From Betaproteobacteria bacterium (GTDB lineage: Bacteria; Pseudomonadota; Gammaproteobacteria; Burkholderiales; Ga0077523), in NCBI GenBank assembly GCA_016125475.1, contig WGLR01000023.1:1-64000 (forward strand): DNA of 64,000 nt, given 5' to 3'. Below, piece by piece: positions 1 through 64,000 of the stretch. Made by a program: the position numbers and the translations under genes. Within the stretch, counting starts at the first letter, position 1. Each line of letters starts with the position of its first letter. Below the pieces are notes generated by a model. The model had not been told where the DNA came from, did no database searches, and worked only from the letters and a program-made list of their open reading frames with translations.

Positions 1-1
1 A

Positions 2-22
2 CCCCGAACCCCGAACCCCGAA
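2..22. repeat. CCCCGAA heptanucleotide tandem repeat
   Basis: Three perfect head-to-tail copies of CCCCGAA are visible. The array may begin before the window. It lies 11 bases before a second array of a different sequence but the same 7-bp period. Confidence 0.85.
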
Positions 23-33
23 CCTATCCTCTC

Positions 34-124
34 TGCCTATTGCCTATTGCCTATTGCCTATTGCCTATTGCCTATTGCCTATTGCCTATCGCCTATCGCC
101 TATCGCCTATCGCCCATCGCCCTC
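34..124. repeat. TGCCTAT/CGCCTAT heptanucleotide tandem array
   Basis: Eight perfect copies of TGCCTAT are followed by three of CGCCTAT and two degraded copies (CGCCCAT, CGCCCTC), all in register at 7 bp. The array ends four bases before the arsC stop codon. Because 7 is not a multiple of 3, reading frames through it give a 7-residue peptide repeat, but I do not think it is translated. The step from the T form to the C form suggests the array grew after a point change. Copy number is likely variable. Confidence 0.9.
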
Positions 125-127
125 GCC

Positions 128-478
128 TCAGACAATTCCGAGCACGTTCTCCGGGGGTCTGCCGACGACTGCCCTGTCCCCGGCCACCACGATCGGGCGT
201 TCCATGAGGATGGGGTGCTCGGCCAGCGCGTCGATCCATTCGGCTTCGGAGAGCTGCTTCCCCGCGTAGTGCTGCTTGAACACGTCCTCGGACTTGCGAA
301 CGATCGCGCTGGCGGGCAGCCCGAGTCTCGCGACGAGATCCGCGAGAGCTTTCCTGTCGAGCGGTGTCTTGAGATACTCGATCACCTCGGGCGAGATGCC
401 CTTGTCCTGCAACAGCGCGAGCGCCTGGCGGCTCTTGCTGCAACGGGGATTGTGGTAGATCTTCACTGGCTGGGTCAT
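128..478 (-). CDS. arsC: ArsC-family arsenate reductase (glutaredoxin type)
   Basis: This 116-residue protein matches the thioredoxin-fold ArsC family, which reduces arsenate to arsenite in the cytoplasm using glutaredoxin and glutathione. The catalytic cysteine sits in HNPRCSKSR (Cys13). Arg61, Arg94 and Arg107 fall at the positions of the three anion-binding arginines of plasmid R773 ArsC. The ATG at 478 gives the normal family length; a longer reading frame upstream of it has no ArsC similarity. No other ars gene is near, so it may be a housekeeping paralogue rather than part of a resistance operon. Confidence 0.9.
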
Positions 479-529
479 GTCCGTCTCCAAGGCTTTCCTG
501 TGTGTCTTCGATGAATGACCTGATGCATC

Positions 530-1135
530 ATGGCTGATCCGGTGCGCACGCGTCTGCGCGCGCGGGTGCTCGCCGTCGTCTGTGTCGCGGTCGCGATGCT
601 TACCGGGCAGCCCGCACGGGCCGCCGAACTCGTCATCACGAACGCCGCGATCCTGAAGGCGCTGCAGCGCGAGGCGTTTTCCGATGGCCGCATGGACCTC
701 GTGCCGGCGTCGGCCTGCAACCATGCCTATCTCACTTCCCCGGCCGTCGTGATCGAGCGGGGCCGGGTCGTGCTCGGTGCAAAGCTCACCGGCCGTGCGG
801 GCGTTCAGGCGGGCACGGGATGTCTGGGCGGCCTGGGCGACACCATCGACATCGTCGCGTCCGGTCGGCCGTTCTTCCGGGACGGCCGCATCGGGCTCGA
901 GGACCTGCGCATCGACCAGCTGTCCAACGAATTCTACCGGCCCTTCATCGAGTCGCTCGTGTATTCCGCGGTGGGCCGGGCTCTGGACATCGACGTCCGC
1001 GAGGCATTGCAGAACATGCTGACCGCGGGCAATGTCCCACTCAGACTGGACGTCGAGCGCCTCGACGTCTCGCGGCTCACCGCCGAGCACGACCGGCTCG
1101 AGATCACGCTCGAATTCCGGGTGCGCGCGGACTGA
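530..1135 (+). CDS. secreted protein of unknown function
   Basis: The 201-residue product begins with a basic stretch and a hydrophobic segment ending in ARA-A around residue 32, a typical Sec signal peptide. The mature part is rich in beta-prone sequence with two cysteines (in SACNH and TGCLGG) that could form a disulfide in the periplasm. I do not recognise the family. It lies 28 bases before a methyltransferase gene on the same strand, so the two may be cotranscribed. It diverges from arsC with a 51-base gap. Confidence 0.6.
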   Translation: MADPVRTRLRARVLAVVCVAVAMLTGQPARAAELVITNAAILKALQREAFSDGRMDLVPASACNHAYLTSPAVVIERGRVVLGAKLTGRAGVQAGTGCLGGLGDTIDIVASGRPFFRDGRIGLEDLRIDQLSNEFYRPFIESLVYSAVGRALDIDVREALQNMLTAGNVPLRLDVERLDVSRLTAEHDRLEITLEFRVRAD

Positions 1136-1163
1136 CGGTCACATCGGTCACACGAGGTACGAC

Positions 1164-1907
1164 ATGGAATGGAATGCCGAACTCTACAGGGATGCTCACA
1201 GCTTCGTCTGGAATCATGGCCAGTCGCTGCTTTCCGTGCTGGATCCGCAGTCGGGTGAAGACATTCTGGACGTCGGTTGCGGTACGGGCGAACTCACGCG
1301 CGAGATCGCGGACCACGGCGCGACGGTGACGGGCGTCGACAAGTCCGCCGCGATGATCGCCGCCGCCAAGGACCGGTTTCCCGGCGTCGTGTTCCGCGTC
1401 GAGGACGCGACGGCACTGCCGTTCGAGGGCGAGTTCGACGCCGTGTTCTCGAACGCGGCCCTGCACTGGGTGCGCGAACCCGAGGCGGCCGCGCGCAGCA
1501 TCGCCCGCGCGCTGCGGCCGGGCGGGCGGTTCGTCGCCGAGTGTGGCGGGTTCGGCAACGTGGCCGCGCTGGAGCGGGCGTTTTCCGTGGCGCTGCGCGA
1601 GAACGCCGGCTCGAGCTTCCGGAGCCCGTGGTACTTCCCGAAGCTCGGCGAATACGCGTCGCTGCTCGAGCGTGTCGGGTTCGAGGTCAGTGCCGCGTCG
1701 CTCTTCGATCGTCCCACGCTGCTCGCCGGCCACAACGGCCTGCGCGACTGGTACCGGATGTTCCTGAGCGACTGGTTCGACGTGCTCGACGTCGACACGA
1801 TCGAGCGCGTGATCAGGACGGCCGAGAAGCTCTGCGAGGATCGCTACCGGGACGGTAGCTGGACAGCGGACTACCGGCGTCTGCGCGTGGTGGCGCGACG
1901 CCGGTGA
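1164..1907 (+). CDS. class I SAM-dependent methyltransferase
   Basis: This 247-residue protein carries the glycine-rich SAM-binding motif LDVGCGTGEL, an acidic motif II (VTGVDKS), and the FDAVFSNAALHWV segment typical of the UbiE/trans-aconitate methyltransferase group. The substrate cannot be told from sequence. The ATG at 1164 starts right before the conserved N-terminal helix; the longer open frame upstream overlaps the preceding gene and shows no similarity. Confidence 0.8.
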   Translation: MEWNAELYRDAHSFVWNHGQSLLSVLDPQSGEDILDVGCGTGELTREIADHGATVTGVDKSAAMIAAAKDRFPGVVFRVEDATALPFEGEFDAVFSNAALHWVREPEAAARSIARALRPGGRFVAECGGFGNVAALERAFSVALRENAGSSFRSPWYFPKLGEYASLLERVGFEVSAASLFDRPTLLAGHNGLRDWYRMFLSDWFDVLDVDTIERVIRTAEKLCEDRYRDGSWTADYRRLRVVARRR

Positions 1908-1925
1908 CGGACCGCGCCCGTCCGG

Positions 1926-2483
<558 letters not shown>

Positions 2484-2581
2484 CGCGTGTCGTCCGCATG
2501 CCGTGCGCGTGGGCGTTCGAATGCCTTTCGCGGACCACCAAGCGTAGAATCGTCCGTCTCATTTCGCAAGGAGTGCGCATC

Positions 2582-3085
2582 ATGACGATCAAGGTCGGAG
2601 ACAGGCTGCCCGCAGGCACGCTCTGGGAATTCATCGAGGAAGAGACGCCGGGGTGCAGCATCGGCCCGAATACCGTGGACGTGGAGAAGAGCGCGGCAGG
2701 CAAGAAGATCGTGATCTTCGGCCTGCCCGGTGCCTTCACGCCGACGTGCTCCGCGAAGCACGTCCCCAGTTACGTGCAGCTCGCGGAACAGCTGAAGGCA
2801 AAGGGTGTAGACGAGATCTGGTGCCTGTCCGTGAACGATGCGTTCGTGATGGGAGCGTGGGCGCGCGACGAGGGCACGAAGGGGAAGGTCCGGATGTTCG
2901 GCGACGGCAGCGCCGAGTACACGCGCAAGCTCGGGCTGGAACTCGACCTGATCGCGCGCGGCATGGGGGTGCGCATGCAGCGCTTCTCCGCCCTCGTCGA
3001 GGACGGCGTCGTGAAGACGCTCAACATCGAGGGACCCGGCAAGTACGAGGTGAGTGACGCGCAGACGATGCTCGGTCAGGTGTGA
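2582..3085 (+). CDS. Prx5-type peroxiredoxin
   Basis: A 167-residue thiol peroxidase of the AHP1/PMP20 (Prx5) group, reducing hydrogen peroxide and alkyl hydroperoxides. The peroxidatic cysteine is Cys56 in PGAFTPTCS, with the conserved proline and threonine of the active site. Cys25 and Cys81 are candidate resolving cysteines. The ATG at 2582 follows an AAGGAG Shine-Dalgarno sequence. There is no fused glutaredoxin domain, so reduction probably depends on a separate thioredoxin or glutaredoxin. Confidence 0.9.
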   Translation: MTIKVGDRLPAGTLWEFIEEETPGCSIGPNTVDVEKSAAGKKIVIFGLPGAFTPTCSAKHVPSYVQLAEQLKAKGVDEIWCLSVNDAFVMGAWARDEGTKGKVRMFGDGSAEYTRKLGLELDLIARGMGVRMQRFSALVEDGVVKTLNIEGPGKYEVSDAQTMLGQV

Positions 3086-3110
3086 GTGCGGGTGTGCCCC
3101 CCTCGCATCC

Positions 3111-3258
3111 TCCCCCGCACGAATTGCGGGGGAAGGGGTGATCGGCGATGGCGCGGGTGCAGGTTTGCCCCGCCCTTCTTCCCCCCGCGTCGCGAGCGGC
3201 GGGGCAGTCGGCGCTCGAGCGGGCCGGTGTGCACCCTCCTCCGCAGCGCGGGGGAGGG
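3111..3258. repeat. cluster of three REP-like GC-rich palindromes
   Basis: Three hairpins lie between two converging genes. The first pairs 3111-3119 with 3125-3133 (TCCCCCGCA, perfect, 5-base loop). The second pairs 3166-3174 with 3198-3206 (TGCCCCGCC, perfect). The third pairs 3234-3244 with 3248-3258 (CCCTCCTCCGC, one T-G pair). The shared C-rich/G-rich stems look like the REP/BIME class of dispersed palindromes. They could also terminate transcription from both sides, although no long T-run follows them. Confidence 0.6.
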
Positions 3259-3282
3259 ATGGGGAGGGGCGCGGTCGCCCCT

Positions 3283-3645
3283 TCAGCCCGAGTGTTTCCG
3301 TTTCCCGGAGCGCCTGCCCGCCGCGCTGCGTTCCGCTGCGGCGAGTGCCTTCCCGCCCCACGCCACCATCGCTTCCCGGTCGTCGAACACTTCGCCCGGG
3401 ACCTCGCGGTAGGGCATCTCCGTATCCCGGTCTGCCCAGGGTCTGAACGGGCGCGATCCCGCACGCTCGTAATCCGGCCGGTTCCCGTCGTCCACCCTGA
3501 ACCAGAGTGTCACGACGGCAACGATCGCCACGAAGACGTCGTTCACGTAGAGGCCGTAGCCGCCGAACATCGGCTTCGATCGCACGTGGCCGAGCGGTGC
3601 GAGCAGATCGCGGACGTGCTCCACGAATTCCGCCTGGGCCGACAC
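3283..3645 (-). CDS. TfoX N-terminal domain protein
   Basis: The 120-residue product matches the TfoX N-terminal domain, a small fold often found alone (YjhX/Sxy-like). It includes the characteristic KPMFGGYGLYVND segment and PYREVP near the C-terminus. TfoX/Sxy proteins regulate competence with CRP in gammaproteobacteria, but single-domain versions like this one have no proven role. The GTG at 3645 is chosen because it leaves 26 bases after the upstream hydrolase stop; longer frames would run back through that gene. The two genes probably form one transcript. Confidence 0.75.
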   Translation of the reverse strand: MSAQAEFVEHVRDLLAPLGHVRSKPMFGGYGLYVNDVFVAIVAVVTLWFRVDDGNRPDYERAGSRPFRPWADRDTEMPYREVPGEVFDDREAMVAWGGKALAAAERSAAGRRSGKRKHSG

Positions 3646-3671
3646 TGCGCCGGCCCTGCCCGGCCTGCCGT

Positions 3672-4460
3672 TCACAGGAATGCCCGCAAGGCCTCCAGCA
3701 CCTCGTCCGGCTTCTCGGCCATGAGCGCGTGGCCGCTGCCGGCCACTTCCACCGTGCGCACGTCGCCCAGTCTCGACGCGATCTCGCGGGCCGCCCGCGG
3801 CGGGGTCATCATGTCCTTCCGGCCCACGACGAGCAGCGCGGGGCACTGCACGTTCGCGGCAGCATCGAATCCGTTCGCGTAGTCGTTGCAGGCCGCGAAG
3901 TCGACGTGCATCACGCCGGGCTTCTGACGCTGCATGAGGCGGAGGTTCTCCCCGACGACCCAGAAGCCAGGCCCCGGGTTGCTCGGGTAGTGTGCGTACG
4001 ACGAGTGGGACCAGATGTTGACCATGTCCTGCGCACGCGGCTCGTCGTCCCGCGTGGCGGTCAGCAGTTCGTCCGACACCTTCATCGGGCACGCGGTCCC
4101 CACGAGAGCGATCTTCGAGATCCGGTCCGGATACCGGGACGCGCATTCGACCGCGACGAGCGAACCCATGCTGTGACCCACGAGCGCGGCCTTCGCGACG
4201 CCTGCCGCGTCGAGCAGGGCGTTCATCCAGTCCGCCATGGCTTCCACGGTTGCGAGCGGCGGGCCTTCGGACCGTCCGTGCCCCGGGAGGTCCACCGCCA
4301 GCACCCCGAATCCGTGGTGGGCGAGATAGCGCGTCTGCAGCACCCACACGCAGTGGTCGTGTTCCGCGCCGTGGATGAAGACCACGCAGGGCAGGGATGC
4401 GTCGAAGGTCCGGCCGCCGGTGTATGCGTAGGCCGTCCTTCCGTCCACGTTCAGATTCAT
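3672..4460 (-). CDS. alpha/beta-fold hydrolase
   Basis: This 262-residue protein has the alpha/beta hydrolase core: an oxyanion HG motif (FIHGAEHD), the GHGRSEG loop, the nucleophile elbow GHSMG with Ser97, an Asp in VVGRKDMMTPP, and a C-terminal His in GSGHALM. It is likely a cytoplasmic esterase or C-C hydrolase; the substrate is unknown. The ATG at 4460 directly precedes the conserved fold. It is the first gene of a probable two-gene unit with the TfoX-domain gene. Confidence 0.82.
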   Translation of the reverse strand: MNLNVDGRTAYAYTGGRTFDASLPCVVFIHGAEHDHCVWVLQTRYLAHHGFGVLAVDLPGHGRSEGPPLATVEAMADWMNALLDAAGVAKAALVGHSMGSLVAVECASRYPDRISKIALVGTACPMKVSDELLTATRDDEPRAQDMVNIWSHSSYAHYPSNPGPGFWVVGENLRLMQRQKPGVMHVDFAACNDYANGFDAAANVQCPALLVVGRKDMMTPPRAAREIASRLGDVRTVEVAGSGHALMAEKPDEVLEALRAFL

Positions 4461-4518
4461 CCGGTTCTCCAGATGGCGTTGATGTTCATGGTTCGGTGCG
4501 GTGCATGGCGCGTGATCT

Positions 4519-4582
4519 CGGTGCGCGGTGCGCACCCTACGGGAGACGATGAGCCGACCGGTAGGGTGCGCACGGCGCACCG
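4519..4582. repeat. long inverted repeat with GTAGGGTGCGCAC core
   Basis: Positions 4519-4540 and 4561-4582 are reverse complements over 22 bases with one mismatch; the inner 13 bases (GTGCGCACCCTAC) pair perfectly around a 20-base loop. It sits just downstream of the sulfhydrylase stop and upstream of the hydrolase start, so it may end the sulfhydrylase transcript. The GTAGGGTGCGCAC word is, from general knowledge, a dispersed repeat in many proteobacterial genomes. Confidence 0.7.
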
Positions 4583-4599
4583 GCGGACGCTCGCCGTCA

Positions 4600-5895
4600 T
4601 CACGCCTTCTGCGACGCGCGCAACGCGCCCGCGAGATCGTCCACGAGATCCTGCGGATCCTCGAGGCCGATCGACAGCCGGATCGTGCCCGGGCCGATGC
4701 CCGCCGCCAGGAGCGCCGCGTCGTCCATCCGGAAATGCGTGGTCGTCGCGGGATGGATCACGAGCGACTTCGCATCGCCCACGTTCGCGAGGTGCGAGAA
4801 CACCTTCAGGGACTCGATGAGCCTGCGGCCGGCCGCACGCCCACCCTTCACGCCGAACGTGAACACGGCGCCCGCGCCGCGCGGGAGCAATCGCTTCGCG
4901 AGGTCGTGATCCGGGTGCCCGGGAAGTTCGGGGTAGCCGACCGCCTCGACGGCCGGATGCGACGCGAGGAACTCGACCACCTTCCGCGTGTTCGCGACGT
5001 GCCGCTCCATGCGCAGCGAGAGCGTCTCGATGCCCTGAAGGATCTGGAACGCCGTCGTCGGAGCCATGCACGCACCGAAGTCGCGCAGGCCCTCGCGCCG
5101 CGCGCGCAGCAGGAACGCGGCAACGGTCGATTCCTCCTGGAAGTCCATGCCGTGGAAGCCGTCGTAGGGTTCGGTCAGCTCCGGGAATCGTCCGGATGCC
5201 TCCCAGTCGAAGCCACCGCCGTCGACGAGCAGTCCGCCGATCGCGACACCGTGGCCGCCCAGGAACTTCGTCGCGGAGTGGTACACGATGTCCGCACCGA
5301 GGTCGAACGGACGCATGAGGAAGGGCGTCGTGAACGTGCTGTCCACGACGAGCGGCAGCCCCGCGTCGTGCGCGATCTGCGCGACGTTCGGCACGTCGAG
5401 CACGTCGAGCCCCGGGTTGCCGAGCGTCTCCGCGAACAGCAGCCGCGTGTTCGGCCGGATGTTTCCGCGCCACGCGTCGAGGTCTCTGGGGTCGATGAAC
5501 GTCGTCTCGATGCCGAAGCGCCGCATCGTGAAGTGCAGGAGGTTGTGCGAGCCGCCGTACAGCGAGCGGCTCGCGACGATGTGCGAGCCTGCACCGGCGA
5601 GTGTTGCGACCGCGAGGTGCAGGGCCGCCTGACCGCTCGCCGTCGCGATCGCGCCGATACCGCCCTCCAGTGCGGCGATACGCTCCTCGAGGACCGCGCA
5701 CGTGGGATTCGAGATGCGCGAATAGACGTGCCCCGCGCGTTCCATGTTGAAGAGCGAGGCCGCGTGGTCCGTATCGCGGAACACGAACGACGTCGTCTGG
5801 AAGATGGGCGTCGCGCGCGCACCGGTCGTCAGGTCGGGCTGCTGGCCCGCGTGCAGGCTCAGCGTGTCGAAGCCGGGGTATCGGGGGGCTGCCAT
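4600..5895 (-). CDS. O-acetylhomoserine aminocarboxypropyltransferase/sulfhydrylase
   Basis: A 431-residue PLP enzyme of the Cys/Met metabolism family that adds sulfide or methanethiol to O-acetylhomoserine, giving homocysteine or methionine. The PLP lysine is Lys210 in SATKFLGGHG. Phosphate-binding residues lie in ASGQAAL near residue 86, and the substrate-side YSRISNPT motif is at residues 58-65. Length, and the DGFHGMDF and NVGDAKSLVIHPATTTH stretches, favour the O-acetylhomoserine branch over cystathionine gamma-synthase. The ATG at 5895 follows a GGAAAGGA ribosome binding site. Confidence 0.9.
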   Translation of the reverse strand: MAAPRYPGFDTLSLHAGQQPDLTTGARATPIFQTTSFVFRDTDHAASLFNMERAGHVYSRISNPTCAVLEERIAALEGGIGAIATASGQAALHLAVATLAGAGSHIVASRSLYGGSHNLLHFTMRRFGIETTFIDPRDLDAWRGNIRPNTRLLFAETLGNPGLDVLDVPNVAQIAHDAGLPLVVDSTFTTPFLMRPFDLGADIVYHSATKFLGGHGVAIGGLLVDGGGFDWEASGRFPELTEPYDGFHGMDFQEESTVAAFLLRARREGLRDFGACMAPTTAFQILQGIETLSLRMERHVANTRKVVEFLASHPAVEAVGYPELPGHPDHDLAKRLLPRGAGAVFTFGVKGGRAAGRRLIESLKVFSHLANVGDAKSLVIHPATTTHFRMDDAALLAAGIGPGTIRLSIGLEDPQDLVDDLAGALRASQKA

Positions 5896-5930
5896 GAAGG
5901 GTTCCTTTCCTTGCGGATGAGATGGGCGGG

Positions 5931-6995
5931 CTACGGGAGCAGCCTGGCTTCGCGGTAGCGCCGGAGGTGGTCGAGCACCTGTTCCTCGGTGTCCACGACG
6001 CCGTGGAAGCCGTGACGCCGGAGTTTCGTCGTGCTCGACACGATGTCGTGCTGCAGGCCCCAGAAGAAATCGGCGAAGCTCCACGAAGCCATCCGCTCCA
6101 GCGCCGTCGGCACGAGCCCGTGCCGCTCGACGATCCGCTGCCAGACGGGGCCCTTGTCCTGCATCGTTCTCGCGAGTGTCATGGGGCGGACCTCGCCCAC
6201 CGGCATGTCGAAGTGCCGGGCCACCTTCGGCCAGAGGTTGCGCCAGCGGAAAAGGTCGCAGTCGGTCACGTTGTATGCCTGGTTGCGGGTCCCGGGGGCA
6301 TCGGCCATCCAGACGCACGCGCGCGCGAGATGCGTCGCATCGGTCATTTCCGTGAGCGCATCGAATGCGGCCGGAGGTCCGGGAAAATCCAGCGGCAGGC
6401 CCAGTTCCCGCGAGATCGCCGCGTAGCAGCCGAGCGTCGAGACGACGTTGCGCGTGCGATCGGGCGCGAAGTCGTAGATGAACATGGGGCGCGACGCGGA
6501 CCACGCCCAGCGCGCTCCCTGCTGTCTGTTTCGCAGCAGGTCTTCCTGGTCGTAGTAGAAATTCGGCGGCAGGTGGCGCGGGTCGTCCTCGCGCGAGGGC
6601 GTGCGCGGAATCCGCAGGCCGGAGTCGTACCACTTCATGCCTTCGACGAGGTGGACGTGTGCGAGCCGCCCCGATGCGCGCTCCACGCCGTCGAGTGCGT
6701 TCCGCAGCATCGCGACGTTGGCCTCCACGTCTTCGACGGTGCCCTCCGCGAACGGCGCGCGTGCGGTGTAGAAGAGCTGCGTCGCGTCGCTGCAGCCGGC
6801 GAGGGCCCGTGCCGTGTCGTCCGCATCGAGCAGATCGGCCCGGACGAACGACAGGCGTTCGCGCGTGGCCGCGGGTGGATGGCGCGACACTCCGATGACC
6901 CGGCGGTCCGGGTCCTCGAGCAGCACGTCCACGAGCCGCGATGCCGCGGCACCGGTGGCGCCCGCGATCACGGCGATCCTCTTGCCTGCGGTCAT
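5931..6995 (-). CDS. PRISE-type SDR reductase (progesterone 5-beta-reductase/iridoid synthase-like)
   Basis: This 354-residue protein is an atypical extended SDR. It has the nucleotide-binding GATGAAAS loop near residue 12, the LVEGMKWY segment with Lys121, and NFYYDQEDLL with Tyr148, matching the Lys/Tyr pair that PRISE enzymes use to reduce activated enones. Bacterial members have no settled substrate. Its ATG overlaps the stop of the upstream DUF169 gene by four bases (ATGA), so the two are almost certainly translationally coupled. Confidence 0.8.
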   Translation of the reverse strand: MTAGKRIAVIAGATGAAASRLVDVLLEDPDRRVIGVSRHPPAATRERLSFVRADLLDADDTARALAGCSDATQLFYTARAPFAEGTVEDVEANVAMLRNALDGVERASGRLAHVHLVEGMKWYDSGLRIPRTPSREDDPRHLPPNFYYDQEDLLRNRQQGARWAWSASRPMFIYDFAPDRTRNVVSTLGCYAAISRELGLPLDFPGPPAAFDALTEMTDATHLARACVWMADAPGTRNQAYNVTDCDLFRWRNLWPKVARHFDMPVGEVRPMTLARTMQDKGPVWQRIVERHGLVPTALERMASWSFADFFWGLQHDIVSSTTKLRRHGFHGVVDTEEQVLDHLRRYREARLLP

Positions 6996-7768
6996 TTGCG
7001 GTCCGGGTAGCTCACGGCCATGCCCGCGCGCACGTCCTGCTGGATGCCGTACTGCGGAAACGGGTAGCGGAAACCGTTCTTCGCGAGCTGTTCCATGCCC
7101 GCTATCGCGCGCTCGAGGTCCCCGGGCGGCAGTGCCATGAGCATCTCGTCGTCGAGCACGCCGCCGTAGCGCCGTTCCGCGAAACACGGTATCGACAGGC
7201 TCGGCTCGCGGGTCTTCAGCGCGCGTCCCCAGGAGTCGGCACACGCGGATTCGCCGACGACACTCCAGTCGAAGCGCCGGTAGCCCGTGTATTGCAGTCC
7301 GTTGATGAAATACATCATGGCACCGGGTGTTGCGTAGAAAAGTGCGATGTCGGGCGGATCGAGCCGTCCGGAAGCCAGCGGCGAGACGGCCAGTGCGGCG
7401 TACCGTCCCTTCGGCACGATCGTCATCGCGGCCTGATGATTCGCAGCGTCGGCTTCGGTGCCGTACCAGACACCCACCATGTGCCGGCCGGAGAACCACG
7501 CGTCGTCCTGGCCGCCGAGCCCGACGACCGACCGGCACTGTGCACCCACGAGGTCGTCGCCCGTTATGCCGACGGTCCAGCCGAGCCGCGCAGCCTGGGC
7601 CACGATCTGGTCGGTCGTGTGAACGTTCGCGGGCCGCCGGATCTTCGGTACCGCAGCCATCTCGTCGACGGTTTCGAACAGTTTCATCGCGAACGGACGG
7701 CTGCGCAGCCTGAGGAGGCGCTCGAGGTCCGCGGCGATGCGCTTCCAGTCGTGCGAAGTCGGGGTCAT
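6992..7768 (-). CDS. DUF169 family protein
   Basis: The 258-residue protein resembles DUF169 proteins, which bear conserved cysteines and a GHHxVGVWYG-like centre; here SGRHMVGVWYG near residue 93 and the Cys residues in AQCRSVVG and ESACADSWG are visible. The biochemical function is unknown; members often sit beside reductases or methanogenesis-like cofactor genes. It is the first gene of a two-gene unit with the PRISE-like reductase and diverges from the enolase-superfamily gene at 7910. Confidence 0.65.
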   Translation of the reverse strand: MTPTSHDWKRIAADLERLLRLRSRPFAMKLFETVDEMAAVPKIRRPANVHTTDQIVAQAARLGWTVGITGDDLVGAQCRSVVGLGGQDDAWFSGRHMVGVWYGTEADAANHQAAMTIVPKGRYAALAVSPLASGRLDPPDIALFYATPGAMMYFINGLQYTGYRRFDWSVVGESACADSWGRALKTREPSLSIPCFAERRYGGVLDDEMLMALPPGDLERAIAGMEQLAKNGFRYPFPQYGIQQDVRAGMAVSYPDRK

Positions 7769-7909
7769 ACTTGGTCCTTTGCGGGGCTCGTGTCCGGCGA
7801 GGGTCGGCGGCTCTGCCGCACATTACAAGGTGTGCCGGGCGATTCTACCGCGGGCCATGCGACCGCCGGATGGACGGGACGCACCGGCGGGCGTTGGGGA
7901 GGGACTGTC

Positions 7910-9121
7910 ATGAAGGTCGAGAGTATCGAGACGCTCGCCTGCGACGCGGGCTGGCGGAACTACCATTACGTGAAGCTCACGACGGACACGGGGATCGTCG
8001 GCTGGAGCGAATTCGACGAGGGCTTCGGTGCCGCCGGCGTGAGTGCGGTGATCCAGCGCCTCGCCACCCGTGTCGTGGGTCAGCCCGTCTTCGCGCACGA
8101 GCGCATCTACGCCGAACTCTACTGCGCCACCCGACCCGCCGCGGGCGGTGTCATCGCGCTCGCGATGGGTGCGATCGAGAATGCGCTGCTCGACGCCAAG
8201 GCCAAGGCGCTGGGCGTGCCCGTGTACGAGCTGCTCGGGGGCAAGGTGCGCGACCGCATCCGGGTCTACTGGTCGCACTGCGCGACCTGGCGGATCAATC
8301 ACCCGACGCACTATTCGCCGGGGATCACCGATCTCGACGGCGTGAAGGCACTCGGATGCGAAGTCCGTGAAAAGGGGTTCACCGCGCTCAAGACGAACCT
8401 CTTCACCTATGACGCCGATCGCAGGAATCCCCGGGGCTGGCGGCCGGGCTTCGGCGTTCCGTTCGAACCCGGAATCAACGTGGAGCGCGAGATCCTGCGC
8501 AACCTCGTGATGCATCTCGAGGCGCTGCGCGACGGGGCCGGGCCCGACGTCGACATCCTGCTCGACCTCAATTTCAACGCCAAGACCGAGGGTTACCTCA
8601 AGATCCTGCGCGCGATCGCGCATCTGGATCTCTTCTGGGTGGAGATCGACAGCTACAGCCCGGAGGCTCTCGGGCTCATCCGGCAGGCGAGCCCGCATCC
8701 CGTGAGTTCCTGCGAGACGCTGCTCGGACTGCGCGAGTTCCTGCCCTATTTCCGCACCCAGGCCATGGACGTCGCGATCGTCGACACGCCCTGGAACGGC
8801 GTCTGGCAGTCCATGAAGATCGCCGCCGCGGCCGAGGCGCACGAAGTGAACGTGGCGCCGCACAATTTCTACGGCCATCTCTGCACGATGATGAACGCGC
8901 ACTTCTCCGCGGCCGTGCCGAATCTCCGGATCATGGAGACGGACATCGACCGCATCGCGTGGGACGACGAACTCGTGACGCATCCACCCGAGATCGTCGA
9001 CGGCCACCTCGTGATGCCGGACCGGCCCGGCTGGGGCACGGAGCCCGTGGAAGAGGCGTTGCAGGCCCACCCGCCCAAAGGTGCGACGGGCCTTCTCAAC
9101 TACGGCCGCAGACCAGACTGA
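7910..9121 (+). CDS. mandelate racemase/enolase-superfamily enzyme
   Basis: A 403-residue enolase-superfamily protein with N-terminal capping domain and C-terminal barrel. Metal ligands are readable as Asp219 (LLDLNFN), Glu245 (FWVEID) and Glu269 (SSCETLL). His318 in VAPHNFYGHL is the likely general base, and Lys161 (ALKTNLF) lies on the second strand. The pattern fits the mandelate racemase subgroup, mostly acid-sugar dehydratases, rather than muconate lactonising enzymes. The ATG at 7910 follows GGGGAGGG. An SDR gene follows 103 bases later, consistent with a small sugar-acid pathway. Confidence 0.85.
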   Translation: MKVESIETLACDAGWRNYHYVKLTTDTGIVGWSEFDEGFGAAGVSAVIQRLATRVVGQPVFAHERIYAELYCATRPAAGGVIALAMGAIENALLDAKAKALGVPVYELLGGKVRDRIRVYWSHCATWRINHPTHYSPGITDLDGVKALGCEVREKGFTALKTNLFTYDADRRNPRGWRPGFGVPFEPGINVEREILRNLVMHLEALRDGAGPDVDILLDLNFNAKTEGYLKILRAIAHLDLFWVEIDSYSPEALGLIRQASPHPVSSCETLLGLREFLPYFRTQAMDVAIVDTPWNGVWQSMKIAAAAEAHEVNVAPHNFYGHLCTMMNAHFSAAVPNLRIMETDIDRIAWDDELVTHPPEIVDGHLVMPDRPGWGTEPVEEALQAHPPKGATGLLNYGRRPD

Positions 9122-9224
9122 GAGGCTGCCCGGCACGCGCAGTGTCGCGCGGGATGCCGGGTCGGCCGGGGCACCCCCGGGGGTGCGACCACGCGAACGG
9201 AGCAGAGCGCAGAGGAGGGTCGTG

Positions 9225-10025
9225 ATGCGTTTGGCGAACAAGGTTGCCGTCGTGATCGGTGCGGGCCAGAGCGCGGGGGAGGGCATCGGCAACGGGCGCG
9301 CGACGGTGCTGCGCTTCGCGCAGGAGGGAGCGAGCGTGCTCGCCGTCGACCGCGATCCCGACTCGGTGCACGAGACCGTGTCCCTCGCGGCCGGCATGCC
9401 GGGCGAGTGCGTGCCGTTCGAGGCGGACGTCACGCGCGAGAGCGTGCTCGCGAATGCCCTCGCGTTCGCACGCGCCCGGTGGGGGCGCATCGATGTCCTG
9501 CACAACAACGTCGGCGTGAGCATCGGCGGTGGCGACAAGCCGCTCGAGGACCTGTCCGAGGACGTCTTCGACCGCGTCTGCGCGATCAACCTCCGGGGCA
9601 CCATCATGGCGTGCAAGCACGTGCTCCCGGTCATGCGTGCCCAGCGCAGCGGGTCGATCATCAACATCTCCTCGATCGCCGCGTGGGCCGAATATCCGCT
9701 CGTCACGTACAAGGCCACGAAGGCGGCACTCATCGCGTTCACCCAGCAGCTCGCGATACAGAATGCGCGTTTCGGGATCCGGGCGAACGCGCTGCTGCCG
9801 GGCCTCATCGACACGCCGATGGCGGTGGACACCCGTGCGCGGACCTCGGGCAAGTCGCGCGAGACCATCGTGGCGGAGCGCAACGCCATGGTGCCCTTGC
9901 GCGGACGCATGGGCACGGCCTGGGACGTCGCGAACGCCGCGCTGTTCCTCGCTTCCGATGAAGCCGGATTCATCACCGGCGCGGCCCTGCCCGTAGACGG
10001 GGGAGCGCTCGCCAGGATCGGGTGA
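9225..10025 (+). CDS. short-chain dehydrogenase/reductase
   Basis: A 266-residue classical SDR. The cofactor loop is unusual (GAGQSAGEGIGNG, residues 12-24), longer than the usual TGxxxGIG. The NNVG motif, catalytic Ser150 and the YKATK pair (Tyr162, Lys166) are present. ATG at 9225 is preceded by AGGAGGG at good spacing. It lies on the same strand after the enolase-superfamily gene and may oxidise the hydroxy acid that enzyme acts on, but this is inferred from position only. Confidence 0.85.
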   Translation: MRLANKVAVVIGAGQSAGEGIGNGRATVLRFAQEGASVLAVDRDPDSVHETVSLAAGMPGECVPFEADVTRESVLANALAFARARWGRIDVLHNNVGVSIGGGDKPLEDLSEDVFDRVCAINLRGTIMACKHVLPVMRAQRSGSIINISSIAAWAEYPLVTYKATKAALIAFTQQLAIQNARFGIRANALLPGLIDTPMAVDTRARTSGKSRETIVAERNAMVPLRGRMGTAWDVANAALFLASDEAGFITGAALPVDGGALARIG

Positions 10026-10152
10026 CGGCCGGCCCGCGGCAGCCGTTTGCCGCAGCGCGGGATTGCACGAATAATGTCGTCCTCGAACGGCAACGACTCC
10101 GCGGCCCGGGCGACACCGTCGCGCGCCCGGCGCGGGCGAGGGTGAATCCAGG

Positions 10153-11094
10153 ATGACATTCAAGGTCTTTGTAGACGGTCAGGAAGGCACGACCGGTCTG
10201 CGCATTCACGAATATCTGTCGCAGCGCACCGACGTCACGCTGCTGCGCATCGATCCCGAACGGCGCAAGGACGTCGCGGCACGACGCGAACTGGTCAATG
10301 CCTCAGACGTGACGTTCCTGTGCCTGCCGGATCAGGCGGCAAGGGAGTCCGCCGCGCTCGTGGAGAACGACCGGACGTGCGTGATCGACGCCTCGACGGC
10401 GCACCGCGTGGACCCCGCCTGGACGTTCGGGCTGCCCGAACTCGATCCTGCGCAGCGTGATCGCCTGCGCAGGGCGAAGCGCATCGCGAACCCGGGCTGT
10501 CACGCGACCGCCTTCATCCTCGCGGTGCGACCGCTCGTCGCGCGCGGCGTGCTGCCCGCGGGCCACCCGGTGTCGGCGCATTCGATCACGGGCTATTCCG
10601 GCGGCGGCAGGAAGATGATCGAGCAGTACGAGGCCGCCGCGGGTGCGCTGAATGCGCCCCGCCCTTACGCGCTCGGACTCCTGCACAAGCACCTGCCCGA
10701 GATGCGTGTGCACGCCGCGCTCGAGGAGGCGCCGATCTTCACGCCCATCGTCGGTCCGTTCTACAAGGGGCTTGCCGTCACGGTGTTCGTCCCGCCGAAG
10801 GCCCTCGCGGGGTCTCCGTCGCCGCATGCGCTGCGCGACCTGCTCGCGGAATACTACGAGGGCGAGCGCTTCGTGCGCGTCGCGCCCTTCGACAACGACG
10901 CGAACTGCGACGCCGGGTTCTTCGACGTGCAGGGTTCCAACGACACCAATCGCGTCGACCTGTTCGTGTTCGGCAACGACGAGCGCGTCGTGGTCGTCGC
11001 GCGACTCGACAACCTGGGCAAGGGGGCATCGGGTGCCGCCGTGCAGTGCATGAACGTTCACCTCGGCGTGGCCGAGGGCCTCGGTCTGGAGTGA
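10153..11094 (+). CDS. argC: N-acetyl-gamma-glutamyl-phosphate reductase, type 2
   Basis: ArgC makes N-acetylglutamate semialdehyde by NADPH-dependent reduction in arginine synthesis. At 313 residues this is the shorter type-2 form. It has the [12 protein letters not shown] cofactor loop near the N-terminus and catalytic Cys116 in NPGCHATA, followed by the [12 protein letters not shown] segment and a C-terminal [14 protein letters not shown] motif. No other arg gene is adjacent. A hydrolase gene starts two bases after its stop codon, so they are probably transcribed together. Confidence 0.92.
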
Positions 11095-11096
11095 AG

Positions 11097-12236
11097 ATGA
11101 AGCCGCTTGATTCGACTGTCCTGCCGGAAGGCATCCGCGCACGGTTCGTGCAGGACGTGAACGGTCTCGAGATGCACGTTCTCGAAGCCGGACACGAGAC
11201 GAGTGGCCGGCCGCTCGTGCTGCTGCTGCACGGCTTTCCGGAACTGGCCTACAGCTGGCGCAAGGTCATGCTGCCGCTCGCCGCCGCGGGCTATCACGTC
11301 GTGGCCCCGGACCAGCGCGGCTACGGCCGCACGACCGGATGGGATCCGGACTACGACGGTGACCTCGGATCGTTCCGCATGTTCAATCTCGCACGGGACG
11401 CGCTTGCGCTCGTCTCCGCACTCGGATACCGGTCGGTGCACGCAGTGGTCGGCCACGACTTCGGCTCCCCGGTTGCGGCGTGGTCGGCCCTGATGCGCCC
11501 GGACGTCTACCGGTCCGTGGTGCTGATGAGCAATCCGTTTCCGGGGCCGCCCGCTCTCCCGTTCGACACCGATGCGCGCGGTGTGCCGGAACCCGCAGCG
11601 GGGCCGGACATCCACGCGGCGCTCGCGGCCCTGCCGCGTCCGCGGAAGCACTACCAGTGGTACTACTCCACGCGGGAGGCCAACGGCGACATGTGGCGCT
11701 GCCCGCAGGGCGTGCACGCGTTCCTGCGTGCCTACTACCACCACAAGAGTGCCGACTGGAAGGACAACCGTCCGCACCGGCTGGCGGGCTGGACCGCGGA
11801 GGAACTCGCGAAGATGCCCACCTACTACATCATGGACCTCGACGCGAACATGGCCGAATCCGTGGCGCCCGAGATGCCGTCGGCCGCGCACATCGCGGTG
11901 TGCGAGTGGCTGCCCGAGCACGAGCTTCGTGTCTACAGCGAGGAGTACGGACGCAACGGCTTCCAGGGTGGGCTGCAGTGGTATCGCTGCATGATTGATC
12001 CCCGCTACGAGCTGGAGATGCAGGTGTACTCCGGGCGCACCATCGACGTGCCCGCCATGTTCATCGCGGGCACGAGCGACTGGGGCGTCTACCAGAAGGC
12101 CGGGCACTTCGAGCGCATGCAGAACGAGGTCTGCACGGACATGCGCGAGTGCCACCTCGTCGAAGGTGCAGGGCACTGGGTCCAGCAGGAACAGCCCGCG
12201 CGCGTCGCGGACCTGCTGCGGGCATTCCTCTCCTAG
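11097..12236 (+). CDS. epoxide hydrolase-like alpha/beta hydrolase
   Basis: A 379-residue alpha/beta hydrolase with HGFPE (residues 45-49) and the nucleophile elbow GHDFG, giving Asp121 rather than serine as nucleophile. This is the hallmark of epoxide hydrolases and haloalkane dehalogenases. The catalytic His lies in GAGHWVQQEQP near the C-terminus, and tyrosines for epoxide activation could come from the cap region (KHYQWYYS, YYIMD). The ATG at 11097 overlaps nothing and follows a GGAGTGAAG sequence within the end of argC. Confidence 0.85.
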   Translation: MKPLDSTVLPEGIRARFVQDVNGLEMHVLEAGHETSGRPLVLLLHGFPELAYSWRKVMLPLAAAGYHVVAPDQRGYGRTTGWDPDYDGDLGSFRMFNLARDALALVSALGYRSVHAVVGHDFGSPVAAWSALMRPDVYRSVVLMSNPFPGPPALPFDTDARGVPEPAAGPDIHAALAALPRPRKHYQWYYSTREANGDMWRCPQGVHAFLRAYYHHKSADWKDNRPHRLAGWTAEELAKMPTYYIMDLDANMAESVAPEMPSAAHIAVCEWLPEHELRVYSEEYGRNGFQGGLQWYRCMIDPRYELEMQVYSGRTIDVPAMFIAGTSDWGVYQKAGHFERMQNEVCTDMRECHLVEGAGHWVQQEQPARVADLLRAFLS

Positions 12237-12290
12237 ACAGCCGTCCCGATCCGGCCGCAGGGGGCGGTCCGGGGGAAAACCGGCCGATCC

Positions 12291-13037
12291 TCAGCCGCGA
12301 CGCGCGACCGCGCGCACGGCCAGTTCCGTGCGCGTGCGGGCGTGCAGCTTGTCCATGATCCGGCTCACGTAGTTCTTCACCGTGCCCTCCGCGAGAAACA
12401 CGGAAGCCGCGATCTGCTTGTTGCTCTTGCCCTCGGCGATGAGATCCAGGATCCGGGCTTCCTTGTCGGTGAGTGCTTCCTCGAATTCGCCGCCTGCGGC
12501 GTGTGAGGCGGTCTTCGGTGCGCCTGGTGACATCTCGCGCGCATCGGCAGTCGCGAGCGTCGGTTCCGGGTCCGCGGCCGACGTGCCCGCGGCGACCAGA
12601 CGGAACTGCTCCAGCACCTTGCGCGCGATCGCGGGCGACAGGCGCGACTCGCCCCGACGCACCGCCCGCACGGTCTCCAGGACTTCGGCTTCCGTCGCGT
12701 CCTTGAGCAGGTAGGCCTGCGCCCCCGCACGGATCGCCTCGAAGACCAGATCGTCGTAGTCGAAGGTCGTGAGCACCACGACGCGGGTTTCGGGCTGGCG
12801 GGTGGTGATCTCGCGCGTCGCGACCACACCGCTCTTGCGCGGCATCTGGAGGTCCATGATGACGACGTCGGGCGCGAGGGCCAGGGCCTGCTCGACGGCC
12901 TCGTGCCCGTCGGCGGCCTGGCCGATCACCTCGATGTCAGGGGCGTCACCGAGCGTCATCGCAAGGCCGCGGCGTATCAGGGGCTGGTCGTCGACGATGA
13001 GAATGCGGATGGGCGTATCGTGGCTGTCATCGTTCAT
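12291..13037 (-). CDS. NarL/FixJ-family response regulator
   Basis: The 248-residue regulator has a receiver domain (residues 10-125) with the acidic pair Asp16-Asp17, phospho-acceptor Asp62 (VIMDLQMP) and Lys in LLKDA. A long linker of about 60 residues, rich in Ala/Pro/Thr, joins it to a LuxR-type HTH (EALTDKEARILDLIAEGKSNKQIA, split here as a description of residues 187-248). Its probable partner is the kinase at 13378, transcribed in the opposite direction. Its ATG overlaps the stop of the small gene upstream. Confidence 0.9.
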   Translation of the reverse strand: MNDDSHDTPIRILIVDDQPLIRRGLAMTLGDAPDIEVIGQAADGHEAVEQALALAPDVVIMDLQMPRKSGVVATREITTRQPETRVVVLTTFDYDDLVFEAIRAGAQAYLLKDATEAEVLETVRAVRRGESRLSPAIARKVLEQFRLVAAGTSAADPEPTLATADAREMSPGAPKTASHAAGGEFEEALTDKEARILDLIAEGKSNKQIAASVFLAEGTVKNYVSRIMDKLHARTRTELAVRAVARRG

Positions 13038-13234
13038 CGGGATTCCTCGGATCCGGACGCTGCGGCCCGGCGCGTTCCGAGTCTCTCATGAAGCTGGCCC
13101 ACGAGTGCCGAGGGCAGGCGCGCCGTGAGGAACCGCAGCATCACCGCCACTGCGGCCGCGCCCTGCTCCGGCGTGAGTCCGGCACCCCGGGAAACGGCTT
13201 CTATCAATTCGTCGATCATGGGAGGCAGCGCCAT
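13034..13234 (-). CDS. small helical protein next to two-component genes
   Basis: This reads as 66 residues from the ATG at 13234, or 94 from an ATG at 13318; neither has a clear ribosome binding site and I prefer the shorter one because recognisable sequence begins at MIDELIEAV. The rest is predicted helical (LTPEQGAAAVAVMLRFL, ALVGQLHERLG) and resembles small DUF2267/DUF2780-like proteins, but I am not certain. It shares an ATGA overlap with the response regulator gene, so it is translated with it and may act in the same signalling unit. Confidence 0.5.
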   Translation of the reverse strand: MALPPMIDELIEAVSRGAGLTPEQGAAAVAVMLRFLTARLPSALVGQLHERLGTRRAAASGSEESR

Positions 13235-13377
13235 GTGCGATCGCGGGCAGTCCCGGCGAACTATCCATGGGTCGACGGTATCAGAGCGCAGGTGTCGCAC
13301 GACAGTGACAAGAGTCATTTTCTGGTCATCGCGGCGACTCGCTTTCGATTGGGGAAACGCTTGAACGATTCCGGCTC

Positions 13378-15186
13378 ATGAACTTCTGGCAAAGGTTCGA
13401 TCCGCGGCTGCACCTCGCGGCGGCGGTCGGCTGGACGGTCTTCGTGATCGGCACCGCGGCGGCGTACGTCGTGGGCAGTCTCGCCGGGGATGTTGCGGAG
13501 CAGCGCGTCACCGACGACACCGAGCTGTTGCTCAGCCAGTTCGCCGACCAGATCGGTCGCGGCGTTGCAGCACACCTGCGCACCCGTCTTGCCGTGATCG
13601 AGGCGACCGCCGCGCAGATGCGGATTCCGTCGCACCGTGATCCGCGTGCGCTCGAACGACACGTGCAGGCCATCCAGCGACACTTTCCGGAGTTTGCGTG
13701 GATCGGCGTGACGGACGCCGCCGGGCGGGTTCTCGGCGCCACAGGGCGCGCGCACGAGGGACAGGACGTGTCCGCGCAGCGCTGGTTCACGCATTCCCGC
13801 GATGGCCCCTGGCTGGGTGACGTTCACGTGCGTGCGGCCGGTCAGGTCGGACCCGGTTCTCCGGTGCGCGTGCTCGACATCGCGGCGCCGATACTCTCCC
13901 CGGACAACGTGATCGCGGGCCGCGTCGGTGCACACCTGTCCTGGCGGTGGGTGGATCACCTCCTCTCCGACATGGTGCGCGCCGTGGCGACGCACCGCGC
14001 ACTCGACGTGATCCTGCTGTCCGGCGACGGAACGCCCCTGATCGCACCGGAGGGGTGGCCTCCGCACACCGGCAAGGGTGCGCCGGCCGTTCCGGATTTC
14101 TCCGAAGGGGGGCGATACCTGGTCAGCCGCGACGTCACGCGCCAGACGGTGGACGGCCCCGGGCCCGCGTGGACGCTCGTCGTGCGCGAACCGGCGAACG
14201 AGGCGCTGGCCGACGCCGTCGCGCTGCGCCACGTGGTGTTCGAACTTGTGTTCACGGCCGGCCTGCTGTCGGTGCTCGGGGCCGCACTCATCGCCCGCAG
14301 GCTCATGCACCGGCTCGAGAGACTCGCGGAGGGCGCGGACAAGATCCGCGCGGGGGAGCGCCGGGAACTGGAGGTGCCCGAAGGTCGTGACGAAGTGAGT
14401 CGCATCGGTGCGACGCTGGGTGCGCTCGTCACGCAGCTCCAGGCGGAGAAGAGCGCGCTCGAGCAGCTCAACGCGGACCTCGACGCGAAGGTCGCGGAAC
14501 GGACGCTGCGCATCGAACGTCTCGCCGAGGAGAGCAAGCAGGCTGCCGTGGTGCGGGAGCGTCTGCGGATGGCTCGGGAGCTGCACGACACGCTGGCCCA
14601 CTCGCTGATGGCGCTGCTCGCCCAGATCCGGCTCGTGCGCAAGCTGGGGCCGCGGGTCACGACGGACGAACTCGACCAGGAACTCGCGTCCGCGGAAGAG
14701 GCGGCGGCGACGGGGCTGCGGGAGGCCCGTGCGGCGATCATGCAGATGCGGCACAACGCGGTTCGCGACACGGGACTCGGCAACGCACTGAAGGAACTGC
14801 TGGCGCGATTCGGCGAACGCACCGGGATCGCGCACGAGTGCGACATCGATTCCCAGGCCGGCACGGTCGCCGACGAGCGTGCCGAGGCGGTGTTCCGGAT
14901 CGTCGAGGAGGCGCTGCACAACGTGGAACGGCACGCGCAGGCACATCACGTGGAGGTGCGCGTGCGCTGGCTCGCCTCCGGGGACGGGCACGTGCCGGGC
15001 GAGTCTCCCGCGCGCGTGCACGTGGAGGTCGCGGACGACGGCGTGGGCTTCGACCCGGCGGTTCCGCGTCCCGGCCACTACGGGCTGCGCGGCATCGCGG
15101 AGCAGATCGACCTGATCGGGGCGAGTCTGCGCATGGACAGTCGTCCCGGCGCGGGCACGCGTCTCGAGATCGAATACGCGGTCTGA
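13378..15186 (+). CDS. NarX-type membrane sensor histidine kinase
   Basis: The 602-residue kinase has one membrane helix near residues 13-35, a periplasmic sensing region of about 240 residues that looks like a dCache domain, a second helix near 285-305, and a HAMP segment. A coiled coil follows, then HisKA_3 with phospho-acceptor His403 in ARELHDTLAHS, and a HATPase_c domain with N-box EEALHNVERHA and ADDGVGFD. It should phosphorylate the NarL-type regulator encoded divergently. The signal sensed is unknown. Confidence 0.9.
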   Translation: MNFWQRFDPRLHLAAAVGWTVFVIGTAAAYVVGSLAGDVAEQRVTDDTELLLSQFADQIGRGVAAHLRTRLAVIEATAAQMRIPSHRDPRALERHVQAIQRHFPEFAWIGVTDAAGRVLGATGRAHEGQDVSAQRWFTHSRDGPWLGDVHVRAAGQVGPGSPVRVLDIAAPILSPDNVIAGRVGAHLSWRWVDHLLSDMVRAVATHRALDVILLSGDGTPLIAPEGWPPHTGKGAPAVPDFSEGGRYLVSRDVTRQTVDGPGPAWTLVVREPANEALADAVALRHVVFELVFTAGLLSVLGAALIARRLMHRLERLAEGADKIRAGERRELEVPEGRDEVSRIGATLGALVTQLQAEKSALEQLNADLDAKVAERTLRIERLAEESKQAAVVRERLRMARELHDTLAHSLMALLAQIRLVRKLGPRVTTDELDQELASAEEAAATGLREARAAIMQMRHNAVRDTGLGNALKELLARFGERTGIAHECDIDSQAGTVADERAEAVFRIVEEALHNVERHAQAHHVEVRVRWLASGDGHVPGESPARVHVEVADDGVGFDPAVPRPGHYGLRGIAEQIDLIGASLRMDSRPGAGTRLEIEYAV

Positions 15187-15360
15187 CCCCTTCTCGCCGC
15201 CGCGACGGTGCGGCAACACGTGACCATCTTCACCTGACACGGATGACGGGTGGCACTCGCGACGACCGTGCGACGCCCCTACATTTCAGTCATCCACCGT
15301 ACATTGCCCGCTCGGGGAAGCGGGCGGACGGCGGGATTTCTCGTCGAAAGGAGAAGGATC

Positions 15361-15852
15361 ATGAGACAACTCCCGATTTCCCGTCACGCACCTTTCGCCA
15401 TCGTGATCTCCGCGATCCTGGCGGCGGCCACGCTGCCTGCGCAGGCGGCCGACAGCGACGCGCCGCTCAGTGCGCGACACGAGGGCAGGACGACCTATCT
15501 GAACGGCGGCGTCGGCCAGTCCGAGTCGTCGTACATGCGCAGTCTGGAGCACCAGTGGCCACTGCGGCTGGTGTTCTCCGAACGCAAGGACAACGAATTC
15601 ATCACGGACGTCGACGTGCGGGTCACGGACCGGTCCGGCGACACGAAGCTGCAGCTCGACGGCGCCGGTCCCATGACGTTCCTGAAGCTGCCGCCCGGCA
15701 AGTATCGCGTCGTCGCGAATTTCGAAGGTCACAAGGAAGTTCGAAACGTGACGGTGGGGGCGCACCGTGGCCGGAACGTCTATTTCCACTGGCAGGGCGA
15801 GAACACCAGCCTGTCGAGCAACGATTCCGCTGGCGCGAATCGATCGTCGTAA
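15361..15852 (+). CDS. secreted carboxypeptidase-regulatory-like protein
   Basis: A 163-residue periplasmic protein. It has a signal peptide ending TLPAQA-AD near residue 30 and a beta-rich mature domain whose LKLPPGKYRVVANFEGHKEVRNVTV stretch (residues about 104-128) matches the carboxypeptidase regulatory-like / transthyretin-like fold. No catalytic residues are apparent. The ATG at 15361 follows AAAGGAGAAGG. It lies downstream of the kinase gene and may belong to the regulon of that two-component system. Confidence 0.65.
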   Translation: MRQLPISRHAPFAIVISAILAAATLPAQAADSDAPLSARHEGRTTYLNGGVGQSESSYMRSLEHQWPLRLVFSERKDNEFITDVDVRVTDRSGDTKLQLDGAGPMTFLKLPPGKYRVVANFEGHKEVRNVTVGAHRGRNVYFHWQGENTSLSSNDSAGANRSS

Positions 15853-15945
15853 GGCTGATCGACACGCCCGATCGGCCGGCAAGGTCCATGGGTACGTGAC
15901 GCTGCGTCCGTCCCTCTACACGAAACACTCCACCAGGAGGACATC

Positions 15946-16476
15946 ATGAAGAAGCACAATCTGGCAGTTGCCGTCTTCGATTCGCACGAGAAGGCGGAAG
16001 AGGCCGTCCGCGCGCTGAACCGCGCGGGCATCGACATGAAGACCATCTCGATCATTGGCAAGGACTACCACTCCGAGGAGCACGTGATCGGGTATTTCAA
16101 TGCGGGCGAGCGCGCGAAATTCTTCGGCAAGTACGGCGCGTTCTGGGGCGGACTGGCCGGGATGCTGTTCGGCTCGGCACTTCTTTTCGTACCCGTGGTC
16201 GGACATTTCATCCTGCTCGGACCGATCGCGGCGACTCTGGCCGGCGGCGTGGAAGGTGCGGTGCTCGGCGGTGGCGTGAGCGCGATCGTCGGGGCGCTCA
16301 CTGCTCTCGGCGTTCCGAAGGATTCGGTGTTGCGCTACGAGACGGCCCTGAAGGCCAACAACTTCGTCGTGATCGTGAACGGCGACAGCCGGGAAGTCGA
16401 TCGTGCACGCGACATCATCCAGAGCCTCGGTGCGGTTGCCGACCGGCACGAGGCGAAGGTGGCCGAGCCCGCGTGA
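15946..16476 (+). CDS. membrane-associated stress-type protein (DUF1269/GSP17M-like)
   Basis: A 176-residue protein. The N-terminal part (VAVFDSHEKAEEAVRALNRAGID) resembles the general stress protein 17M domain. A central glycine-rich hydrophobic region (residues about 66-125) with repeated small-xxx-small spacing probably spans or inserts into the membrane, and a ferredoxin-like end (VIVNGDSREVDRARDII) follows. Similar proteins are common in beta- and gammaproteobacteria without a defined role. ATG at 15946 follows AGGAGG. It may be expressed with the preceding secreted protein. Confidence 0.6.
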   Translation: MKKHNLAVAVFDSHEKAEEAVRALNRAGIDMKTISIIGKDYHSEEHVIGYFNAGERAKFFGKYGAFWGGLAGMLFGSALLFVPVVGHFILLGPIAATLAGGVEGAVLGGGVSAIVGALTALGVPKDSVLRYETALKANNFVVIVNGDSREVDRARDIIQSLGAVADRHEAKVAEPA

Positions 16477-16580
16477 GCGTCGGGTCGGACGAACCCACCG
16501 CCGCACCGCCGGCGGTGGCGCACGCCGGCGGGTCAGGCGCCGGACGAGAGAAGGCTCAAGACACGAAGGAGAAGCTGAAC

Positions 16581-17189
16581 ATGGAACACACGACTCCCCA
16601 TCCGGAACTGTCTTTCGACCCCGAACCGAAGGAGCACGACCGACGCACGTTTCTCCTGGCCGCCACGGCCACGGTGGGCGGCATCGGCGCGCTCTTCACG
16701 GCTTATCCGTTCGTCGACAGCATGGAGCCTTCCGCGCGTGCGCAGGCGGCCGCGGCCCCTGTCGAAGTGGATGCGTCCGGGTTGTCGGCGGGCGACATGA
16801 TCACCGTCGCCTGGCGCGGAAAGCCCATCTGGGTCCTGAAGCGCAGCCCCGAGATGATCAAGGCGATCGACGCGCCCAATCCGGCTCTTGCCGACCCGAC
16901 TTCGAAGAGTTCGATGCAGCCCAAGGACTGCGACAATCTCACGCGTTCCATTCGTCCGGATCTGTTCGTCGCCGTCGGGATCTGCACCCACCTCGGGTGT
17001 TCGCCGATGCTCCGGCTCCACGACGCGTCGCTCAACGCGGAACTGCACGAACCGGGCGGCTTCTACTGCCCCTGTCACGGCTCCAAGTTCGATCTCGCGG
17101 GACGCGTGATGAAGGGCGTGCCGGCGCCGACGAATCTGGTCATTCCGCCCTATCGCTTCAAGGGGGCGACCAAGATCGTGGTGGGGTGA
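16581..17189 (+). CDS. petA: ubiquinol-cytochrome c reductase Rieske iron-sulfur subunit
   Basis: A 202-residue Rieske protein. It has a Tat-type twin-arginine signal anchor (DRRTFLLAA) followed by one hydrophobic helix. The 2Fe-2S cluster motifs are CTHLGC and CPCHGS, with the Gly-rich Pro loop (VPAPTNL). Upstream, the ADPTSK and RSIRPDLFV segments match bacterial petA. The start at 16581 has a GGAGAAG sequence before it. The cytochrome b and c1 genes that normally follow are absent; the next gene is convergent, so this is an isolated copy. Confidence 0.88.
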   Translation: MEHTTPHPELSFDPEPKEHDRRTFLLAATATVGGIGALFTAYPFVDSMEPSARAQAAAAPVEVDASGLSAGDMITVAWRGKPIWVLKRSPEMIKAIDAPNPALADPTSKSSMQPKDCDNLTRSIRPDLFVAVGICTHLGCSPMLRLHDASLNAELHEPGGFYCPCHGSKFDLAGRVMKGVPAPTNLVIPPYRFKGATKIVVG

Positions 17190-17240
17190 GGGTGTGACCG
17201 GTCGGGTCGAGGCGCCGCGGTCGGCTGGTGGTGGGACGCG

Positions 17241-18452
17241 TCACGACGATTCGACGGGAACGCCGAACACCGCGATCGTCGCCGCGAGCAGCGTGAGCGA
17301 TGCGAAGGCGGCGGTCGTCCACGACCATCCGGAGATGCGTCGGGCCGACAGCGTCGCGACCGCGCACTGGAGGCCGTAGTAGATCGCGAAGGCACGCGAC
17401 GCGTAGCTGATGATCTCGTAGATGTTCGCGAGCCACGTGAGGCCGATGCACGCTACGACCAGCAGGACGTAGGCGGCTTTCGTTCGCAGGCGGCCTCCGG
17501 TGATCTCCTCGGTCAGACCGCCGTAGCCGTTCGTGTCCGCCACGGCCGCGCTGAACTGCGACGCGAGCGCCGCGAGGATGAGCAGGAACGGCAGGACGAC
17601 CGCAATCTGCCGCGACATCTGGATCACGGCGGTCTCGCTCGTGCCGATGCCGTCCGGCGAGAAGTCGAGGCTCGCCATGCCGATGTAGGCCATGTAGATG
17701 AGCGCGGAGATCCACTGCGCGTAGCGCATCGTCGCGATGCGGGTGTCGGTGTCGTACTCGTCGGCGAGATAGCGGGATGTCTCGAACCCCTGCACCGTGA
17801 TCAGCAGGCCGAACGCCATGCGCACGGAATCCACGTCGAATCCGCCCGTGTGCGTGGTGCCGAAACCGGTCCCCGCACGCGTGGCGGTGAACGTCCCCAT
17901 GCCGACCAGGAGACCGGCGATCACCGCGAGCTTCAACCCGACCGAAAGCGTCTCCGCACGTTCGAGTCCGCGGAAGCCGCGCGTCCACCCGATCGCGCCG
18001 ATCACGGCGAGAATCGCGGTGGTCACCACCTTGCCGAGCGCGCTGCCCTGGAAGTCGGTGAGGCTGACTGCGAACGCCCCGAACAGATTGAGGTAGTAGC
18101 AGACGGAGACCACGTACGCGAAGGAGAGCGCGAGAGACGAGAAGCGCTCGAGCACGACCTCCGCCGTCTGCTGTCGTCCGGGCCCGGCACTGTCGTCGAG
18201 CGCGCGGATGTTCCATCGGATCGCCGCCCCTATCGCGTAGGCACACGCGCAGAGCGCAGCCATGACCCAGACTGCACCGTGGCCGAAATTGCGCACGAGA
18301 ATCGGCGCGAGCACCAGGAAACCGCTGCCGATGATCGATGCGAGGGGGGTGATCGTCGCGCGCCACCATCGGGACGCGAGGATGCGCGGATGAAAGAGGA
18401 CGATCGCCGCGATGACGGCGAAGGTCACGACCAGAATGCTTTTCGTGTGCAT
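17241..18452 (-). CDS. APC-superfamily amino acid/polyamine-type transporter
   Basis: The 403-residue protein is almost entirely hydrophobic, with about 11-12 predicted membrane helices. The first has the discontinuous SIIGSGFLVLAP motif seen in APC-superfamily helix 1, and VQGFETSRYLADEYD marks the helix-6 region. This fits the LeuT-fold amino acid-polyamine-organocation group, but the substrate is not predictable. It is convergent with petA. Its upstream region faces the IS3 element that begins 86 bases away. Confidence 0.75.
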   Translation of the reverse strand: MHTKSILVVTFAVIAAIVLFHPRILASRWWRATITPLASIIGSGFLVLAPILVRNFGHGAVWVMAALCACAYAIGAAIRWNIRALDDSAGPGRQQTAEVVLERFSSLALSFAYVVSVCYYLNLFGAFAVSLTDFQGSALGKVVTTAILAVIGAIGWTRGFRGLERAETLSVGLKLAVIAGLLVGMGTFTATRAGTGFGTTHTGGFDVDSVRMAFGLLITVQGFETSRYLADEYDTDTRIATMRYAQWISALIYMAYIGMASLDFSPDGIGTSETAVIQMSRQIAVVLPFLLILAALASQFSAAVADTNGYGGLTEEITGGRLRTKAAYVLLVVACIGLTWLANIYEIISYASRAFAIYYGLQCAVATLSARRISGWSWTTAAFASLTLLAATIAVFGVPVESS

Positions 18453-18535
18453 GTGTGGCGGGCGAACCTGGCAGACCTGTCATCGTATATTCTCTCAGGC
18501 AGACGCTCCCGGGACGAACCGCCACACGCGAGGAG

Positions 18536-18538
18536 GAG
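18536..18538. repeat. target-site duplication of IS3 element (left copy)
   Basis: GAG here matches GAG at 19814-19816, directly outside the two terminal inverted repeats. Three-base duplications are normal for IS3-family transposition. Confidence 0.7.
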
Positions 18539-18566
18539 TGAACTTGTCCCCTGATGACGGACGCCA
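18539..18566. repeat. IS3 left terminal inverted repeat
   Basis: Begins TGAACTTGTCCC and ends ACGGACGCCA; compared with the right end, the outer 12 bases differ once and the inner 10 are identical, with a divergent middle of about six bases. Confidence 0.8.
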
Positions 18567-18591
18567 TAAGGCGGGGGGTAGATGAAGCAGC

Positions 18592-19458
18592 CTATGCGGC
18601 GTTGAGTTTCCGTGCGTATTGGTCCGGAGACAAGTAGCCTAGGGCCGAGTGTCGCCGGGTCGGGTTGTAGAAGCCGTGGATGTAGTTCGCAATGCCGGCA
18701 TGCGCAGCCGCCTTCGTCGGGTACACACCGCTGGCCTCCTCGTTCTTCAAGGTCGCGAAGAAGCTCTCGGCTACCGCATTGTCCCAGCAGTTGCCTTTGC
18801 GGCTCATGCTCTGCACGAAGCCCAGAGCGGTGAGCGTGCGGCGGAACTGGCCGCTGGCGTACTGACTGCCGCGGTCCGAGTGGAACAACACGTCCTTCCC
18901 GGCGGGGCTGCCGCGGTGCCAGGCATTCAGGACGGCATTCTCGACCAGATCGTCGGGCATCCGATCGGCCAGGCTGTAACCGAGCACCTGTCGCGTCTGC
19001 ACACTGAGCACGACCGCCAGATACAGCCAGCCTTCGCGCGTGTCGATGTACGTGATGTCGCTGACCCAGGCCGCCGCGGGCGCCCCCACCTCGAAGCGAC
19101 GCTCGAGCAGGTTCGCGGCCACCGGCCGGGCATGATCACTGTGTGTCGTTCGAGGCCTCGCGCGCCCTTTCGATCGGCCACGTAGCCCCTCCTCGCGCAT
19201 CAGGCGCGCGACCCGCTTGGGCCCGATGACGTGACCGAGTTCGCGCAGGTCCTTCACCAGCTTCGGCCGGCCATAGAGCCCCCGGCTAGCACGATGGCAG
19301 CGCCGCAGCTCCTGGCGCAGCCCCACGTCCGGATCCTCCCCGCGGGCTGCCTGGCGGCGCAGGTAATCGTGCAAGCCCGAGCGCGCCACCCCGAGCAGCC
19401 GACACAGGACCTCGACCGGAAAATGAGTCCGTTCACGCGCGACGAAGGCGTACCTCAT
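18592..19458 (-). CDS. IS3-family transposase OrfB (DDE catalytic subunit)
   Basis: A 288-residue integrase-core protein. It has the HTH_21-like N-terminal region (ASRGLYGRPKLVKDL) and an rve catalytic domain with Asp134 (WVSDITYID), Asp195 (HSDRGSQY) and Glu231 (WDNAVAESFFATLK), giving the D-D-35-E spacing. The C-terminus ends with the usual YNPTRRHSALGYLSP. It is in the -1 frame relative to orfA and its ATG overlaps the orfA stop (ATGA). The active transposase is normally the OrfAB fusion made by frameshifting. Confidence 0.95.
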   Translation of the reverse strand: MRYAFVARERTHFPVEVLCRLLGVARSGLHDYLRRQAARGEDPDVGLRQELRRCHRASRGLYGRPKLVKDLRELGHVIGPKRVARLMREEGLRGRSKGRARPRTTHSDHARPVAANLLERRFEVGAPAAAWVSDITYIDTREGWLYLAVVLSVQTRQVLGYSLADRMPDDLVENAVLNAWHRGSPAGKDVLFHSDRGSQYASGQFRRTLTALGFVQSMSRKGNCWDNAVAESFFATLKNEEASGVYPTKAAAHAGIANYIHGFYNPTRRHSALGYLSPDQYARKLNAA

Positions 19459-19748
19459 TCGGACTCCCTGGCGAAGAACGCCGTCGCTTTTTTTAGGATC
19501 TCACGCTCCATCTTGAGCGTGGCGTTCTCGGCCCGCAGGCGGGCCAGTTCACTCTCCAACTCGCTCACCGGTGCCCGCGTGGGCGAACTCAGCGGCTTAC
19601 CCGAGCGCGACGCTGCCCGCCAGTTCTCGAGCGTCTTGACCGACATGTCGAGGCGGCGCGCCGCCTTCGTCGGACCAATGGATTCGGCCAGCGTGACGGC
19701 CTGGGATTTGAACTCGTCGGTGAACCGACGACGCGGGATTCGTTGCAT
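19455..19748 (-). CDS. IS3-family transposase OrfA (HTH subunit)
   Basis: The 97-residue product has a HTH_Tnp_1 domain (RRRFTDEFKSQAVTLAE, AARRLDMSVKTLENW) and a C-terminal leucine zipper (ELARLRAENATLKMEREILKK). The ATG at 19748 is preceded by GGAGG at correct spacing; a frame extending to 19772 lacks this. It ends in an ATGA overlap with orfB. Confidence 0.92.
   Translation of the reverse strand: MQRIPRRRFTDEFKSQAVTLAESIGPTKAARRLDMSVKTLENWRAASRSGKPLSSPTRAPVSELESELARLRAENATLKMEREILKKATAFFARESE
19488..19494 (-). other. programmed -1 ribosomal frameshift site
   Basis: On the coding strand, seven A residues sit in the phase CTA-AAA-AAA-GCG near the 3' end of orfA, a canonical A-AAA-AAA slippery heptamer. 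Slipping back one base leads, with no stop, into AGC-GAC-GGC and directly onto the orfB ATG frame. This produces OrfAB, as known for IS3 elements. Confidence 0.85.
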
Positions 19749-19785
19749 CAGGACCTCCAAGAGTCGTTCCAAACATATCCCTTCT

Positions 19786-19813
19786 TGGCGTCCGTTTCAG
19801 CGGGGCAAGTTCA
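19786..19813. repeat. IS3 right terminal inverted repeat
   Basis: Reverse complement begins TGAACTTGCCCC and ends ACGGACGCCA, matching the left end. It is followed by the GAG duplication at 19814-19816 and then by ATCCGC and the ATG of the next gene. Confidence 0.8.
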
Positions 19814-19816
19814 GAG
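19814..19816. repeat. target-site duplication of IS3 element (right copy)
   Basis: GAG, identical to 18536-18538; six bases further on is the start codon of the interrupted gene's downstream part. Confidence 0.7.
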
Positions 19817-19822
19817 ATCCGC

Positions 19823-20188
19823 ATGCACCCCGACGCCCGCTTCCTGTTCACCGCCAGCATGGACGTGGACCCGGAGAAGGAGGCACTGTTCCACGAGGTC
19901 TACGACGCCGAACACATCCCGATGCTGCTCCAGGTGCCGGGTGTGCTGTCGGCCGTGCGGTGCGAGAGCGTGCCGCTCAGGCTCGCGATAGGCGGTGAAG
20001 TCAGCGACGTGACGGTGGAAGGGGAGCCTCGCTTCCACGCGATCTACGAACTCGCGAGTGCCGAGGTGCTGCAGAGCCCCGAGTGGGCGCAGGCAGTGGA
20101 ACGCGGGCGATGGCCCGGAGAAGTCCGGCCCCATACGCGCAACCGGCGCCACACGCTGCGCCGGCTCGTGCGGCCGGACGATCGCTGA
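19823..20188 (+). CDS. DUF4286/EthD-like dimeric alpha-beta barrel protein
   Basis: A 121-residue protein beginning FLFTASMDVDPEKEALFHEVYDAEHIPMLLQVPGV (residues 7-41), the pattern of DUF4286/EthD-like ferredoxin-fold proteins, with a C-terminal basic tail. Function unknown; relatives include small degradative or stability proteins. The coding region is whole. However, the IS3 element sits nine bases upstream: joining the flanks without it restores AGGAGGAG-ATCCGC-ATG, so translation is now left with only a weak TTCAGAG sequence and the native promoter is cut off. Confidence 0.7.
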   Translation: MHPDARFLFTASMDVDPEKEALFHEVYDAEHIPMLLQVPGVLSAVRCESVPLRLAIGGEVSDVTVEGEPRFHAIYELASAEVLQSPEWAQAVERGRWPGEVRPHTRNRRHTLRRLVRPDDR

Positions 20189-20570
20189 ACGCGACAGACG
20201 CCGATCACGCCGTCCGGACGGCCACGCCGGCTGTCGAGGCGAATACGTTTCCAAGATTGGTTCGCGCATGACCCGCGTGCGCGTCTGGTCTGGCTGCCTG
20301 AATCCCGGGCTGCATCCTCGGCCCGCCCCCGACGCATCGGGATACCTGCACCTTCCGGAAATCCGGGCTGTTGACCGGCAGCCTGCCCTTGCCGACGTGT
20401 CAGTCTCGGCGACCGACGAACCGTCGCGGATTTGACGATCGTCATGTCCAGAGCGGGACTTGCCCGGCACTGGTCTGGAATAATGCGGACGAGTCCGGTC
20501 GGGTCCGAAGAGACGAGCGCGCGCGAGCACGCCAGACGCGGAAGCAAGGGAGAATCGGGAGAAACGGATA
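20189..20570. other. intergenic region without recognised gene
   Basis: This 382-base gap precedes the BLUF gene. No convincing open frame on either strand was found. Weak promoter-like words (TTGCCC near 20460, AATAAT near 20479) occur but spacing is poor. AAGGGAGAATCGGGAGAAA just before 20571 supplies the BLUF ribosome binding site. Confidence 0.4.
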
Positions 20571-20993
20571 ATGTCCGCACTACGGACCATCGTCTACGCG
20601 AGTACGGCTGCGTACCTCATGACTCTCGCCGACCTGGAGGCGTTGCTGACAGACGCGCGAGAGCTGAACGAGCGGCACGGCATCACCGGGGTACTCCTGT
20701 ACAGCGACGGCACGTTCATGCAGTGCTTCGAGGGCGAGGAGCCGGCCATGGAGGAGACCTACGGGCGGATCATCGCGAGCCGGAAACACCACAGCATCAT
20801 CGAGATGCTGAACGAGCCGATCGAGAGGCGGAGCTTTCCGGACTGGCACATGGGATTCTTCGGGCCGCCCGAGGCGCGCTCGCTGTTCCAGGACGAACGT
20901 CAGTGGCGGCGGCTCGGCGCACCCGGTGGCGTGGCGTGGGAATCTCTGGCCTACAACTTCGTGAAGCACTTCCGCGTGTCGCTCAAGGTGTAG
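20571..20993 (+). CDS. BLUF-domain blue-light photoreceptor
   Basis: A 140-residue single-domain BLUF protein that binds FAD and senses blue light through a hydrogen-bond switch. All key residues are present with AppA spacing: Tyr9 (IVYAS), Asn33 (ELNERHGITG), Gln51 (TFMQCFEG), Trp92 and Met94 (DWHMGF). No output domain is attached, so it must signal by binding another protein, as in the short PixD/BlrB type. No obvious effector gene is beside it. Photoregulated targets may lie elsewhere. Confidence 0.93.
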   Translation: MSALRTIVYASTAAYLMTLADLEALLTDARELNERHGITGVLLYSDGTFMQCFEGEEPAMEETYGRIIASRKHHSIIEMLNEPIERRSFPDWHMGFFGPPEARSLFQDERQWRRLGAPGGVAWESLAYNFVKHFRVSLKV

Positions 20994-21042
20994 TCCCCTG
21001 TAACGTGATGGCGCGGCGTCCCGTCGGCGTGGCGCGCCCGCG

Positions 21043-21729
21043 TCATCGAACGTAGTTCACCGCGAGAGCCGAAAGCGCGTCCTCCGCGTAGGTCGGGACG
21101 ATGGTGCCGGCACTTGCCACTGCCTCGAGGTCCGACTCGATGCTCCGTGCGTCAGCGAGCGCTTTCAACGTGTGGTGCACATGGACCAGCGGGACGACCA
21201 CGATCCCGTCCCGGTCGGCGACGACGATGTCACCGGGCTCCACGGCGACATGCCCCAGGCTCACGGCGAGGCCGATCCGACCGGGCCCGTTCTTGAACGG
21301 GATGCCGGGTGACAGCCCCCTGGCGTAAACCGGCACTCCGCTGGCCTCGACCTGGGCGACGTCGCGAGCAACCCCGTCCGTCACGGCGCCGACGATTCCT
21401 GCGTTGCGCAGGAGTGCCGTGGTGATGCCTCCGAGGACCGCCGCCTGTGTCGAGCCTCGCGTGGCGATGACCATCACGTCACCCGGCTTCGAGAACTTCA
21501 GTGCAGCGTGAACGGCGAGGATGTCGTGGGGTGCAGTCTCGACCGTCAGCGCCGGGCCGACGAAACCGGGCCCGTCCCACACCGGTCGGATGTCGTGGTC
21601 CACGACCCCGAAGCCGTGCCCGAGGGCGTCGGCGATCAGGGCCGTGCCGGCGCCTCGGAACCCGTCCACGACCGACGCCTCCGGTCGTTGCCAGGTCTCT
21701 CGAATGATGAAGGATGCTCGGTTCTGCAC
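21043..21729 (-). CDS. RraA-like / HMG aldolase-type protein
   Basis: A 228-residue member of the RraA/HMG-aldolase family. Members are class II pyruvate aldolases or oxaloacetate decarboxylases that use a divalent metal. The GIVGAVTDGVARD motif supplies the metal-binding Asp and substrate Arg, and VIATRGSTQAAVLGG provides the glycine-rich loop. The GTG start at 21729 follows GGGAGGC on the coding strand; the longer upstream frame has no similarity. True RraA is a shorter RNase E inhibitor, so aldolase activity is more likely here. Confidence 0.8.
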   Translation of the reverse strand: MQNRASFIIRETWQRPEASVVDGFRGAGTALIADALGHGFGVVDHDIRPVWDGPGFVGPALTVETAPHDILAVHAALKFSKPGDVMVIATRGSTQAAVLGGITTALLRNAGIVGAVTDGVARDVAQVEASGVPVYARGLSPGIPFKNGPGRIGLAVSLGHVAVEPGDIVVADRDGIVVVPLVHVHHTLKALADARSIESDLEAVASAGTIVPTYAEDALSALAVNYVR

Positions 21730-22186
21730 GCTTGCCTCCCGATGTCTGTGTGACCCGCGATGACGCGTGGTCGGCCGGGTGAGGGGTTTTTGTCCGGATG
21801 CTGGCGCACCGGCCATCGCGGTGCGCGACACATGACCGTGACGCGAGCGTTCGAGCCGTTTCCACGGCTCTCGCCGCCGGCGTCACGGCGACACGGCCTC
21901 GGATCCCGTTCAGCCTCGGACACGATCCACGAGTCTAACGCGCGATGCGTCCGGAACACGCGCACGAACGACGTGGGCATCGTCGATGGCGAACCGATCG
22001 ACGTGTCCATCGGTTACGATGCGCGCGCGGCCGGCGTGCCCGGTGACTGATGCGATGGAAACCGGTCACTGTCCGCTAACATGCGGACGTGGTGACCGGC
22101 CGGACCGTCCGGCTGGTTCCTGCTACAGCCGTGGGCTGCATCGATTGCAGAGCGAGTGTGCTCGCCGAACTGGAGTGAGGGCTACC
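21730..22186. other. divergent intergenic region
   Basis: This 457-base gap separates two divergent genes and must hold promoters for both. I see no reliable gene, repeat or operator in it. GGAGTGAGGG before 22187 is the ribosome binding site of the methyltransferase gene. Confidence 0.4.
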
Positions 22187-23092
22187 GTGTCGTCTCCGGA
22201 ACACAACGAACTCGGGCAGTTCATCCCGTTGCACTACCACTTCCAGATGCTGGCGGACGATGTGCGCATGACCGCGTTCGAGTCGGCGCTGGAAAAGGTC
22301 GTGCCGATCGGGGGGCGTGTGCTCGACCTGGGCAGCGGCACGGGCATCCAGTCCTTCTTCGCTGCCCGGCGCGCCGCGCACGTGACCGCCGTCGAGTTCA
22401 ACAGCGAGCTCGCGGAAGCCAGCCGGCGCTTTCTCCACGACAACGGCCTGGCCGACCGGGTGCAAGTCCTGGTCGCGGATGCCTCCGAGTTCACGCCGGA
22501 CGAGCCTGTGGACGTCGTCGTCTGCGAGATGCTGCACAGCGGGCTCCTGCGCGAGAAGCAGATCGACACCATCGCGCGCTTCAAGGAAAAGTACTTCGCC
22601 AGGTTTGCGGCCCTGCCGCGCTTCGTTCCGGAGGCGACGCTGCTCGCTGCTCAACCCGTGTTGCAGGAATACCGCTTCCACGGCTACCACGCACCGGTGC
22701 CGCTGTTCCAGGCAGCGACCGCGGTGACGCCGGGTTGCTCGCCGATGGCCGAGCCCCAGCTGTACGCCGTGGTCGACTATGCGCAGGCACTTCCCGACCT
22801 GTTCGAAGCGACGCAGCAGTTCCGCGTGGCGGAGACCGGAGCCGTCAACGCCATTCGCTTCGTCACGAAGAACCTGCTCGCCATACTTCCGGAAGAGCAG
22901 AGCAGCATCGACTGGCACAATCACTATCTCGTGATGCCCCTGTCCACGCCCCTCGAAGTTGCTGCCGGGGACGTTCTGGAACTCCGCTTCAGGTACACGC
23001 CCGGTGCGCCGCTCAGGGCACTGACGGATTCGCTGGATTGCCGGCCGATCGGGAAAGGCCCGGATTGCTCGCTCGAATCAAGGGAAGGCTGA
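22187..23092 (+). CDS. PRMT-like SAM-dependent methyltransferase
   Basis: A 301-residue protein. Its N-terminal half has the SAM motif VLDLGSGTGIQSFFAA, an acidic TAVEFNS and VVCEMLHSGLL, which resembles the double-E loop of arginine methyltransferases. The C-terminal half (residues about 170-300) is beta-rich, like the PRMT barrel, with HNHYLVMPLSTPLEV and ELRFRY. A bacterial PRMT-like enzyme acting on protein or a small molecule is likely, but the target is unknown. GTG at 22187 has a strong GGAGTGAGGG site upstream and puts the fold at the N-terminus. Confidence 0.7.
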   Translation: MSSPEHNELGQFIPLHYHFQMLADDVRMTAFESALEKVVPIGGRVLDLGSGTGIQSFFAARRAAHVTAVEFNSELAEASRRFLHDNGLADRVQVLVADASEFTPDEPVDVVVCEMLHSGLLREKQIDTIARFKEKYFARFAALPRFVPEATLLAAQPVLQEYRFHGYHAPVPLFQAATAVTPGCSPMAEPQLYAVVDYAQALPDLFEATQQFRVAETGAVNAIRFVTKNLLAILPEEQSSIDWHNHYLVMPLSTPLEVAAGDVLELRFRYTPGAPLRALTDSLDCRPIGKGPDCSLESREG

Positions 23093-23325
23093 CGTTCGCC
23101 ACTTTTCGAGGCGCTGAACCTTTTCTCGCGCTCGTCGAGGCAGGGCCGGGATTTCGCGGCTCACCCTGTCGGACGACGCGCAGCCAGCTCGGTGCGGCAC
23201 GACACCGCTCTCGTGGGATGCGCAACGCGCGTGCTGCAGGTCGCCGATCCGTTCCATGGCGTGACGCGGAAACGACACGCTGGCAGGAAGTGCCACGACC
23301 GATCGCACCGTCGCCGCTTCCGGCA

Positions 23326-23940
23326 CTACCCCGATGCATTCGGCAGGAGACTCTGCAAGGCGAGTCCCGCCTGGGCACGGACGGCATCGGGTGATTCGCC
23401 GAGGGTCATCTGGAGAAGGACACAGGTCAGTTGCGTGTCGATGAACATGGCCGCGAGCTTCGACGGAATCGCAGGATTCACCTCGTTCCGGGACCGCCCC
23501 CTCTCGTACCAGGCTTCGTAGGCTGCGCGCATTTCGTCGCGCAGGGCGGCGACCCGCTTCGTGGTCACGGGCCCGAGACGCGACGGTGAGGATCGCATCC
23601 TCGCGAAGAGGCACCCCACGGGTCTTCCGCGGTCCTCGGTAAACCATCTGACGATTTCCTCGAGCACTTCGGGGAAGGGACGATCGGCAGCGAGCAGATT
23701 GAAGAGGGTCATTCCCACTTCCTCGCGATACCGATCGAGTGCCTCGGCCATCAGGCCGTCCTCTCCGCCGAACTCGCGGTAGAGCACGGGCTTCGAGATT
23801 CCCGTGCGGCGGCAGATTTCATTCAGGCCGAGCGCATGTACGCCCTCCCGCCAGTAGCTGTCCATGGCAACGTCCACCGTGCGGCTGCGATCAAGAGTCC
23901 TGGGTCTGCCGCGAGTCTTTCTTACTTGCGGGGTCGTCAT
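23326..23940 (-). CDS. TetR-family transcriptional repressor
   Basis: The 204-residue repressor has an N-terminal TetR HTH (residues about 13-60; ALGLNEICRRTGISKPVLYREFGG) and a helical ligand domain with PVGCLFARMRSSPS, typical of the AcrR-like group that senses small organic molecules. Two palindromes in the spacer to the divergent operon (23945-23956 and 23997-24008) are its obvious binding sites, so it should repress both itself and the operon beginning at 24051. Confidence 0.9.
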   Translation of the reverse strand: MTTPQVRKTRGRPRTLDRSRTVDVAMDSYWREGVHALGLNEICRRTGISKPVLYREFGGEDGLMAEALDRYREEVGMTLFNLLAADRPFPEVLEEIVRWFTEDRGRPVGCLFARMRSSPSRLGPVTTKRVAALRDEMRAAYEAWYERGRSRNEVNPAIPSKLAAMFIDTQLTCVLLQMTLGESPDAVRAQAGLALQSLLPNASG

Positions 23941-23944
23941 TTTG

Positions 23945-23956
23945 TACCGTTCGGTA
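23945..23956. promoter_or_regulatory. TetR operator 1
   Basis: Palindrome TACCGTTCGGTA, a TACCG-NN-CGGTA half-site pair, lying four bases upstream of the tetR start codon, where binding would block its expression. Confidence 0.8.
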
Positions 23957-23965
23957 ATTTAATAG

Positions 23966-23994
23966 TTGACATCCCTTGTTTCCGTGAATATCTT
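23966..23994 (+). promoter_or_regulatory. promoter of TetR-controlled operon
   Basis: TTGACA at 23966-23971, 17-base spacer, TATCTT at 23989-23994. It lies between the two operators, the second of which would cover the transcription start. Confidence 0.6.
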
Positions 23995-23996
23995 TA

Positions 23997-24008
23997 TACC
24001 GATCGGTA
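23997..24008. promoter_or_regulatory. TetR operator 2
   Basis: Palindrome TACCGATCGGTA, the same TACCG-NN-CGGTA pattern as operator 1, starting 52 bases after it and just past the -10 box. Confidence 0.8.
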
Positions 24009-24050
24009 CGCAAATGCGCAATCACCCATCGGATACGAAGGAAGATCACC

Positions 24051-24494
24051 ATGGAAACCAATGCCCCGTCAGCGTCGAACGCTCCGGCCGACGATCTGGC
24101 TGTCGTCAATGCATTCTACGCAACCCTTCTCAGCGCGGCCCCCCAGCTGACGGAGGAGGGCCTGTATGCAGTGCTGTCCCGGGACTTCGTCTCGGAACCG
24201 ACGCCGCCCGCAGGTTCCGGGGCGCAGGGCATGTTCAAGACTCTCAAGTTCTTCGCCCAAGTCGTGCCCGATCTCAGCTGGCAGCCGCAGGAGATCCTGA
24301 CGAACGGCAACCGTTACACCGTGCGCAGCAAGGCGAGCGGAACGCCCGTCGGTCCGTTCCTCGGGATCGAGCCGGCCACTGGTAAGCGCTTCGAGATCAT
24401 GTCGATCGACATCCTCACCGTCGAGGACGGCAAGGTCGTCCATTCCTACCACGTCGAAGACTGGGCGACGGCGATACGCCAGTTGACCGAGTGA
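24051..24494 (+). CDS. SnoaL-like (NTF2-fold) protein
   Basis: A 147-residue SnoaL-like polyketide-cyclase-type protein of the NTF2-like fold: DDLAVVNAFYATLLS helix start, FKTLKFFAQVVPDLSW, and the C-terminal ILTVEDGKVVHSYHVEDWATAIRQL strand pair. Members bind or transform small hydrophobic molecules; this one could be an accessory enzyme. It is the first gene of the operon controlled by the divergent TetR protein, 30 bases before the SDR gene. Confidence 0.75.
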   Translation: METNAPSASNAPADDLAVVNAFYATLLSAAPQLTEEGLYAVLSRDFVSEPTPPAGSGAQGMFKTLKFFAQVVPDLSWQPQEILTNGNRYTVRSKASGTPVGPFLGIEPATGKRFEIMSIDILTVEDGKVVHSYHVEDWATAIRQLTE

Positions 24495-24524
24495 CGGTCT
24501 TCCCACACGTCAAGGACACGCATC

Positions 24525-25394
24525 ATGAAAAACGTGGTCATCACAGGAAGCAGCAGCGGATTCGGATTCCTGGCAGCAAAGGCTTTTGCTGAAAAAGGCT
24601 ACGCAGTATGGGCCACCATGCGAAACGCGGACTCGACGAACTCGAGCCGAAAGCGGGAACTTGAAGACGCATCGAAAAACATTCGCGTCATCGAAATGGA
24701 TGTCGCGCAAGACGCGTCGGTGGCAACCGCGATTGGTCACGTGATCGCCGAGGACGGCAAGGTTGACGTGCTCATCAACAACGCCGGGATCATGTACATC
24801 GGCCACACCGAGGCTTATGGCGTCTCCCAGGTTCACGAGCAGATGAACGTCAACCTCTACGGCGCGATCCGGACGATGCAAGCCGTGCTGCCGTCCATGC
24901 GCAAAGCCGGCAGCGGACTCATCATCAATACGTCGTCCACCGCGGGCCGTGTTGCCTACCCCTACTTCGGTACGTATGGGGCCACAAAGTTCGCGCTCGA
25001 GGCCTACTCCCAGAGTCTGCACTACGAGATGGCTCCCTACGGCGTCGAGGTCGTCGTGGTCGAACCGGGGCCGTTCCCGACGAACCTGATCGACTCCATT
25101 CGTCCGGAAGCCCGAAAGGACGTGACGGAGGAGTACGGACCTCTGAAGGACGTGCCTTCGAACATGCTGAAGTTCTTCGTCGAGTTCTTCAGATCGGACG
25201 CTGCTCCCGACAATCAATTGGTCGCGAACGCGTATCTGGCACTCGCGGATGCTAAGCAGGGAACACGTCCGATGCGCACGCAAGTCGGCATCGACCATGG
25301 AGTACGGGAGATCAACCGGCTCACTCAGCCGATCCAGGACAGCCTGCTCAAGGAACTGAACCTCGATACCGTGCTTACGTTCGGGAATTCGTGA
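24525..25394 (+). CDS. short-chain dehydrogenase/reductase
   Basis: A 289-residue SDR with TGSSSGFG cofactor loop at residues 7-14, NNAG motif, catalytic serine in NTSSTAG and YGATKFA pair. The SDR subtype with a long C-terminal tail (PLKDVPSNML, VGIDHGVREIN) suggests carbonyl reductase-like action on hydrophobic substrates. Its base composition looks slightly lower in GC than its neighbours, as does the start of the operon, perhaps a sign of acquisition. The stop codon lies 71 bases before the next gene. Confidence 0.83.
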   Translation: MKNVVITGSSSGFGFLAAKAFAEKGYAVWATMRNADSTNSSRKRELEDASKNIRVIEMDVAQDASVATAIGHVIAEDGKVDVLINNAGIMYIGHTEAYGVSQVHEQMNVNLYGAIRTMQAVLPSMRKAGSGLIINTSSTAGRVAYPYFGTYGATKFALEAYSQSLHYEMAPYGVEVVVVEPGPFPTNLIDSIRPEARKDVTEEYGPLKDVPSNMLKFFVEFFRSDAAPDNQLVANAYLALADAKQGTRPMRTQVGIDHGVREINRLTQPIQDSLLKELNLDTVLTFGNS

Positions 25395-25465
25395 GTGCTC
25401 CGCGTGGGGTAGTCACAAGCGCCCCATTCGTTCCGGTCACTTCTACCTTTTCCACGGGAAACGAG

Positions 25466-25966
25466 ATGAGAAAGTCCCTGTTTGTCGTAGCAGCGATGGC
25501 GGCAATGCAGTTGTCGTGCGCGTTCGCCGCCGATGGCGAGGTTATCGCAAGAGCGCGGGTCGCCTTCGGGGAGCAGGTGAAACTTTCCTGCTCGCGGAAC
25601 GTCGAGCCTGCGTGGATTGCCCCGGAAGCCGTCTATCGATACCGTCTGAACGACACGAGTGAACTGCACGTCGAAGGGCGCCGCGGTGTCATCGCGCACC
25701 TGTGCGCACTGAAGGAAGTGGGGCGATCGACGGCCGCCGAGAACGTTCGTTTCTTTCCGACGCTCGAAGCCGACACGGTGTTCGTCCAGTACGATCTGGT
25801 TCCGGTTGGCGGCCCCGCCACGAGTTCCAGGATGCTCGCGATCATCGAGATGCGTGGCGACCGGATCGCCGGTTTCACTCAGTTGAACCGGTCGCCGGAA
25901 AGTCTTGAGGCGCTGGAACTGCTGAACGCGGGGACGAACGGTCGTGTGCCCGGCGAAGCGAAATGA
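25466..25966 (+). CDS. secreted protein of unknown function
   Basis: The 166-residue product has a signal peptide ending SCAFA-AD near residue 22. The mature part contains two cysteines (LSCSRN, HLCALK) and a beta-rich C-terminal half (TVFVQYDLVPV, MLAIIEMRGDRIAGF) that looks like a SnoaL/NTF2 fold without known active residues. The ATG at 25466 fits the signal sequence; the frame extending back to 25391 has no support. Its stop overlaps the ATG of the decayed transporter gene (ATGA). Confidence 0.6.
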   Translation: MRKSLFVVAAMAAMQLSCAFAADGEVIARARVAFGEQVKLSCSRNVEPAWIAPEAVYRYRLNDTSELHVEGRRGVIAHLCALKEVGRSTAAENVRFFPTLEADTVFVQYDLVPVGGPATSSRMLAIIEMRGDRIAGFTQLNRSPESLEALELLNAGTNGRVPGEAK

Positions 25967-26896
25967 GTCGCGTATTGTCTCCTGGAGACTGGCGCATCGT
26001 CGTGACGGCGGCGCTGCGGCTGGGAAGCACGTTCCTGTTCGTCCATCTGGCGGTCGCCGAAATTCCGCCGCCGACCTCCGCTGCCGCCAGGGCACTCTTC
26101 GCCGCGTCGGTGTGCTGGACCCTGATGCGAGCCGGTAGGCAGCGCCTGTCACGAACTCGCCGGCAATGGACTGCACTCTGCTGGCTTGGCCTGCTGACGG
26201 CGGCCATCCCCGGGGTGCGGTCGCCTGGGGACAGCGGCACATCGCGAGCGGGCTCGGCGGCACTCTGTTCGCCACCATCCCGATCATGTCTGTCCTGATG
26301 GCGCCACTCCTTCTCGCAGAGGAGACGTTCTCACGGCACCGGTTGGCTGGCGCTCTGGTCGGGCTGGCCGGCGTCGTCCTGCTGATCGGGCCGTCGGTCC
26401 TCGCCCGTGCGGGTGAGGAGGTATGGGGAATCTCGATCACACTCCCTGCACCGTTGAGTCACACGCTGGGCGCAACATACGCCCGTCGGCCATCCGATCT
26501 GGCACCACCTGTGATGGCAACCGGACAAGCGGTCGTCGGTACGGCATTCCTCACACCGCTGGCTCTTCTTGCCAATGCGCCGCTCGACCTGTCACCCGGC
26601 GTGCGTGCACTGGGGACACTTCTGGTCGCGGTCGTCGCCTGCACAGCTCTCGGGATGGGCCTGTACTTCGTCGTCGTGCGTCGCGTCGGCGCCAGCCGCA
26701 GTTCGGTGGTCCCACTGCTCATGCCAATGCAATGGTTTCCGTCGTGCTCGGCGCCCTTGTGCTCCATTAGCGACTGCCACTCGAGGCGTGGTTCGGCATG
26801 ACGCTCATCCTGGCGGGCGCCCGTGCCGTTGGCTTCGCCACCCGTGCAAGACCATTTCCAGCCCACTCTTCCTCTATTCAATCCAAACAGGAGTGA
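25963..26896 (+). pseudogene. decayed EamA/DMT-family transporter
   Basis: Three reading frames together give one EamA-type drug/metabolite exporter. The first frame (25963 onward) ends its similarity near 26209-26215 in a CCCCGGGG run, where a one-base loss shifts to a frame carrying AWGQRHIASGLGGTLFATIP and later helices. A second shift near 26720-26730 moves to a frame reading NAMVSVVLGALVLH. That frame then hits an in-frame TAG at 26768-26770 where a GE pair would be expected, and similarity (RLPLEAWFGMTLILAG) continues to the TGA at 26894-26896. Two shifts plus a stop make sequencing error unlikely. Confidence 0.8.
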
Positions 26897-26901
26897 CCAT
26901 C

Positions 26902-27771
26902 ATGTCTTTGCGAATGCTCGTAGCGCAGTTTGTCGCCGCCCCGTTCTTTCTGCTCCCTGTCGCCGGCTCCGCGGCATGTCCCGATGAACACATGATCGAC
27001 GCCATGGCCAGGGCCTTCCTGAGCAAGGCGTCTGGCCCCATTCTCCCGAGCGACACGAGTCTGGCAGATGCCTATTGTGCGCAGGAGAAATACCTCGCCC
27101 GGCTCGGCAAGGACCTGGGCAGACCGGTCGGGTACAAGGCCGGACTGGTCAATAAACCCATCCAGAAACGCTTCGGAGCCAACGAACCGCTCAGCGGAGT
27201 GATGTTCGCGCCGATGGTGCTCCCGTCCGGCACGACACTGGACGCCAGGTACGGCGTGCGGCCCGCCTATGAGGCCGATCTGATCGTCACGGTCAAGGAC
27301 GAGCAAATCAACGAGGCGCGGACTCCGGAAGAGGCTCTAAGGAACCTGGGTGAGGTGGTCCCGTTCATCGAACTTCTCGATCTGGTGCCGGGGGAGCCAA
27401 AGCAATTGAACCTCGCGACCATCGCTGCCTACAACGTGGTGTCACGGCATGGGGTGATGGGCAAGGGCATTCCCGTACAGGTAACGCCGGAGTTCGCCGA
27501 GGCACTCGCAAAAATGGTGTCCGTTACGACCGACGACACGGGCCGCGTCATTCAGGTTGCCCGGGGCTCCGACATGCTGGGCAACCCGCTCAATGTGGTG
27601 CTGTGGCTCGTACGGCACGTCAACGACCAGGGGCATCGGCTCCATTCTGGAGACCTTCTCAGCCTGGGTGCGATGGGAACGTTTCGCGCCACAGAGGCTG
27701 GTCGGACCATCAAGGTCCGCTACACCGGCCTGCCGGGTGGCGAATCCGAGGCAGTCGTCACGTTTCGCTGA
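26902..27771 (+). CDS. secreted 2-keto-4-pentenoate hydratase/fumarylacetoacetase-family homologue
   Basis: The 289-residue protein matches the hydratase branch of the FAH superfamily (VGYKAGLVNKPIQKRFG, SGVMFAPMVL, VRPAYEADLIVTV, LSLGAMGTF). Unlike cytoplasmic MhpD-type enzymes it begins with a hydrophobic signal peptide ending AGSA-ACPD near residue 25. The acidic metal residues of the fold seem present (EADLIV; PFIELLD). A periplasmic location would be odd for a meta-cleavage pathway enzyme. It is the last gene of the TetR-linked operon, five bases after the pseudogene. Confidence 0.72.
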   Translation: MSLRMLVAQFVAAPFFLLPVAGSAACPDEHMIDAMARAFLSKASGPILPSDTSLADAYCAQEKYLARLGKDLGRPVGYKAGLVNKPIQKRFGANEPLSGVMFAPMVLPSGTTLDARYGVRPAYEADLIVTVKDEQINEARTPEEALRNLGEVVPFIELLDLVPGEPKQLNLATIAAYNVVSRHGVMGKGIPVQVTPEFAEALAKMVSVTTDDTGRVIQVARGSDMLGNPLNVVLWLVRHVNDQGHRLHSGDLLSLGAMGTFRATEAGRTIKVRYTGLPGGESEAVVTFR

Positions 27772-28020
27772 TCGGGTGACGATTCTCGCCGGGAGTTCAC
27801 CCCCAGGTCTCCTTCGAATTCCGCCCCGGTCAGTTGGATGGTGGTACGGCGGGGCTGCCGCGTGTTGACCTTCAGGTTTCAGCGAGGGCCCGAGCAGTCT
27901 TTCGCGTAATCACCGTGGACTGGAGCGTCGACCGCCAGCCCGTTAACGGCGTCGATGTTCGTGCGGGTCGGTGATCCCCTTCGGTTGATGCATGTGCCGA
28001 TCAGCGAATACAACTCCCTG

Positions 28021-28054
28021 GCCCACGGACCGCGTGCTCCCCATTTCCGTGGGC
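28021..28054. repeat. inverted repeat GCCCACGGA/TCCGTGGGC
   Basis: Perfect 9-bp arms at 28021-28029 and 28046-28054 around a 16-base loop. It is followed after four bases by a second hairpin. Confidence 0.65.
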
Positions 28055-28058
28055 CTTT

Positions 28059-28082
28059 CCCCCAGGGCCAGTGCCCTGGGGG
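28059..28082. terminator. perfect 10-bp GC hairpin, possible terminator
   Basis: Arms CCCCCAGGGC and GCCCTGGGGG enclose a four-base loop (CAGT). CATTCTGCTTTTC follows on the plus strand, a weak T-tract, so it could end the operon that finishes at 27771 or act for the convergent GST gene. Confidence 0.45.
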
Positions 28083-28289
28083 CATTCTGCTTTTCCCGAC
28101 ACGATTGGGATACTCGGTCCGGATGGCCACTCTACGGCGACGACGGCATGACGATTCGCCTATGCGGCGGATCGTCAGCCGTGACAGGAGCGGCAAATAG
28201 TCTGACATCCGTTCCCCAGGCCTGGTCGAAGCGAGGTCAGTCTCCCCGGTTGGATAGTGATGCTGGTTCCGGGACCCGGCACGGCTCAG

Positions 28290-28898
28290 TTACGCTGGGC
28301 GCGTCGCAGTGGCTCTGAACGAAGGTCGGGCTGCGATCCGTCCGAACCACGCGTCCAGTCTGGGGTGCCCCGATCGCCACCCAAAATCGGGAATTCGTCC
28401 TTCCAGGTCCAGCGCGCAGGCGAGCGTGATCTGTCCCATGTCGAGACCGCCGTGTATCGATGCACCGTCGATTGCCGTTTCCCAGAGGTCTGTCATGCGC
28501 TGTGCGCGAGCCCGCTCATGGAGAATGACTCGCGGGGAACGCTCGGTCTCGGGTCTCGCTGTCTCGCGTGCCCAGACGGCAAGCCCGTCCAGCAGGCTTC
28601 TCGCCAGTGCTTCGAGGCGACGTGCTTCCCATGCATCGCGCCCGCCCGACGGACGGAGCACGGGATCGCCGTTCAGCTCGTCGAGGTAGGTACAAATCAG
28701 AGCGGACTCTTCCATGCCGATGCCGTCGTCACGAAGGAGGAAAGGGACACGTCCGGATGGATTGATGGCGTAGTAAGGGCTGTCGGTCACACGCGTCTGC
28801 GCGCCGACGATCTCGACCTGGCTCTCGAGGCCTTTCTCCAGAACGACGATTCGTACCATACGCGCGTATGGTGATCCTGGGGTGACGTAGAGTTTCAT
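28290..28898 (-). CDS. glutathione S-transferase
   Basis: A 202-residue soluble GST: thioredoxin-fold N-domain (KLYVTPGSPYARMVRIVVLEK, with Ser9 or Tyr11 as candidate for thiol activation), cis-proline region NPSGRVPFLL and glutathione-contacting MEESALICTYLDE, then an all-helical C-domain. GSTs conjugate glutathione to electrophiles or reduce peroxides. It is monocistronic, next to an unrelated cupin gene. Confidence 0.87.
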   Translation of the reverse strand: MKLYVTPGSPYARMVRIVVLEKGLESQVEIVGAQTRVTDSPYYAINPSGRVPFLLRDDGIGMEESALICTYLDELNGDPVLRPSGGRDAWEARRLEALARSLLDGLAVWARETARPETERSPRVILHERARAQRMTDLWETAIDGASIHGGLDMGQITLACALDLEGRIPDFGWRSGHPRLDAWFGRIAARPSFRATATRPA

Positions 28899-29005
28899 CG
28901 CTTGCGGTTCCCGGTGGGTATCGTCGCGAAGTGTCTTGGGTTACGGGCGAACAGTCAGGCGGCGACGCTTGCCGTTCGAGTCGTGGCGATACCGCTCGCC
29001 GTCCC

Positions 29006-29347
29006 TCACCGCGACACGAGCGGCACGAAATCGTACTCTCCGATGCCCTGCAGAACGAGGAACGTCACGGACGTGTCGCCGCCGGTCGTGACCAGATGGG
29101 GGCGCTTCGCCGCGGCCGTGAAAGTCTGGCCGGGGGCGAGGTGGACCTCTTCTTTCGGATCGCGCAGGAAGATGCGCAGGCGGCCGTCGATGACGTAGAA
29201 GGTGTCCCGAATCTCGTTGTGATAGTGCCAGGGAACCTGCTGCCCGGGTGCGAGCCGGAGTTCCGTGATGCGAAAGCCGGGACGCGCGGCGTGCTCGGCC
29301 ATGTACTCCTTGTCGAACAGGTGGGTGCCATCCTTCAGCGCTTCCAT
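29006..29347 (-). CDS. single-domain cupin protein
   Basis: A 113-residue cupin with metal-binding motif 1 PWHYHNEIRDTFYVIDGRL (two His, Glu) and motif 2 HLVTTGG (His), so a metal-dependent small-molecule enzyme or binding protein is likely. The substrate is unknown. It starts with ATG at 29347. Confidence 0.75.
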   Translation of the reverse strand: MEALKDGTHLFDKEYMAEHAARPGFRITELRLAPGQQVPWHYHNEIRDTFYVIDGRLRIFLRDPKEEVHLAPGQTFTAAAKRPHLVTTGGDTSVTFLVLQGIGEYDFVPLVSR

Positions 29348-29422
29348 GGTGCGGGCCTCGATTCGGACGTGACGTGATTATCGTGCCACATCGCCCGCCG
29401 TCGCGACGTGGCGGCGTGGCGA

Positions 29423-29872
29423 TCAGTGCGTGCTCGCGGCGCGGACGGCGTTCAGCACCTTTTCGAAGGGGTGGAACTTCTTCGGTATGCGAAGCACGAT
29501 CGTGCGAGGAGTGGCCGACGTCGCCGACAGGTAGGTGCGCCAGGTGAGGATCGTTTCGGCGTCGTCGAGGCCCGTGTCGCGCACGTCGATCTGCGAGACC
29601 TCGCGAAGCGGCAGATAGCGTGTCACGCGCGTCGTGCCGACCGAGGAGATGCGGAGTTCGACGAAGCCGGGGAGGGTGCCGAAGCGGATGTCTTCCTGCC
29701 GGATCTGCACGATCGTCTGGACGAAGTTGTTCTCCTGTACGAGGACGTCGGCGTGGGCGGCCATCCCGGGAAACCCGGCCAGCGCCATGACGGACAGCCC
29801 GTACATCAGTCCGCGCGCGATTGCTCCGACCACTCGACCGTCGTGATCGCCACGGTTTGCAGTGTGGGTCAT
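29423..29872 (-). CDS. secreted protein of unknown function
   Basis: The 149-residue product has a basic N-terminus and a hydrophobic core (residues about 14-40) ending AAHA-DV, a likely signal peptide. The mature part is predicted beta-rich (TIVQIRQEDIRFG, FVELRISSVGTTRVTRYLPL) with no cysteines. I do not recognise it. It diverges from the Ldh2-type dehydrogenase gene with a 175-base spacer. Confidence 0.5.
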   Translation of the reverse strand: MTHTANRGDHDGRVVGAIARGLMYGLSVMALAGFPGMAAHADVLVQENNFVQTIVQIRQEDIRFGTLPGFVELRISSVGTTRVTRYLPLREVSQIDVRDTGLDDAETILTWRTYLSATSATPRTIVLRIPKKFHPFEKVLNAVRAASTH

Positions 29873-30047
29873 GCGGCACCTGTCCGGCGGGAAGATTGCC
29901 GATCATAGCTTCGCGCGACACCACGTGACCGTGAATGCGGAGAAAGTTGAAGGCGGACGGCCCGATCGCGGGTCCCCGGGTGGGCGAGCTGGATGCCTTG
30001 CGGATCCGGCGGATAATCGCGGCTGACTTTGCAAAGGTGGACTGGCG

Positions 30048-31142
30048 ATGACGAATCTCTCCGATGTGCATGTCCTTCCTGACGGGCTCACCGTGCTCGT
30101 GCGACGCATGTTCGAGCGTGCCGGCTGGGACGAGCGGGATGCGACGCTTGCCGCAGAGAATCTCGTTCTCGCGAATCTCAGCGGTCACGACTCGCACGGC
30201 GTGGGCCTCGTTCCGTATTACGTGCAGGCGGCGGAAAGGGGCGCGCTCAGGAAGGGGCGGACCCTCACGACCGTTCTCGATGCGGGGGTGTTGCTCACGC
30301 TGGACGGGGGGATGGGGCTCGGTCAGGTCGTCGGGCACGACGCGATGGCGATCGTGATCGATCGCGCGCGTTCGCTCGGGGCGGTCATCATGAATCTGCG
30401 CAATTCCCACCATCTGGGTCGCATCGGGCACTGGGGCGAGCAGGCGGCCGCGGCCGGGCTCGTCTCCCTGCATTTCGTGAATCTCATCGGGATGCCGGCG
30501 CTCGTCGCGCCATGGGGAGGCACCCAGGCCCGCTTCTCGACGAACCCGGTCTGCATCGCGTTTCCGCGCCCCGGCGAGGAACCCATCCTGCTGGACTTCG
30601 CGACGGCGAGGATCGCGCACGGCAAGACCCGGATCGCGTGGAAGCGGGGCCAGCCGGTCGCGGAGGGCAATCTGCTCGACCCGGCGGGCGAGCCGACGAC
30701 GGACCCTGCCGTGATGTGGTCGCAGCCGCTCGGTGCGCTGCTGCCGTTCGGGGAGCACAAGGGCTCCGGGCTCGCGTTCATGTGCGAACTGCTCGCGGGT
30801 GCCCTGGGTGGAGCGGGCACGATCGCGGACCGCACGGACTGGAACGCCGTCGACAACAACATGCTGTGCATCCTGATCGATCCGGCGCGGATGGGCGGCG
30901 CAGACGTCTACGCGGCCGAAGCCGAGCGCTTGCTCGCCTGGGTACACGAGACGCCGGCCGCACGGACGGTGGACCGCGTCCGGGTGCCGGGTGAGCCGGA
31001 ACGGGAGGCACGCGCCAGGCGGCGGGCGGCGGGCACGCCCATCGACCCGACGACCTGGGGGGATCTCGTCGAATGTGCCGTTTCGCTCGGAGTGAGCAGG
31101 AAAGAGATTGCGCGGATGACGGGGGTGTCGGTGGAGGGGTGA
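30048..31142 (+). CDS. Ldh2-family malate/lactate/ureidoglycolate dehydrogenase
   Basis: A 364-residue NAD(P)-dependent dehydrogenase of the Ldh2 (MDH2) family, which is unrelated to classical Rossmann dehydrogenases. Diagnostic stretches are SGHDSHGVGLVPYY, RNSHHLGRIGHWG, STNPVCIAFP, LPFGEHKGSGLAFMCE and the extended C-terminus. Substrates range over 2-hydroxy acids such as malate, lactate or sulfolactate. Single transcription unit between two unrelated secreted-protein genes. Confidence 0.88.
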   Translation: MTNLSDVHVLPDGLTVLVRRMFERAGWDERDATLAAENLVLANLSGHDSHGVGLVPYYVQAAERGALRKGRTLTTVLDAGVLLTLDGGMGLGQVVGHDAMAIVIDRARSLGAVIMNLRNSHHLGRIGHWGEQAAAAGLVSLHFVNLIGMPALVAPWGGTQARFSTNPVCIAFPRPGEEPILLDFATARIAHGKTRIAWKRGQPVAEGNLLDPAGEPTTDPAVMWSQPLGALLPFGEHKGSGLAFMCELLAGALGGAGTIADRTDWNAVDNNMLCILIDPARMGGADVYAAEAERLLAWVHETPAARTVDRVRVPGEPEREARARRRAAGTPIDPTTWGDLVECAVSLGVSRKEIARMTGVSVEG

Positions 31143-31152
31143 GGCGGAGCAG

Positions 31153-31608
31153 CTAGATTTCCATCCCGTGCACCCGCAGCAACGGTCCGAAACATGCGTC
31201 CAGCGATGCCTGCTCGCAGATCACGAACTCCTCCCCCGACGGATCGAACTGAAGATATCTCGTGGCGGTGTGCCCGACCTGCATGACGAGGCCGGAGCAG
31301 TCCTTTTGTCCGTTGTCCTTCACGATCGTGTCGACGAGTCTGTAGAAGCCGTTCTCGTCCGGCTGCGTCGAGATCTCGTATCGTGTTTCCGCGACTTCGC
31401 CCGCGCTCGTGACGAGCGTCGTGCCGTCCTGCCGGAACCGGTAGACCTCGGTGCACGTGCCGTCGGGCAGTGCGAACGTATAGGCCCACGTGCCGAGGAT
31501 CGGGTGATCGGGGGCCACGCCATCCGGTGCGGCAGGGACGGAAGCGGATCGCGCCCAGCACCCGACGGCGAGAAGCGCGAAGACGATGCTGCGGACAGGG
31601 CTCGTCAC
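31153..31608 (-). CDS. secreted protein of unknown function
   Basis: A 151-residue protein from a GTG at 31608, with a hydrophobic N-terminal signal segment (SIVFALLAVGCWARSASVPA). The cysteine at residue 17 could be lipidated but the lipobox is poor (AVGC). Four more cysteines (GTCTE, KDCSG, VICEQ, DACFG) suggest disulfides in the periplasm. The fold (LGTWAYTFALPDGTCTEVYRFRQDG) suggests a lipocalin-like small protein. Convergent with the Ldh2 gene, 10 bases apart. Confidence 0.5.
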   Translation of the reverse strand: MTSPVRSIVFALLAVGCWARSASVPAAPDGVAPDHPILGTWAYTFALPDGTCTEVYRFRQDGTTLVTSAGEVAETRYEISTQPDENGFYRLVDTIVKDNGQKDCSGLVMQVGHTATRYLQFDPSGEEFVICEQASLDACFGPLLRVHGMEI

Positions 31609-31704
31609 GTGTTCGTATCCTCCGGATCGAAGATAACCGACGTGACCATACTCCTGTCCGGGCGCAGGCGCGATCGGGTCGAACGATCGTGACCGGGGGT
31701 CACG

Positions 31705-32283
31705 TCAGAATCCGAGTGTCGCGGCCGTGCCGGCTAGCGTCGCGATTCCGAGCAGCACGAATAGCACCGCCGCAACGCCGTGGACGAGACGCATCGGAAT
31801 GCGGGCGGCAAAGCGGTTTCCCACGAACACCACCGGCACGTCGGCCAGCAGCATCCCCAGGGTCGTCCCCATCACGACCGGGATGGGCGATGCCGCGCGC
31901 GCCGCCAGCACGATCGTCGCGACCTGGGTCTTGTCCCCCATCTCCGCCAGAAAGAACGTGACGAGCGTCGCACCGAACACGCCGAGGTTCCGCGCGACCC
32001 GCGTTTCCTCCTCCTCGATGCGATCCGGAATCAGGGTCCAGGCTGCCATCGCGAGAAACGATCCTCCGAGCACCCACCGCAGTACCTCCGGGCTCAGCAC
32101 GGACGTGATCCACACGCCGAGGAATCCCGCGAGACCGTGATTCAGCAGGGTCGCGCAGAGGATGCCGCCGACGATCGGAAGCGGCTGCTTGAAGCGCGCG
32201 GCGAGCAGGAGCGCGAGGAGCTGTGTCTTGTCACCGATTTCGGCGAGCGCGACGATGCCGGTCGCGACGAGGAACGATTCCAT
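31705..32283 (-). CDS. UPF0016/GDT1-family cation transporter
   Basis: A 192-residue membrane protein of the TMEM165/GDT1 family, involved in manganese and calcium transport. It has two copies of the signature E-x-GDKTQ: EIGDKTQ near residue 15 and EMGDKTQ near residue 114, each at the start of a three-helix half. Length and two-repeat layout are typical. I searched the upstream region for a yybP-ykoY manganese riboswitch, often found before these genes, and saw no match. Confidence 0.85.
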   Translation of the reverse strand: MESFLVATGIVALAEIGDKTQLLALLLAARFKQPLPIVGGILCATLLNHGLAGFLGVWITSVLSPEVLRWVLGGSFLAMAAWTLIPDRIEEEETRVARNLGVFGATLVTFFLAEMGDKTQVATIVLAARAASPIPVVMGTTLGMLLADVPVVFVGNRFAARIPMRLVHGVAAVLFVLLGIATLAGTAATLGF

Positions 32284-32404
32284 GTAAGGCCCGGACAGGC
32301 GACCGCCCTCCACCCGGGCGGCCCGATAGGGTGGCCACGGACGACGTGGTCGTCGCATGGCCTCTGCGGATCTTGACAGATCCGGGCCGGCGCGTGTCGT
32401 CGCG

Positions 32405-33163
32405 TCACGTCGCCGTGAATCCTCCGTCGGCAACGATCGACTGACCCGTGATGAACGACGCATCGTCGGAACAGAGGAACAGAACGGTCCGGGCGATCTC
32501 TTCCGGCAGGCCGACCCGACCCATGGGATGCATCCCCGCGAACACCTTCTTCCCTTCCTCGCTGCCGCCCACGAAGCGGTCCATCATGTCCGTCTGGACG
32601 GCCCCGGGCGAGACCGCGTTCACGCGGATGACCGTCTTCGCGTGCTCGAGGGCCGCGGCCCTGGTGAGACCGAGCACGGCGTGCTTGGAGGCCGTGTAGA
32701 CGGCCGCACCGGGGAAGCCGATGTGACCGACGATCGACGACATGTTCACGATGGCGCCGCCGCCCGTCTTCAGCATCGCAGGCAGCTCGTACTTCATGGA
32801 GAGGAGCGTACCCTTCACGTTCACGTCGAAGACGTGCTGGAAGTTCTGCTCGGTCTCCTCCGTGACCGGCCTGCCGTTGCCTTCCACGCCCGCGTTGTTG
32901 AACGCGAGGTCCAGGCGCCCGAAATGTCCCAGCGCTCGTTCGACGAGATTCGCGACATCGGCCTCGCGGCTCACGTCGGCCTGGACGAACAGCGCACGCC
33001 CTCCCGCACGCTCGATCTGCGCAGCGGTTTCCCGCCCTTCCGCCTCGCGGCGGCTTGCCACGACCACCGCCGCCCCTGCGTCCGCAAAGGCGAGGGCCGT
33101 CGTCCGCCCGATTCCCGAACTCGCACCGGTCACCAGCGCCACCCTGCCATCGAATCTCGCCAT
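32405..33163 (-). CDS. short-chain dehydrogenase/reductase (glucose 1-dehydrogenase type)
   Basis: A 252-residue classical SDR: TGASSGIG at residues 13-20, NNAG, catalytic Ser in NMSSIVG, and the YTASKHA pair. The C-terminus ends VADGGFTAT. It is transcribed divergently from a LysR regulator gene 144 bases away, the standard arrangement in which the regulator controls its neighbour. Confidence 0.88.
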   Translation of the reverse strand: MARFDGRVALVTGASSGIGRTTALAFADAGAAVVVASRREAEGRETAAQIERAGGRALFVQADVSREADVANLVERALGHFGRLDLAFNNAGVEGNGRPVTEETEQNFQHVFDVNVKGTLLSMKYELPAMLKTGGGAIVNMSSIVGHIGFPGAAVYTASKHAVLGLTRAAALEHAKTVIRVNAVSPGAVQTDMMDRFVGGSEEGKKVFAGMHPMGRVGLPEEIARTVLFLCSDDASFITGQSIVADGGFTAT

Positions 33164-33307
33164 CGTTCTCTCCTTGTCTGCATCGGTCGTCCGGACCTGC
33201 TCCCGCGGAGCAGTGCGTGCGGACGAAACGTGGACGGCACTCTATCGAGGGGGGTGTTCATCGATAATCGGGTCGCCCGTAACGATCAGAATGACTGGAG
33301 GTCACAG

Positions 33308-34246
33308 ATGGCGTCGATCGGTCTCGAGAACCTGACCGGCATTCTCGCGTTCGTGCACGCGGCGGAGGCGCGAAGCTTCACGGCGGCTGCCCGCCAGCTC
33401 GGCATGTCGCCTTCGGGCGTGAGCAAGGCGATCGCCCGGCTCGAGGGAGGCTACCGGGTGCGCCTGCTGCATCGCACTTCCCGCAGCGTGACGATGACGC
33501 CGGAGGGGCGCGCGTTCTACGAGCGCTGTCGCCAGATCCTCGCGGACGTCGAGGATGCGGAACAGGTCCTGAGCAGCGCGCACGGCACGCCTCGTGGCCG
33601 CCTGCGCGTCACGATTCCGCTTTCGGTGGGGCGCATCCATCTCGCGCGGCTGCTCCCGGTGTTCCAGCAGCGGTACCCGGACATCACCGTCGAAGCGCGG
33701 GCGACGGACCGCATCGTGGATCTCGTCGAGGAGGGATACGACGTGGCCGTGCGGCTTGGGACGCCGCCGGATTCCCGGCTCGTGGCGCGGCAACTGATCG
33801 GCGGTCGATTCGTGACGTGCGCGGCGCCTTCCTATCTGCGGTCTCACGGAACGCCCACGACGCTCGAGGAACTCGAATCCCACAACTGTGCCCGCTTCGT
33901 CGTGCCGAGTACCGGTGTCGCGCGGGACTGGGTCTTCCGTCGCGAGGGCACCGTGGTCACCGTGCCGGTGGCCGGCAACCTGACTTTCGACCATGCCGAG
34001 TGTCTGGTCGAGGCAGCCTGCAGCGGAACGGCCGTCATACAGATCGGGAGTTACGTGCTCGACGAAGCGCTCCGGAGCCGACGCCTGGAGGCCATCCTGA
34101 CACCGTTCGAGGTCGAGAGTCCGGCGCTCTGGGTCATGTACCCCCAGAATCGACACCTGACGCCACGTGTGCGCGCTTTCGTGGACTTTCTCGTGGAAAT
34201 GGCCGGGGCCGGGCAACTGGGCGGCGCGGCCATGCCTTCTCCCTGA
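33308..34246 (+). CDS. LysR-family transcriptional regulator
   Basis: The 312-residue protein has an N-terminal winged HTH (residues 5-64; LTGILAFVHAAEARSFTAA, PSGVSKAIARLE) and a periplasmic-binding-like effector domain. The ATG at 33308 follows TGGAGGTCACAG. It is of the CrgA/QseA-like subtype (TSRSVTMTPEGRAFYERC). It likely regulates the divergent SDR gene in response to an aromatic or related ligand, but the ligand is not known. Confidence 0.9.
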   Translation: MASIGLENLTGILAFVHAAEARSFTAAARQLGMSPSGVSKAIARLEGGYRVRLLHRTSRSVTMTPEGRAFYERCRQILADVEDAEQVLSSAHGTPRGRLRVTIPLSVGRIHLARLLPVFQQRYPDITVEARATDRIVDLVEEGYDVAVRLGTPPDSRLVARQLIGGRFVTCAAPSYLRSHGTPTTLEELESHNCARFVVPSTGVARDWVFRREGTVVTVPVAGNLTFDHAECLVEAACSGTAVIQIGSYVLDEALRSRRLEAILTPFEVESPALWVMYPQNRHLTPRVRAFVDFLVEMAGAGQLGGAAMPSP

Positions 34247-34431
34247 TTCTCCCGCTCGCACCACGGTTCGCCGCGGCCCACGTGTCCTTTTCGCTGCCGC
34301 ATCGGCCCGACCGGTCTCGTCCTCCACGGGACCGGTCGGCCAGCCCGGACGAGTGCGTCCATTAAGCTTCGTTTAAGCGAATCCGTCGAGACTCGCCGCC
34401 CGAAGGAACGCGCCCGGGTTTCGCCACGCCG

Positions 34432-36378
34432 GTGACCCGATCCAACGACCCGACCTTTCGCCGGATGCCTGAATCGACTTTGGAAAGCCAGCCGTCACGC
34501 GGCTGGCGCGCAGGCGCGCTGCCCCATGCGCGCTCGGACCGGACCTACATCCTCGCCGCAATCGCATTCGCCACGGTCTACGCGCTCGCGGGGCTCGTGG
34601 GCCACGATCCCTGGAAGCAGGACGAGGCCTACGTGTTCGGTGGCATCTACCATATCCTCCAGACCGGCGACTGGGTGGTGCCGCACGTCGCGGGCGAGCC
34701 GTTCATGGAGAAGCCACCGCTCTACCATCTGGTGGCGGCCGCGCTTGCGCATGTCTTCAGCCCCTGGCTCACGTTGCACGACGGTGCGCGCCTCGCGAGC
34801 GGTCTGTTCGTGGGGGTTTCCTTCCTGAGCATCGCGTGGGCAGCGAGGGAACTCTGGGGGCGGCGGGCGGCCGTCCAGGGGGTCGTGCTCGCGATCGCGA
34901 CGGTGGGGTCGCTCGTGGAATCTCACCTGATAAATGCCGACGTCGCGCTCATGGGAAGCATTGCAGTCGCCGGCGCGGGTTTCGTCGCATGCGGGAGCGG
35001 GCGCCGGTACGGCGGCCTTGCCGTGGGCCTGGGTGCCGGCATGGGATTTCTCGCGAAAGGGCTGCTCGGCCCGGGGGTCGTCATGGTCACGGCCGCAGCG
35101 CTGCCGGTGGTTTCGAGTCAATGGCGTACCACCGCGTACCGCCGCCAGATGTCGTTCGCGCTTCTCGCCGCACTCCCCTGGCTCGTGATCTGGCCGGTCG
35201 CGCTCCATGCACGTTCGCCCCGGCAGTTCGGAGTCTGGTTCTGGGACAACAACATCGGCCGATTCCTCGGGTACTCGGTTCCGTCCCTCGGGGCCGCTCA
35301 CGAGCCATGGCTCTGGACGGAAACCTATCCCTGGTTCCTGTTTCCGGTCTGGATCTTCGTCGTTGCCCAGCTCTGGCGCCTGCGCAGCCGGTGGCGCGAC
35401 TTCGTGCCGCTGCACGGCCTGGTCGTCATGATCGTCGTGTTCATGGCCGTTCTGGCAGTTTCCGCGACAGGCCGTTCGCAGTATGCGATGCCGATCGTTC
35501 CGCTGGCGGCGATGATCGGTGCCGGCGCCGTCGGGAGGGAGCCACGGTGGGTGGATCGCACACTGGCCACGCTCGGCGTGGTCTTCGGATCCGTGGCCAT
35601 CACGGGCGTCGTCTACGTCTGGTGGCACATGGTCTCGACCGGGCGCGCGCCCGAGTGGGCGTGGCTCGTCGCGTTGCTCCCCGAACGGTTCCCGCTGCAC
35701 GTGACCCGCCCGGCCCTCGTGACGGTGACCCTCGTCATCACGGCATGCCTGGGTTTCATCCACGCTGCCCGTGACACCGCCGGCAGGGGGTTGCGCGTGT
35801 GGGCGGTGTCGCTCACGCTCGTGTTCGGCCTGTTCATGACGCTCTGGGGGCCGTGGCTGAACGGCGCCAAGAGCTATCGGGCCATGTTCGACGGTTTTCC
35901 TGTCGCCGTTGCGGAGAGCCGCGAGTGTCTGGCGAGCGAAGGATTCGGCGAGTCGGAACGCGCGATGCTCGACTATTTCCGGCATGTCGTGACCATGCGT
36001 CGCGAGGTTGCGAACACATCGGAATGCGGCGCTCTGCTCGTGCAGCGCACACGCAACGATCCGCCGGCGGCACTGTCCCCGGACTGGCGTCTCGTCTGGA
36101 ACGGTCACCGGCCCGGAGACCGGCGGGAACTTTTCGAATTGTTCGTGCGCGACGGACTGCAGTCGGTGCGGCGTCCGTTCGGTCGCACGCCGCACCGGCT
36201 GACGAACGAAAAGGCGAGCGTGCGGGCCGGAGTGCATGCCCGTGTGTCCATCGTGCGTGCCGCGCATCCCGCATCATCCGTGGACGACGCAGCGTCGACG
36301 CGCATGGTCGTCGCCTCGGGCGGCCGTCGCGCCCGAATGGACGGGCTTACTGCGCCGGCTGCAGCCGGACGACGGTGA
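34432..36378 (+). CDS. ArnT-like lipid-carrier glycosyltransferase (GT83/PMT family)
   Basis: A 648-residue inner-membrane glycosyltransferase of the GT-C fold with about 11-12 helices. The first periplasmic loop has the catalytic-type acidic motif QDEAYVFGGIYHIL and the substrate-handling MEKPPLYHL, as in ArnT. It should transfer a sugar from a polyprenyl carrier to a lipid or glycan. The GTG at 34432 is kept; an ATG at 34465 (MPESTLES) is an alternative start with a poor site. Its last 32 bases overlap the end of the convergent CusF gene. Confidence 0.78.
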   Translation: MTRSNDPTFRRMPESTLESQPSRGWRAGALPHARSDRTYILAAIAFATVYALAGLVGHDPWKQDEAYVFGGIYHILQTGDWVVPHVAGEPFMEKPPLYHLVAAALAHVFSPWLTLHDGARLASGLFVGVSFLSIAWAARELWGRRAAVQGVVLAIATVGSLVESHLINADVALMGSIAVAGAGFVACGSGRRYGGLAVGLGAGMGFLAKGLLGPGVVMVTAAALPVVSSQWRTTAYRRQMSFALLAALPWLVIWPVALHARSPRQFGVWFWDNNIGRFLGYSVPSLGAAHEPWLWTETYPWFLFPVWIFVVAQLWRLRSRWRDFVPLHGLVVMIVVFMAVLAVSATGRSQYAMPIVPLAAMIGAGAVGREPRWVDRTLATLGVVFGSVAITGVVYVWWHMVSTGRAPEWAWLVALLPERFPLHVTRPALVTVTLVITACLGFIHAARDTAGRGLRVWAVSLTLVFGLFMTLWGPWLNGAKSYRAMFDGFPVAVAESRECLASEGFGESERAMLDYFRHVVTMRREVANTSECGALLVQRTRNDPPAALSPDWRLVWNGHRPGDRRELFELFVRDGLQSVRRPFGRTPHRLTNEKASVRAGVHARVSIVRAAHPASSVDDAASTRMVVASGGRRARMDGLTAPAAAGRR

Positions 36379-36667
36379 GGCGGCCCTTGACCTTGTCGAC
36401 GGCGATGCGGATGGCGTCACCGGGCTTCACGCCTTCGAGCATCTTCGGGTCCGCCACGTGGAAGACCATGGTCATGCCGGGCATGTCGAGGTTGGGAATG
36501 TCGCCGTGACGCAGCGTGAGACGACCCCGGCCGGTGTCGACCTTCTTCACCTGGGCGTCGACCCACGGCAGCGAGGCCTGCGTGCTGGCCGTGTCCTGCG
36601 CGGCGACGGCCGACGCAACGGAGCCGAGAGGGAGTGCGAGTGCGAGTGCAAGTGCGATGTGCTTCAT
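36347..36667 (-). CDS. cusF: CusF-like periplasmic copper/silver-binding protein
   Basis: This 106-residue protein has a signal peptide (residues 1-23, ending AVAA-QD) and a CusF-type small OB fold with [18 protein letters not shown] near residues 50-67. It has the His and the two Met of the metal site. The residue equivalent to E. coli CusF Trp44 is Met here; this LDMPGMTM form is known in other betaproteobacterial CusF proteins. It would pass Cu(I)/Ag(I) to the pump. Last gene of the operon; its ATG overlaps the cusA stop (ATGA), with AAGGAGG upstream. Confidence 0.85.
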
Positions 36668-39600
36668 GGTGCCTCCTTGGAAAGGATCGGGGTGGGTGAG
36701 GAAACGGTGGCGTCGCCGTCGGCGTGTCGTGGCCGGCGGCGCCGGTGCATGAGCAGGAACGCGGCGGGGATGACCAGCATGGACAGCAGGGGCGCGGAGA
36801 TCATGCCGCCGAGCATCGGGGCCGCGATGCGCTGCATGACTTCGGAGCCCGCGCCGTGTCCCCACATGATCGGGAAGAGTCCCGCGAGAATGACCGCCAC
36901 GGTCATGGCCTTGGGCCGCACGCGCATGACGGCGCCTTCGTGAATGGCGGCGTGCAGCACCGAGCGGGCGTCGCCGTTCGCCGCGAGGGTCTGGCGTGTC
37001 CACGCCGACTTGAGGTAGATGAGCATCACCACGCCGAACTCCGCGGCTACGCCGGCCAGCGCGAGAAAGCCCACTGCCGTCGCGACCGAGAACGCGTGAC
37101 CGAGCGCCCACACGAGCCAGATGCCGCCGACCAGCGCGAACGGGATCATCACCATGAGCAGCAGTGCCTCGCCGGCACTGCGCAGCGTGAGATACAGCAG
37201 CAGGAAGATGATGCCGAGCGTGACGGGGGTCACCATCTTCAGCCGGGCCGATGCACGCTCCAGATACTCGAACTGGCCGGCCCAGGACACCGAATAGCCG
37301 GGAGGCAGTGCGACGTCCCGCGCCACGATCCCCTGCATGTCCGTCACCGCCGAGCGCAGGTCCCGCCCGCGCAGGTCCACGTAGACCCACCCGGACAGCC
37401 GCGCGTTCTCGCTGCGATACATCGGGGGGCCGTCCTGAACCGTGATCCGCGCGACGTCTCCGAGCTGGATGCGCGCACCCATCGGCGTCAGGATCTGCAG
37501 GGCCCTCAGTCGGGGCACGGAGTCGCGAAGTTCGCGCGGATAGCGGACGTTGATCGGAAACCGGCTGCGGCCCAGCACCATCTCGCCGACGTTCATGCCG
37601 CCCACCGCGGTCTTCACGACGGACTGGATGTCGTCGACGTTGAGTCCGTAGCGGGCCGCCGCGGCACGGTCGATGTCGATGTCGAGGTATCGCCCGCCCG
37701 TCAGACGTTCGGCGAGGGCCGAGGTCACGCCGGGGACGCCTTTCACGACGGACTCGATACGCGCCGTCAGACGGTCGATCTCCGCGAGTTCCGGGCCGGC
37801 CACCTTGATGCCGACCGGGCTCTTGATGCCGGTGGCGAGCATGTCGATCCGGTTGCGTATGGGTGGCACCCAGACATTAGAAAGACCTGGCACCCTGACG
37901 GCGCGATCCAGTTCCTCGACGAGTTTGTCCGGCGTCATGCCGGGCCGCCACTGGTCACGCGGCTTGAAGCGGATCGTGGTCTCGAACATCGTGAGCGGAG
38001 CAGGATCCGTCGCCGTGTTCGCGCGCCCTGCCTTGCCGAACACCGACGCCACCTCGGGAACCGTCTTGATGAGCCGGTCCGTCTGCTGGAGAAGCTCGGA
38101 CGCCTTGGATGTCGAGACGCCCGGCAGCGTGGAGGGCATGTAGAGCAGGTCGCCTTCGTCGAGGGGGGGCATGAACTCGCCGCCGAGGCGCGTGAGCGGA
38201 TAGATCGTCGCCGCGAGCACGAGCGCCGCGACGACGAGTGTCGACACCGGGAAGCGGAGCACGAGATTCAGAACGGGCTCGTAGATCCGGATCAGGAAGC
38301 GGTTCAGCGGATTCGTCTGCTCCGCGGGGATGCGGCCCCGGATGAGGTAACCCATCAGCACTGGCACGAGCGTGACGGCGAGCCCGGCCGCAGCCGCCAT
38401 CGCGTAGGTCTTCGTGAACGCGAGCGGCGAGAAGAGTCGTCCTTCCTGCGCCTCGAGCGTGAAGACCGGCAGGAACGAGAACGTGATGATGAGCAGCGAG
38501 AAGAAGAGCGCCGGACCGACTTCCTCACTCGCGCGCGCGACGAGCGACCAGCGTTCGTCCGGTGCGAGCGGCCGGTCCGGATGGGCGTGGCGAGCGGCCT
38601 CCAGGTGCTTGTGCACGTTCTCGATCATCACGATCGCCGCATCCACCATGGCGCCGACGGCGATCGCGATGCCGCCGAGCGACATGATGTTCGCGTTGAC
38701 GCCCTGGTAGCGCATCACGATGAACGACGCGAGCACGCCGAGCGGGAGCGACACGATCACCACGAGTGCGGAGCGCACGTGCAGCAGGAAGGCCAGGCAG
38801 ACCAGCCCGACGACGATGAACTCTTCCTGAAGCTTGTCGCGCAGATTCGAGATCGCCCGTTCAATGAGCCGCGACCGGTCGTAGGTGGTGACGATCTCTA
38901 CGCCTTCCGGGAGGCTGCGTTTCAGTTCGTCGAGCTTTGCCTGGACCGCACGGATCGCCGAGAGCGCATTCTTGCCGGAACGCAGCACGACGACGCCCCC
39001 GGCTACCTCGCCTTCGCCGTCCAGTTCGGCGATGCCCCGACGCATTTCGGGACCGACCTGCACCCAGGCGACGTCACCGAGCGTGACGGGGACACCGGCG
39101 GCGGTGGTCTTCAGCGGAATCGCGCGGATGTCCGCGAGATTGCGGAGGTATCCCCGTGACCGGACCATGTACTCGGCTTCACCGAGTTCGACGGTGGCGC
39201 CGCCGGCCTCCTGGTTTGCGCGTCTGATGGCGTTCACCGCCTGAGCGTGCGTGACGCCGTAGCCGAGCAGGCGGTCGGGTCTCAGCACGACCTGGAACTG
39301 CCGGACCATGCCGCCGATGCTCGCCACCTCGGCGATGTCGGGCAGCGCCTTCAGTTCGTACTTCAGGAACCAGTCCTGGATCGCACGCAGTTCTCCGAGG
39401 TCGTGACGTCCGCTTCGATCCACGAGCGCGTACTGGTACACCCAGCCCACGCCCGTCGCGTCCGGGCCGAGGGAGGCCTTCGCGCCTTCCGGAAGCTGGG
39501 ACTGCACCTGGTTCAGGTACTCGAGGACGCGCGAACGGGCCCAGTAGAGGTCCGTGCCGTCCTCGAACAGCACGTACACGTAGGAATCGCCGAAGAACGA

Positions 39601-39855
39601 GTAGCCCCGCACGGTCTTCGCACCCGGCACCGACATCATCGTCGTCGTGAGCGGATACGTGACCTGGTTCTCGACGATCTGCGGAGCCTGCCCCGGATAC
39701 TGCACGCGCACGATCACCTGCACGTCGGAGAGATCGGGAAGCGCGTCGAGTGGCGTGTGCAGCATCGACCACGTCCCCCACGCGGCGAGCGCGACGGCAC
39801 CGAGCAGGACGAGCACGCGGTTCGTGATCGACCAGCGGATGATCCAAGCGATCAT
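36664..39855 (-). CDS. cusA: CusA-type heavy-metal RND efflux pump
   Basis: The 1063-residue inner-membrane RND transporter has two helix bundles with two periplasmic loops. The fourth-helix motif [19 protein letters not shown] places it in the HME4 group, which exports Cu(I) and Ag(I), and supplies the proton-relay Asp and Glu. The N-terminus is the usual [13 protein letters not shown]. It should form the tripartite pump with CusB and CusC. The ATG at 39855 overlaps the cusB stop; a frame extending to 41691 is only the antisense-shadow continuation of cusB in another frame. Confidence 0.95.
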
Positions 39856-41612
39856 GGCTTCGCTCCGTTGCGGTCGACGATCTCGACGTGCGTGAGTTCC
39901 CACTCGCCGTCGCCGGTGTCCTTCATGGAGAACTTCACGCGGTCGCCGACCTTGAGGCCGTGTGGAACGACGCCCGCCGGAGCGATGAACGGCATCGTCA
40001 TGGCCGGCCACTTGAGCGACGGGATGGGCTCGTGCGTGAGCGTGAGTTCCCCGTCCGCGATATCGTCGACGGTTCCGACGCCGTGTGGCCCGGCTGCCGC
40101 GTGCTGCGTCCCGGTGTCGCGCACGATCTCGATGCGCGTGAGTTCCCACTCGCCGTCGCCGGCGTCCTTCATCGAGAACTTCACGCGGTCTCCGACCCTG
40201 AGGCCGGGCGGTACCACCGCGGCCGGCGCGATGAACGGCATCGTCATGGCCGGCCACTTCAGGGACGGGATGGGCTCGTGGGCGAGGGTGAGTTCGCCAT
40301 CGGCGATCTCGTCGACGGTTCCGACGCCGTGCGGTCCGCTGCCCGCGTTCGCTTCGTCGCGGGTGTCGAGACGGGGCAGCACGGACTTCAGGCTCGCTTC
40401 CGAGTCGATCAGGAACTGGCCGGAGACGACCACCTTCTGACCAGGTGAAAGCCCCTTGCGTATCTCGATTTCGCCGCCGGACTCCCGGCCCGTCTCGACT
40501 TCGACCGGCGCGAACCGGCCGTCCGCGTCCTGCACGATCACGACCGTTCGCCGACCGGTCGGAATCACGCTCTCCGAAGGGATCACGACGGAAGTCCCCG
40601 GGGAGGCCGGCTGGAGGCTCACCGACGTGATCATCCCCGGCTTGAGGAACTCGTCGGGATTGGGAAGATCGATGCGCAGCCTGAGCGTGCGTGTTTCCGG
40701 CGAAAGTTTCGGCAGGATCGTCTCGACCCGACCCTCCAGTTCGCGGTCCGGATAACCTGCCGGCCGCACTCTGGCGACCGTCGACGGCGAGACGTACTCG
40801 GCCGCCTGCTCGGGAACCTCCGCGTGGATCCAGACTCGGCGCAGGTCGACGACGCGCAGCAGCGTCATGCCGGGGGTGACCATCGCCCCCTCCCTGACGG
40901 CCAGCTCCGTCACGATGCCCGGCGCCGGCGCATGCAGAGTGAACCGCGACTGTGCCGTGTCCGCGGTCTCCGCCGCGCGCACCACGCTGTCGGGTATCGA
41001 CAGCAGGTCGAGGCGATGGCGCGCAGCATCCACGAGCGCGGCTTCGGCGTGTGCGCGCCGGAGTGCGAGGTACTCGTCCTGCGCGGCGACCCAGTCGGGC
41101 GCGAAGATCTCGGCGACGGGTTGTCCCGCCTTGACCGGATCGAGGTTCGCGCGGACGAACAGCTTCTCGACGTATCCGTTCACGCGCGACTGCACGACGT
41201 GCAGGGAACGTTCGTTCTCGGCGACCGTGCCGACCGCCTCGACGGGAGGGGCCAGGTTCGCGGTGCGTGCCTCCGCGGTCCGGATCCCCAGGATCTGTGC
41301 AACGTTCGGCGAAATCGCGACCCCTCCCGTCGTGGCTTCGTCCGCGTAGACCGGGACGAGGTCCATGTCCATGAAAGGCGACTTGCCGGGTTTGTCGAAC
41401 TTCTGTCCGGGCACCATCGGGTCGTGCCAGTAGAGCACCTTGCGGCCCGTTTCGGGATCGGTCATCGGGTCCTGCGCGGCGGTCGTGGCCCGGGGAGCAT
41501 CCGCGTTCATCAGCGGGCCGGCCTGATGCCGGCCCGCCCAGTAGCTCACCGCGACGGCGGCGACGAAGCCCGCGGAAACGAGGGTGATCGTGAGGAACTG
41601 TCGGGAGGTCAT
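39852..41612 (-). CDS. cusB: CusB-type periplasmic adaptor with two C-terminal CusF domains
   Basis: A 586-residue membrane-fusion protein with one N-terminal anchor helix (residues 5-25), then a YHS-like segment ([18 protein letters not shown]) typical of Cu/Ag adaptors, a hairpin region and beta barrel. Two CusF-like domains occupy residues about 425-496 and 507-578. Both contain [19 protein letters not shown] and share nearly all residues, encoded by DNA repeats of 246-bp period. Each keeps the His, Trp and two Met of the metal site. Start ATG at 41612, overlapping the cusC stop. Confidence 0.93.
39879..40092 (-). repeat. tandem CusF-domain duplication, C-terminal copy
   Basis: Nearly identical in sequence to 40125-40338 with the same 214-base length, starting 246 bases apart. 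Most differences are at third codon positions, which indicates duplication followed by selection on the protein. Confidence 0.85.
40125..40338 (-). repeat. tandem CusF-domain duplication, N-terminal copy
   Basis: Partner of 39879-40092. Both code for GPHGVGTVD-x-IADGELTL and the KFSMKD-x-GDGEWELT stretch; period 246 bases (82 codons). Confidence 0.85.
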
Positions 41613-42949
41613 CGAACGGTCTCCGGGGGTTGCGGCGCCGACGGTTCGATGCCGAGGAAGTTGAGACGGGCCCACGTGCGCGCGCGGTCACGCTGCAGCG
41701 CGAGGACCCTGAGGCGGGCGTCGACGTCCGCGCGCCTGGCCTCGAGCACGACGTTCAGCGAGGCCGAGCCGCCCCGGTATTCGGCGAGGAGCAGATCGAC
41801 GCGTTCCTTCGCGAGGGGAAGAAGCTGCCCCTGGAGTGTCGTGATCCGGTCGCCGAGCCGTCGCCAGTCCTCGAGGAGCGATCGCAGTTCGGCGCGATGC
41901 CGCGCCTCGGTGTCGAGCCGGCGCGCCTCGGCTCGGGCCAGGGCGGCCTGACTCGCGCGGATGTCCCGGTCCTGGCGGTCGGCGGCGAACAGCGGCAGCG
42001 GGACGCTCACGCCGAAGGACAGCATGTCCACGTAGTTCGGCCCGCGGTGCTGGTAGGTGACTTCCACGGTCCAGTCAGGGGTTTTTTCCCGCTCCGCGAG
42101 TTTCACGTCGGACCGCGCGAGCGCGACGTCCTGGGCGGCGACGGACAGTTCCGGGTGATGCGTGATCGCGTCGGTCACGTCGCTCATGTCGTGGGTCAGC
42201 CGGGAGGTGTCGGGGAGTTCTCCCGGCGGTCTCGACGCGTCGTCGCCGAGCCAGCGCGAAAGCGCCCGGACGGCAACCTGCTCCTGCTGGCGCGATGACT
42301 CGAGACGGTCTTCGGTCTCGACGAGCATCATCTCGACCGCCCGCAGCTGCGCGGCACTGCTGCGGCCGCTTGCGACGAGCGGCTGGAGCGTGCTGATCTG
42401 CAGCCGCAGTTCGGCGCGCAGGGATTCGATGAGGCGACTCGTCCGCGCGGCGTAGGCGCGGTCCAGCCACGTGGCGGCCACGGCCCTGCGCAATGCGGCG
42501 CGGATCGCACCCCTTTCGGCACGGTCCCGGGCCACCGCCTGCTCACCTCGTGCCTGCCGGAGGCGCCGCTTCTCCGGGTCCGTGATCTTCTGCATCACGC
42601 CGATGCGCCGCATCGTCATGACGTTGCTCGTGAGCGAGTAGCGCTCGTCGCCGCCGATCGGCATGTTGCTGACACCCGCGGTGAGGACCGGGTCCGGCAA
42701 CTGTCCGCTCGCGACGGCTCGTTCCCTCGCGGCGGACACGGACTGGTCGGCAGCCTCGAGTTCCGGCGAGCGTGCCTCGGCCATTTCCAGTGCGGCCCGA
42801 AAGTCGAGGGTGCCGTCGGTCTGCGGCCAGGCCGTGCCGGCCCAGAGCACGAGCACTGCGGCGAGCAGCGGGTGCCACCCGGATCTGCGACGAGAGATGG
42901 AATGGGAGCGGACGCTCGCACGCTGCGAACGCCCGGACGGGTTCTGCAT
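41609..42949 (-). CDS. cusC: CusC-type outer-membrane efflux channel (TolC family)
   Basis: A 446-residue outer-membrane factor. It has a signal segment ([14 protein letters not shown]) and two OEP repeats with long amphipathic helices ([77 protein letters not shown]). It lacks a lipobox, unlike E. coli CusC. It should cap the CusAB pump. It overlaps cusB by ATGA, so cusC, cusB, cusA and cusF are all coupled. Confidence 0.9.
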
Positions 42950-43017
42950 GGGTTCCTCCGGTGCCGGGAAAGGTCAGGGCCGCGTCGACGACCGACGCGG
43001 GGGCAGCGGAGGAGGGT

Positions 43018-43425
43018 CTAGATGCGCAGGCGCCTGCTGAGTTGCAGGGGAGGAGGAGACGTCTGACGGAAGGCCGTGACCGCTGTCCAGCCGTCCGACG
43101 GCGCGGACGTGACGGGAAGGAGCGTCATCGCCCAGAGCGCGATCGTGACGGGTACGGCCGAGAGGTGCGCCGCGGGTGACTCCGTGGCGTTGGCCGCCTG
43201 CACGTTCTCGCAATGCTTCATGCACAGCGTCGAGCGTTGCGTGACGTCTTCCGTGCAGTGGTGATCCGCCGCCACCTCCATCGCGTGCGCGTGCGCGGTC
43301 GCGGCGGTGGTGTGGTGCTGCCCGCCCTGCGGGAGCGCACAGGCGTGCGACGCGAGCGCCCACTGCGAGAACAGCAGGCTCACGAGCACCACGAAAGCCG
43401 ACAATGTGCGACGGGAGCGTTTCAC
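43018..43425 (-). CDS. Cys/His-rich secreted protein leading the cus operon
   Basis: The 135-residue protein from a GTG at 43425 has a signal peptide ending ALA-SH near residue 25. It then has a Cys/His-rich region with HACALPQGGQHHTTAATAHA, HHCTED and LCMKHCENVQAA, a plausible copper- or silver-binding stretch, then a hydrophobic segment (VPVTIALWAMTLLPV). It lies 68 bases upstream of cusC on the same strand, so it probably begins the operon. A TATAGT candidate -10 box lies at 43490-43495. Similar small proteins precede cus genes in other betaproteobacteria, but their role is unproven. Confidence 0.65.
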   Translation of the reverse strand: MKRSRRTLSAFVVLVSLLFSQWALASHACALPQGGQHHTTAATAHAHAMEVAADHHCTEDVTQRSTLCMKHCENVQAANATESPAAHLSAVPVTIALWAMTLLPVTSAPSDGWTAVTAFRQTSPPPLQLSRRLRI

Positions 43426-43584
43426 CGGATGAACCTGGATCGAAGTCTGTCGGGACCGCGAGACGCGGCTCCCCGATCGTTGCCTTGCGACTATACCATC
43501 GGCCCGGACCGCGGAGAACTGATCGAGGTCAAGGGGCGCGCACCGTCGGACAGTCGCCGGACGTGTGCCGTTTCGGAGGAAATC

Positions 43585-43616
43585 GGGGCCGCAGGCACGT
43601 TGCGTCCTGCGGCCCC
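43585..43616 (-). terminator. hairpin terminator after phosphoesterase gene
   Basis: Perfect 11-bp arms (GGGGCCGCAGG/CCTGCGGCCCC) with a 10-base loop, 18 bases past the stop of the minus-strand gene ending at 43634; only a short ATTT follows. Confidence 0.6.
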
Positions 43617-43633
43617 GTCATCGCGCTGCGTGC

Positions 43634-45142
43634 TCAGCGATCGTCGCGGCGATCGTGATGCCGGCCGGGCCGACGATTGAAGACGTCGGGGCCGAAGGGC
43701 CGGACGTGCGCTGCCGCCGCGTAGCCGAGGTGGCCGAAGCCGTCGTCACCACCACGCGTGATGCCGAGGATGTCCTCGTACGTGCGCAGGGCCGAGTAGT
43801 GGTTGTACGACTGGGTGGTGTTCACGCTTCCGGGTTCGATGAACCGCCGGTTGAACACGACCGCACCGATCTGCCCGCCACCCGCGTACTGGTACGCGGC
43901 CGTCGGAGGCTTCTGGAGGCCGAACATGCCCAGGATCGGGCTGTAGCCGGGGTTCGTGACGTTCGGCCCCGTGGGCGACCTGCAGTCCTCCTGATCGTCC
44001 GCGGCGCACGCGCGCGCGTCCTCGAAGCCCGATTCGTCGAAGGTGAGCACGACGAGCATCTTGCCGCTCCTGTAGGCAGGCGACGAGAAGATCATCGGCA
44101 TCCAGTGCCTGAGCCAGAGGTCCGCGGCCTCCAGGCCGCCTATGTTCCTGCCGCTCGCGTCCGTCGTGCCTTCGGTGTTCGGGCCGGCGCAGGTGTGATC
44201 GTGTGCGTCGTTGCAGAGATTCGGCGTGACGAACATGAAGTTCGGCGTGGTCGCCGGACTGCGCAGATCCTCGTACAGGTGGCCGGAGAACACGTCGTCC
44301 CCGCCGTTCGCGCCGACGGCGACCTTTCCGAGAGGCACCACGTGGGTGTTGCAGCGATCGTGGTCGTCGATCACGGAGTGGAAATACACGAACGGATTGT
44401 GCCGGGTCGCGTACTGGTCGTCCGCGGTCGCACCGTTCGAATAATCGGTGCCGCCGACGGGCGGGTGTGCGCACGTCGTGCCGCCCGTGGGATCGACCGT
44501 GCCGTAGTCGCGGGAGGGATCGTTGCCCATGTCTTCCGCGTAGGCGCGCCAGTTCAGGCGCTCGCGGCCATCGTGACGGCCGTGATCGTCGTGGTCGTCG
44601 CGATCGCGCAGGGCGTCGAGCTGGTCACCGATCGTGATCGCACCGTGCGAGGCACGCGTGGGCGCCGGGAACACACAGCCGTCGCCGACCACCTGACCCG
44701 GATACAGCGCGTCGTCCGCGTCCGTGCCGGGCACGATGTCCGTGAAGCCGCCGACGAGCGGCGGATGCGCGAGCGAGGCCATGTCCAGGCAATCGTTGTT
44801 GATCGCCGGAGTCGGCGCCTGGCCGGAGACCTGCGAGATGTAATTGCCGAGGCTCACGTGGCTCGTGCCGAAGTAGTTCACGATGAGCTGGCCCTGCTCG
44901 AGCAGTGTCCTGTTCAGATAGACCGCAGGCGAGTCCGCGCCGAACGTCGTCTTGTAGCTTTCGTTCTCGAGATTGATCACGAGGACGTGCTCGATGGCGC
45001 CTTCCGGCACGGCGGCACGCACGATGTCGCGGTCGTGGTCGTGACCGGCGAACGCCGTGGCGGCGATGCCGAGGCCCGCGAGGCAGGCGCCCGCGCGCGT
45101 GATCATCCGTCGCGGCTGACGGGGGGTGACTTGCTGCTGCAT
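43634..45142 (-). CDS. secreted phosphoesterase-family protein (phospholipase C/acid phosphatase-like)
   Basis: A 502-residue exported protein with signal peptide (CLAGLGIAATAFA-GH). It belongs to the phosphoesterase family of the alkaline phosphatase clan (IEHVLVINLENESYKTTFG start, SHVSLGNYISQVSGQAPT, MLVVLTFDESG, YNHYSALRTYEDILG). Expected activity is hydrolysis of phosphomono- or diesters in the periplasm or outside. It has Asp/His-rich tracts after the signal peptide (GHDHDRD), around residues 178-198 (DRDDHDDHGRHDGRE) and at the C-terminus (HHDRRDDR). Confidence 0.8.
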   Translation of the reverse strand: MQQQVTPRQPRRMITRAGACLAGLGIAATAFAGHDHDRDIVRAAVPEGAIEHVLVINLENESYKTTFGADSPAVYLNRTLLEQGQLIVNYFGTSHVSLGNYISQVSGQAPTPAINNDCLDMASLAHPPLVGGFTDIVPGTDADDALYPGQVVGDGCVFPAPTRASHGAITIGDQLDALRDRDDHDDHGRHDGRERLNWRAYAEDMGNDPSRDYGTVDPTGGTTCAHPPVGGTDYSNGATADDQYATRHNPFVYFHSVIDDHDRCNTHVVPLGKVAVGANGGDDVFSGHLYEDLRSPATTPNFMFVTPNLCNDAHDHTCAGPNTEGTTDASGRNIGGLEAADLWLRHWMPMIFSSPAYRSGKMLVVLTFDESGFEDARACAADDQEDCRSPTGPNVTNPGYSPILGMFGLQKPPTAAYQYAGGGQIGAVVFNRRFIEPGSVNTTQSYNHYSALRTYEDILGITRGGDDGFGHLGYAAAAHVRPFGPDVFNRRPGRHHDRRDDR

Positions 45143-45344
45143 GAATGGTTCTCCCGATCGGTTTTTCAGCAGGGAGGACGCGGGGAATGGGGTCCCGGTC
45201 CGCCCCCGGGAAGCCTACGGGGGCGAGATGGCGATCCGGTGACCCGCGCGGCTTCGGGGCGTGCGCCGAAGGGATCAATGCGCGACAACGTGCGTGGCCG
45301 CTTCCGACACGTGAGACGTCCGTCCACGGGGGAAGCCCGCGAAG

Positions 45345-47129
45345 TCAGAGCGAGTCGGCGCCGCGGAACCGCAGCGCGAGCACGGCGATGTCGTCCGTCC
45401 GGGGCGCGCTGCCCGAGAAGGTGACCACGGCGTCGACGGCGGCGTGCACGACATCGGTCGAGGACCCGCCCGATGCCGCGTCGAGTGTGGCGAGCAGCCT
45501 GACCGACCCGAACTGCTCGCCCGTTTCCGACTCGGCCTCGGTGACGCCGTCGGTGAAGAGCACCAGCACCGAGCCAGGCGGCAGCTGGACGTCCGTGCAC
45601 CGGAAACCGATGTCACCGAGGATGCCGACCACGGTGTTGCGCGCCACGTCGAGCGGGGTGAAGTCCTGCCCCGGGGCGCCCAGCAGTGCCGGGTTGTGAC
45701 CGGCATTCACGCACGAGAGCCGGCCGGTTGCCGTGTCGAGGACGGCGCAGAAGAGCGTCACGAAGAGCGAAGCCTCGTTCCGCTCGAACAGCTGCCGGTT
45801 CACGCGTTCGACGATCCTCGCGAGGGGCGCCACGCGACCGCCGCCGCGCCGGGTGGCTTCGGTACGCAGCAGCGTGAGCGCCCGCACCATGAAGAGCGCG
45901 GCAGACAGCCCCTTGCCGCAGACATCCCCGATCGTGAGGAACAGGTGGCGCTCGTCCAGGAAGAAGACGTCGTAGAAGTCGCCGCCGACTTCCTGCGCGA
46001 TGCGGATGGCGGCGGCGCAGTCGACATCGTCGCGATCCGGGAAGAAGGCCTCGGGGTTCGGCAGCATCCCGAGCTGGATGTCGTGCGCGACACGGAGGTC
46101 GCGCTGGAGCTGCTCGAGCGCGAGGGTCGCGCGCAGCTGTTCGACGATCCGTTCGGAGCTGCGTCGCACGCGGGCGGTCAGCACGCGCAGGAAGCTGCGG
46201 TTGACCGACTCGATGGGCAGCAGCCGGGTGAAGAGAGTCTGGCTGTCGACGAGCAGCACACGCGTGCCGGCCTCCGCCACGACGAATGCCGAAACGGGGT
46301 CGCCGTCGATCACGGACAGCTCGCCGACGAACCTGCCACGGTCGACGGGGACGTGGTCGCGCGAATCCAGCGTGCCGAGATGCACTCGAAGCCGGCCTTC
46401 CAGCACGAACGCGATGGCGTCGTTGCGGTCTCCCGGGCGCAGCAGGACCGTCTCGGTTCCGAATCGTGCGACCACGCATTTCGCTAGGAGCTGCTCGAGC
46501 AGTGCGTACGGCACGCCGCGGAACATCTCGAACTGCGCGAGGACGCCGGCGGCACGTCGGTCGGTACCGCTGCGCTCGTTGCCGCCCGTGGCCGTGCCAT
46601 CGGCACGACGCCAGGGGGCGTGCGACTCGGGGAACGCCTGCCGCCGGTCGGGGCCGCGCTCGACCTTCGGGCGCGACGCAGCCTGCGCGAGACCGGCGAC
46701 CTCGAATTCCAGCGTGGTGCGGTTGTGCCCGCCAGCGCGCTCGTACTCCCAGCCATCGCTGAAGCGCCGGACGAGTCTCAGGCCCCAGCCGCCGGGTGGG
46801 GCGTCCGGGCCGGGCGGAGGGGTCGTCGCGAGGTGTTCGCCGGGATCGAACGGACGGCCCGTGTCGAGGATCTCCAGTCGCACGCGTCGCTCTCCCTGCG
46901 AGAGCACGAGCTCGATGAGGTGGTCCCGCGACGGGGCTCCCGAATGGTCGAGGATGTTGGTGACGAGTTCGCCCGCACAGAGATCGAGGCGATACGTGTC
47001 GTCCGGCGAAAGCGAATGCGCGGATGCGAACGCGTGCAGCCAGTCGCTCACCGTCCTGAGGGAGGCTGGCTCGGGCGCGATGCGCAGCCGCTGCGGACTC
47101 GCGGCGCGCGGAAACGTGGCGCGGTTCAA
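45345..47129 (-). CDS. HATPase-cNMP-SpoIIE tri-domain partner-switching phosphatase
   Basis: The 594-residue protein combines three modules. An anti-sigma-type HATPase_c domain comes first (residues about 15-150; AGELVTNILDHSG, GWGLRLVRRFSDGWEYE), then a cyclic-nucleotide-binding-like domain (about 195-330; LRPGDRNDAIAFVLEGRLRVHLG), then a SpoIIE/RsbU-type PP2C phosphatase (about 355-594; GGDFYDVFFLDERHL, DVCGKGLSAALFM, FTDGVTEAE, TDDIAVLALR). It should phosphorylate or dephosphorylate the STAS partner. TTG at 47129 is taken as start, overlapping the STAS stop as TTGA; the longer ATG frame would run through the STAS gene. Confidence 0.82.
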   Translation of the reverse strand: MNRATFPRAASPQRLRIAPEPASLRTVSDWLHAFASAHSLSPDDTYRLDLCAGELVTNILDHSGAPSRDHLIELVLSQGERRVRLEILDTGRPFDPGEHLATTPPPGPDAPPGGWGLRLVRRFSDGWEYERAGGHNRTTLEFEVAGLAQAASRPKVERGPDRRQAFPESHAPWRRADGTATGGNERSGTDRRAAGVLAQFEMFRGVPYALLEQLLAKCVVARFGTETVLLRPGDRNDAIAFVLEGRLRVHLGTLDSRDHVPVDRGRFVGELSVIDGDPVSAFVVAEAGTRVLLVDSQTLFTRLLPIESVNRSFLRVLTARVRRSSERIVEQLRATLALEQLQRDLRVAHDIQLGMLPNPEAFFPDRDDVDCAAAIRIAQEVGGDFYDVFFLDERHLFLTIGDVCGKGLSAALFMVRALTLLRTEATRRGGGRVAPLARIVERVNRQLFERNEASLFVTLFCAVLDTATGRLSCVNAGHNPALLGAPGQDFTPLDVARNTVVGILGDIGFRCTDVQLPPGSVLVLFTDGVTEAESETGEQFGSVRLLATLDAASGGSSTDVVHAAVDAVVTFSGSAPRTDDIAVLALRFRGADSL

Positions 47130-47464
47130 CCGGCTGCGATCGTGTCGCGTGCCGAGTCGATGTCCACGCACATCGGCACCACCTGCCCGATGCCTGCGGT
47201 CTCGAGGACCTGTCGGCTCATGCCTTCCGGGACGACCAGTGCGATCCGGCCACCGCGCTGCATCTGGCTGCGTGCGGTCATCAGCAGCATGCGTATGCCG
47301 ATGGATGCGATGTACGGTACTTCGGTCAGGTCGATCAGGAACCGGCCGGTCCGGCTGGTGGTGAGAAACGAAAACTTCTGGTCGACCGCCTGTGTGCCCT
47401 CGAGATCCAGGCGTCCGCACAGCGCGACGACGGTGATCTCCCCCTCGAGAGTCTCATGCCTCAT
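47126..47464 (-). CDS. STAS-domain anti-sigma factor antagonist
   Basis: A 112-residue SpoIIAA-like protein. The IDLTEVPYIASIGIRML segment has Ser54 at the phosphorylated position. ATG at 47464 gives the usual single-domain length; the longer frame to 47542 has a low-complexity tail. It is the natural partner of the co-encoded tri-domain protein (overlap TTGA), with phosphorylation of Ser54 by its HATPase domain and removal by the PP2C domain as the likely cycle. Confidence 0.85.
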   Translation of the reverse strand: MRHETLEGEITVVALCGRLDLEGTQAVDQKFSFLTTSRTGRFLIDLTEVPYIASIGIRMLLMTARSQMQRGGRIALVVPEGMSRQVLETAGIGQVVPMCVDIDSARDTIAAG

Positions 47465-47735
47465 TTCCACGTCTTCTTCTCCGGCCGACTCCGGCGGGCA
47501 GCGACGCCCCCGGTCGGCGTTCATCCTTGTGAAACACGACATCCGGCATTCCTTCTACCTCCGCAACATGACAAACCGGTGACCAGGGGCGGCTCCATTG
47601 ATGAGCCTGACGGACCCATCCCGTGGTCGGAGGTGCACGGTAGGATTGCGTCGCGGCGCCACGGCGTCGATCGTGGCGGCTCGGCGTGGAGCGCGTCATT
47701 CGCGGCCCGTCGCCGCAGCACTCGGGGAGGAATCG

Positions 47736-48503
47736 ATGGATACGTCAGTCGTGGTGGAGCGCGAGGGGAGGATTGCCGTGGTCACCCTGAACAGGCCGGA
47801 ACGCCGCAATGCGCTCTCCGTCGGGTTCATGCGGACGCTCACCCGGGTCGCCGAGGGTCTGCGGGAGGATCCCGGCGTCGATGTCGTACTGCTCACGGGT
47901 GGCCGGAACTGGTTCTCGGCCGGTGCGGATCTTCGGGACGAGGAACGCTGGGCAGGCGACGGGAAGAGCCTCGTCGACCAGCGCGAGATGTCGCAGACGG
48001 GGTACCGGATGGCGCGTGCATGGGAGGAACTGCCGCAGATCACGATTGCCGCGATGGAGGGCTACGCGATCGGGGGTGGCCTCGCGCTTGCGCTCGCCTG
48101 CGACTGGCGCGTGATGGCCGAGGATGCGTTCGTGAGCCTGCCCGAGATCGAACTGGATCTGCCGCTCACGTGGGGAACACTCCCGCGGCTCATCGCGCTC
48201 TCGGGGCCCGCCTACGCGAAGCGGCTCACCATCCTGTGTGAACGCATCCCCGCGACGGACGCGCTCGCTGCCGGACTGGTCGACTACGTCGTGGCCACGG
48301 GCACGGCGCTCGAGGAGGCGCGGGAAGTCGGCAGGCGGGTACTCGAGAAGCCCCGGGCGTCGGTGCGCATGAGCAAGGAGACGATCAACGCGACGGCCTA
48401 CGCACTTTCGCACCTCGCGTCCCACGCGGGTGCCGACCAGTTCACGCTCGCGACCGGGAGCGAGGAGGTCCGGGTCGCGAGAGAGGCTTTCCGCAAGCGA
48501 TGA
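47736..48503 (+). CDS. enoyl-CoA hydratase/isomerase-family protein
   Basis: A 255-residue crotonase-fold protein. The oxyanion-hole residues are in RNWFSAGADLR and AMEGYAIGGGLALALACDWRV, and the acidic catalytic position appears in LPEIELDLPLTWG. Reactions include hydration or isomerisation of acyl-CoA. ATG at 47736 follows GGGGAGG. It is followed by a terminator at 48623. Diverges from the STAS gene. Confidence 0.85.
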   Translation: MDTSVVVEREGRIAVVTLNRPERRNALSVGFMRTLTRVAEGLREDPGVDVVLLTGGRNWFSAGADLRDEERWAGDGKSLVDQREMSQTGYRMARAWEELPQITIAAMEGYAIGGGLALALACDWRVMAEDAFVSLPEIELDLPLTWGTLPRLIALSGPAYAKRLTILCERIPATDALAAGLVDYVVATGTALEEAREVGRRVLEKPRASVRMSKETINATAYALSHLASHAGADQFTLATGSEEVRVAREAFRKR

Positions 48504-48622
48504 ACGGCAGGGGAAGATCCGCATCGGCCCGGGATACGTGTGCATTCATCCAAACGGATGATGCGGGCGCGCGCGTGGATCTGTAGGATGGATTCACCCT
48601 CCCGCTCCAGAGTGGACTCTCT

Positions 48623-48664
48623 GGCGGCACCGGGCTCCGCTGCGGCGGGGTGCCCCGTGCCGCC
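48623..48664 (+). terminator. rho-independent terminator after enoyl-CoA hydratase gene
   Basis: Arms GGCGGCAC (48623-48630) and GTGCCGCC (48657-48664) are followed directly by GCTTCTTTTGG. Confidence 0.6.
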
Positions 48665-48693
48665 GCTTCTTTTGGGGGGCCTCGTTCGCCTTC

Positions 48694-49191
48694 TCAGATT
48701 TCGACACCTGCCTGCTTGAATCGCGCGCGGATCCGACGTTGCAGTTCCGGGGCCAGTGCCTCGCCCCAGTGGCGACCGGCCACCATGCTCTCCTGGATCA
48801 GCGAAGGCATGACCCGAATCGTCTTCTGTCCCAGGTCCGTCGAATAGAAGCGGATCATCTCGCGGATCTCGTCATCCGTGAAATGCCGGTGATAGATGGG
48901 AATCATCTCGTCCTTGAGAGCCCCCATCTTCGCCGCGAACGTCTCGTGAATGATCTCCGGCAACAGGTCGAGGACTTCCTTCGGCACATCGGGGCGTGAC
49001 TGTCTCAGCGAGTTCGTGAACTCTGTCACGACCATGTCGCTCATCTGCTGCGCGATCGAGAGTGCGCCCGTCATCTCGAGCAGCCGCTCGATGTCGGCAC
49101 GCTTCTCGGGGCTGAGGTCGTCGGCCAGTGCACCGGGTGGCGCGGCGGCGAGCAGCGCGATGACGAGGATGACGACGCGAACGATGTTCAT
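48694..49191 (-). CDS. DUF2059 periplasmic protein
   Basis: A 165-residue protein with a signal peptide (VVILVIALLAAAPPGALA-DD) and a DUF2059-type helical domain (RADIERLLEMTGALSIAQQM, FTDDEIREMIRFYSTDLGQKTIRVMPSLIQES). Function unknown. The ATG at 49191 starts the signal peptide; the longer frame adds only basic sequence. It lies 132 bases downstream of pstB on the same strand. Confidence 0.75.
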   Translation of the reverse strand: MNIVRVVILVIALLAAAPPGALADDLSPEKRADIERLLEMTGALSIAQQMSDMVVTEFTNSLRQSRPDVPKEVLDLLPEIIHETFAAKMGALKDEMIPIYHRHFTDDEIREMIRFYSTDLGQKTIRVMPSLIQESMVAGRHWGEALAPELQRRIRARFKQAGVEI

Positions 49192-49323
49192 GGCTGGCCT
49201 CCGGGGACGTGGACGGTGCGTGCGGGGGAGGATACCGCCTGGCACGGCCTACGGCGCAGGACCAGGGGCCACGCCGGGCCCGACGGGCCTCTTCTGCTGC
49301 CTGGGCGGCCCGACGTTTCCGGA

Positions 49324-50133
49324 TCAGCCGAAGCGGCCGGTGATGTAGTCCTGCGTGCGCGGCTGATCCGGGGCGCTGAAGATATGGGTCGTCGTGCCGA
49401 ACTCGACGAGTTCGCCGAGGTACATGAAAGCGGTGTAGTCGGAAACCCGCACGGCCTGCTGGAGGTTGTGCGTGACGATGCAGATCGTGTAGCGCTTCCG
49501 GAGATCGTGGATGAGTTCCTCGATCCGTGCCGTGGAGAGCGGGTCCAGCGCAGAGCAGGGCTCGTCCAGCAGGATGACCTCCGGCCGTACGGCGACCGTT
49601 CGCGCGATGCACAGACGCTGCTGCTGGCCCCCCGAGAGGCTCTGGCCGTTCATCTGGAGCTTGTCCTTCACCTCGTCCCAGAGCGCCGCAGCCCGCAGGG
49701 CCTCCTCGACCCGGTCGTTCATGTCGGCGTCGGAAAGACGCTCGTAGAGCCCGATGCTGAACGCGATGTTGTCGTAGATGGACATCGGGAAGGGCGTCGG
49801 TTTCTGGAACACCATGCCGACACGCGCGCGAAGCAGGTTGAGGTCGGTACGGGGCGAGAGGATGTCCTCGCCGTCGAAGGCGACCTCGCCTTCGGCACGC
49901 ATGCCGGGGTACAGGTCGTACATGCGGTTGAGCACCCGCAGCAGCGTGGACTTGCCGCACCCGGACGGCCCGATGAACGCGGTGACGCGATGGCTGTAGA
50001 TCGGCAGCGAGACGTTCTTCAGCGCCTGGTGCGAGCCGTAATAGAAATTGAGGTTCTTGATGGTGAGCCGTTCCGTGTCCGGAACGGCAGACAGTTCCCG
50101 CGGACGGGCCACGAGAGGGCTGACGGCTGTCAT
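49324..50133 (-). CDS. pstB: phosphate ABC transporter ATP-binding protein
   Basis: A 269-residue ABC ATPase: Walker [10 protein letters not shown] (residues 55-63), signature LSGGQQQRL, Walker [14 protein letters not shown]. The PstB-specific [15 protein letters not shown]-terminus and [12 protein letters not shown]-terminus are both present. It powers high-affinity inorganic phosphate import. ATG at 50133 overlaps the pstA stop (ATGA). No phoU gene follows; the next gene is DUF2059. Confidence 0.95.
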
Positions 50134-50990
50134 CGGGTGGCTCCTCTGGCGCCGAGAGCGCGGGCGAATATGCTGAGCGCCAGCACGGTCATCGTGATGA
50201 GCAGCGCCCCCGTCCACGCGAACTTCTGCCAGTCGGAGTATGGTGACAATGCGAACTGGAAGATCACGACGGGAAGACTCGCCATGGGGGCATTGACGTT
50301 CGTGCTCCAGAACTGATTGTTCAGCGCGGTGAAAAGCAAGGGTGCCGTCTCGCCGCTGATGCGGGCGATGGCCAGCAGGACTCCCGTAATGATACCGGAC
50401 CAGGCGGCCTTGTAGGCGATCTTTCGAATCATGATCGCGCGCGGGATCCCGACCGAGGCGGCCGCCTCGCGCAACTGGTCGGGCACGAGCCGCAGCATGT
50501 CTTCCGTGGTTCGCACGACGACGGGGATCACGATGATCGCGAGGGAGACCGCGCCCGCGAGCGCCGAGAAATGGTGCATCGGCGCGACCATGATCGTGTA
50601 GACGAACAGGCCGATCACGATCGACGGAGCGCTCAACAGGATGTCGTTGATGAAGCGGATCACGAGCGTGAGGCGCGAGTGCCGGCCGTACTCCGCCATG
50701 TACGTCCCCGCGAGTATTGCGATCGGCGTCCCGATGACCACGCCGAGCACGGTCATCACCACGCTGCCCGCGATGGCGTTCAGTAGTCCGCCGTCCGAGC
50801 CGGGCGGCGGGGTCATCTTCGTGAAGATCTCCAGCGAAAGACCCGAGAAGCCCTTCGCGACCAGCGTGAGCAGCACGGCCGCGAGGCAGCCCAGGCCGAT
50901 CAGCGTCGCGACGAGGCACAGGCCCATCGCGAGCGCGCTGGAGCGCCGGCGCTTGCGAAAACGGTTTCGGTCGAATGCAAGACTGTCCAT
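50130..50990 (-). CDS. pstA: phosphate ABC transporter permease PstA
   Basis: A 286-residue permease with six membrane helices and the EAA loop [27 protein letters not shown]. PstA features include the [20 protein letters not shown] run and [11 protein letters not shown]. It pairs with PstC. It ends in the pstB ATG overlap and starts three bases after pstC. Confidence 0.94.
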
Positions 50991-50993
50991 GGT

Positions 50994-51971
50994 CTAGCTC
51001 TTCATTCCCTGGTCGATGCGCCAGAGCAGGAATCGGGCACCGGCCAGGATGGTCATCGTGATCAGGAACAGCAGCAGGCCGAGGAGGATCAGCGAGGACG
51101 TGTAGAGATCGCCGTCGGCCTCGGTGAACTCGTTCGCGATCGTGGCCGAGATCGTCGTCCCGGGCGCGAGCAGCGACATGGAGATGCGGTGGGCATTCCC
51201 GATCACGAAGGTGACCGCCATCGTCTCGCCCAGGGCCCGGCCGAGACCGAGCATCACGCCGCCGATGAGGCCGACCCGGGTGTGCGGGATGACGACGTTG
51301 CGCACGACTTCCCACCGGGTGCAGCCGATCCCGTAGGCGGCCTCCTTCAGGGAGGTCGGGACGGTCTCGAACACGTCACGGCTCACCGCGGTCACGAACG
51401 GCAGGACCATGACGGCGAGGATCAGTGAGGCGGTCAGCACGCCGATACCATAGGGAGGCCCTGCGAACAGGCCCGACAGCACGGGGATGTTTCCGAACAG
51501 CGCGATGAGGGCCGGCTGGACCGTCGTCTGCAGGAGGGGGGCCAGCACGAACAGCCCCCAGATGCCGAAGATGATGCTCGGGATGCCCGCCAGCAGTTCG
51601 ATCGCGGCGCCGATCGGACGGCGCAGCGGCATGGGGCAGGACTCGGTCAGGAAGATGGCGATGCCCAGGCCGATGGGGACCGCGATCAGCATGGCGATGA
51701 ACGAGGTCACGAGCGTCCCGTAGATGGGCGCGAGTGCTCCGAACTTCTCGGTCACCGGATTCCAGGACTCGGTCGTGAGGAAGTCGAAGCCGAATTCCTT
51801 CATGGCCGGCCACGCCCCCGTGACGAGCGAAACCGCGACCGCACCCAGCAGGCTGAGCACGAGTATCGCGGCGACGAAAGTCAGGTTGCGGAAGATCTTG
51901 TCGGAGCGTCGGAATCGTGCGAGCGTGCGCTGCCGTTCCATCGAATGTCCGAGCGCTAATTGCGGGTTCAT
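50994..51971 (-). CDS. pstC: phosphate ABC transporter permease PstC
   Basis: A 325-residue permease with the PstC hallmarks [32 protein letters not shown] and [16 protein letters not shown], and an EAA loop ([22 protein letters not shown]). ATG at 51971 is preferred; a longer frame back to 52145 reaches into the pstS end without similarity. It lies 61 bases after pstS. Confidence 0.94.
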
Positions 51972-52032
51972 GTGAGAGAAGCCCAGGTTGGCAGCGGGCC
52001 GCGGCCCGCTGCCAGCGCGCAGTTGCGCAAAA

Positions 52033-53079
52033 TTACAGAACGGGCTTGCCGTCTGCGTCCTTGATTTCCTTCCAGCGCGATTCCACGAGTTTCTTGACGT
52101 TCGCGGGCATCGGCACGTAGTCGAGTCCCGCTGCCGCAGCGTCACCGTGCGCGTAGCACCACGAGAAGAACTTCAGGGCTTCGCGCGAGGCATTGGCGTC
52201 GCGGACCTGCATCGGCATCAGGATGAACGTCGACGCCGAGATCGGCCACGAGGCATCGCCCGGCTGGTCCGTGATGATCTGGAAGAAGCCCGGTGCGTGG
52301 GCCCAGTCGGCGTTGGCCGCGGCGGCCTGAACGGAATCGGCCGTGGCAGACACGGCCTTCCCGGCCTTGTTGACCATGCGGGTCGTCGTGAGCTTGTTCT
52401 GCTTCGCGTAGGCCGTCTCGACGTAGCCGATCGAGTTCTTCGTCTGCTGAACGTTGTTCGCGACACCTTCATTGCCCTTGGCGCCGATGCCGACGGGCCA
52501 CTGCACCGAGGTCGCCTCGCCCACGTTGGTCTTCCAGGACTCGCTGACCTTCGAGAGGTAGTTCGTGAAGTTGAAGGTCGTGCCCGAGCCGTCCGAGCGG
52601 TGCACCACGGCGATCGCGGCCGAGGGCAGTTTCAGCCCGGGATTCAGCTTCCGGAGCGCCGGGTCGTTCCACTTGGTGATCTCGCCGAGGAAGATGCGCG
52701 AGAGCGTGGTGCCGTCGAGCGTGAGCTGATCCGAATGGATGCCGGGCAGGTTCACCACGGGCACGATGCCGCCCATGACCATGGGCCACTGCATGAGATT
52801 GCCGGCCTTCTCGAGTTCCTGTTCCGTCAGGGGCTTGTCGGACGCTCCGAACGTCACGGTGCGTGCCTTGATCTGCTTGATGCCGCCTCCGGAGCCGATC
52901 GACTGATAGTTCAGGCCGATGCCGGTCTCCTTCTTGTAGGCGTCCGCCCACTTGGCGTAGATCGGATAGGGGAAGGTCGCTCCCGCGCCCGAGATTTCGC
53001 CGGCGAAAGCCGTGACTGCCGCCAGACCCAGGGCGCCGGCCACTCCGACTGCCCGCATGAGCTTCGTCATTTTCTGCAT
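52033..53079 (-). CDS. pstS: phosphate ABC transporter substrate-binding protein
   Basis: A 348-residue periplasmic phosphate receptor. It has a signal peptide ending TAFA-GE near residue 26, the AGATFPYPIYAKWAD start and the phosphate-contacting DGSGTTFNFTNYL loop. The SGGGIKQIKARTVTFGASDKPL segment is typical of PstS. First gene of the pst operon; ATG at 53079 follows GAGGAATC. A candidate Pho box lies about 300 bases upstream. Confidence 0.95.
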   Translation of the reverse strand: MQKMTKLMRAVGVAGALGLAAVTAFAGEISGAGATFPYPIYAKWADAYKKETGIGLNYQSIGSGGGIKQIKARTVTFGASDKPLTEQELEKAGNLMQWPMVMGGIVPVVNLPGIHSDQLTLDGTTLSRIFLGEITKWNDPALRKLNPGLKLPSAAIAVVHRSDGSGTTFNFTNYLSKVSESWKTNVGEATSVQWPVGIGAKGNEGVANNVQQTKNSIGYVETAYAKQNKLTTTRMVNKAGKAVSATADSVQAAAANADWAHAPGFFQIITDQPGDASWPISASTFILMPMQVRDANASREALKFFSWCYAHGDAAAAGLDYVPMPANVKKLVESRWKEIKDADGKPVL

Positions 53080-53608
53080 TGATTCCTCGTCGATTGCGAT
53101 GCAAATGGTTCGTGACGGTGGCTGCGTCCGTGCCGACTTCCGGGTCCGTTGCCCGTCCGGCGCGATCCCGCGCGGAAACGGCACGAACCTGAACGGCACC
53201 CGTTCCTGCCCGGGCCCTGCCCGGACGAGGAGACTGACGTGCACGCGCCAACCCGTCACCCCCGGGGCGATGCGCCGAGGCCGGTGTCCGGCGGACACCG
53301 ATTCCCGGGCGAATCTCACCGGTACTGCACGCAAACGCCCCGCGGTGCATGAGGGGCTGCTCTGCGCGCGGTCCTTCTTACGCGAGTTTCATGACAGTTT
53401 TGTGAATGTTGTGCGTAGGCCGAAGGGCCGGCGCCGGGCCCTGCGCGACATTGCCATCGCACGAACGTACCGCCCGCGCAGGGCGCGGGCTCCCGAGCGG
53501 GCCGTATTTGACCAGTTTCGCGCGCCGACGAACAGCCCGTCCCGCAAGCTTCGGGAGCATAATCCTTATGAATCCTGTGCCTACGAGATCATCCGGGGAG
53601 CCGAGCAC
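53080..53608. other. divergent intergenic region with pst leader
   Basis: A 529-base region between pstS and the enolase-superfamily gene. Apart from the candidate Pho box at 53376-53408 and the GGGGAG site before 53609, I see no gene or other motif. If the Pho box is real, the pst transcript has a leader of over 250 bases. Confidence 0.4.
53376..53408 (-). promoter_or_regulatory. candidate Pho box
   Basis: On the minus strand, three 11-base units follow one another: CATTCACAAAA, CTGTCATGAAA and CTCGCGTAAGA. The central CTGTCAT matches the PhoB half-site exactly, and the 11-base period with A-rich spacers is the PhoB pattern. The third unit is weak. Confidence 0.5.
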
Positions 53609-54706
53609 GTGCGTATCCGCTTCATCGAACCCCTCTGGGTCAGACTCCCGATGCGACGCCCCATGCACATGGCCGGCGTCGACGTCGGTGTTGCCGACAA
53701 CGTGCTCGTCCGGATCGTGGCCGATTCGGGCGAGACCGGCTGGGGCGAGGCGGCTTCCGCCCCCACGATGACCGGAGAGACCCCCGAGGGGATGGTCGCG
53801 GCCGTGCGTCACCTCGCGCCGTTCCTGACGGGCATGCACGCCGAGGACTTCGAGGCACTCGACCGTGAGATGTCACGGAGGCTCCACGGCAACCCGGGTG
53901 CCCGGGCCGCGATCGACATCGCACTGCTCGACCTCGTGGCGCGGCACCGGAACGTGCCGGTCCACGCGCTCCTCGGTCCCGTGAAGCGAACGCGCGTCCC
54001 GGTGCTCTGGATGCTCGGAACCGGTGCGCTCGAGGGGGACGTCGCCGAGGCACGCCAGAAGCGTGACGCGGGCTGCGTCGCGTTCAAGGTCAAGGTGGGC
54101 GTCGCCGGTCCCCGCGAAGACGCCGTGCGCACCCTCGCCATCTGTGAGGCGGTCGGAGACGGGTGCCTGGTGAGCGCTGACGCGAACCAGGGTTTCGGGG
54201 TCGAACAGGCGATCGCGTACGTCCACGCGGTGGCTGGTTCGACCCTCGCATTCCTCGAGCAGCCGGTGGCCGCGGAAGACCTTCCCGGCATGGTCGCCGT
54301 CGCCGCCGCGAGCCGGCTTCCGGTCGGCGCCGACGAGGGGCTGCACGGCGTCGACGACATCCGGCGCCACCACGCTGCCGGCGCCGCGGCCGGGGGAAGT
54401 CTCAAGACGATCAAGTTCGGGGGCGTGCGGGCCGTATTCCGTGCGGGCCTCGTCTGCGAGGAACTCGGCATGCGCGTGAACCTCGCCTGCAAGGTCGCGG
54501 AGTCGAGCGTGGCCGCCGCGGCAGTCATGCACCTCGCCGCCGCACTGCCGGGCCTCGCGTGGGGCGTCAGTCTCTCGAACCAGTATCTGACCGAGGATCT
54601 CGTCTCGGACCCGGTGACCGTCGTTGCCGGGCACGCTCGGGTACCCGAAGGGCCGGGGCTCGGCGTGACGGTCGACGAGGACAGGGTTCGCGCACTGCGA
54701 CGCTGA
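53609..54706 (+). CDS. enolase-superfamily enzyme of muconate cycloisomerase/dipeptide epimerase type
   Basis: A 365-residue enolase-superfamily protein. The second-strand Lys pair is K160-V-K162 (AFKVKVG), metal ligands are Asp191 (SADANQG), Glu217 (FLEQP) and Asp242 (GADEGLHG), and Lys269 (KTIKFGG) lies on the opposite face. This two-lysine set defines the muconate lactonising subgroup, which includes dipeptide epimerases and succinylbenzoate synthases. It differs from the His-base enzyme at 7910. GTG at 53609 follows GGGGAG. Monocistronic and divergent from pstS. Confidence 0.85.
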   Translation: MRIRFIEPLWVRLPMRRPMHMAGVDVGVADNVLVRIVADSGETGWGEAASAPTMTGETPEGMVAAVRHLAPFLTGMHAEDFEALDREMSRRLHGNPGARAAIDIALLDLVARHRNVPVHALLGPVKRTRVPVLWMLGTGALEGDVAEARQKRDAGCVAFKVKVGVAGPREDAVRTLAICEAVGDGCLVSADANQGFGVEQAIAYVHAVAGSTLAFLEQPVAAEDLPGMVAVAAASRLPVGADEGLHGVDDIRRHHAAGAAAGGSLKTIKFGGVRAVFRAGLVCEELGMRVNLACKVAESSVAAAAVMHLAAALPGLAWGVSLSNQYLTEDLVSDPVTVVAGHARVPEGPGLGVTVDEDRVRALRR

Positions 54707-55080
54707 GGCGCCCGCGCACCCTGGCACGGGGCCGCATTTCCGTACGGTCACGAATCCGTCACGGTGCCGCAGCGACTGCCGCGCGGCCGCACGACGAAAC
54801 CGTCGGCGTCGAACGGTCGGGTCCTGCGGCAGGACATCCCGTTCAGGCGTGACCCCGCGGCGACGAGTCACTTTCGCGGGGCCGTGACGGACCCGGAACT
54901 GCCGGCCCCTGGTTCGGTCGATTTCGTGTTTGCCCTTGCCTGGCAAGGCACGCCGGCATATTCTAGTTTTGCGTTGGCACGAATGGATCTTGTCCTCGGA
55001 GGCGCGCTGCTGCCACGCGTGTGTCCCGGGAAGGGTCCCGTTCATCGCAGGACATGTCCAAGAACTACAGGAGAGACCTC
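54707..55080. other. intergenic region upstream of PEP-CTERM gene
   Basis: A 374-base gap. I looked for a sigma-54 type promoter (TGGCAC-TTGC) because PEP-CTERM genes often have one, and found only poorly spaced partial matches near 54941 and 54975. AGGAGAG before 55081 is the ribosome binding site. Confidence 0.4.
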
Positions 55081-56181
55081 ATGACCCCGATACGTTGCGG
55101 CTGCCTCGTTGCGGCCATGGCGGCGATGACGCAGGTGCCCGCATCTGCGATGCCGCTCGATCCCCTGGCATTCGGCTCGCTCGGCACGCTCTCGCTCGGT
55201 GCGGGCAGCTACACGATCGACACGAGCGGCGCCGCGCCGACGCTCTCGGGCAGTGGCGGCACGATCGCGACGGGCGTGATCACGAACCAGTCCACCACCT
55301 TCGATCCCGCCATCGCCGTGTTCGATTTCAGTTCGATCTCGATCGACTCCGGGGCGACCATCGTCGTGAGCGGCCCGAATCCGCTTGCGCTCCTGTCGAG
55401 AACAGGCTTCACGTTCGCGGGCTCGCTGGATGCGTCCGGTGGACCGGGCGGGAACCAGAACGCTGGTGCAGGCGGGACGGGCGGACCCGGCGGTGGTGCC
55501 GGCGGGGCGGGCGGTTCGGGCTCCGGTTCAGGAAGCCCCGGGGACGGGCCCGGCGGGGGCGGAGGCGGTTTCGCAGGACTCGGCAACGGGTCCTGGGGCG
55601 AGGGGGGTGCGTTCGGTGGCGACGGGACCAACCGCAATCCCGCGCTCACTCCTGCGGTTGCCTACGGCGATCTCCATGCAGCATTGCAGGGAGGCAGCGG
55701 TGGCGGAGGCTCGGGGCCGAACGTCTTCGGCAGCGGCGCGGGAGGCGGTGGCGGCGGTGGCGCGGTCGAGTTCGGCGCGACGAGCTTCCTCACGTTCGCG
55801 GGCGGGTCGGAAGTCCTCGCAAACGGCGGACTCGGAGGCGGCGGACTCGGTGTCATCGCGGGACAGGGGTCCGGTGGTGGCGTACTGCTGCACGCGCCGT
55901 CGATCGAGTTCCAGACCGACGCCAATGGCGTTCCGACTGTTGCCGCGAACGGCGATTCCGGCGGTCGCATCATGTTCGTGACACAGGACGGAACGGTTGC
56001 AGGCAATCTCTCGGGTGTCACCGTCGGAAAGTCGGCCGAGCTGACTGGCCATGAGGGGGTGATCACCTTCCGGTCCGTGTCGCCCGTGCCGGAACCTGCC
56101 GAGTGGGCTCTGCTGCTGGCGGGCGGCACGATGCTGGCGGGGCTCGGGTCCGCGCGCCGTGCGCGGCCGACCGGCGTCTGA
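55081..56181 (+). CDS. glycine-rich PEP-CTERM sorted surface protein
   Basis: A 366-residue exported protein with a signal peptide (LVAAMAAMTQVPASA-MP). The middle (residues about 119-245) is extremely glycine-rich, with GGXGG-type repeats. The C-terminus is a PEP-CTERM sorting signal: VPEPAEW, a hydrophobic helix (ALLLAGGTMLAGL) and an Arg-rich tail (SARRARP). An exosortase (EpsH type) encoded elsewhere should recognise and process it. PEP-CTERM proteins are linked to exopolysaccharide and floc or biofilm matrix. Confidence 0.85.
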   Translation: MTPIRCGCLVAAMAAMTQVPASAMPLDPLAFGSLGTLSLGAGSYTIDTSGAAPTLSGSGGTIATGVITNQSTTFDPAIAVFDFSSISIDSGATIVVSGPNPLALLSRTGFTFAGSLDASGGPGGNQNAGAGGTGGPGGGAGGAGGSGSGSGSPGDGPGGGGGGFAGLGNGSWGEGGAFGGDGTNRNPALTPAVAYGDLHAALQGGSGGGGSGPNVFGSGAGGGGGGGAVEFGATSFLTFAGGSEVLANGGLGGGGLGVIAGQGSGGGVLLHAPSIEFQTDANGVPTVAANGDSGGRIMFVTQDGTVAGNLSGVTVGKSAELTGHEGVITFRSVSPVPEPAEWALLLAGGTMLAGLGSARRARPTGV

Positions 56182-56230
56182 CGCAGGTGGTTCCGGTCCG
56201 GCCGCGTGACCGGCCGGACCGGCGTGTCCG

Positions 56231-57859
56231 TTAGGCGCCGAGCACGAACCCCTCGTATCCGTTCGCGGCGACGTCCGCGCAGATCCGGCGGTATTTCGGC
56301 ATCCCTCCCGCATAGGGCATGAACACGCGCGGCTTGCCCGGCACGTTCGCGCCGAGGTACCAGGAGTGCGACGCCTGCGGGAGCAGGGTGGCCGCGGCGG
56401 CCTCGTTCACCTGTGCGACCCAGGCGTCCATGGCCGCCTCCGTGGTCTCGATGCTGGACAGGCCGTTGCGTCGCATGTGGTCGATGTACGCCGTGATCCA
56501 TTCGACGTGCTGCTCGATCGGGACCGGCATGTTGCAGAGCACGGAGGGGCTCCCGGGACCGGTCACCATGAAGAGGTTCGGAAAGCCCGCGACCTGAAGC
56601 CCGAGATAGTTCCTGGGGCCGGCGGCCCACGCGTCCGCGAGACGCAGGCCGTCCCGGCCGCGGATGTCCATGCGCAGCATCGCGCCGGTCATCGCGTCGA
56701 ACCCCGTTGCGAACACGATGATGTCGAGCGGGTACTCGGCGTCCCGGGTGCGGATGCCTTCGGGCGTGATGCGCTCGATGGGGGTGGCACGCACGTCCAC
56801 GAGCGTGACGTTGTCGCGGTTGAAGGTCTCGAAGTAGCCCGTGTCGATCGGCGGACGCTTGGCCGCGTACGGATGGTCGATGGCCGCCAGCTTCTCCGCG
56901 GTCAGGGGATCCTTCACGATCTCGCGGATCTTGTTCTTGATGAACGTCGCCGCGGTCTCGTTGGCTGCCGGATCCGAGAGGAGGTCGCGGAACGTCGCGC
57001 GGAACTGCAGGCCGCCCTTCGCCCACGCCGCCTCGTAGATCGCCTCGCGTTCCTTCTGCGGGGTGTCCACCGCACGTCGATCCGAGATGAGGAAGGGGTG
57101 GGCGTTGTAGCTCGTGTGCATCGTGCGCCGGATGTCGGCGGCGTGTTCCTTCGCGTAGCGCCGGAACTCCTGCGTGAGCGGTGCGTTCCGGGCGGGCACG
57201 CTGTAGTTCGCGGTGCGCTGGAACACGGTCAGGTGGGCAGCCGTCTCCGCGATGACGGGCGCGGCCTGGATGCCGGTCGATCCTGTGCCGACGAGACCGA
57301 CGCGTGCCCCGCCGAAGTCGACGCCCCCATGGGGCCACTCGCCCGTGTGGTACCAGCGGCCCGCGAACGACGCGAGTCCCGGGATGTCGGGGACGTTCGC
57401 CGAGGACAGGCAGCCCACGGCCGCAACGAGAAAGCGCGTGGAGAGCCGTTCCCCGCCTGCCGTGGTGACTTCCCAGAGCCTGCTTTCCTCGTCGTAGGTC
57501 GCCCCCGTGACGCGCGTGTCGAAGCGGATGCTGCGCTTCAGATCGAAACGCTCGGCCACGTGATCGAGGTAGCGCAGGATCTCGGGCTGGCCCGGGTAGC
57601 GCTCCGACCATTCCCATTCCTGCGTGAGGGCGTCCGAGAAGGAATAGCAGTACGCGTGACTTTCCGAATCGCAGCGAGCGCCCGGATAGCGGTTCCAGTA
57701 CCACGTCCCCCCGACTCCGGACGCCGACTCGAGGATCTCGACGTTCAGGCCGAGCCGGTCGCGCAGACACAGCAGCTGGTACAGGCCGGAGAATCCGGCG
57801 CCGACGATCAGTGCATCGAAGGGGACGCCCTGGGCGCCTCCGGAACGAACCTCGGTCAT
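56231..57859 (-). CDS. Baeyer-Villiger-type flavin monooxygenase
   Basis: A 542-residue FAD/NADPH enzyme. FAD-binding VGAGFSGL is at residues 19-26, and the Baeyer-Villiger fingerprint, here FAGRWYHTGEWP, at residues 165-176. A second Rossmann GLVGTGSTGIQ follows. WYWNRYPGARCDSESHAYCY is also characteristic of cyclohexanone/phenylacetone monooxygenases. It likely oxidises ketones to esters or lactones. Convergent with the PEP-CTERM gene; upstream lies a SAM methyltransferase gene on the same strand, 223 bases away. Confidence 0.88.
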   Translation of the reverse strand: MTEVRSGGAQGVPFDALIVGAGFSGLYQLLCLRDRLGLNVEILESASGVGGTWYWNRYPGARCDSESHAYCYSFSDALTQEWEWSERYPGQPEILRYLDHVAERFDLKRSIRFDTRVTGATYDEESRLWEVTTAGGERLSTRFLVAAVGCLSSANVPDIPGLASFAGRWYHTGEWPHGGVDFGGARVGLVGTGSTGIQAAPVIAETAAHLTVFQRTANYSVPARNAPLTQEFRRYAKEHAADIRRTMHTSYNAHPFLISDRRAVDTPQKEREAIYEAAWAKGGLQFRATFRDLLSDPAANETAATFIKNKIREIVKDPLTAEKLAAIDHPYAAKRPPIDTGYFETFNRDNVTLVDVRATPIERITPEGIRTRDAEYPLDIIVFATGFDAMTGAMLRMDIRGRDGLRLADAWAAGPRNYLGLQVAGFPNLFMVTGPGSPSVLCNMPVPIEQHVEWITAYIDHMRRNGLSSIETTEAAMDAWVAQVNEAAAATLLPQASHSWYLGANVPGKPRVFMPYAGGMPKYRRICADVAANGYEGFVLGA

Positions 57860-58082
57860 GCTCTCCACCCCGTGCTGGCCGGCAGTTCGTGGCGGGGCCA
57901 CGGCCGGCGGTGCGATGTTCGATCGACGGGAGCGATGCCCGCGATCGTCCTTCGCCGGGCCCGGGCGACCATCGGGCGCCCGTGAACCCGGACCGGCGGA
58001 GATTATGGACCATGGGCCCGCGGGCGGTCGCCGGACACGTGGCGCCCGGCTCGCCGCGCGGGAGAAGGCGCGGAGACGGTGT

Positions 58083-58925
58083 TCAGCTCCTGCGTGTCAT
58101 CACGACTTCCACGTATTCGCCGGGCGCGGCGAGAGAACCGTCGGTCGCGCGGTTGAACCGCTCCGCGAGTGCCACGAGATCGTCCGCGAGCGCGGACTGC
58201 CCGGCAGCGTCGAGTGTGCCGAAGGCCTTCTCCATCGGGCCGTAGTACGTGCGGAACACGTCCAGCCAGTGCCGGGCGTTCCGGTAGCGGAACACGTAGT
58301 CCCGGCGATCGATCGTGAGCGCGGTGCAGGTCGCGCCGAACAGTTCCTGCAGCCGGGGCTCCGTCCCCCAGAGCGCCGGCGACTTCACGCCTGCGGGCGG
58401 CGGCACGTACCGGCCGATGAGCTTGAAGAGCTCCCCGATGAAGCTCGACGGTGTCCAGTTCGCGAGCCCGATGCGGCCGCCGGGCCGGCACACCCTCGCC
58501 ATCTCGGCCGCGGCGCGGTCCTGATCCGGCGTGAACATGACCCCGAACGTCGACATCACGACGTCGAAGGCCCCGTCCGCGAACGGCAGCGCCTCGCAGT
58601 CCGCCTCCCGGAAGTCCACGGTGAGCCCGTCGGCCGCGGCGCGTGCACGTCCCCGGTCGAGGAGGGCGGGTACGTAGTCCGAGGAGGTGACGTCTGCGTG
58701 GCGACGGGCAGCCGCGAGCGTCGCGTTGCCGTTGCCGGCGGCGACGTCGAGCACGCGCTCGCCGGCGTGAAGATCGAGCGCTTCGCAGAGGGACTCGCCC
58801 ACGATCTGGAGCGTAACGCCGATCACGGCATAGTCGCCGGCGGACCACGCCGACTGCTGTCTGCGCTTGACGGCGGGAAGATCGGGAGTGGCAAGGGTGG
58901 CAGCGGTGGCCGTGGCGGCGGACAT
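58083..58925 (-). CDS. class I SAM-dependent methyltransferase
   Basis: A 280-residue methyltransferase with SAM motif VLDVAAGNGNATLAAARR, DYVPALLDRGRARA, and ADCEALPFADGAFDVVMSTFGVMFTPD, the UbiE/UbiG-like pattern. Substrate unknown. ATG at 58925 gives a short Ala/Thr-rich lead before the domain; the frame reaching 59324 is not supported. It diverges from the large regulator gene at 59143. Confidence 0.82.
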   Translation of the reverse strand: MSAATATAATLATPDLPAVKRRQQSAWSAGDYAVIGVTLQIVGESLCEALDLHAGERVLDVAAGNGNATLAAARRHADVTSSDYVPALLDRGRARAAADGLTVDFREADCEALPFADGAFDVVMSTFGVMFTPDQDRAAAEMARVCRPGGRIGLANWTPSSFIGELFKLIGRYVPPPAGVKSPALWGTEPRLQELFGATCTALTIDRRDYVFRYRNARHWLDVFRTYYGPMEKAFGTLDAAGQSALADDLVALAERFNRATDGSLAAPGEYVEVVMTRRS

Positions 58926-59142
58926 GGTCGTTCTCCTGAAGTCGGTTGTCGGAACGGGATGCGTCGCTCGTGTGCCGGGCCTCGGGGCCGCGCCGATTGA
59001 CGTGGGCCCATTTCGCGTCATCATGGCCGTTCCGGGGTCCCGGAAACCGGGACAGGACGCGGGACAGGCACCGGGACAGCCGTGTCGCCGGAAAGCCGGA
59101 TGCCGCCGGTACCGACGGCGTTGATGCAGGGGATGGGGCGAG

Positions 59143-62100
59143 GTGCAGGAGAGCACGGATTCCTTCGGGTACTGGTTGCGGCGACGGCGCAAGGCGCTGG
59201 ACCTTACCCAGGAAGCGCTGGCCGCGCGTGTCCACTGCTCGGGCTTCACGATTCGCAAGATCGAAGCCGACGAACGCCGCCCGTCCCGCCCGCTCGCCGA
59301 CCGTCTCGCCATCGCGCTGGGCATCCCCGAGGAGGAACGGGCCGGATTTCTGGCGGCCGCGCGTGCGGTGCGCGCGGTACATCACCTTCCACTCGCCGTG
59401 CCGGTGTCCGTCACGGGCGTGGAAGCGCCTGTGCCCGCCGCGCAGGCGGGCCGCGTCGCCGACGGCGACGGGATGCCCTTCGTGGGGAGAGAGCTCGAAC
59501 TCGGGCTCATGGACGAACTCCTGCGGCGCGCGACCGCCGGTACGGGTGCCGTGGTGCTGATCGAGGGCGAGCCCGGAATCGGCAAGAGCCGCCTCATCCG
59601 AGAGGCCGCGGCCGTCGCGCGCGCCCGGGGCCTGCCGGTCTTCCAGACGAACTGCTACGAGATCGAGCGCGGGATACCCTACCAGCCCGTGATCGCGCTC
59701 GTGTCACGCCTGCTCGACGACGCCTGGACCGCCGTGCCGGGCGGACTCTCCGCGGTGTCGCTCGCGGAGCTCGCGGGGATCGCGCCGGCCGTGGCGGAAC
59801 GCTTTCAGGAACTGCCGAACCTGTCCGGCGGGTTTCCCGAGGCGAGACAGGCCCGGCTCGCGCACGCGATCGGCCAACTCATCGAGGTGGTCCGCCGCGA
59901 CCGGCCGCTCGTCCTCGTGGCGGACAACATCCACTGGGCCGACGAGGCCAGCCTGCGGGTCCTGCACTTTCTCGCGCGGCGTTCCGCGGAGGTTCCGCTG
60001 CTCCTGATCTTCGCGTGCCGTGACGATGCCCTCGAGACGGACGAACGGCTCGCGGGTTTCGCCGAGAGCCTCGGCCGGGAGGTCGGGGCCCGGCGAGTCC
60101 CGCTGCACCGGCTCGAACTCGCGGCGACCGAGCGTCTCCTGGCGTCGCTCGGCCACGCCGCCGGTCTCGCCGAGCGGCTGCACCGGGAGACCGACGGCAA
60201 CCCGTTTTTCCTCACGTCCATCCTGCATGCCTTCGACGCCGGTGAACTCGGTCCCGTCGGACCCGGGCCGGACGGCCATGCACTGCTGCCCGACACGCTG
60301 CGTACCGCAGTGCGCGGGCGCATCGCGCAGGTGCCCCCGGCAGGCCGGACGGTACTCGAGGCCGCGTCGGTGTTCGGCGGACGCTTCGACTTCGACACGC
60401 TGCTCGACGCGACCGGCATGCCCGAGCCGGAACTCCTCGACGCGCTCGACGTGCTCGCGAGACGCCATCTCCTGCGCGAAGTCCCCGGGGAGGATTCCTT
60501 CGACTTCTCGCACGACAAGATCCGCGAGGTCGTGCACGACGATCTCGGCAGCGCGCGGCGCCGGCACCTGAACCGGCTCGTCGCCGAGGCCCTCGAGCGC
60601 AGACCGCACGACGCGTCACACGAGCGTGACGCCCGCCTCGCCGAGCACTTCGTGCGGGCGCACGACTGGCCGAGGGCGCTGCGACATCTCGTCGTCGCCG
60701 CCTCGCGCGCTCAGGCCCTGTTCGCGCTGCGCGACGCGCTCGACCTGTTCGATCGGGCGGTGTCGCTGTCGGAAGCCCACCCGGGTGCGCTCGACGAAGT
60801 CGCCCTGGTGGACCTGTTCGAACGGCGCGGCGAGGCGCGCGTGCAGGCCGGTCAGACGGATGGGGCCGTGGCCGATTTCGGGCGCGTCATCACCGCAGCG
60901 AGCGCGAGCGGTGACGAAGCACGCGCACGGCACGCACGCATCCTGCTAGGCATGGCGTATCGCCGGGCCGATGCCTACGAGCATGCGACGCAGTGTCTGT
61001 TCGCGGTTCTCGAGCAGGCCCGTGCCATGCACGACCCGCATCAGGCGGCCGACATCCTCTATCACCTCGGTACCGTCGCCTGGAGCACGGGGCGCAACGA
61101 CCGCGCCGTCGGATTCCACGCAGAGGCGGTCCACCTCTGCGAGGAAGAGGGGTTTCGCGATCTGGTGGCGGTCCAGGCTTTCCACGGCCGGGGCGAGAGT
61201 CACTTCGCGAGCGCCGAGCCGCGTGAGGCGATCGCCTGCTACGCGCGCTCTCTCGAACTCGCAAGGGCGATCGGTGACCGGAGCTACGAGTGCGAGAACC
61301 TCATGATGATCGGTCACGCCTGCACCGGCACGCGCGGAATAGGCGACTACGCGCGCGCGACGGCGACCTTCGAGCAGGCGCTCTCCATCGCGGAGGCCGC
61401 GGATCTGCAGTGGCACGTCGCGCCCACCGTGCTCGGTCTCGAACACGTCCGTGCGTGCACGGGGCACTACGGGCAGGCATGGAGCGGGATGCGGGACATG
61501 CTCGCCACGCTCGAGAGTCTCGGGCAGGTGCGCTATCAGTTCATCGCGTACGCCGTCATCGGCCAGCTTCTGCTCGACCTCGACCTGGCGCAGCGCACCG
61601 CGGAATTCATGGATCGTGCGGTGGTGCTCGCGCGCGACACGGGCATCCGTTACTGGGTGCCGACGATCGAGGCGCACCGGGCCGTCGCACTCGCACGGCT
61701 CGGCGAGCGGGATCTCGTTCCCCGTCTTCGCAGCGTTCTCGACGAGACGCGCGAACGCGCGGAGCGCTATCACCTCGTGCGGTGTCTGGACGGGCTCGCG
61801 GAAGTCGCGCTCGCGTCCGGCGACACGCACTGCGTGCACGCGTGCGCGGACGAACTGTGCGCACTCGCGCGCGCGGGCGGGCTCAGGGAACTCGAGGCGA
61901 CGGCGCACCGGTGGCGCGCGGAGGCGCTGTTCGCGGAGAAGGCGTACTCGCGTGCGGAGGCGGCGTTCCTGGCGGCGGACGCGATCGCGCGGGACGTGGG
62001 GCGCATGCGCCTGCAGCTGGACGTGTCGTCGGGTCTCGCGCGCACCTGCGACGCGCTCGGCCGTGACGACGACGCGCGTCGTCACGGCGAGGCTGCGCGG

Positions 62101-62181
62101 AGCGTGGCCCGTGCGATCGTGGCGAGCCTCGGATCCTGCGGCCTGGAGGCCGGACTGGAGGTCGGCGGGCGGTCGCGGTAA
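59143..62181 (+). CDS. HTH-AAA-TPR transcriptional regulator (STAND-like)
   Basis: A 1012-residue regulator. Residues about 8-65 form an XRE-type HTH (LRRRRKALDLTQEALAARV, SGFTIRKIEADERRPSRPLADRLA). An ATPase domain with Walker A GEPGIGKSR near residue 142 and Walker B-like VLVADNIHWADEAS near 260 follows, and then a long TPR-rich C-terminal region (residues about 500-1000). This is MalT/STAND-like but with HTH at the front and no LuxR domain at the back. GTG at 59143 is the start. It probably controls the divergent methyltransferase and monooxygenase genes. Confidence 0.8.
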   Translation: MQESTDSFGYWLRRRRKALDLTQEALAARVHCSGFTIRKIEADERRPSRPLADRLAIALGIPEEERAGFLAAARAVRAVHHLPLAVPVSVTGVEAPVPAAQAGRVADGDGMPFVGRELELGLMDELLRRATAGTGAVVLIEGEPGIGKSRLIREAAAVARARGLPVFQTNCYEIERGIPYQPVIALVSRLLDDAWTAVPGGLSAVSLAELAGIAPAVAERFQELPNLSGGFPEARQARLAHAIGQLIEVVRRDRPLVLVADNIHWADEASLRVLHFLARRSAEVPLLLIFACRDDALETDERLAGFAESLGREVGARRVPLHRLELAATERLLASLGHAAGLAERLHRETDGNPFFLTSILHAFDAGELGPVGPGPDGHALLPDTLRTAVRGRIAQVPPAGRTVLEAASVFGGRFDFDTLLDATGMPEPELLDALDVLARRHLLREVPGEDSFDFSHDKIREVVHDDLGSARRRHLNRLVAEALERRPHDASHERDARLAEHFVRAHDWPRALRHLVVAASRAQALFALRDALDLFDRAVSLSEAHPGALDEVALVDLFERRGEARVQAGQTDGAVADFGRVITAASASGDEARARHARILLGMAYRRADAYEHATQCLFAVLEQARAMHDPHQAADILYHLGTVAWSTGRNDRAVGFHAEAVHLCEEEGFRDLVAVQAFHGRGESHFASAEPREAIACYARSLELARAIGDRSYECENLMMIGHACTGTRGIGDYARATATFEQALSIAEAADLQWHVAPTVLGLEHVRACTGHYGQAWSGMRDMLATLESLGQVRYQFIAYAVIGQLLLDLDLAQRTAEFMDRAVVLARDTGIRYWVPTIEAHRAVALARLGERDLVPRLRSVLDETRERAERYHLVRCLDGLAEVALASGDTHCVHACADELCALARAGGLRELEATAHRWRAEALFAEKAYSRAEAAFLAADAIARDVGRMRLQLDVSSGLARTCDALGRDDDARRHGEAARSVARAIVASLGSCGLEAGLEVGGRSR

Positions 62182-62195
62182 CTGCCGTGCCGCGG

Positions 62196-62963
62196 CTAGC
62201 GCGCACCCGACGCGAGAAAGCCGCCGTCGACCGGAATCACGATGCCCGTCACGTACGCCGCGCCGTCCGACGCGAGGTAGGACGCCGCCGCCGCGATCTC
62301 CTCCGGCGTGCCGTAGCGGTTCATCGGGATCGCGCTCGTGTACGCGTGCCGGAACTCGGCGGAATGGAGCACGCGCGTCATCGGCGTGTCCACGGGGCCC
62401 GGTGCGATCGCGTTCGCGGTCACGTGGTGTTCGGCGAGTTCGACGGCCATCTGCCGCGTGAGGCCGATCACCGCTGCCTTCGACGTCCCGTAGGCGGTAC
62501 GTCCGAGTCCCACGGCGCGCATGCCCGCGACCGACGCGATGTTGATGATCCGGCCCCAGCGTGCGCGCATCATGATGCGGGCCGCGTGCTGGGCGCACAG
62601 AAGCGTGCCCGTCACGTTGACGTTCAGGTGAGCCTGCCAGCTGTCGAGCGGGAACTCCACGAACGGGAAGGTCTTCGCGATGCCGGCGTTGTTCACGAGC
62701 ACGTCGCACCGTCCCCACTGCCGGTCGATCGCCTCGAACGCCGCCGCGACCGACGCGGCGTTGCCGACGTCGAGCCGGACGGGCGAGGCCGCGAAGCCGT
62801 CGCGAACGAGCGCGTCGGCCTTGTTGCGGGCTTCCGTTTCGTCGATGTCGCCGATCAGCACGCGCATCCCGTCCGCCGCGAGCCTGTCGGCGATGGCGGC
62901 GCCGATGCCTTTCGCAGCGCCCGTGATCAGTGCGATGCGCGGTGTACCGTTGTCCGTTGTCAT
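62196..62963 (-). CDS. short-chain dehydrogenase/reductase
   Basis: A 255-residue classical SDR: TGAAKGIG (residues 14-21), NNAG, catalytic Ser in NIASVAG, YGTSKAA pair and C-terminal IPVDGGFLASG. It lies 25 bases after the DUF1537 kinase gene on the same strand, so it may oxidise a sugar acid in the same pathway. Convergent with the large regulator gene, 14 bases apart. Confidence 0.87.
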   Translation of the reverse strand: MTTDNGTPRIALITGAAKGIGAAIADRLAADGMRVLIGDIDETEARNKADALVRDGFAASPVRLDVGNAASVAAAFEAIDRQWGRCDVLVNNAGIAKTFPFVEFPLDSWQAHLNVNVTGTLLCAQHAARIMMRARWGRIINIASVAGMRAVGLGRTAYGTSKAAVIGLTRQMAVELAEHHVTANAIAPGPVDTPMTRVLHSAEFRHAYTSAIPMNRYGTPEEIAAAASYLASDGAAYVTGIVIPVDGGFLASGAR

Positions 62964-62988
62964 GGCATGGTTCCGTTCAGGTTTCGAT

Positions 62989-64000
62989 TCACGTCGCGTC
63001 GCCGCGGGCCCGGCCGAAATAGTCGGCCCGTCCCATCTGACCGCCTTTCAGGGCGATTTCCAGTCCGTCCAGGCGGGAGTCGGTGGAATGACCGCGGCAG
63101 AGTGGTGCCCCGGGCGTGAGTTCCGAGAGCATCTCGAGGGCGTAGAGACCGAGTTCCTGGGTCGCGTAACTGGACGTGTCCCCGCCCGCGATCACGACGC
63201 GTCGCAGGCCCGTGCGGGCCAGGAGATCGCGCGCGAGTCGTCCCATGGCCGCGCCGAGGATCTTCGCGGTGCCCGCGCCGCGGGCGAGTCGGTCCCGCGT
63301 GGCGCGGATGCCGGGATCGTCCGGCCCCGACGCCGAGTACACGACAACACTGCGCCCGCGATCGAGCGCGGCGAGTGCCTGTCCGAACAGCGTGTCGAGG
63401 GCCGCGTCCGCGCGCGCAGGTTGCACGAGGTCCTCGGTCGGCGCGCGCAGCGTGTCGAACCCGTGTGCGGCTGCCCAGGCGATCTGCTGCGCCGTCATCG
63501 GCGAGGCGCTGCCGGAGATCACGAGGAGCCTGTCCACGGGAGCGATGGACGGGAACACGGCGCGACCGGCCCCAATCGTGCCGGTCTCCCGCCAGTGTGC
63601 GGTGAGCGCGTATCCGATACCGGAGGAACCGACCGCGAAGTGTCGCGTGCGGAGGGCCTCCGTCCAGATGAGCCGGCCCGCCTGGCGCAGGCGCGCGTCG
63701 TCGAGGACGTCGTACAGCAGCATGCCCGGCCTGTCCTGCATCCGGTGCGCGAAACGTTCGTCGACACGCGCGTCGTCGCCCTCGAGGTCGAGCAGGCTCA
63801 TGAGGTTCACCCGTGCCTGCGTCTGTCGTCCGAGGTGGGTGCGGAGGTCCGACTCGTCCATCGGCGTGGACGGGTGGTGCGCCATGGTCGGGTGGCGGTC
63901 GAGCCGGAAGATCTCGTCGCCTGCCGCGGCGAAGTGATTGCCGAAGACCGTGAACCGGCGCAGTGGCGGGGCACCCGCGAGCACCGAGACCGTGCGTCCG
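62989..64000 (-). CDS. four-carbon acid sugar kinase family protein (DUF1537), 5' end outside window
   Basis: At least 336 residues of a DUF1537/OtnK-type kinase. The visible part has the YxRLDRHPTM-like segment (EIFRLDRHPTMAHHPSTPMDESDLRTHLG), LLVISGSASPMTAQQIAWA and the nucleotide-binding VIAGGDTSSYATQELG, then KGGQMGRADYFGRARG at the C-terminus. These enzymes phosphorylate C4 acid sugars such as threonate or erythronate. Reading continues in frame to the window edge with N-terminal family sequence (GRTVSVLAGAPP), so the true start is beyond 64000. Confidence 0.88.
   Translation of the reverse strand, partial: GRTVSVLAGAPPLRRFTVFGNHFAAAGDEIFRLDRHPTMAHHPSTPMDESDLRTHLGRQTQARVNLMSLLDLEGDDARVDERFAHRMQDRPGMLLYDVLDDARLRQAGRLIWTEALRTRHFAVGSSGIGYALTAHWRETGTIGAGRAVFPSIAPVDRLLVISGSASPMTAQQIAWAAAHGFDTLRAPTEDLVQPARADAALDTLFGQALAALDRGRSVVVYSASGPDDPGIRATRDRLARGAGTAKILGAAMGRLARDLLARTGLRRVVIAGGDTSSYATQELGLYALEMLSELTPGAPLCRGHSTDSRLDGLEIALKGGQMGRADYFGRARGDAT

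Follow-up and report, generated by a model that had tools for sequence, protein, structure and literature searches.

The closest described systems are CusCFBA of Escherichia coli and SilDCBA of Cupriavidus metallidurans CH34. In E. coli, a CusA trimer binds six CusB adaptors (PMC6235853 and PMC3548706, in excerpts), and the excerpts of PMC6235853 also describe a three-Met metal site at the N-terminus of CusB (M21/M36/M38) and metal transfer between CusF and CusB. CusB and CusF are fused in one gene in 22 organisms, a fusion that puts the soluble-carrier role of CusF in question (PMC3548706, in excerpts), and SilB carries a C-terminal CusF-like domain (PMC4446572, in excerpts). The metal ligands of SilF are treated in the excerpted part of PMC10656224. 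The preliminary description of the present locus was thus right to regard a single CusB-CusF fusion as known, as the solved C-terminal domain of SilB (2l55) and the 22 fused genes both attest. The adaptor analysed here ends in two CusF domains, and it is real, ordinary in kind and unusual in copy number.

Gene organisation and the doubled CusF tail

The window, that is, the whole stretch of 64,000 nucleotides that was analysed, carries on its minus strand a small protein, an outer-membrane factor, the adaptor, a CusA-type pump and a free CusF, in this order and with gene ends that overlap by a few bases. The features are as follows.

36347..36667, minus strand: free CusF of 106 aa with a Trp-to-Met metal site (CusF_Ec, 90.4 bits)
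36664..39855, minus strand: CusA-type RND pump, 1063 aa, with Met at 573, 623 and 672
39852..41612, minus strand: CusB/SilB-type periplasmic adaptor, 586 aa, from the ATG at 41612 to the stop at 39852; carries an HMBD, a HlyD core and a C-terminal pair of CusF domains
39857..40102, minus strand: repeat unit 2 (distal), CusF domain 2; Pfam match 39882-40085; site H527 W535 M538 M540
40092..40115, minus strand: linker joining CusF domains 1 and 2, residues 500-507, predicted flexible (pLDDT <50)
40103..40348, minus strand: repeat unit 1 (membrane-core-proximal), CusF domain 1 and linker; Pfam match 40128-40331; site H445 W453 M456 M458
40341..40364, minus strand: linker ahead of CusF domain 1, residues 417-424, predicted flexible (pLDDT <50)
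41349..41432, minus strand: HMBD segment, residues 61-88, with M66, M81 and M83 aligned to M21/M36/M38 of E. coli CusB
41609..42949, minus strand: outer-membrane factor (OEP family) in the CusC/SilC position
43018..43425, minus strand: small His/Cys-containing, secreted-looking protein, 135 aa, in the SilD position of C. metallidurans (weak similarity)

The core of the adaptor matched E. coli CusB (3ne5_B) over residues 31-422 with phmmer (E 2.9e-80), HlyD_D23 scored 227 bits against a cut-off of 30, and the structural model matched 3ne5_C in Foldseek (E 1.3e-26, TM 0.77 by target); the best 50 Foldseek matches of the whole model were adaptor cores only. The best-scoring NCBIfam model was that of CusB (PRK09783.1), but its 302.3 bits lie below the cut-off of 390, which indicates a SilB-like adaptor and not a CusB in the narrow sense; the CusF domains likewise score below the NCBIfam CusF cut-off. 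The methionines M66, M81 and M83 were invariant across a 61-sequence alignment, with spacings of 15 and 2 as in E. coli CusB. The pump scored 1331 bits with TIGR00914 (cut-off 701), and its Met 573, 623 and 672 lie in an ungapped stretch of the alignment with E. coli CusA (3t51_A), in which residues 573, 623 and 672 form the three-Met periplasmic site. The intact three-Met sites in the adaptor N-terminus and in CusA together point to a pump of the Cu+/Ag+ kind. The similarity of the small protein to SilD is weak (26% over 80 aa, E 0.002 for a single comparison).

The tail of the adaptor is a direct repeat (D1) of two 246-nt units at a spacing of 246, which are 85% identical and share 208 of their 246 bases. 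Tandem Repeats Finder reported the same period at 39877-40348 (1.9 copies, 0% indels, score 753), so that the 246-bp repeats of the preliminary description are borne out. The 38 mismatches leave the frame unbroken and introduce no gap, and therefore the two units are distinguishable and ungapped; 21 of them fall on third codon positions, compared with 8 on first and 9 on second positions (81 codons compared). CusF_Ec (PF11604) matched two stretches of the adaptor (E 7.7e-40 for the whole protein), and when placed singly it gave 71.6 bits for domain 1 and 72.2 bits for domain 2, both above the Pfam gathering cut-off of 27 bits. Thus, an adaptor at exactly 39852-41612 with two terminal CusF domains is present as first described. 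At E ≤ 0.001, the assembly of 48 contigs contains only three CusF_Ec matches, namely the two fused domains and the free CusF.

At the protein level, the fused domains are 90% identical over an aligned core of 52 residues and 91% identical over 64 codons, which agrees with their having been called near-identical. Alignment with 2qcp, 1zeq and 2l55 showed that the His/Trp/Met/Met copper site is complete in both; the two copies thus look functional, and the claim of two complete domains with metal-binding sites besides a separate free CusF gene also holds. Among solved structures, both come nearest to the C-terminal domain of SilB (2l55; E 2.5e-13 and 7.4e-14) and to CusF (2qcp/1zeq/2vb2). The free CusF is not alike: in the ungapped alignment of the H-x7-W-x2-M-x-M motif, Met replaces the metal-capping Trp to give His/Met/Met/Met, and the domain tree places it away from the fused domains, with the free CusF of a genus mate (G011) as nearest relatives. 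It had no match among solved structures at E 0.001, although Pfam CusF_Ec recognises it. W44M mutants of E. coli CusF have reportedly been studied; the term was not found in the text of the literature matches listed.

An AlphaFold2 model of the adaptor, run with 61 sequences, reached a mean pLDDT of 88.5 and a pTM of 0.55. Each CusF domain had a pLDDT of 93-97 per ten-residue block and both linkers stayed below 50, and the two domains are accordingly predicted to fold separately, like beads on flexible linkers; with a pTM of only 0.55, their relative placement is not fixed by the model.

Two other open reading frames in the window are recorded here apart from the pump. A 648-aa open reading frame at 34432-36378 has hydrophobic stretches and a coding-like base composition and gave no Pfam match at E 0.001, and 45345-47420 encodes a single protein that combines SpoIIE-type phosphatase, HATPase_c_2 and cyclic-nucleotide-binding domains.

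Tandem CusF domains in other genomes and on plasmids

A survey of copy number in CusB homologues, which the preliminary description had proposed, found two- to four-domain adaptors in other bacteria. CusF_Ec matched in 6 of the 12 genomes of the genus, which are also the 12 covered by the family-level search. The fused pair was seen in the source genome alone (G000, 1 of 12). A single fused domain is present in each of G005, G010 and G011, and in G001 and G004 the only CusF is a free one, the nearest adaptor of G004 being without a CusF domain. The nearest relative of the source adaptor, with a core 68-71% identical (L013/L229), lies on contig 345 of G011. This contig stops at 5742, just ahead of where the CusF part would follow (query residue 417), possibly because a repeat at this place interrupted the assembly.

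For wider samples, we used alignment models of the two-domain tail (A1, A2), because the PF11604 survey of the order returned the strongest matches only and tandem domains score lower. Eight candidates were scored per genome, so the resulting counts are lower bounds. At order level, matches at E ≤ 1e-15 came from 115 of the 399 genomes sampled, and among the eight candidates per genome a match spanning both halves was found only in the source genome (1/399). Of the 398 genomes in the phylum sample, 45 matched; two-domain adaptors occur in at least 18 of these and four-domain adaptors in at least 3, which makes at least 21 genomes with a tandem, counting the source. At class level, 82 genomes out of 369 matched at E ≤ 1e-12 and at least 10 have two domains, the source genome and G413 being counted in the phylum sample as well. 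Besides the source, this amounts to at least 25 genomes with two-domain adaptors and at least 3 with four; further two-domain adaptors were found in three MAGs (L014 from Massilia, L015 and L016 from Burkholderiales).

Seven named plasmid adaptors, picked from search listings, were counted individually. Two CusF domains are present in Alteromonas macleodii pKD01 and Pseudoalteromonas xiamenensis, three in A. macleodii pKD02 and Salinimonas iocasae, and four in the alphaproteobacterial plasmids of Rhodovulum sp. P5, Phaeobacter inhibens P88 and Labrenzia sp. THAF187b (L257-L259); SilB of C. metallidurans, included as a control, gave one. By description or topology, six of the seven records are complete circular plasmids, and the Pseudoalteromonas record is linear. 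These tandems were found with the tails of L173 and L222 as queries; with the two-domain tail of the source, the best 30 of 254 plasmid records were single domains matched twice, with spans of at most 390 bp. As for the three-domain adaptors (L256, 2364-4382; L260, 2364-4364), all sites in pKD02 are His/Trp/Met/Met, and the third domain of Salinimonas has lost ligands.

The idea that the architecture is unique to the source genome is refuted by these two- to four-domain adaptors of other genomes and plasmids. The preliminary view that a tandem pair is less known than a single fusion stands for the literature searched and fails for genomes, in which pairs, triples and quadruples occur in several proteobacterial groups. 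Tandem or multiple CusF adaptors were not found in the literature searched, which was mostly free of subscription papers, and an earlier mention elsewhere is possible; the excerpts of PMC8478169 contain Alteromonas CusB hits and make no mention of CusF arrays. Public records name the array proteins only "efflux RND transporter periplasmic adaptor subunit". Thus, next to the known single fusion, the adaptor array is a recurrent pattern that seems to be undescribed in the literature searched.

In a tree of 282 domains (quick search, about 70 columns), domains 1 and 2 of the source adaptor are sisters with an SH-aLRT of 97, and no other collected domain is more than 56% identical to either of them. 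Four pairs are both sisters in the tree and most alike internally, those of the source, L014, L161 and L174 (SH-aLRT 97, 93, 91 and 86), the last two coming from one genus. Sisterhood together with the highest mutual identity suggests that no fewer than four of the duplications happened independently, unless gene conversion has made the copies alike. The pair of L188 is also a sister pair at 40% identity, and that of L185 is 89% identical internally and falls in a clade of three. Older, shared duplications are represented by L015/L016, the L169-L220 group, L152/L210 and the four-domain adaptors.

Ligand sites, constraint and alternative explanations

The ligand survey covered 223 loci, from which domain-sequence duplicates were removed; many loci had been fetched for being tandem, so its counts are not frequencies. 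Single-domain adaptors accounted for 132 distinct proteins, two-domain adaptors for 32 and four-domain adaptors for 3. Every two-domain adaptor keeps a complete proximal site, and in 11 of them, including the source adaptor, both sites are His/Trp/Met/Met. The distal site has lost one or more ligands in 18 of the 32 and changed from Trp to Met in two (L015, L016), and in one more (L188) both sites carry the Trp-to-Met change. A second active domain is therefore not required everywhere, and this decay in other lineages, as read from sequence, warns that the second domain is not always a metal carrier. Eleven adaptors (L169, L172, L173, L177, L179, L182, L183, L212, L216, L218 and L220) share a ligand-free distal CusF-like domain with an R..RA..M/L/K motif, and since such a domain is kept in many genomes, it may have a non-metal role. 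The four-domain adaptors L221, L222 and L223 (G529, G414 and G595) have the sites HWMS/T, HWMM, HMMM and HMMM, and the same mixed ligand sets are found in the plasmid adaptors L257-L259.

A general rule by which fused domains are of the Trp type and free CusF of the Met type was also considered and fails when the loci of a single search are taken by themselves (Fisher p 0.26), where the fused domains were 57 HWMM and 13 HMMM (1 unreadable) and the free ones 30 and 3 (1 partial). In the mixed set, whose loci were chosen in ways favouring some site types, 116 HWMM and 15 HMMM were found among 132 fused one-domain adaptors, and 32 HWMM and 36 HMMM among 69 free CusF. The combination of a Trp-type fused domain with a Met-type free CusF is thus kept only as a trait of the source locus and its genus mate G011.

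We consider it likely that the source protein is the adaptor of a CusCBA/SilCBA-type Cu+/Ag+ pump whose fused CusF chaperone was duplicated in tandem and in frame within the lineage, forming a tethered array that enlarges metal capture. Between domains 1 and 2, dN/dS was 0.09 over 64 codons (bootstrap 0.02-0.21) and 0.13 over 70 codons, at a dS of about 0.4-0.5. A ratio of about 0.5 would be expected if one copy were neutral and the other constrained, and the observed value of about 0.1 therefore suggests that both copies are constrained, barring gene conversion. Hence, neither fused copy appears to drift freely, although gene conversion could also lower dN.

The leading alternative is a neutral or transient duplication: slippage or unequal recombination would have produced an extra domain that the flexible tail tolerates without benefit, until it is lost or decays. 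The loss of distal ligands in 18 of the 32 two-domain adaptors fits such a course, as does the rarity of the pair (1 of 12 genomes in the genus; a match across both domains in 1 of 399 genomes at order level, at eight candidates per genome). However, the 18 cases of decay trace to a small number of lineages and so to few events, three- and four-domain arrays exist, and the dS of this size combined with low dN/dS and four intact ligands in each copy speaks against it. Other young pairs are also low (L014 0.13, L174 0.07, L161 0.15, L185 0.21), and the pair of L186, at 60% identity, gave 0.29. We therefore regard a neutral duplication as unlikely for the source adaptor.

Less probable still is a division of labour, in which one domain binds and passes metal and the other serves for docking to a partner or for metal sensing, the two being non-equivalent although both bind. 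The uneven fate of the two positions would agree with it, as the proximal site is complete in all 32 and the distal one departs from H/W/M/M in 21 of 32 adaptors (18 lost, two Trp-to-Met, and L188), and the four-domain adaptors combine a Met-poor site with a Trp-type site and a pair of the Met type. In the source adaptor, by contrast, the domains are 90% identical and the sites are the same, which gives no sequence sign of specialisation. The preliminary description named assembly error as the refuting case. Such an artefact, for instance a chimera of two strains or of two paralogues that turned one domain into two, is very improbable, for although the assembly is at contig level (48 contigs) and the closest adaptor relative is cut by a contig end exactly before the CusF region, the 38 mismatches in 246 bases with an unbroken frame, the three CusF matches in the genome with no donor paralogue among them, and the recurrence of this domain arrangement on finished plasmids and in assemblies of other genomes argue against it.

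Proposed role and comparison with known systems

Under the favoured reading of a duplicated, tethered chaperone, each tethered CusF would capture periplasmic Cu+ or Ag+ and pass it by ligand exchange to the N-terminal three-Met site of an adaptor, either its own or that of a neighbour in the adaptor hexamer. The loaded three-Met site would then load CusA or switch it on, and the free Trp-to-Met CusF would serve as a soluble carrier of its own. A doubled domain would place more loaded chaperones at the mouth of the pump and thereby raise the capture rate or the buffering capacity. If the E. coli ratio of six CusB per CusA trimer applies here, there would be four tethered CusF per CusA protomer and twelve per pump; the figure of three CusF modules per pump protomer in the preliminary description does not follow, the number of free CusF being unfixed. 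The gain from doubling could lie in capacity, in capture rate or in neither, and improved metal delivery is a plausible benefit.

More tentatively, we speculate that the CusF copy number serves as an evolutionary dial, with two- to four-domain arrays arising by repeated in-frame tandem duplication, the copies being equal and active at first, as in the source adaptor, and one of them later decaying or changing its ligands, so that the amount and affinity of metal at the pump mouth are set. Work on how metal is shared among CusF, CusB and CusA mostly relies on E. coli, where a single soluble CusF is present. For testing the effect of tethering and chaperone dose on efflux, natural adaptors with zero to four tethered CusF domains offer a ready series, which spans pairs of equal, probably active sites as in the source, pairs with a dead distal copy and mixed Trp/Met arrays. 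For annotation, it matters that the array adaptors are publicly labelled as adaptor subunits only.

With E. coli CusCFBA, the source locus shares the three-Met site of CusA, the three-Met N-terminus of CusB and the CusF fold, but in E. coli CusF is a separate protein only, and the alignment with CusB stops at query residue 422. The marine multi-CusF adaptors resemble the source in their tandem C-terminal CusF domains and adjoining CusA-type pump; unlike the source, they have two to four mostly diverged domains, and those with two have a distal copy that has lost ligands; the three domains of pKD02 all keep His/Trp/Met/Met. SilB of C. metallidurans CH34 (SilDCBA, pMOL30) has the same HMBD, HlyD core and C-terminal His/Trp/Met/Met CusF as the source adaptor, in the same gene order of small protein, outer-membrane factor, adaptor and RND pump. 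However, no free CusF is listed in the 7.4-kb stretch of SilDCBA examined, whereas the source operon has one, and SilB has one CusF domain against two in the source adaptor, which in this respect departs from the single-domain SilB architecture.
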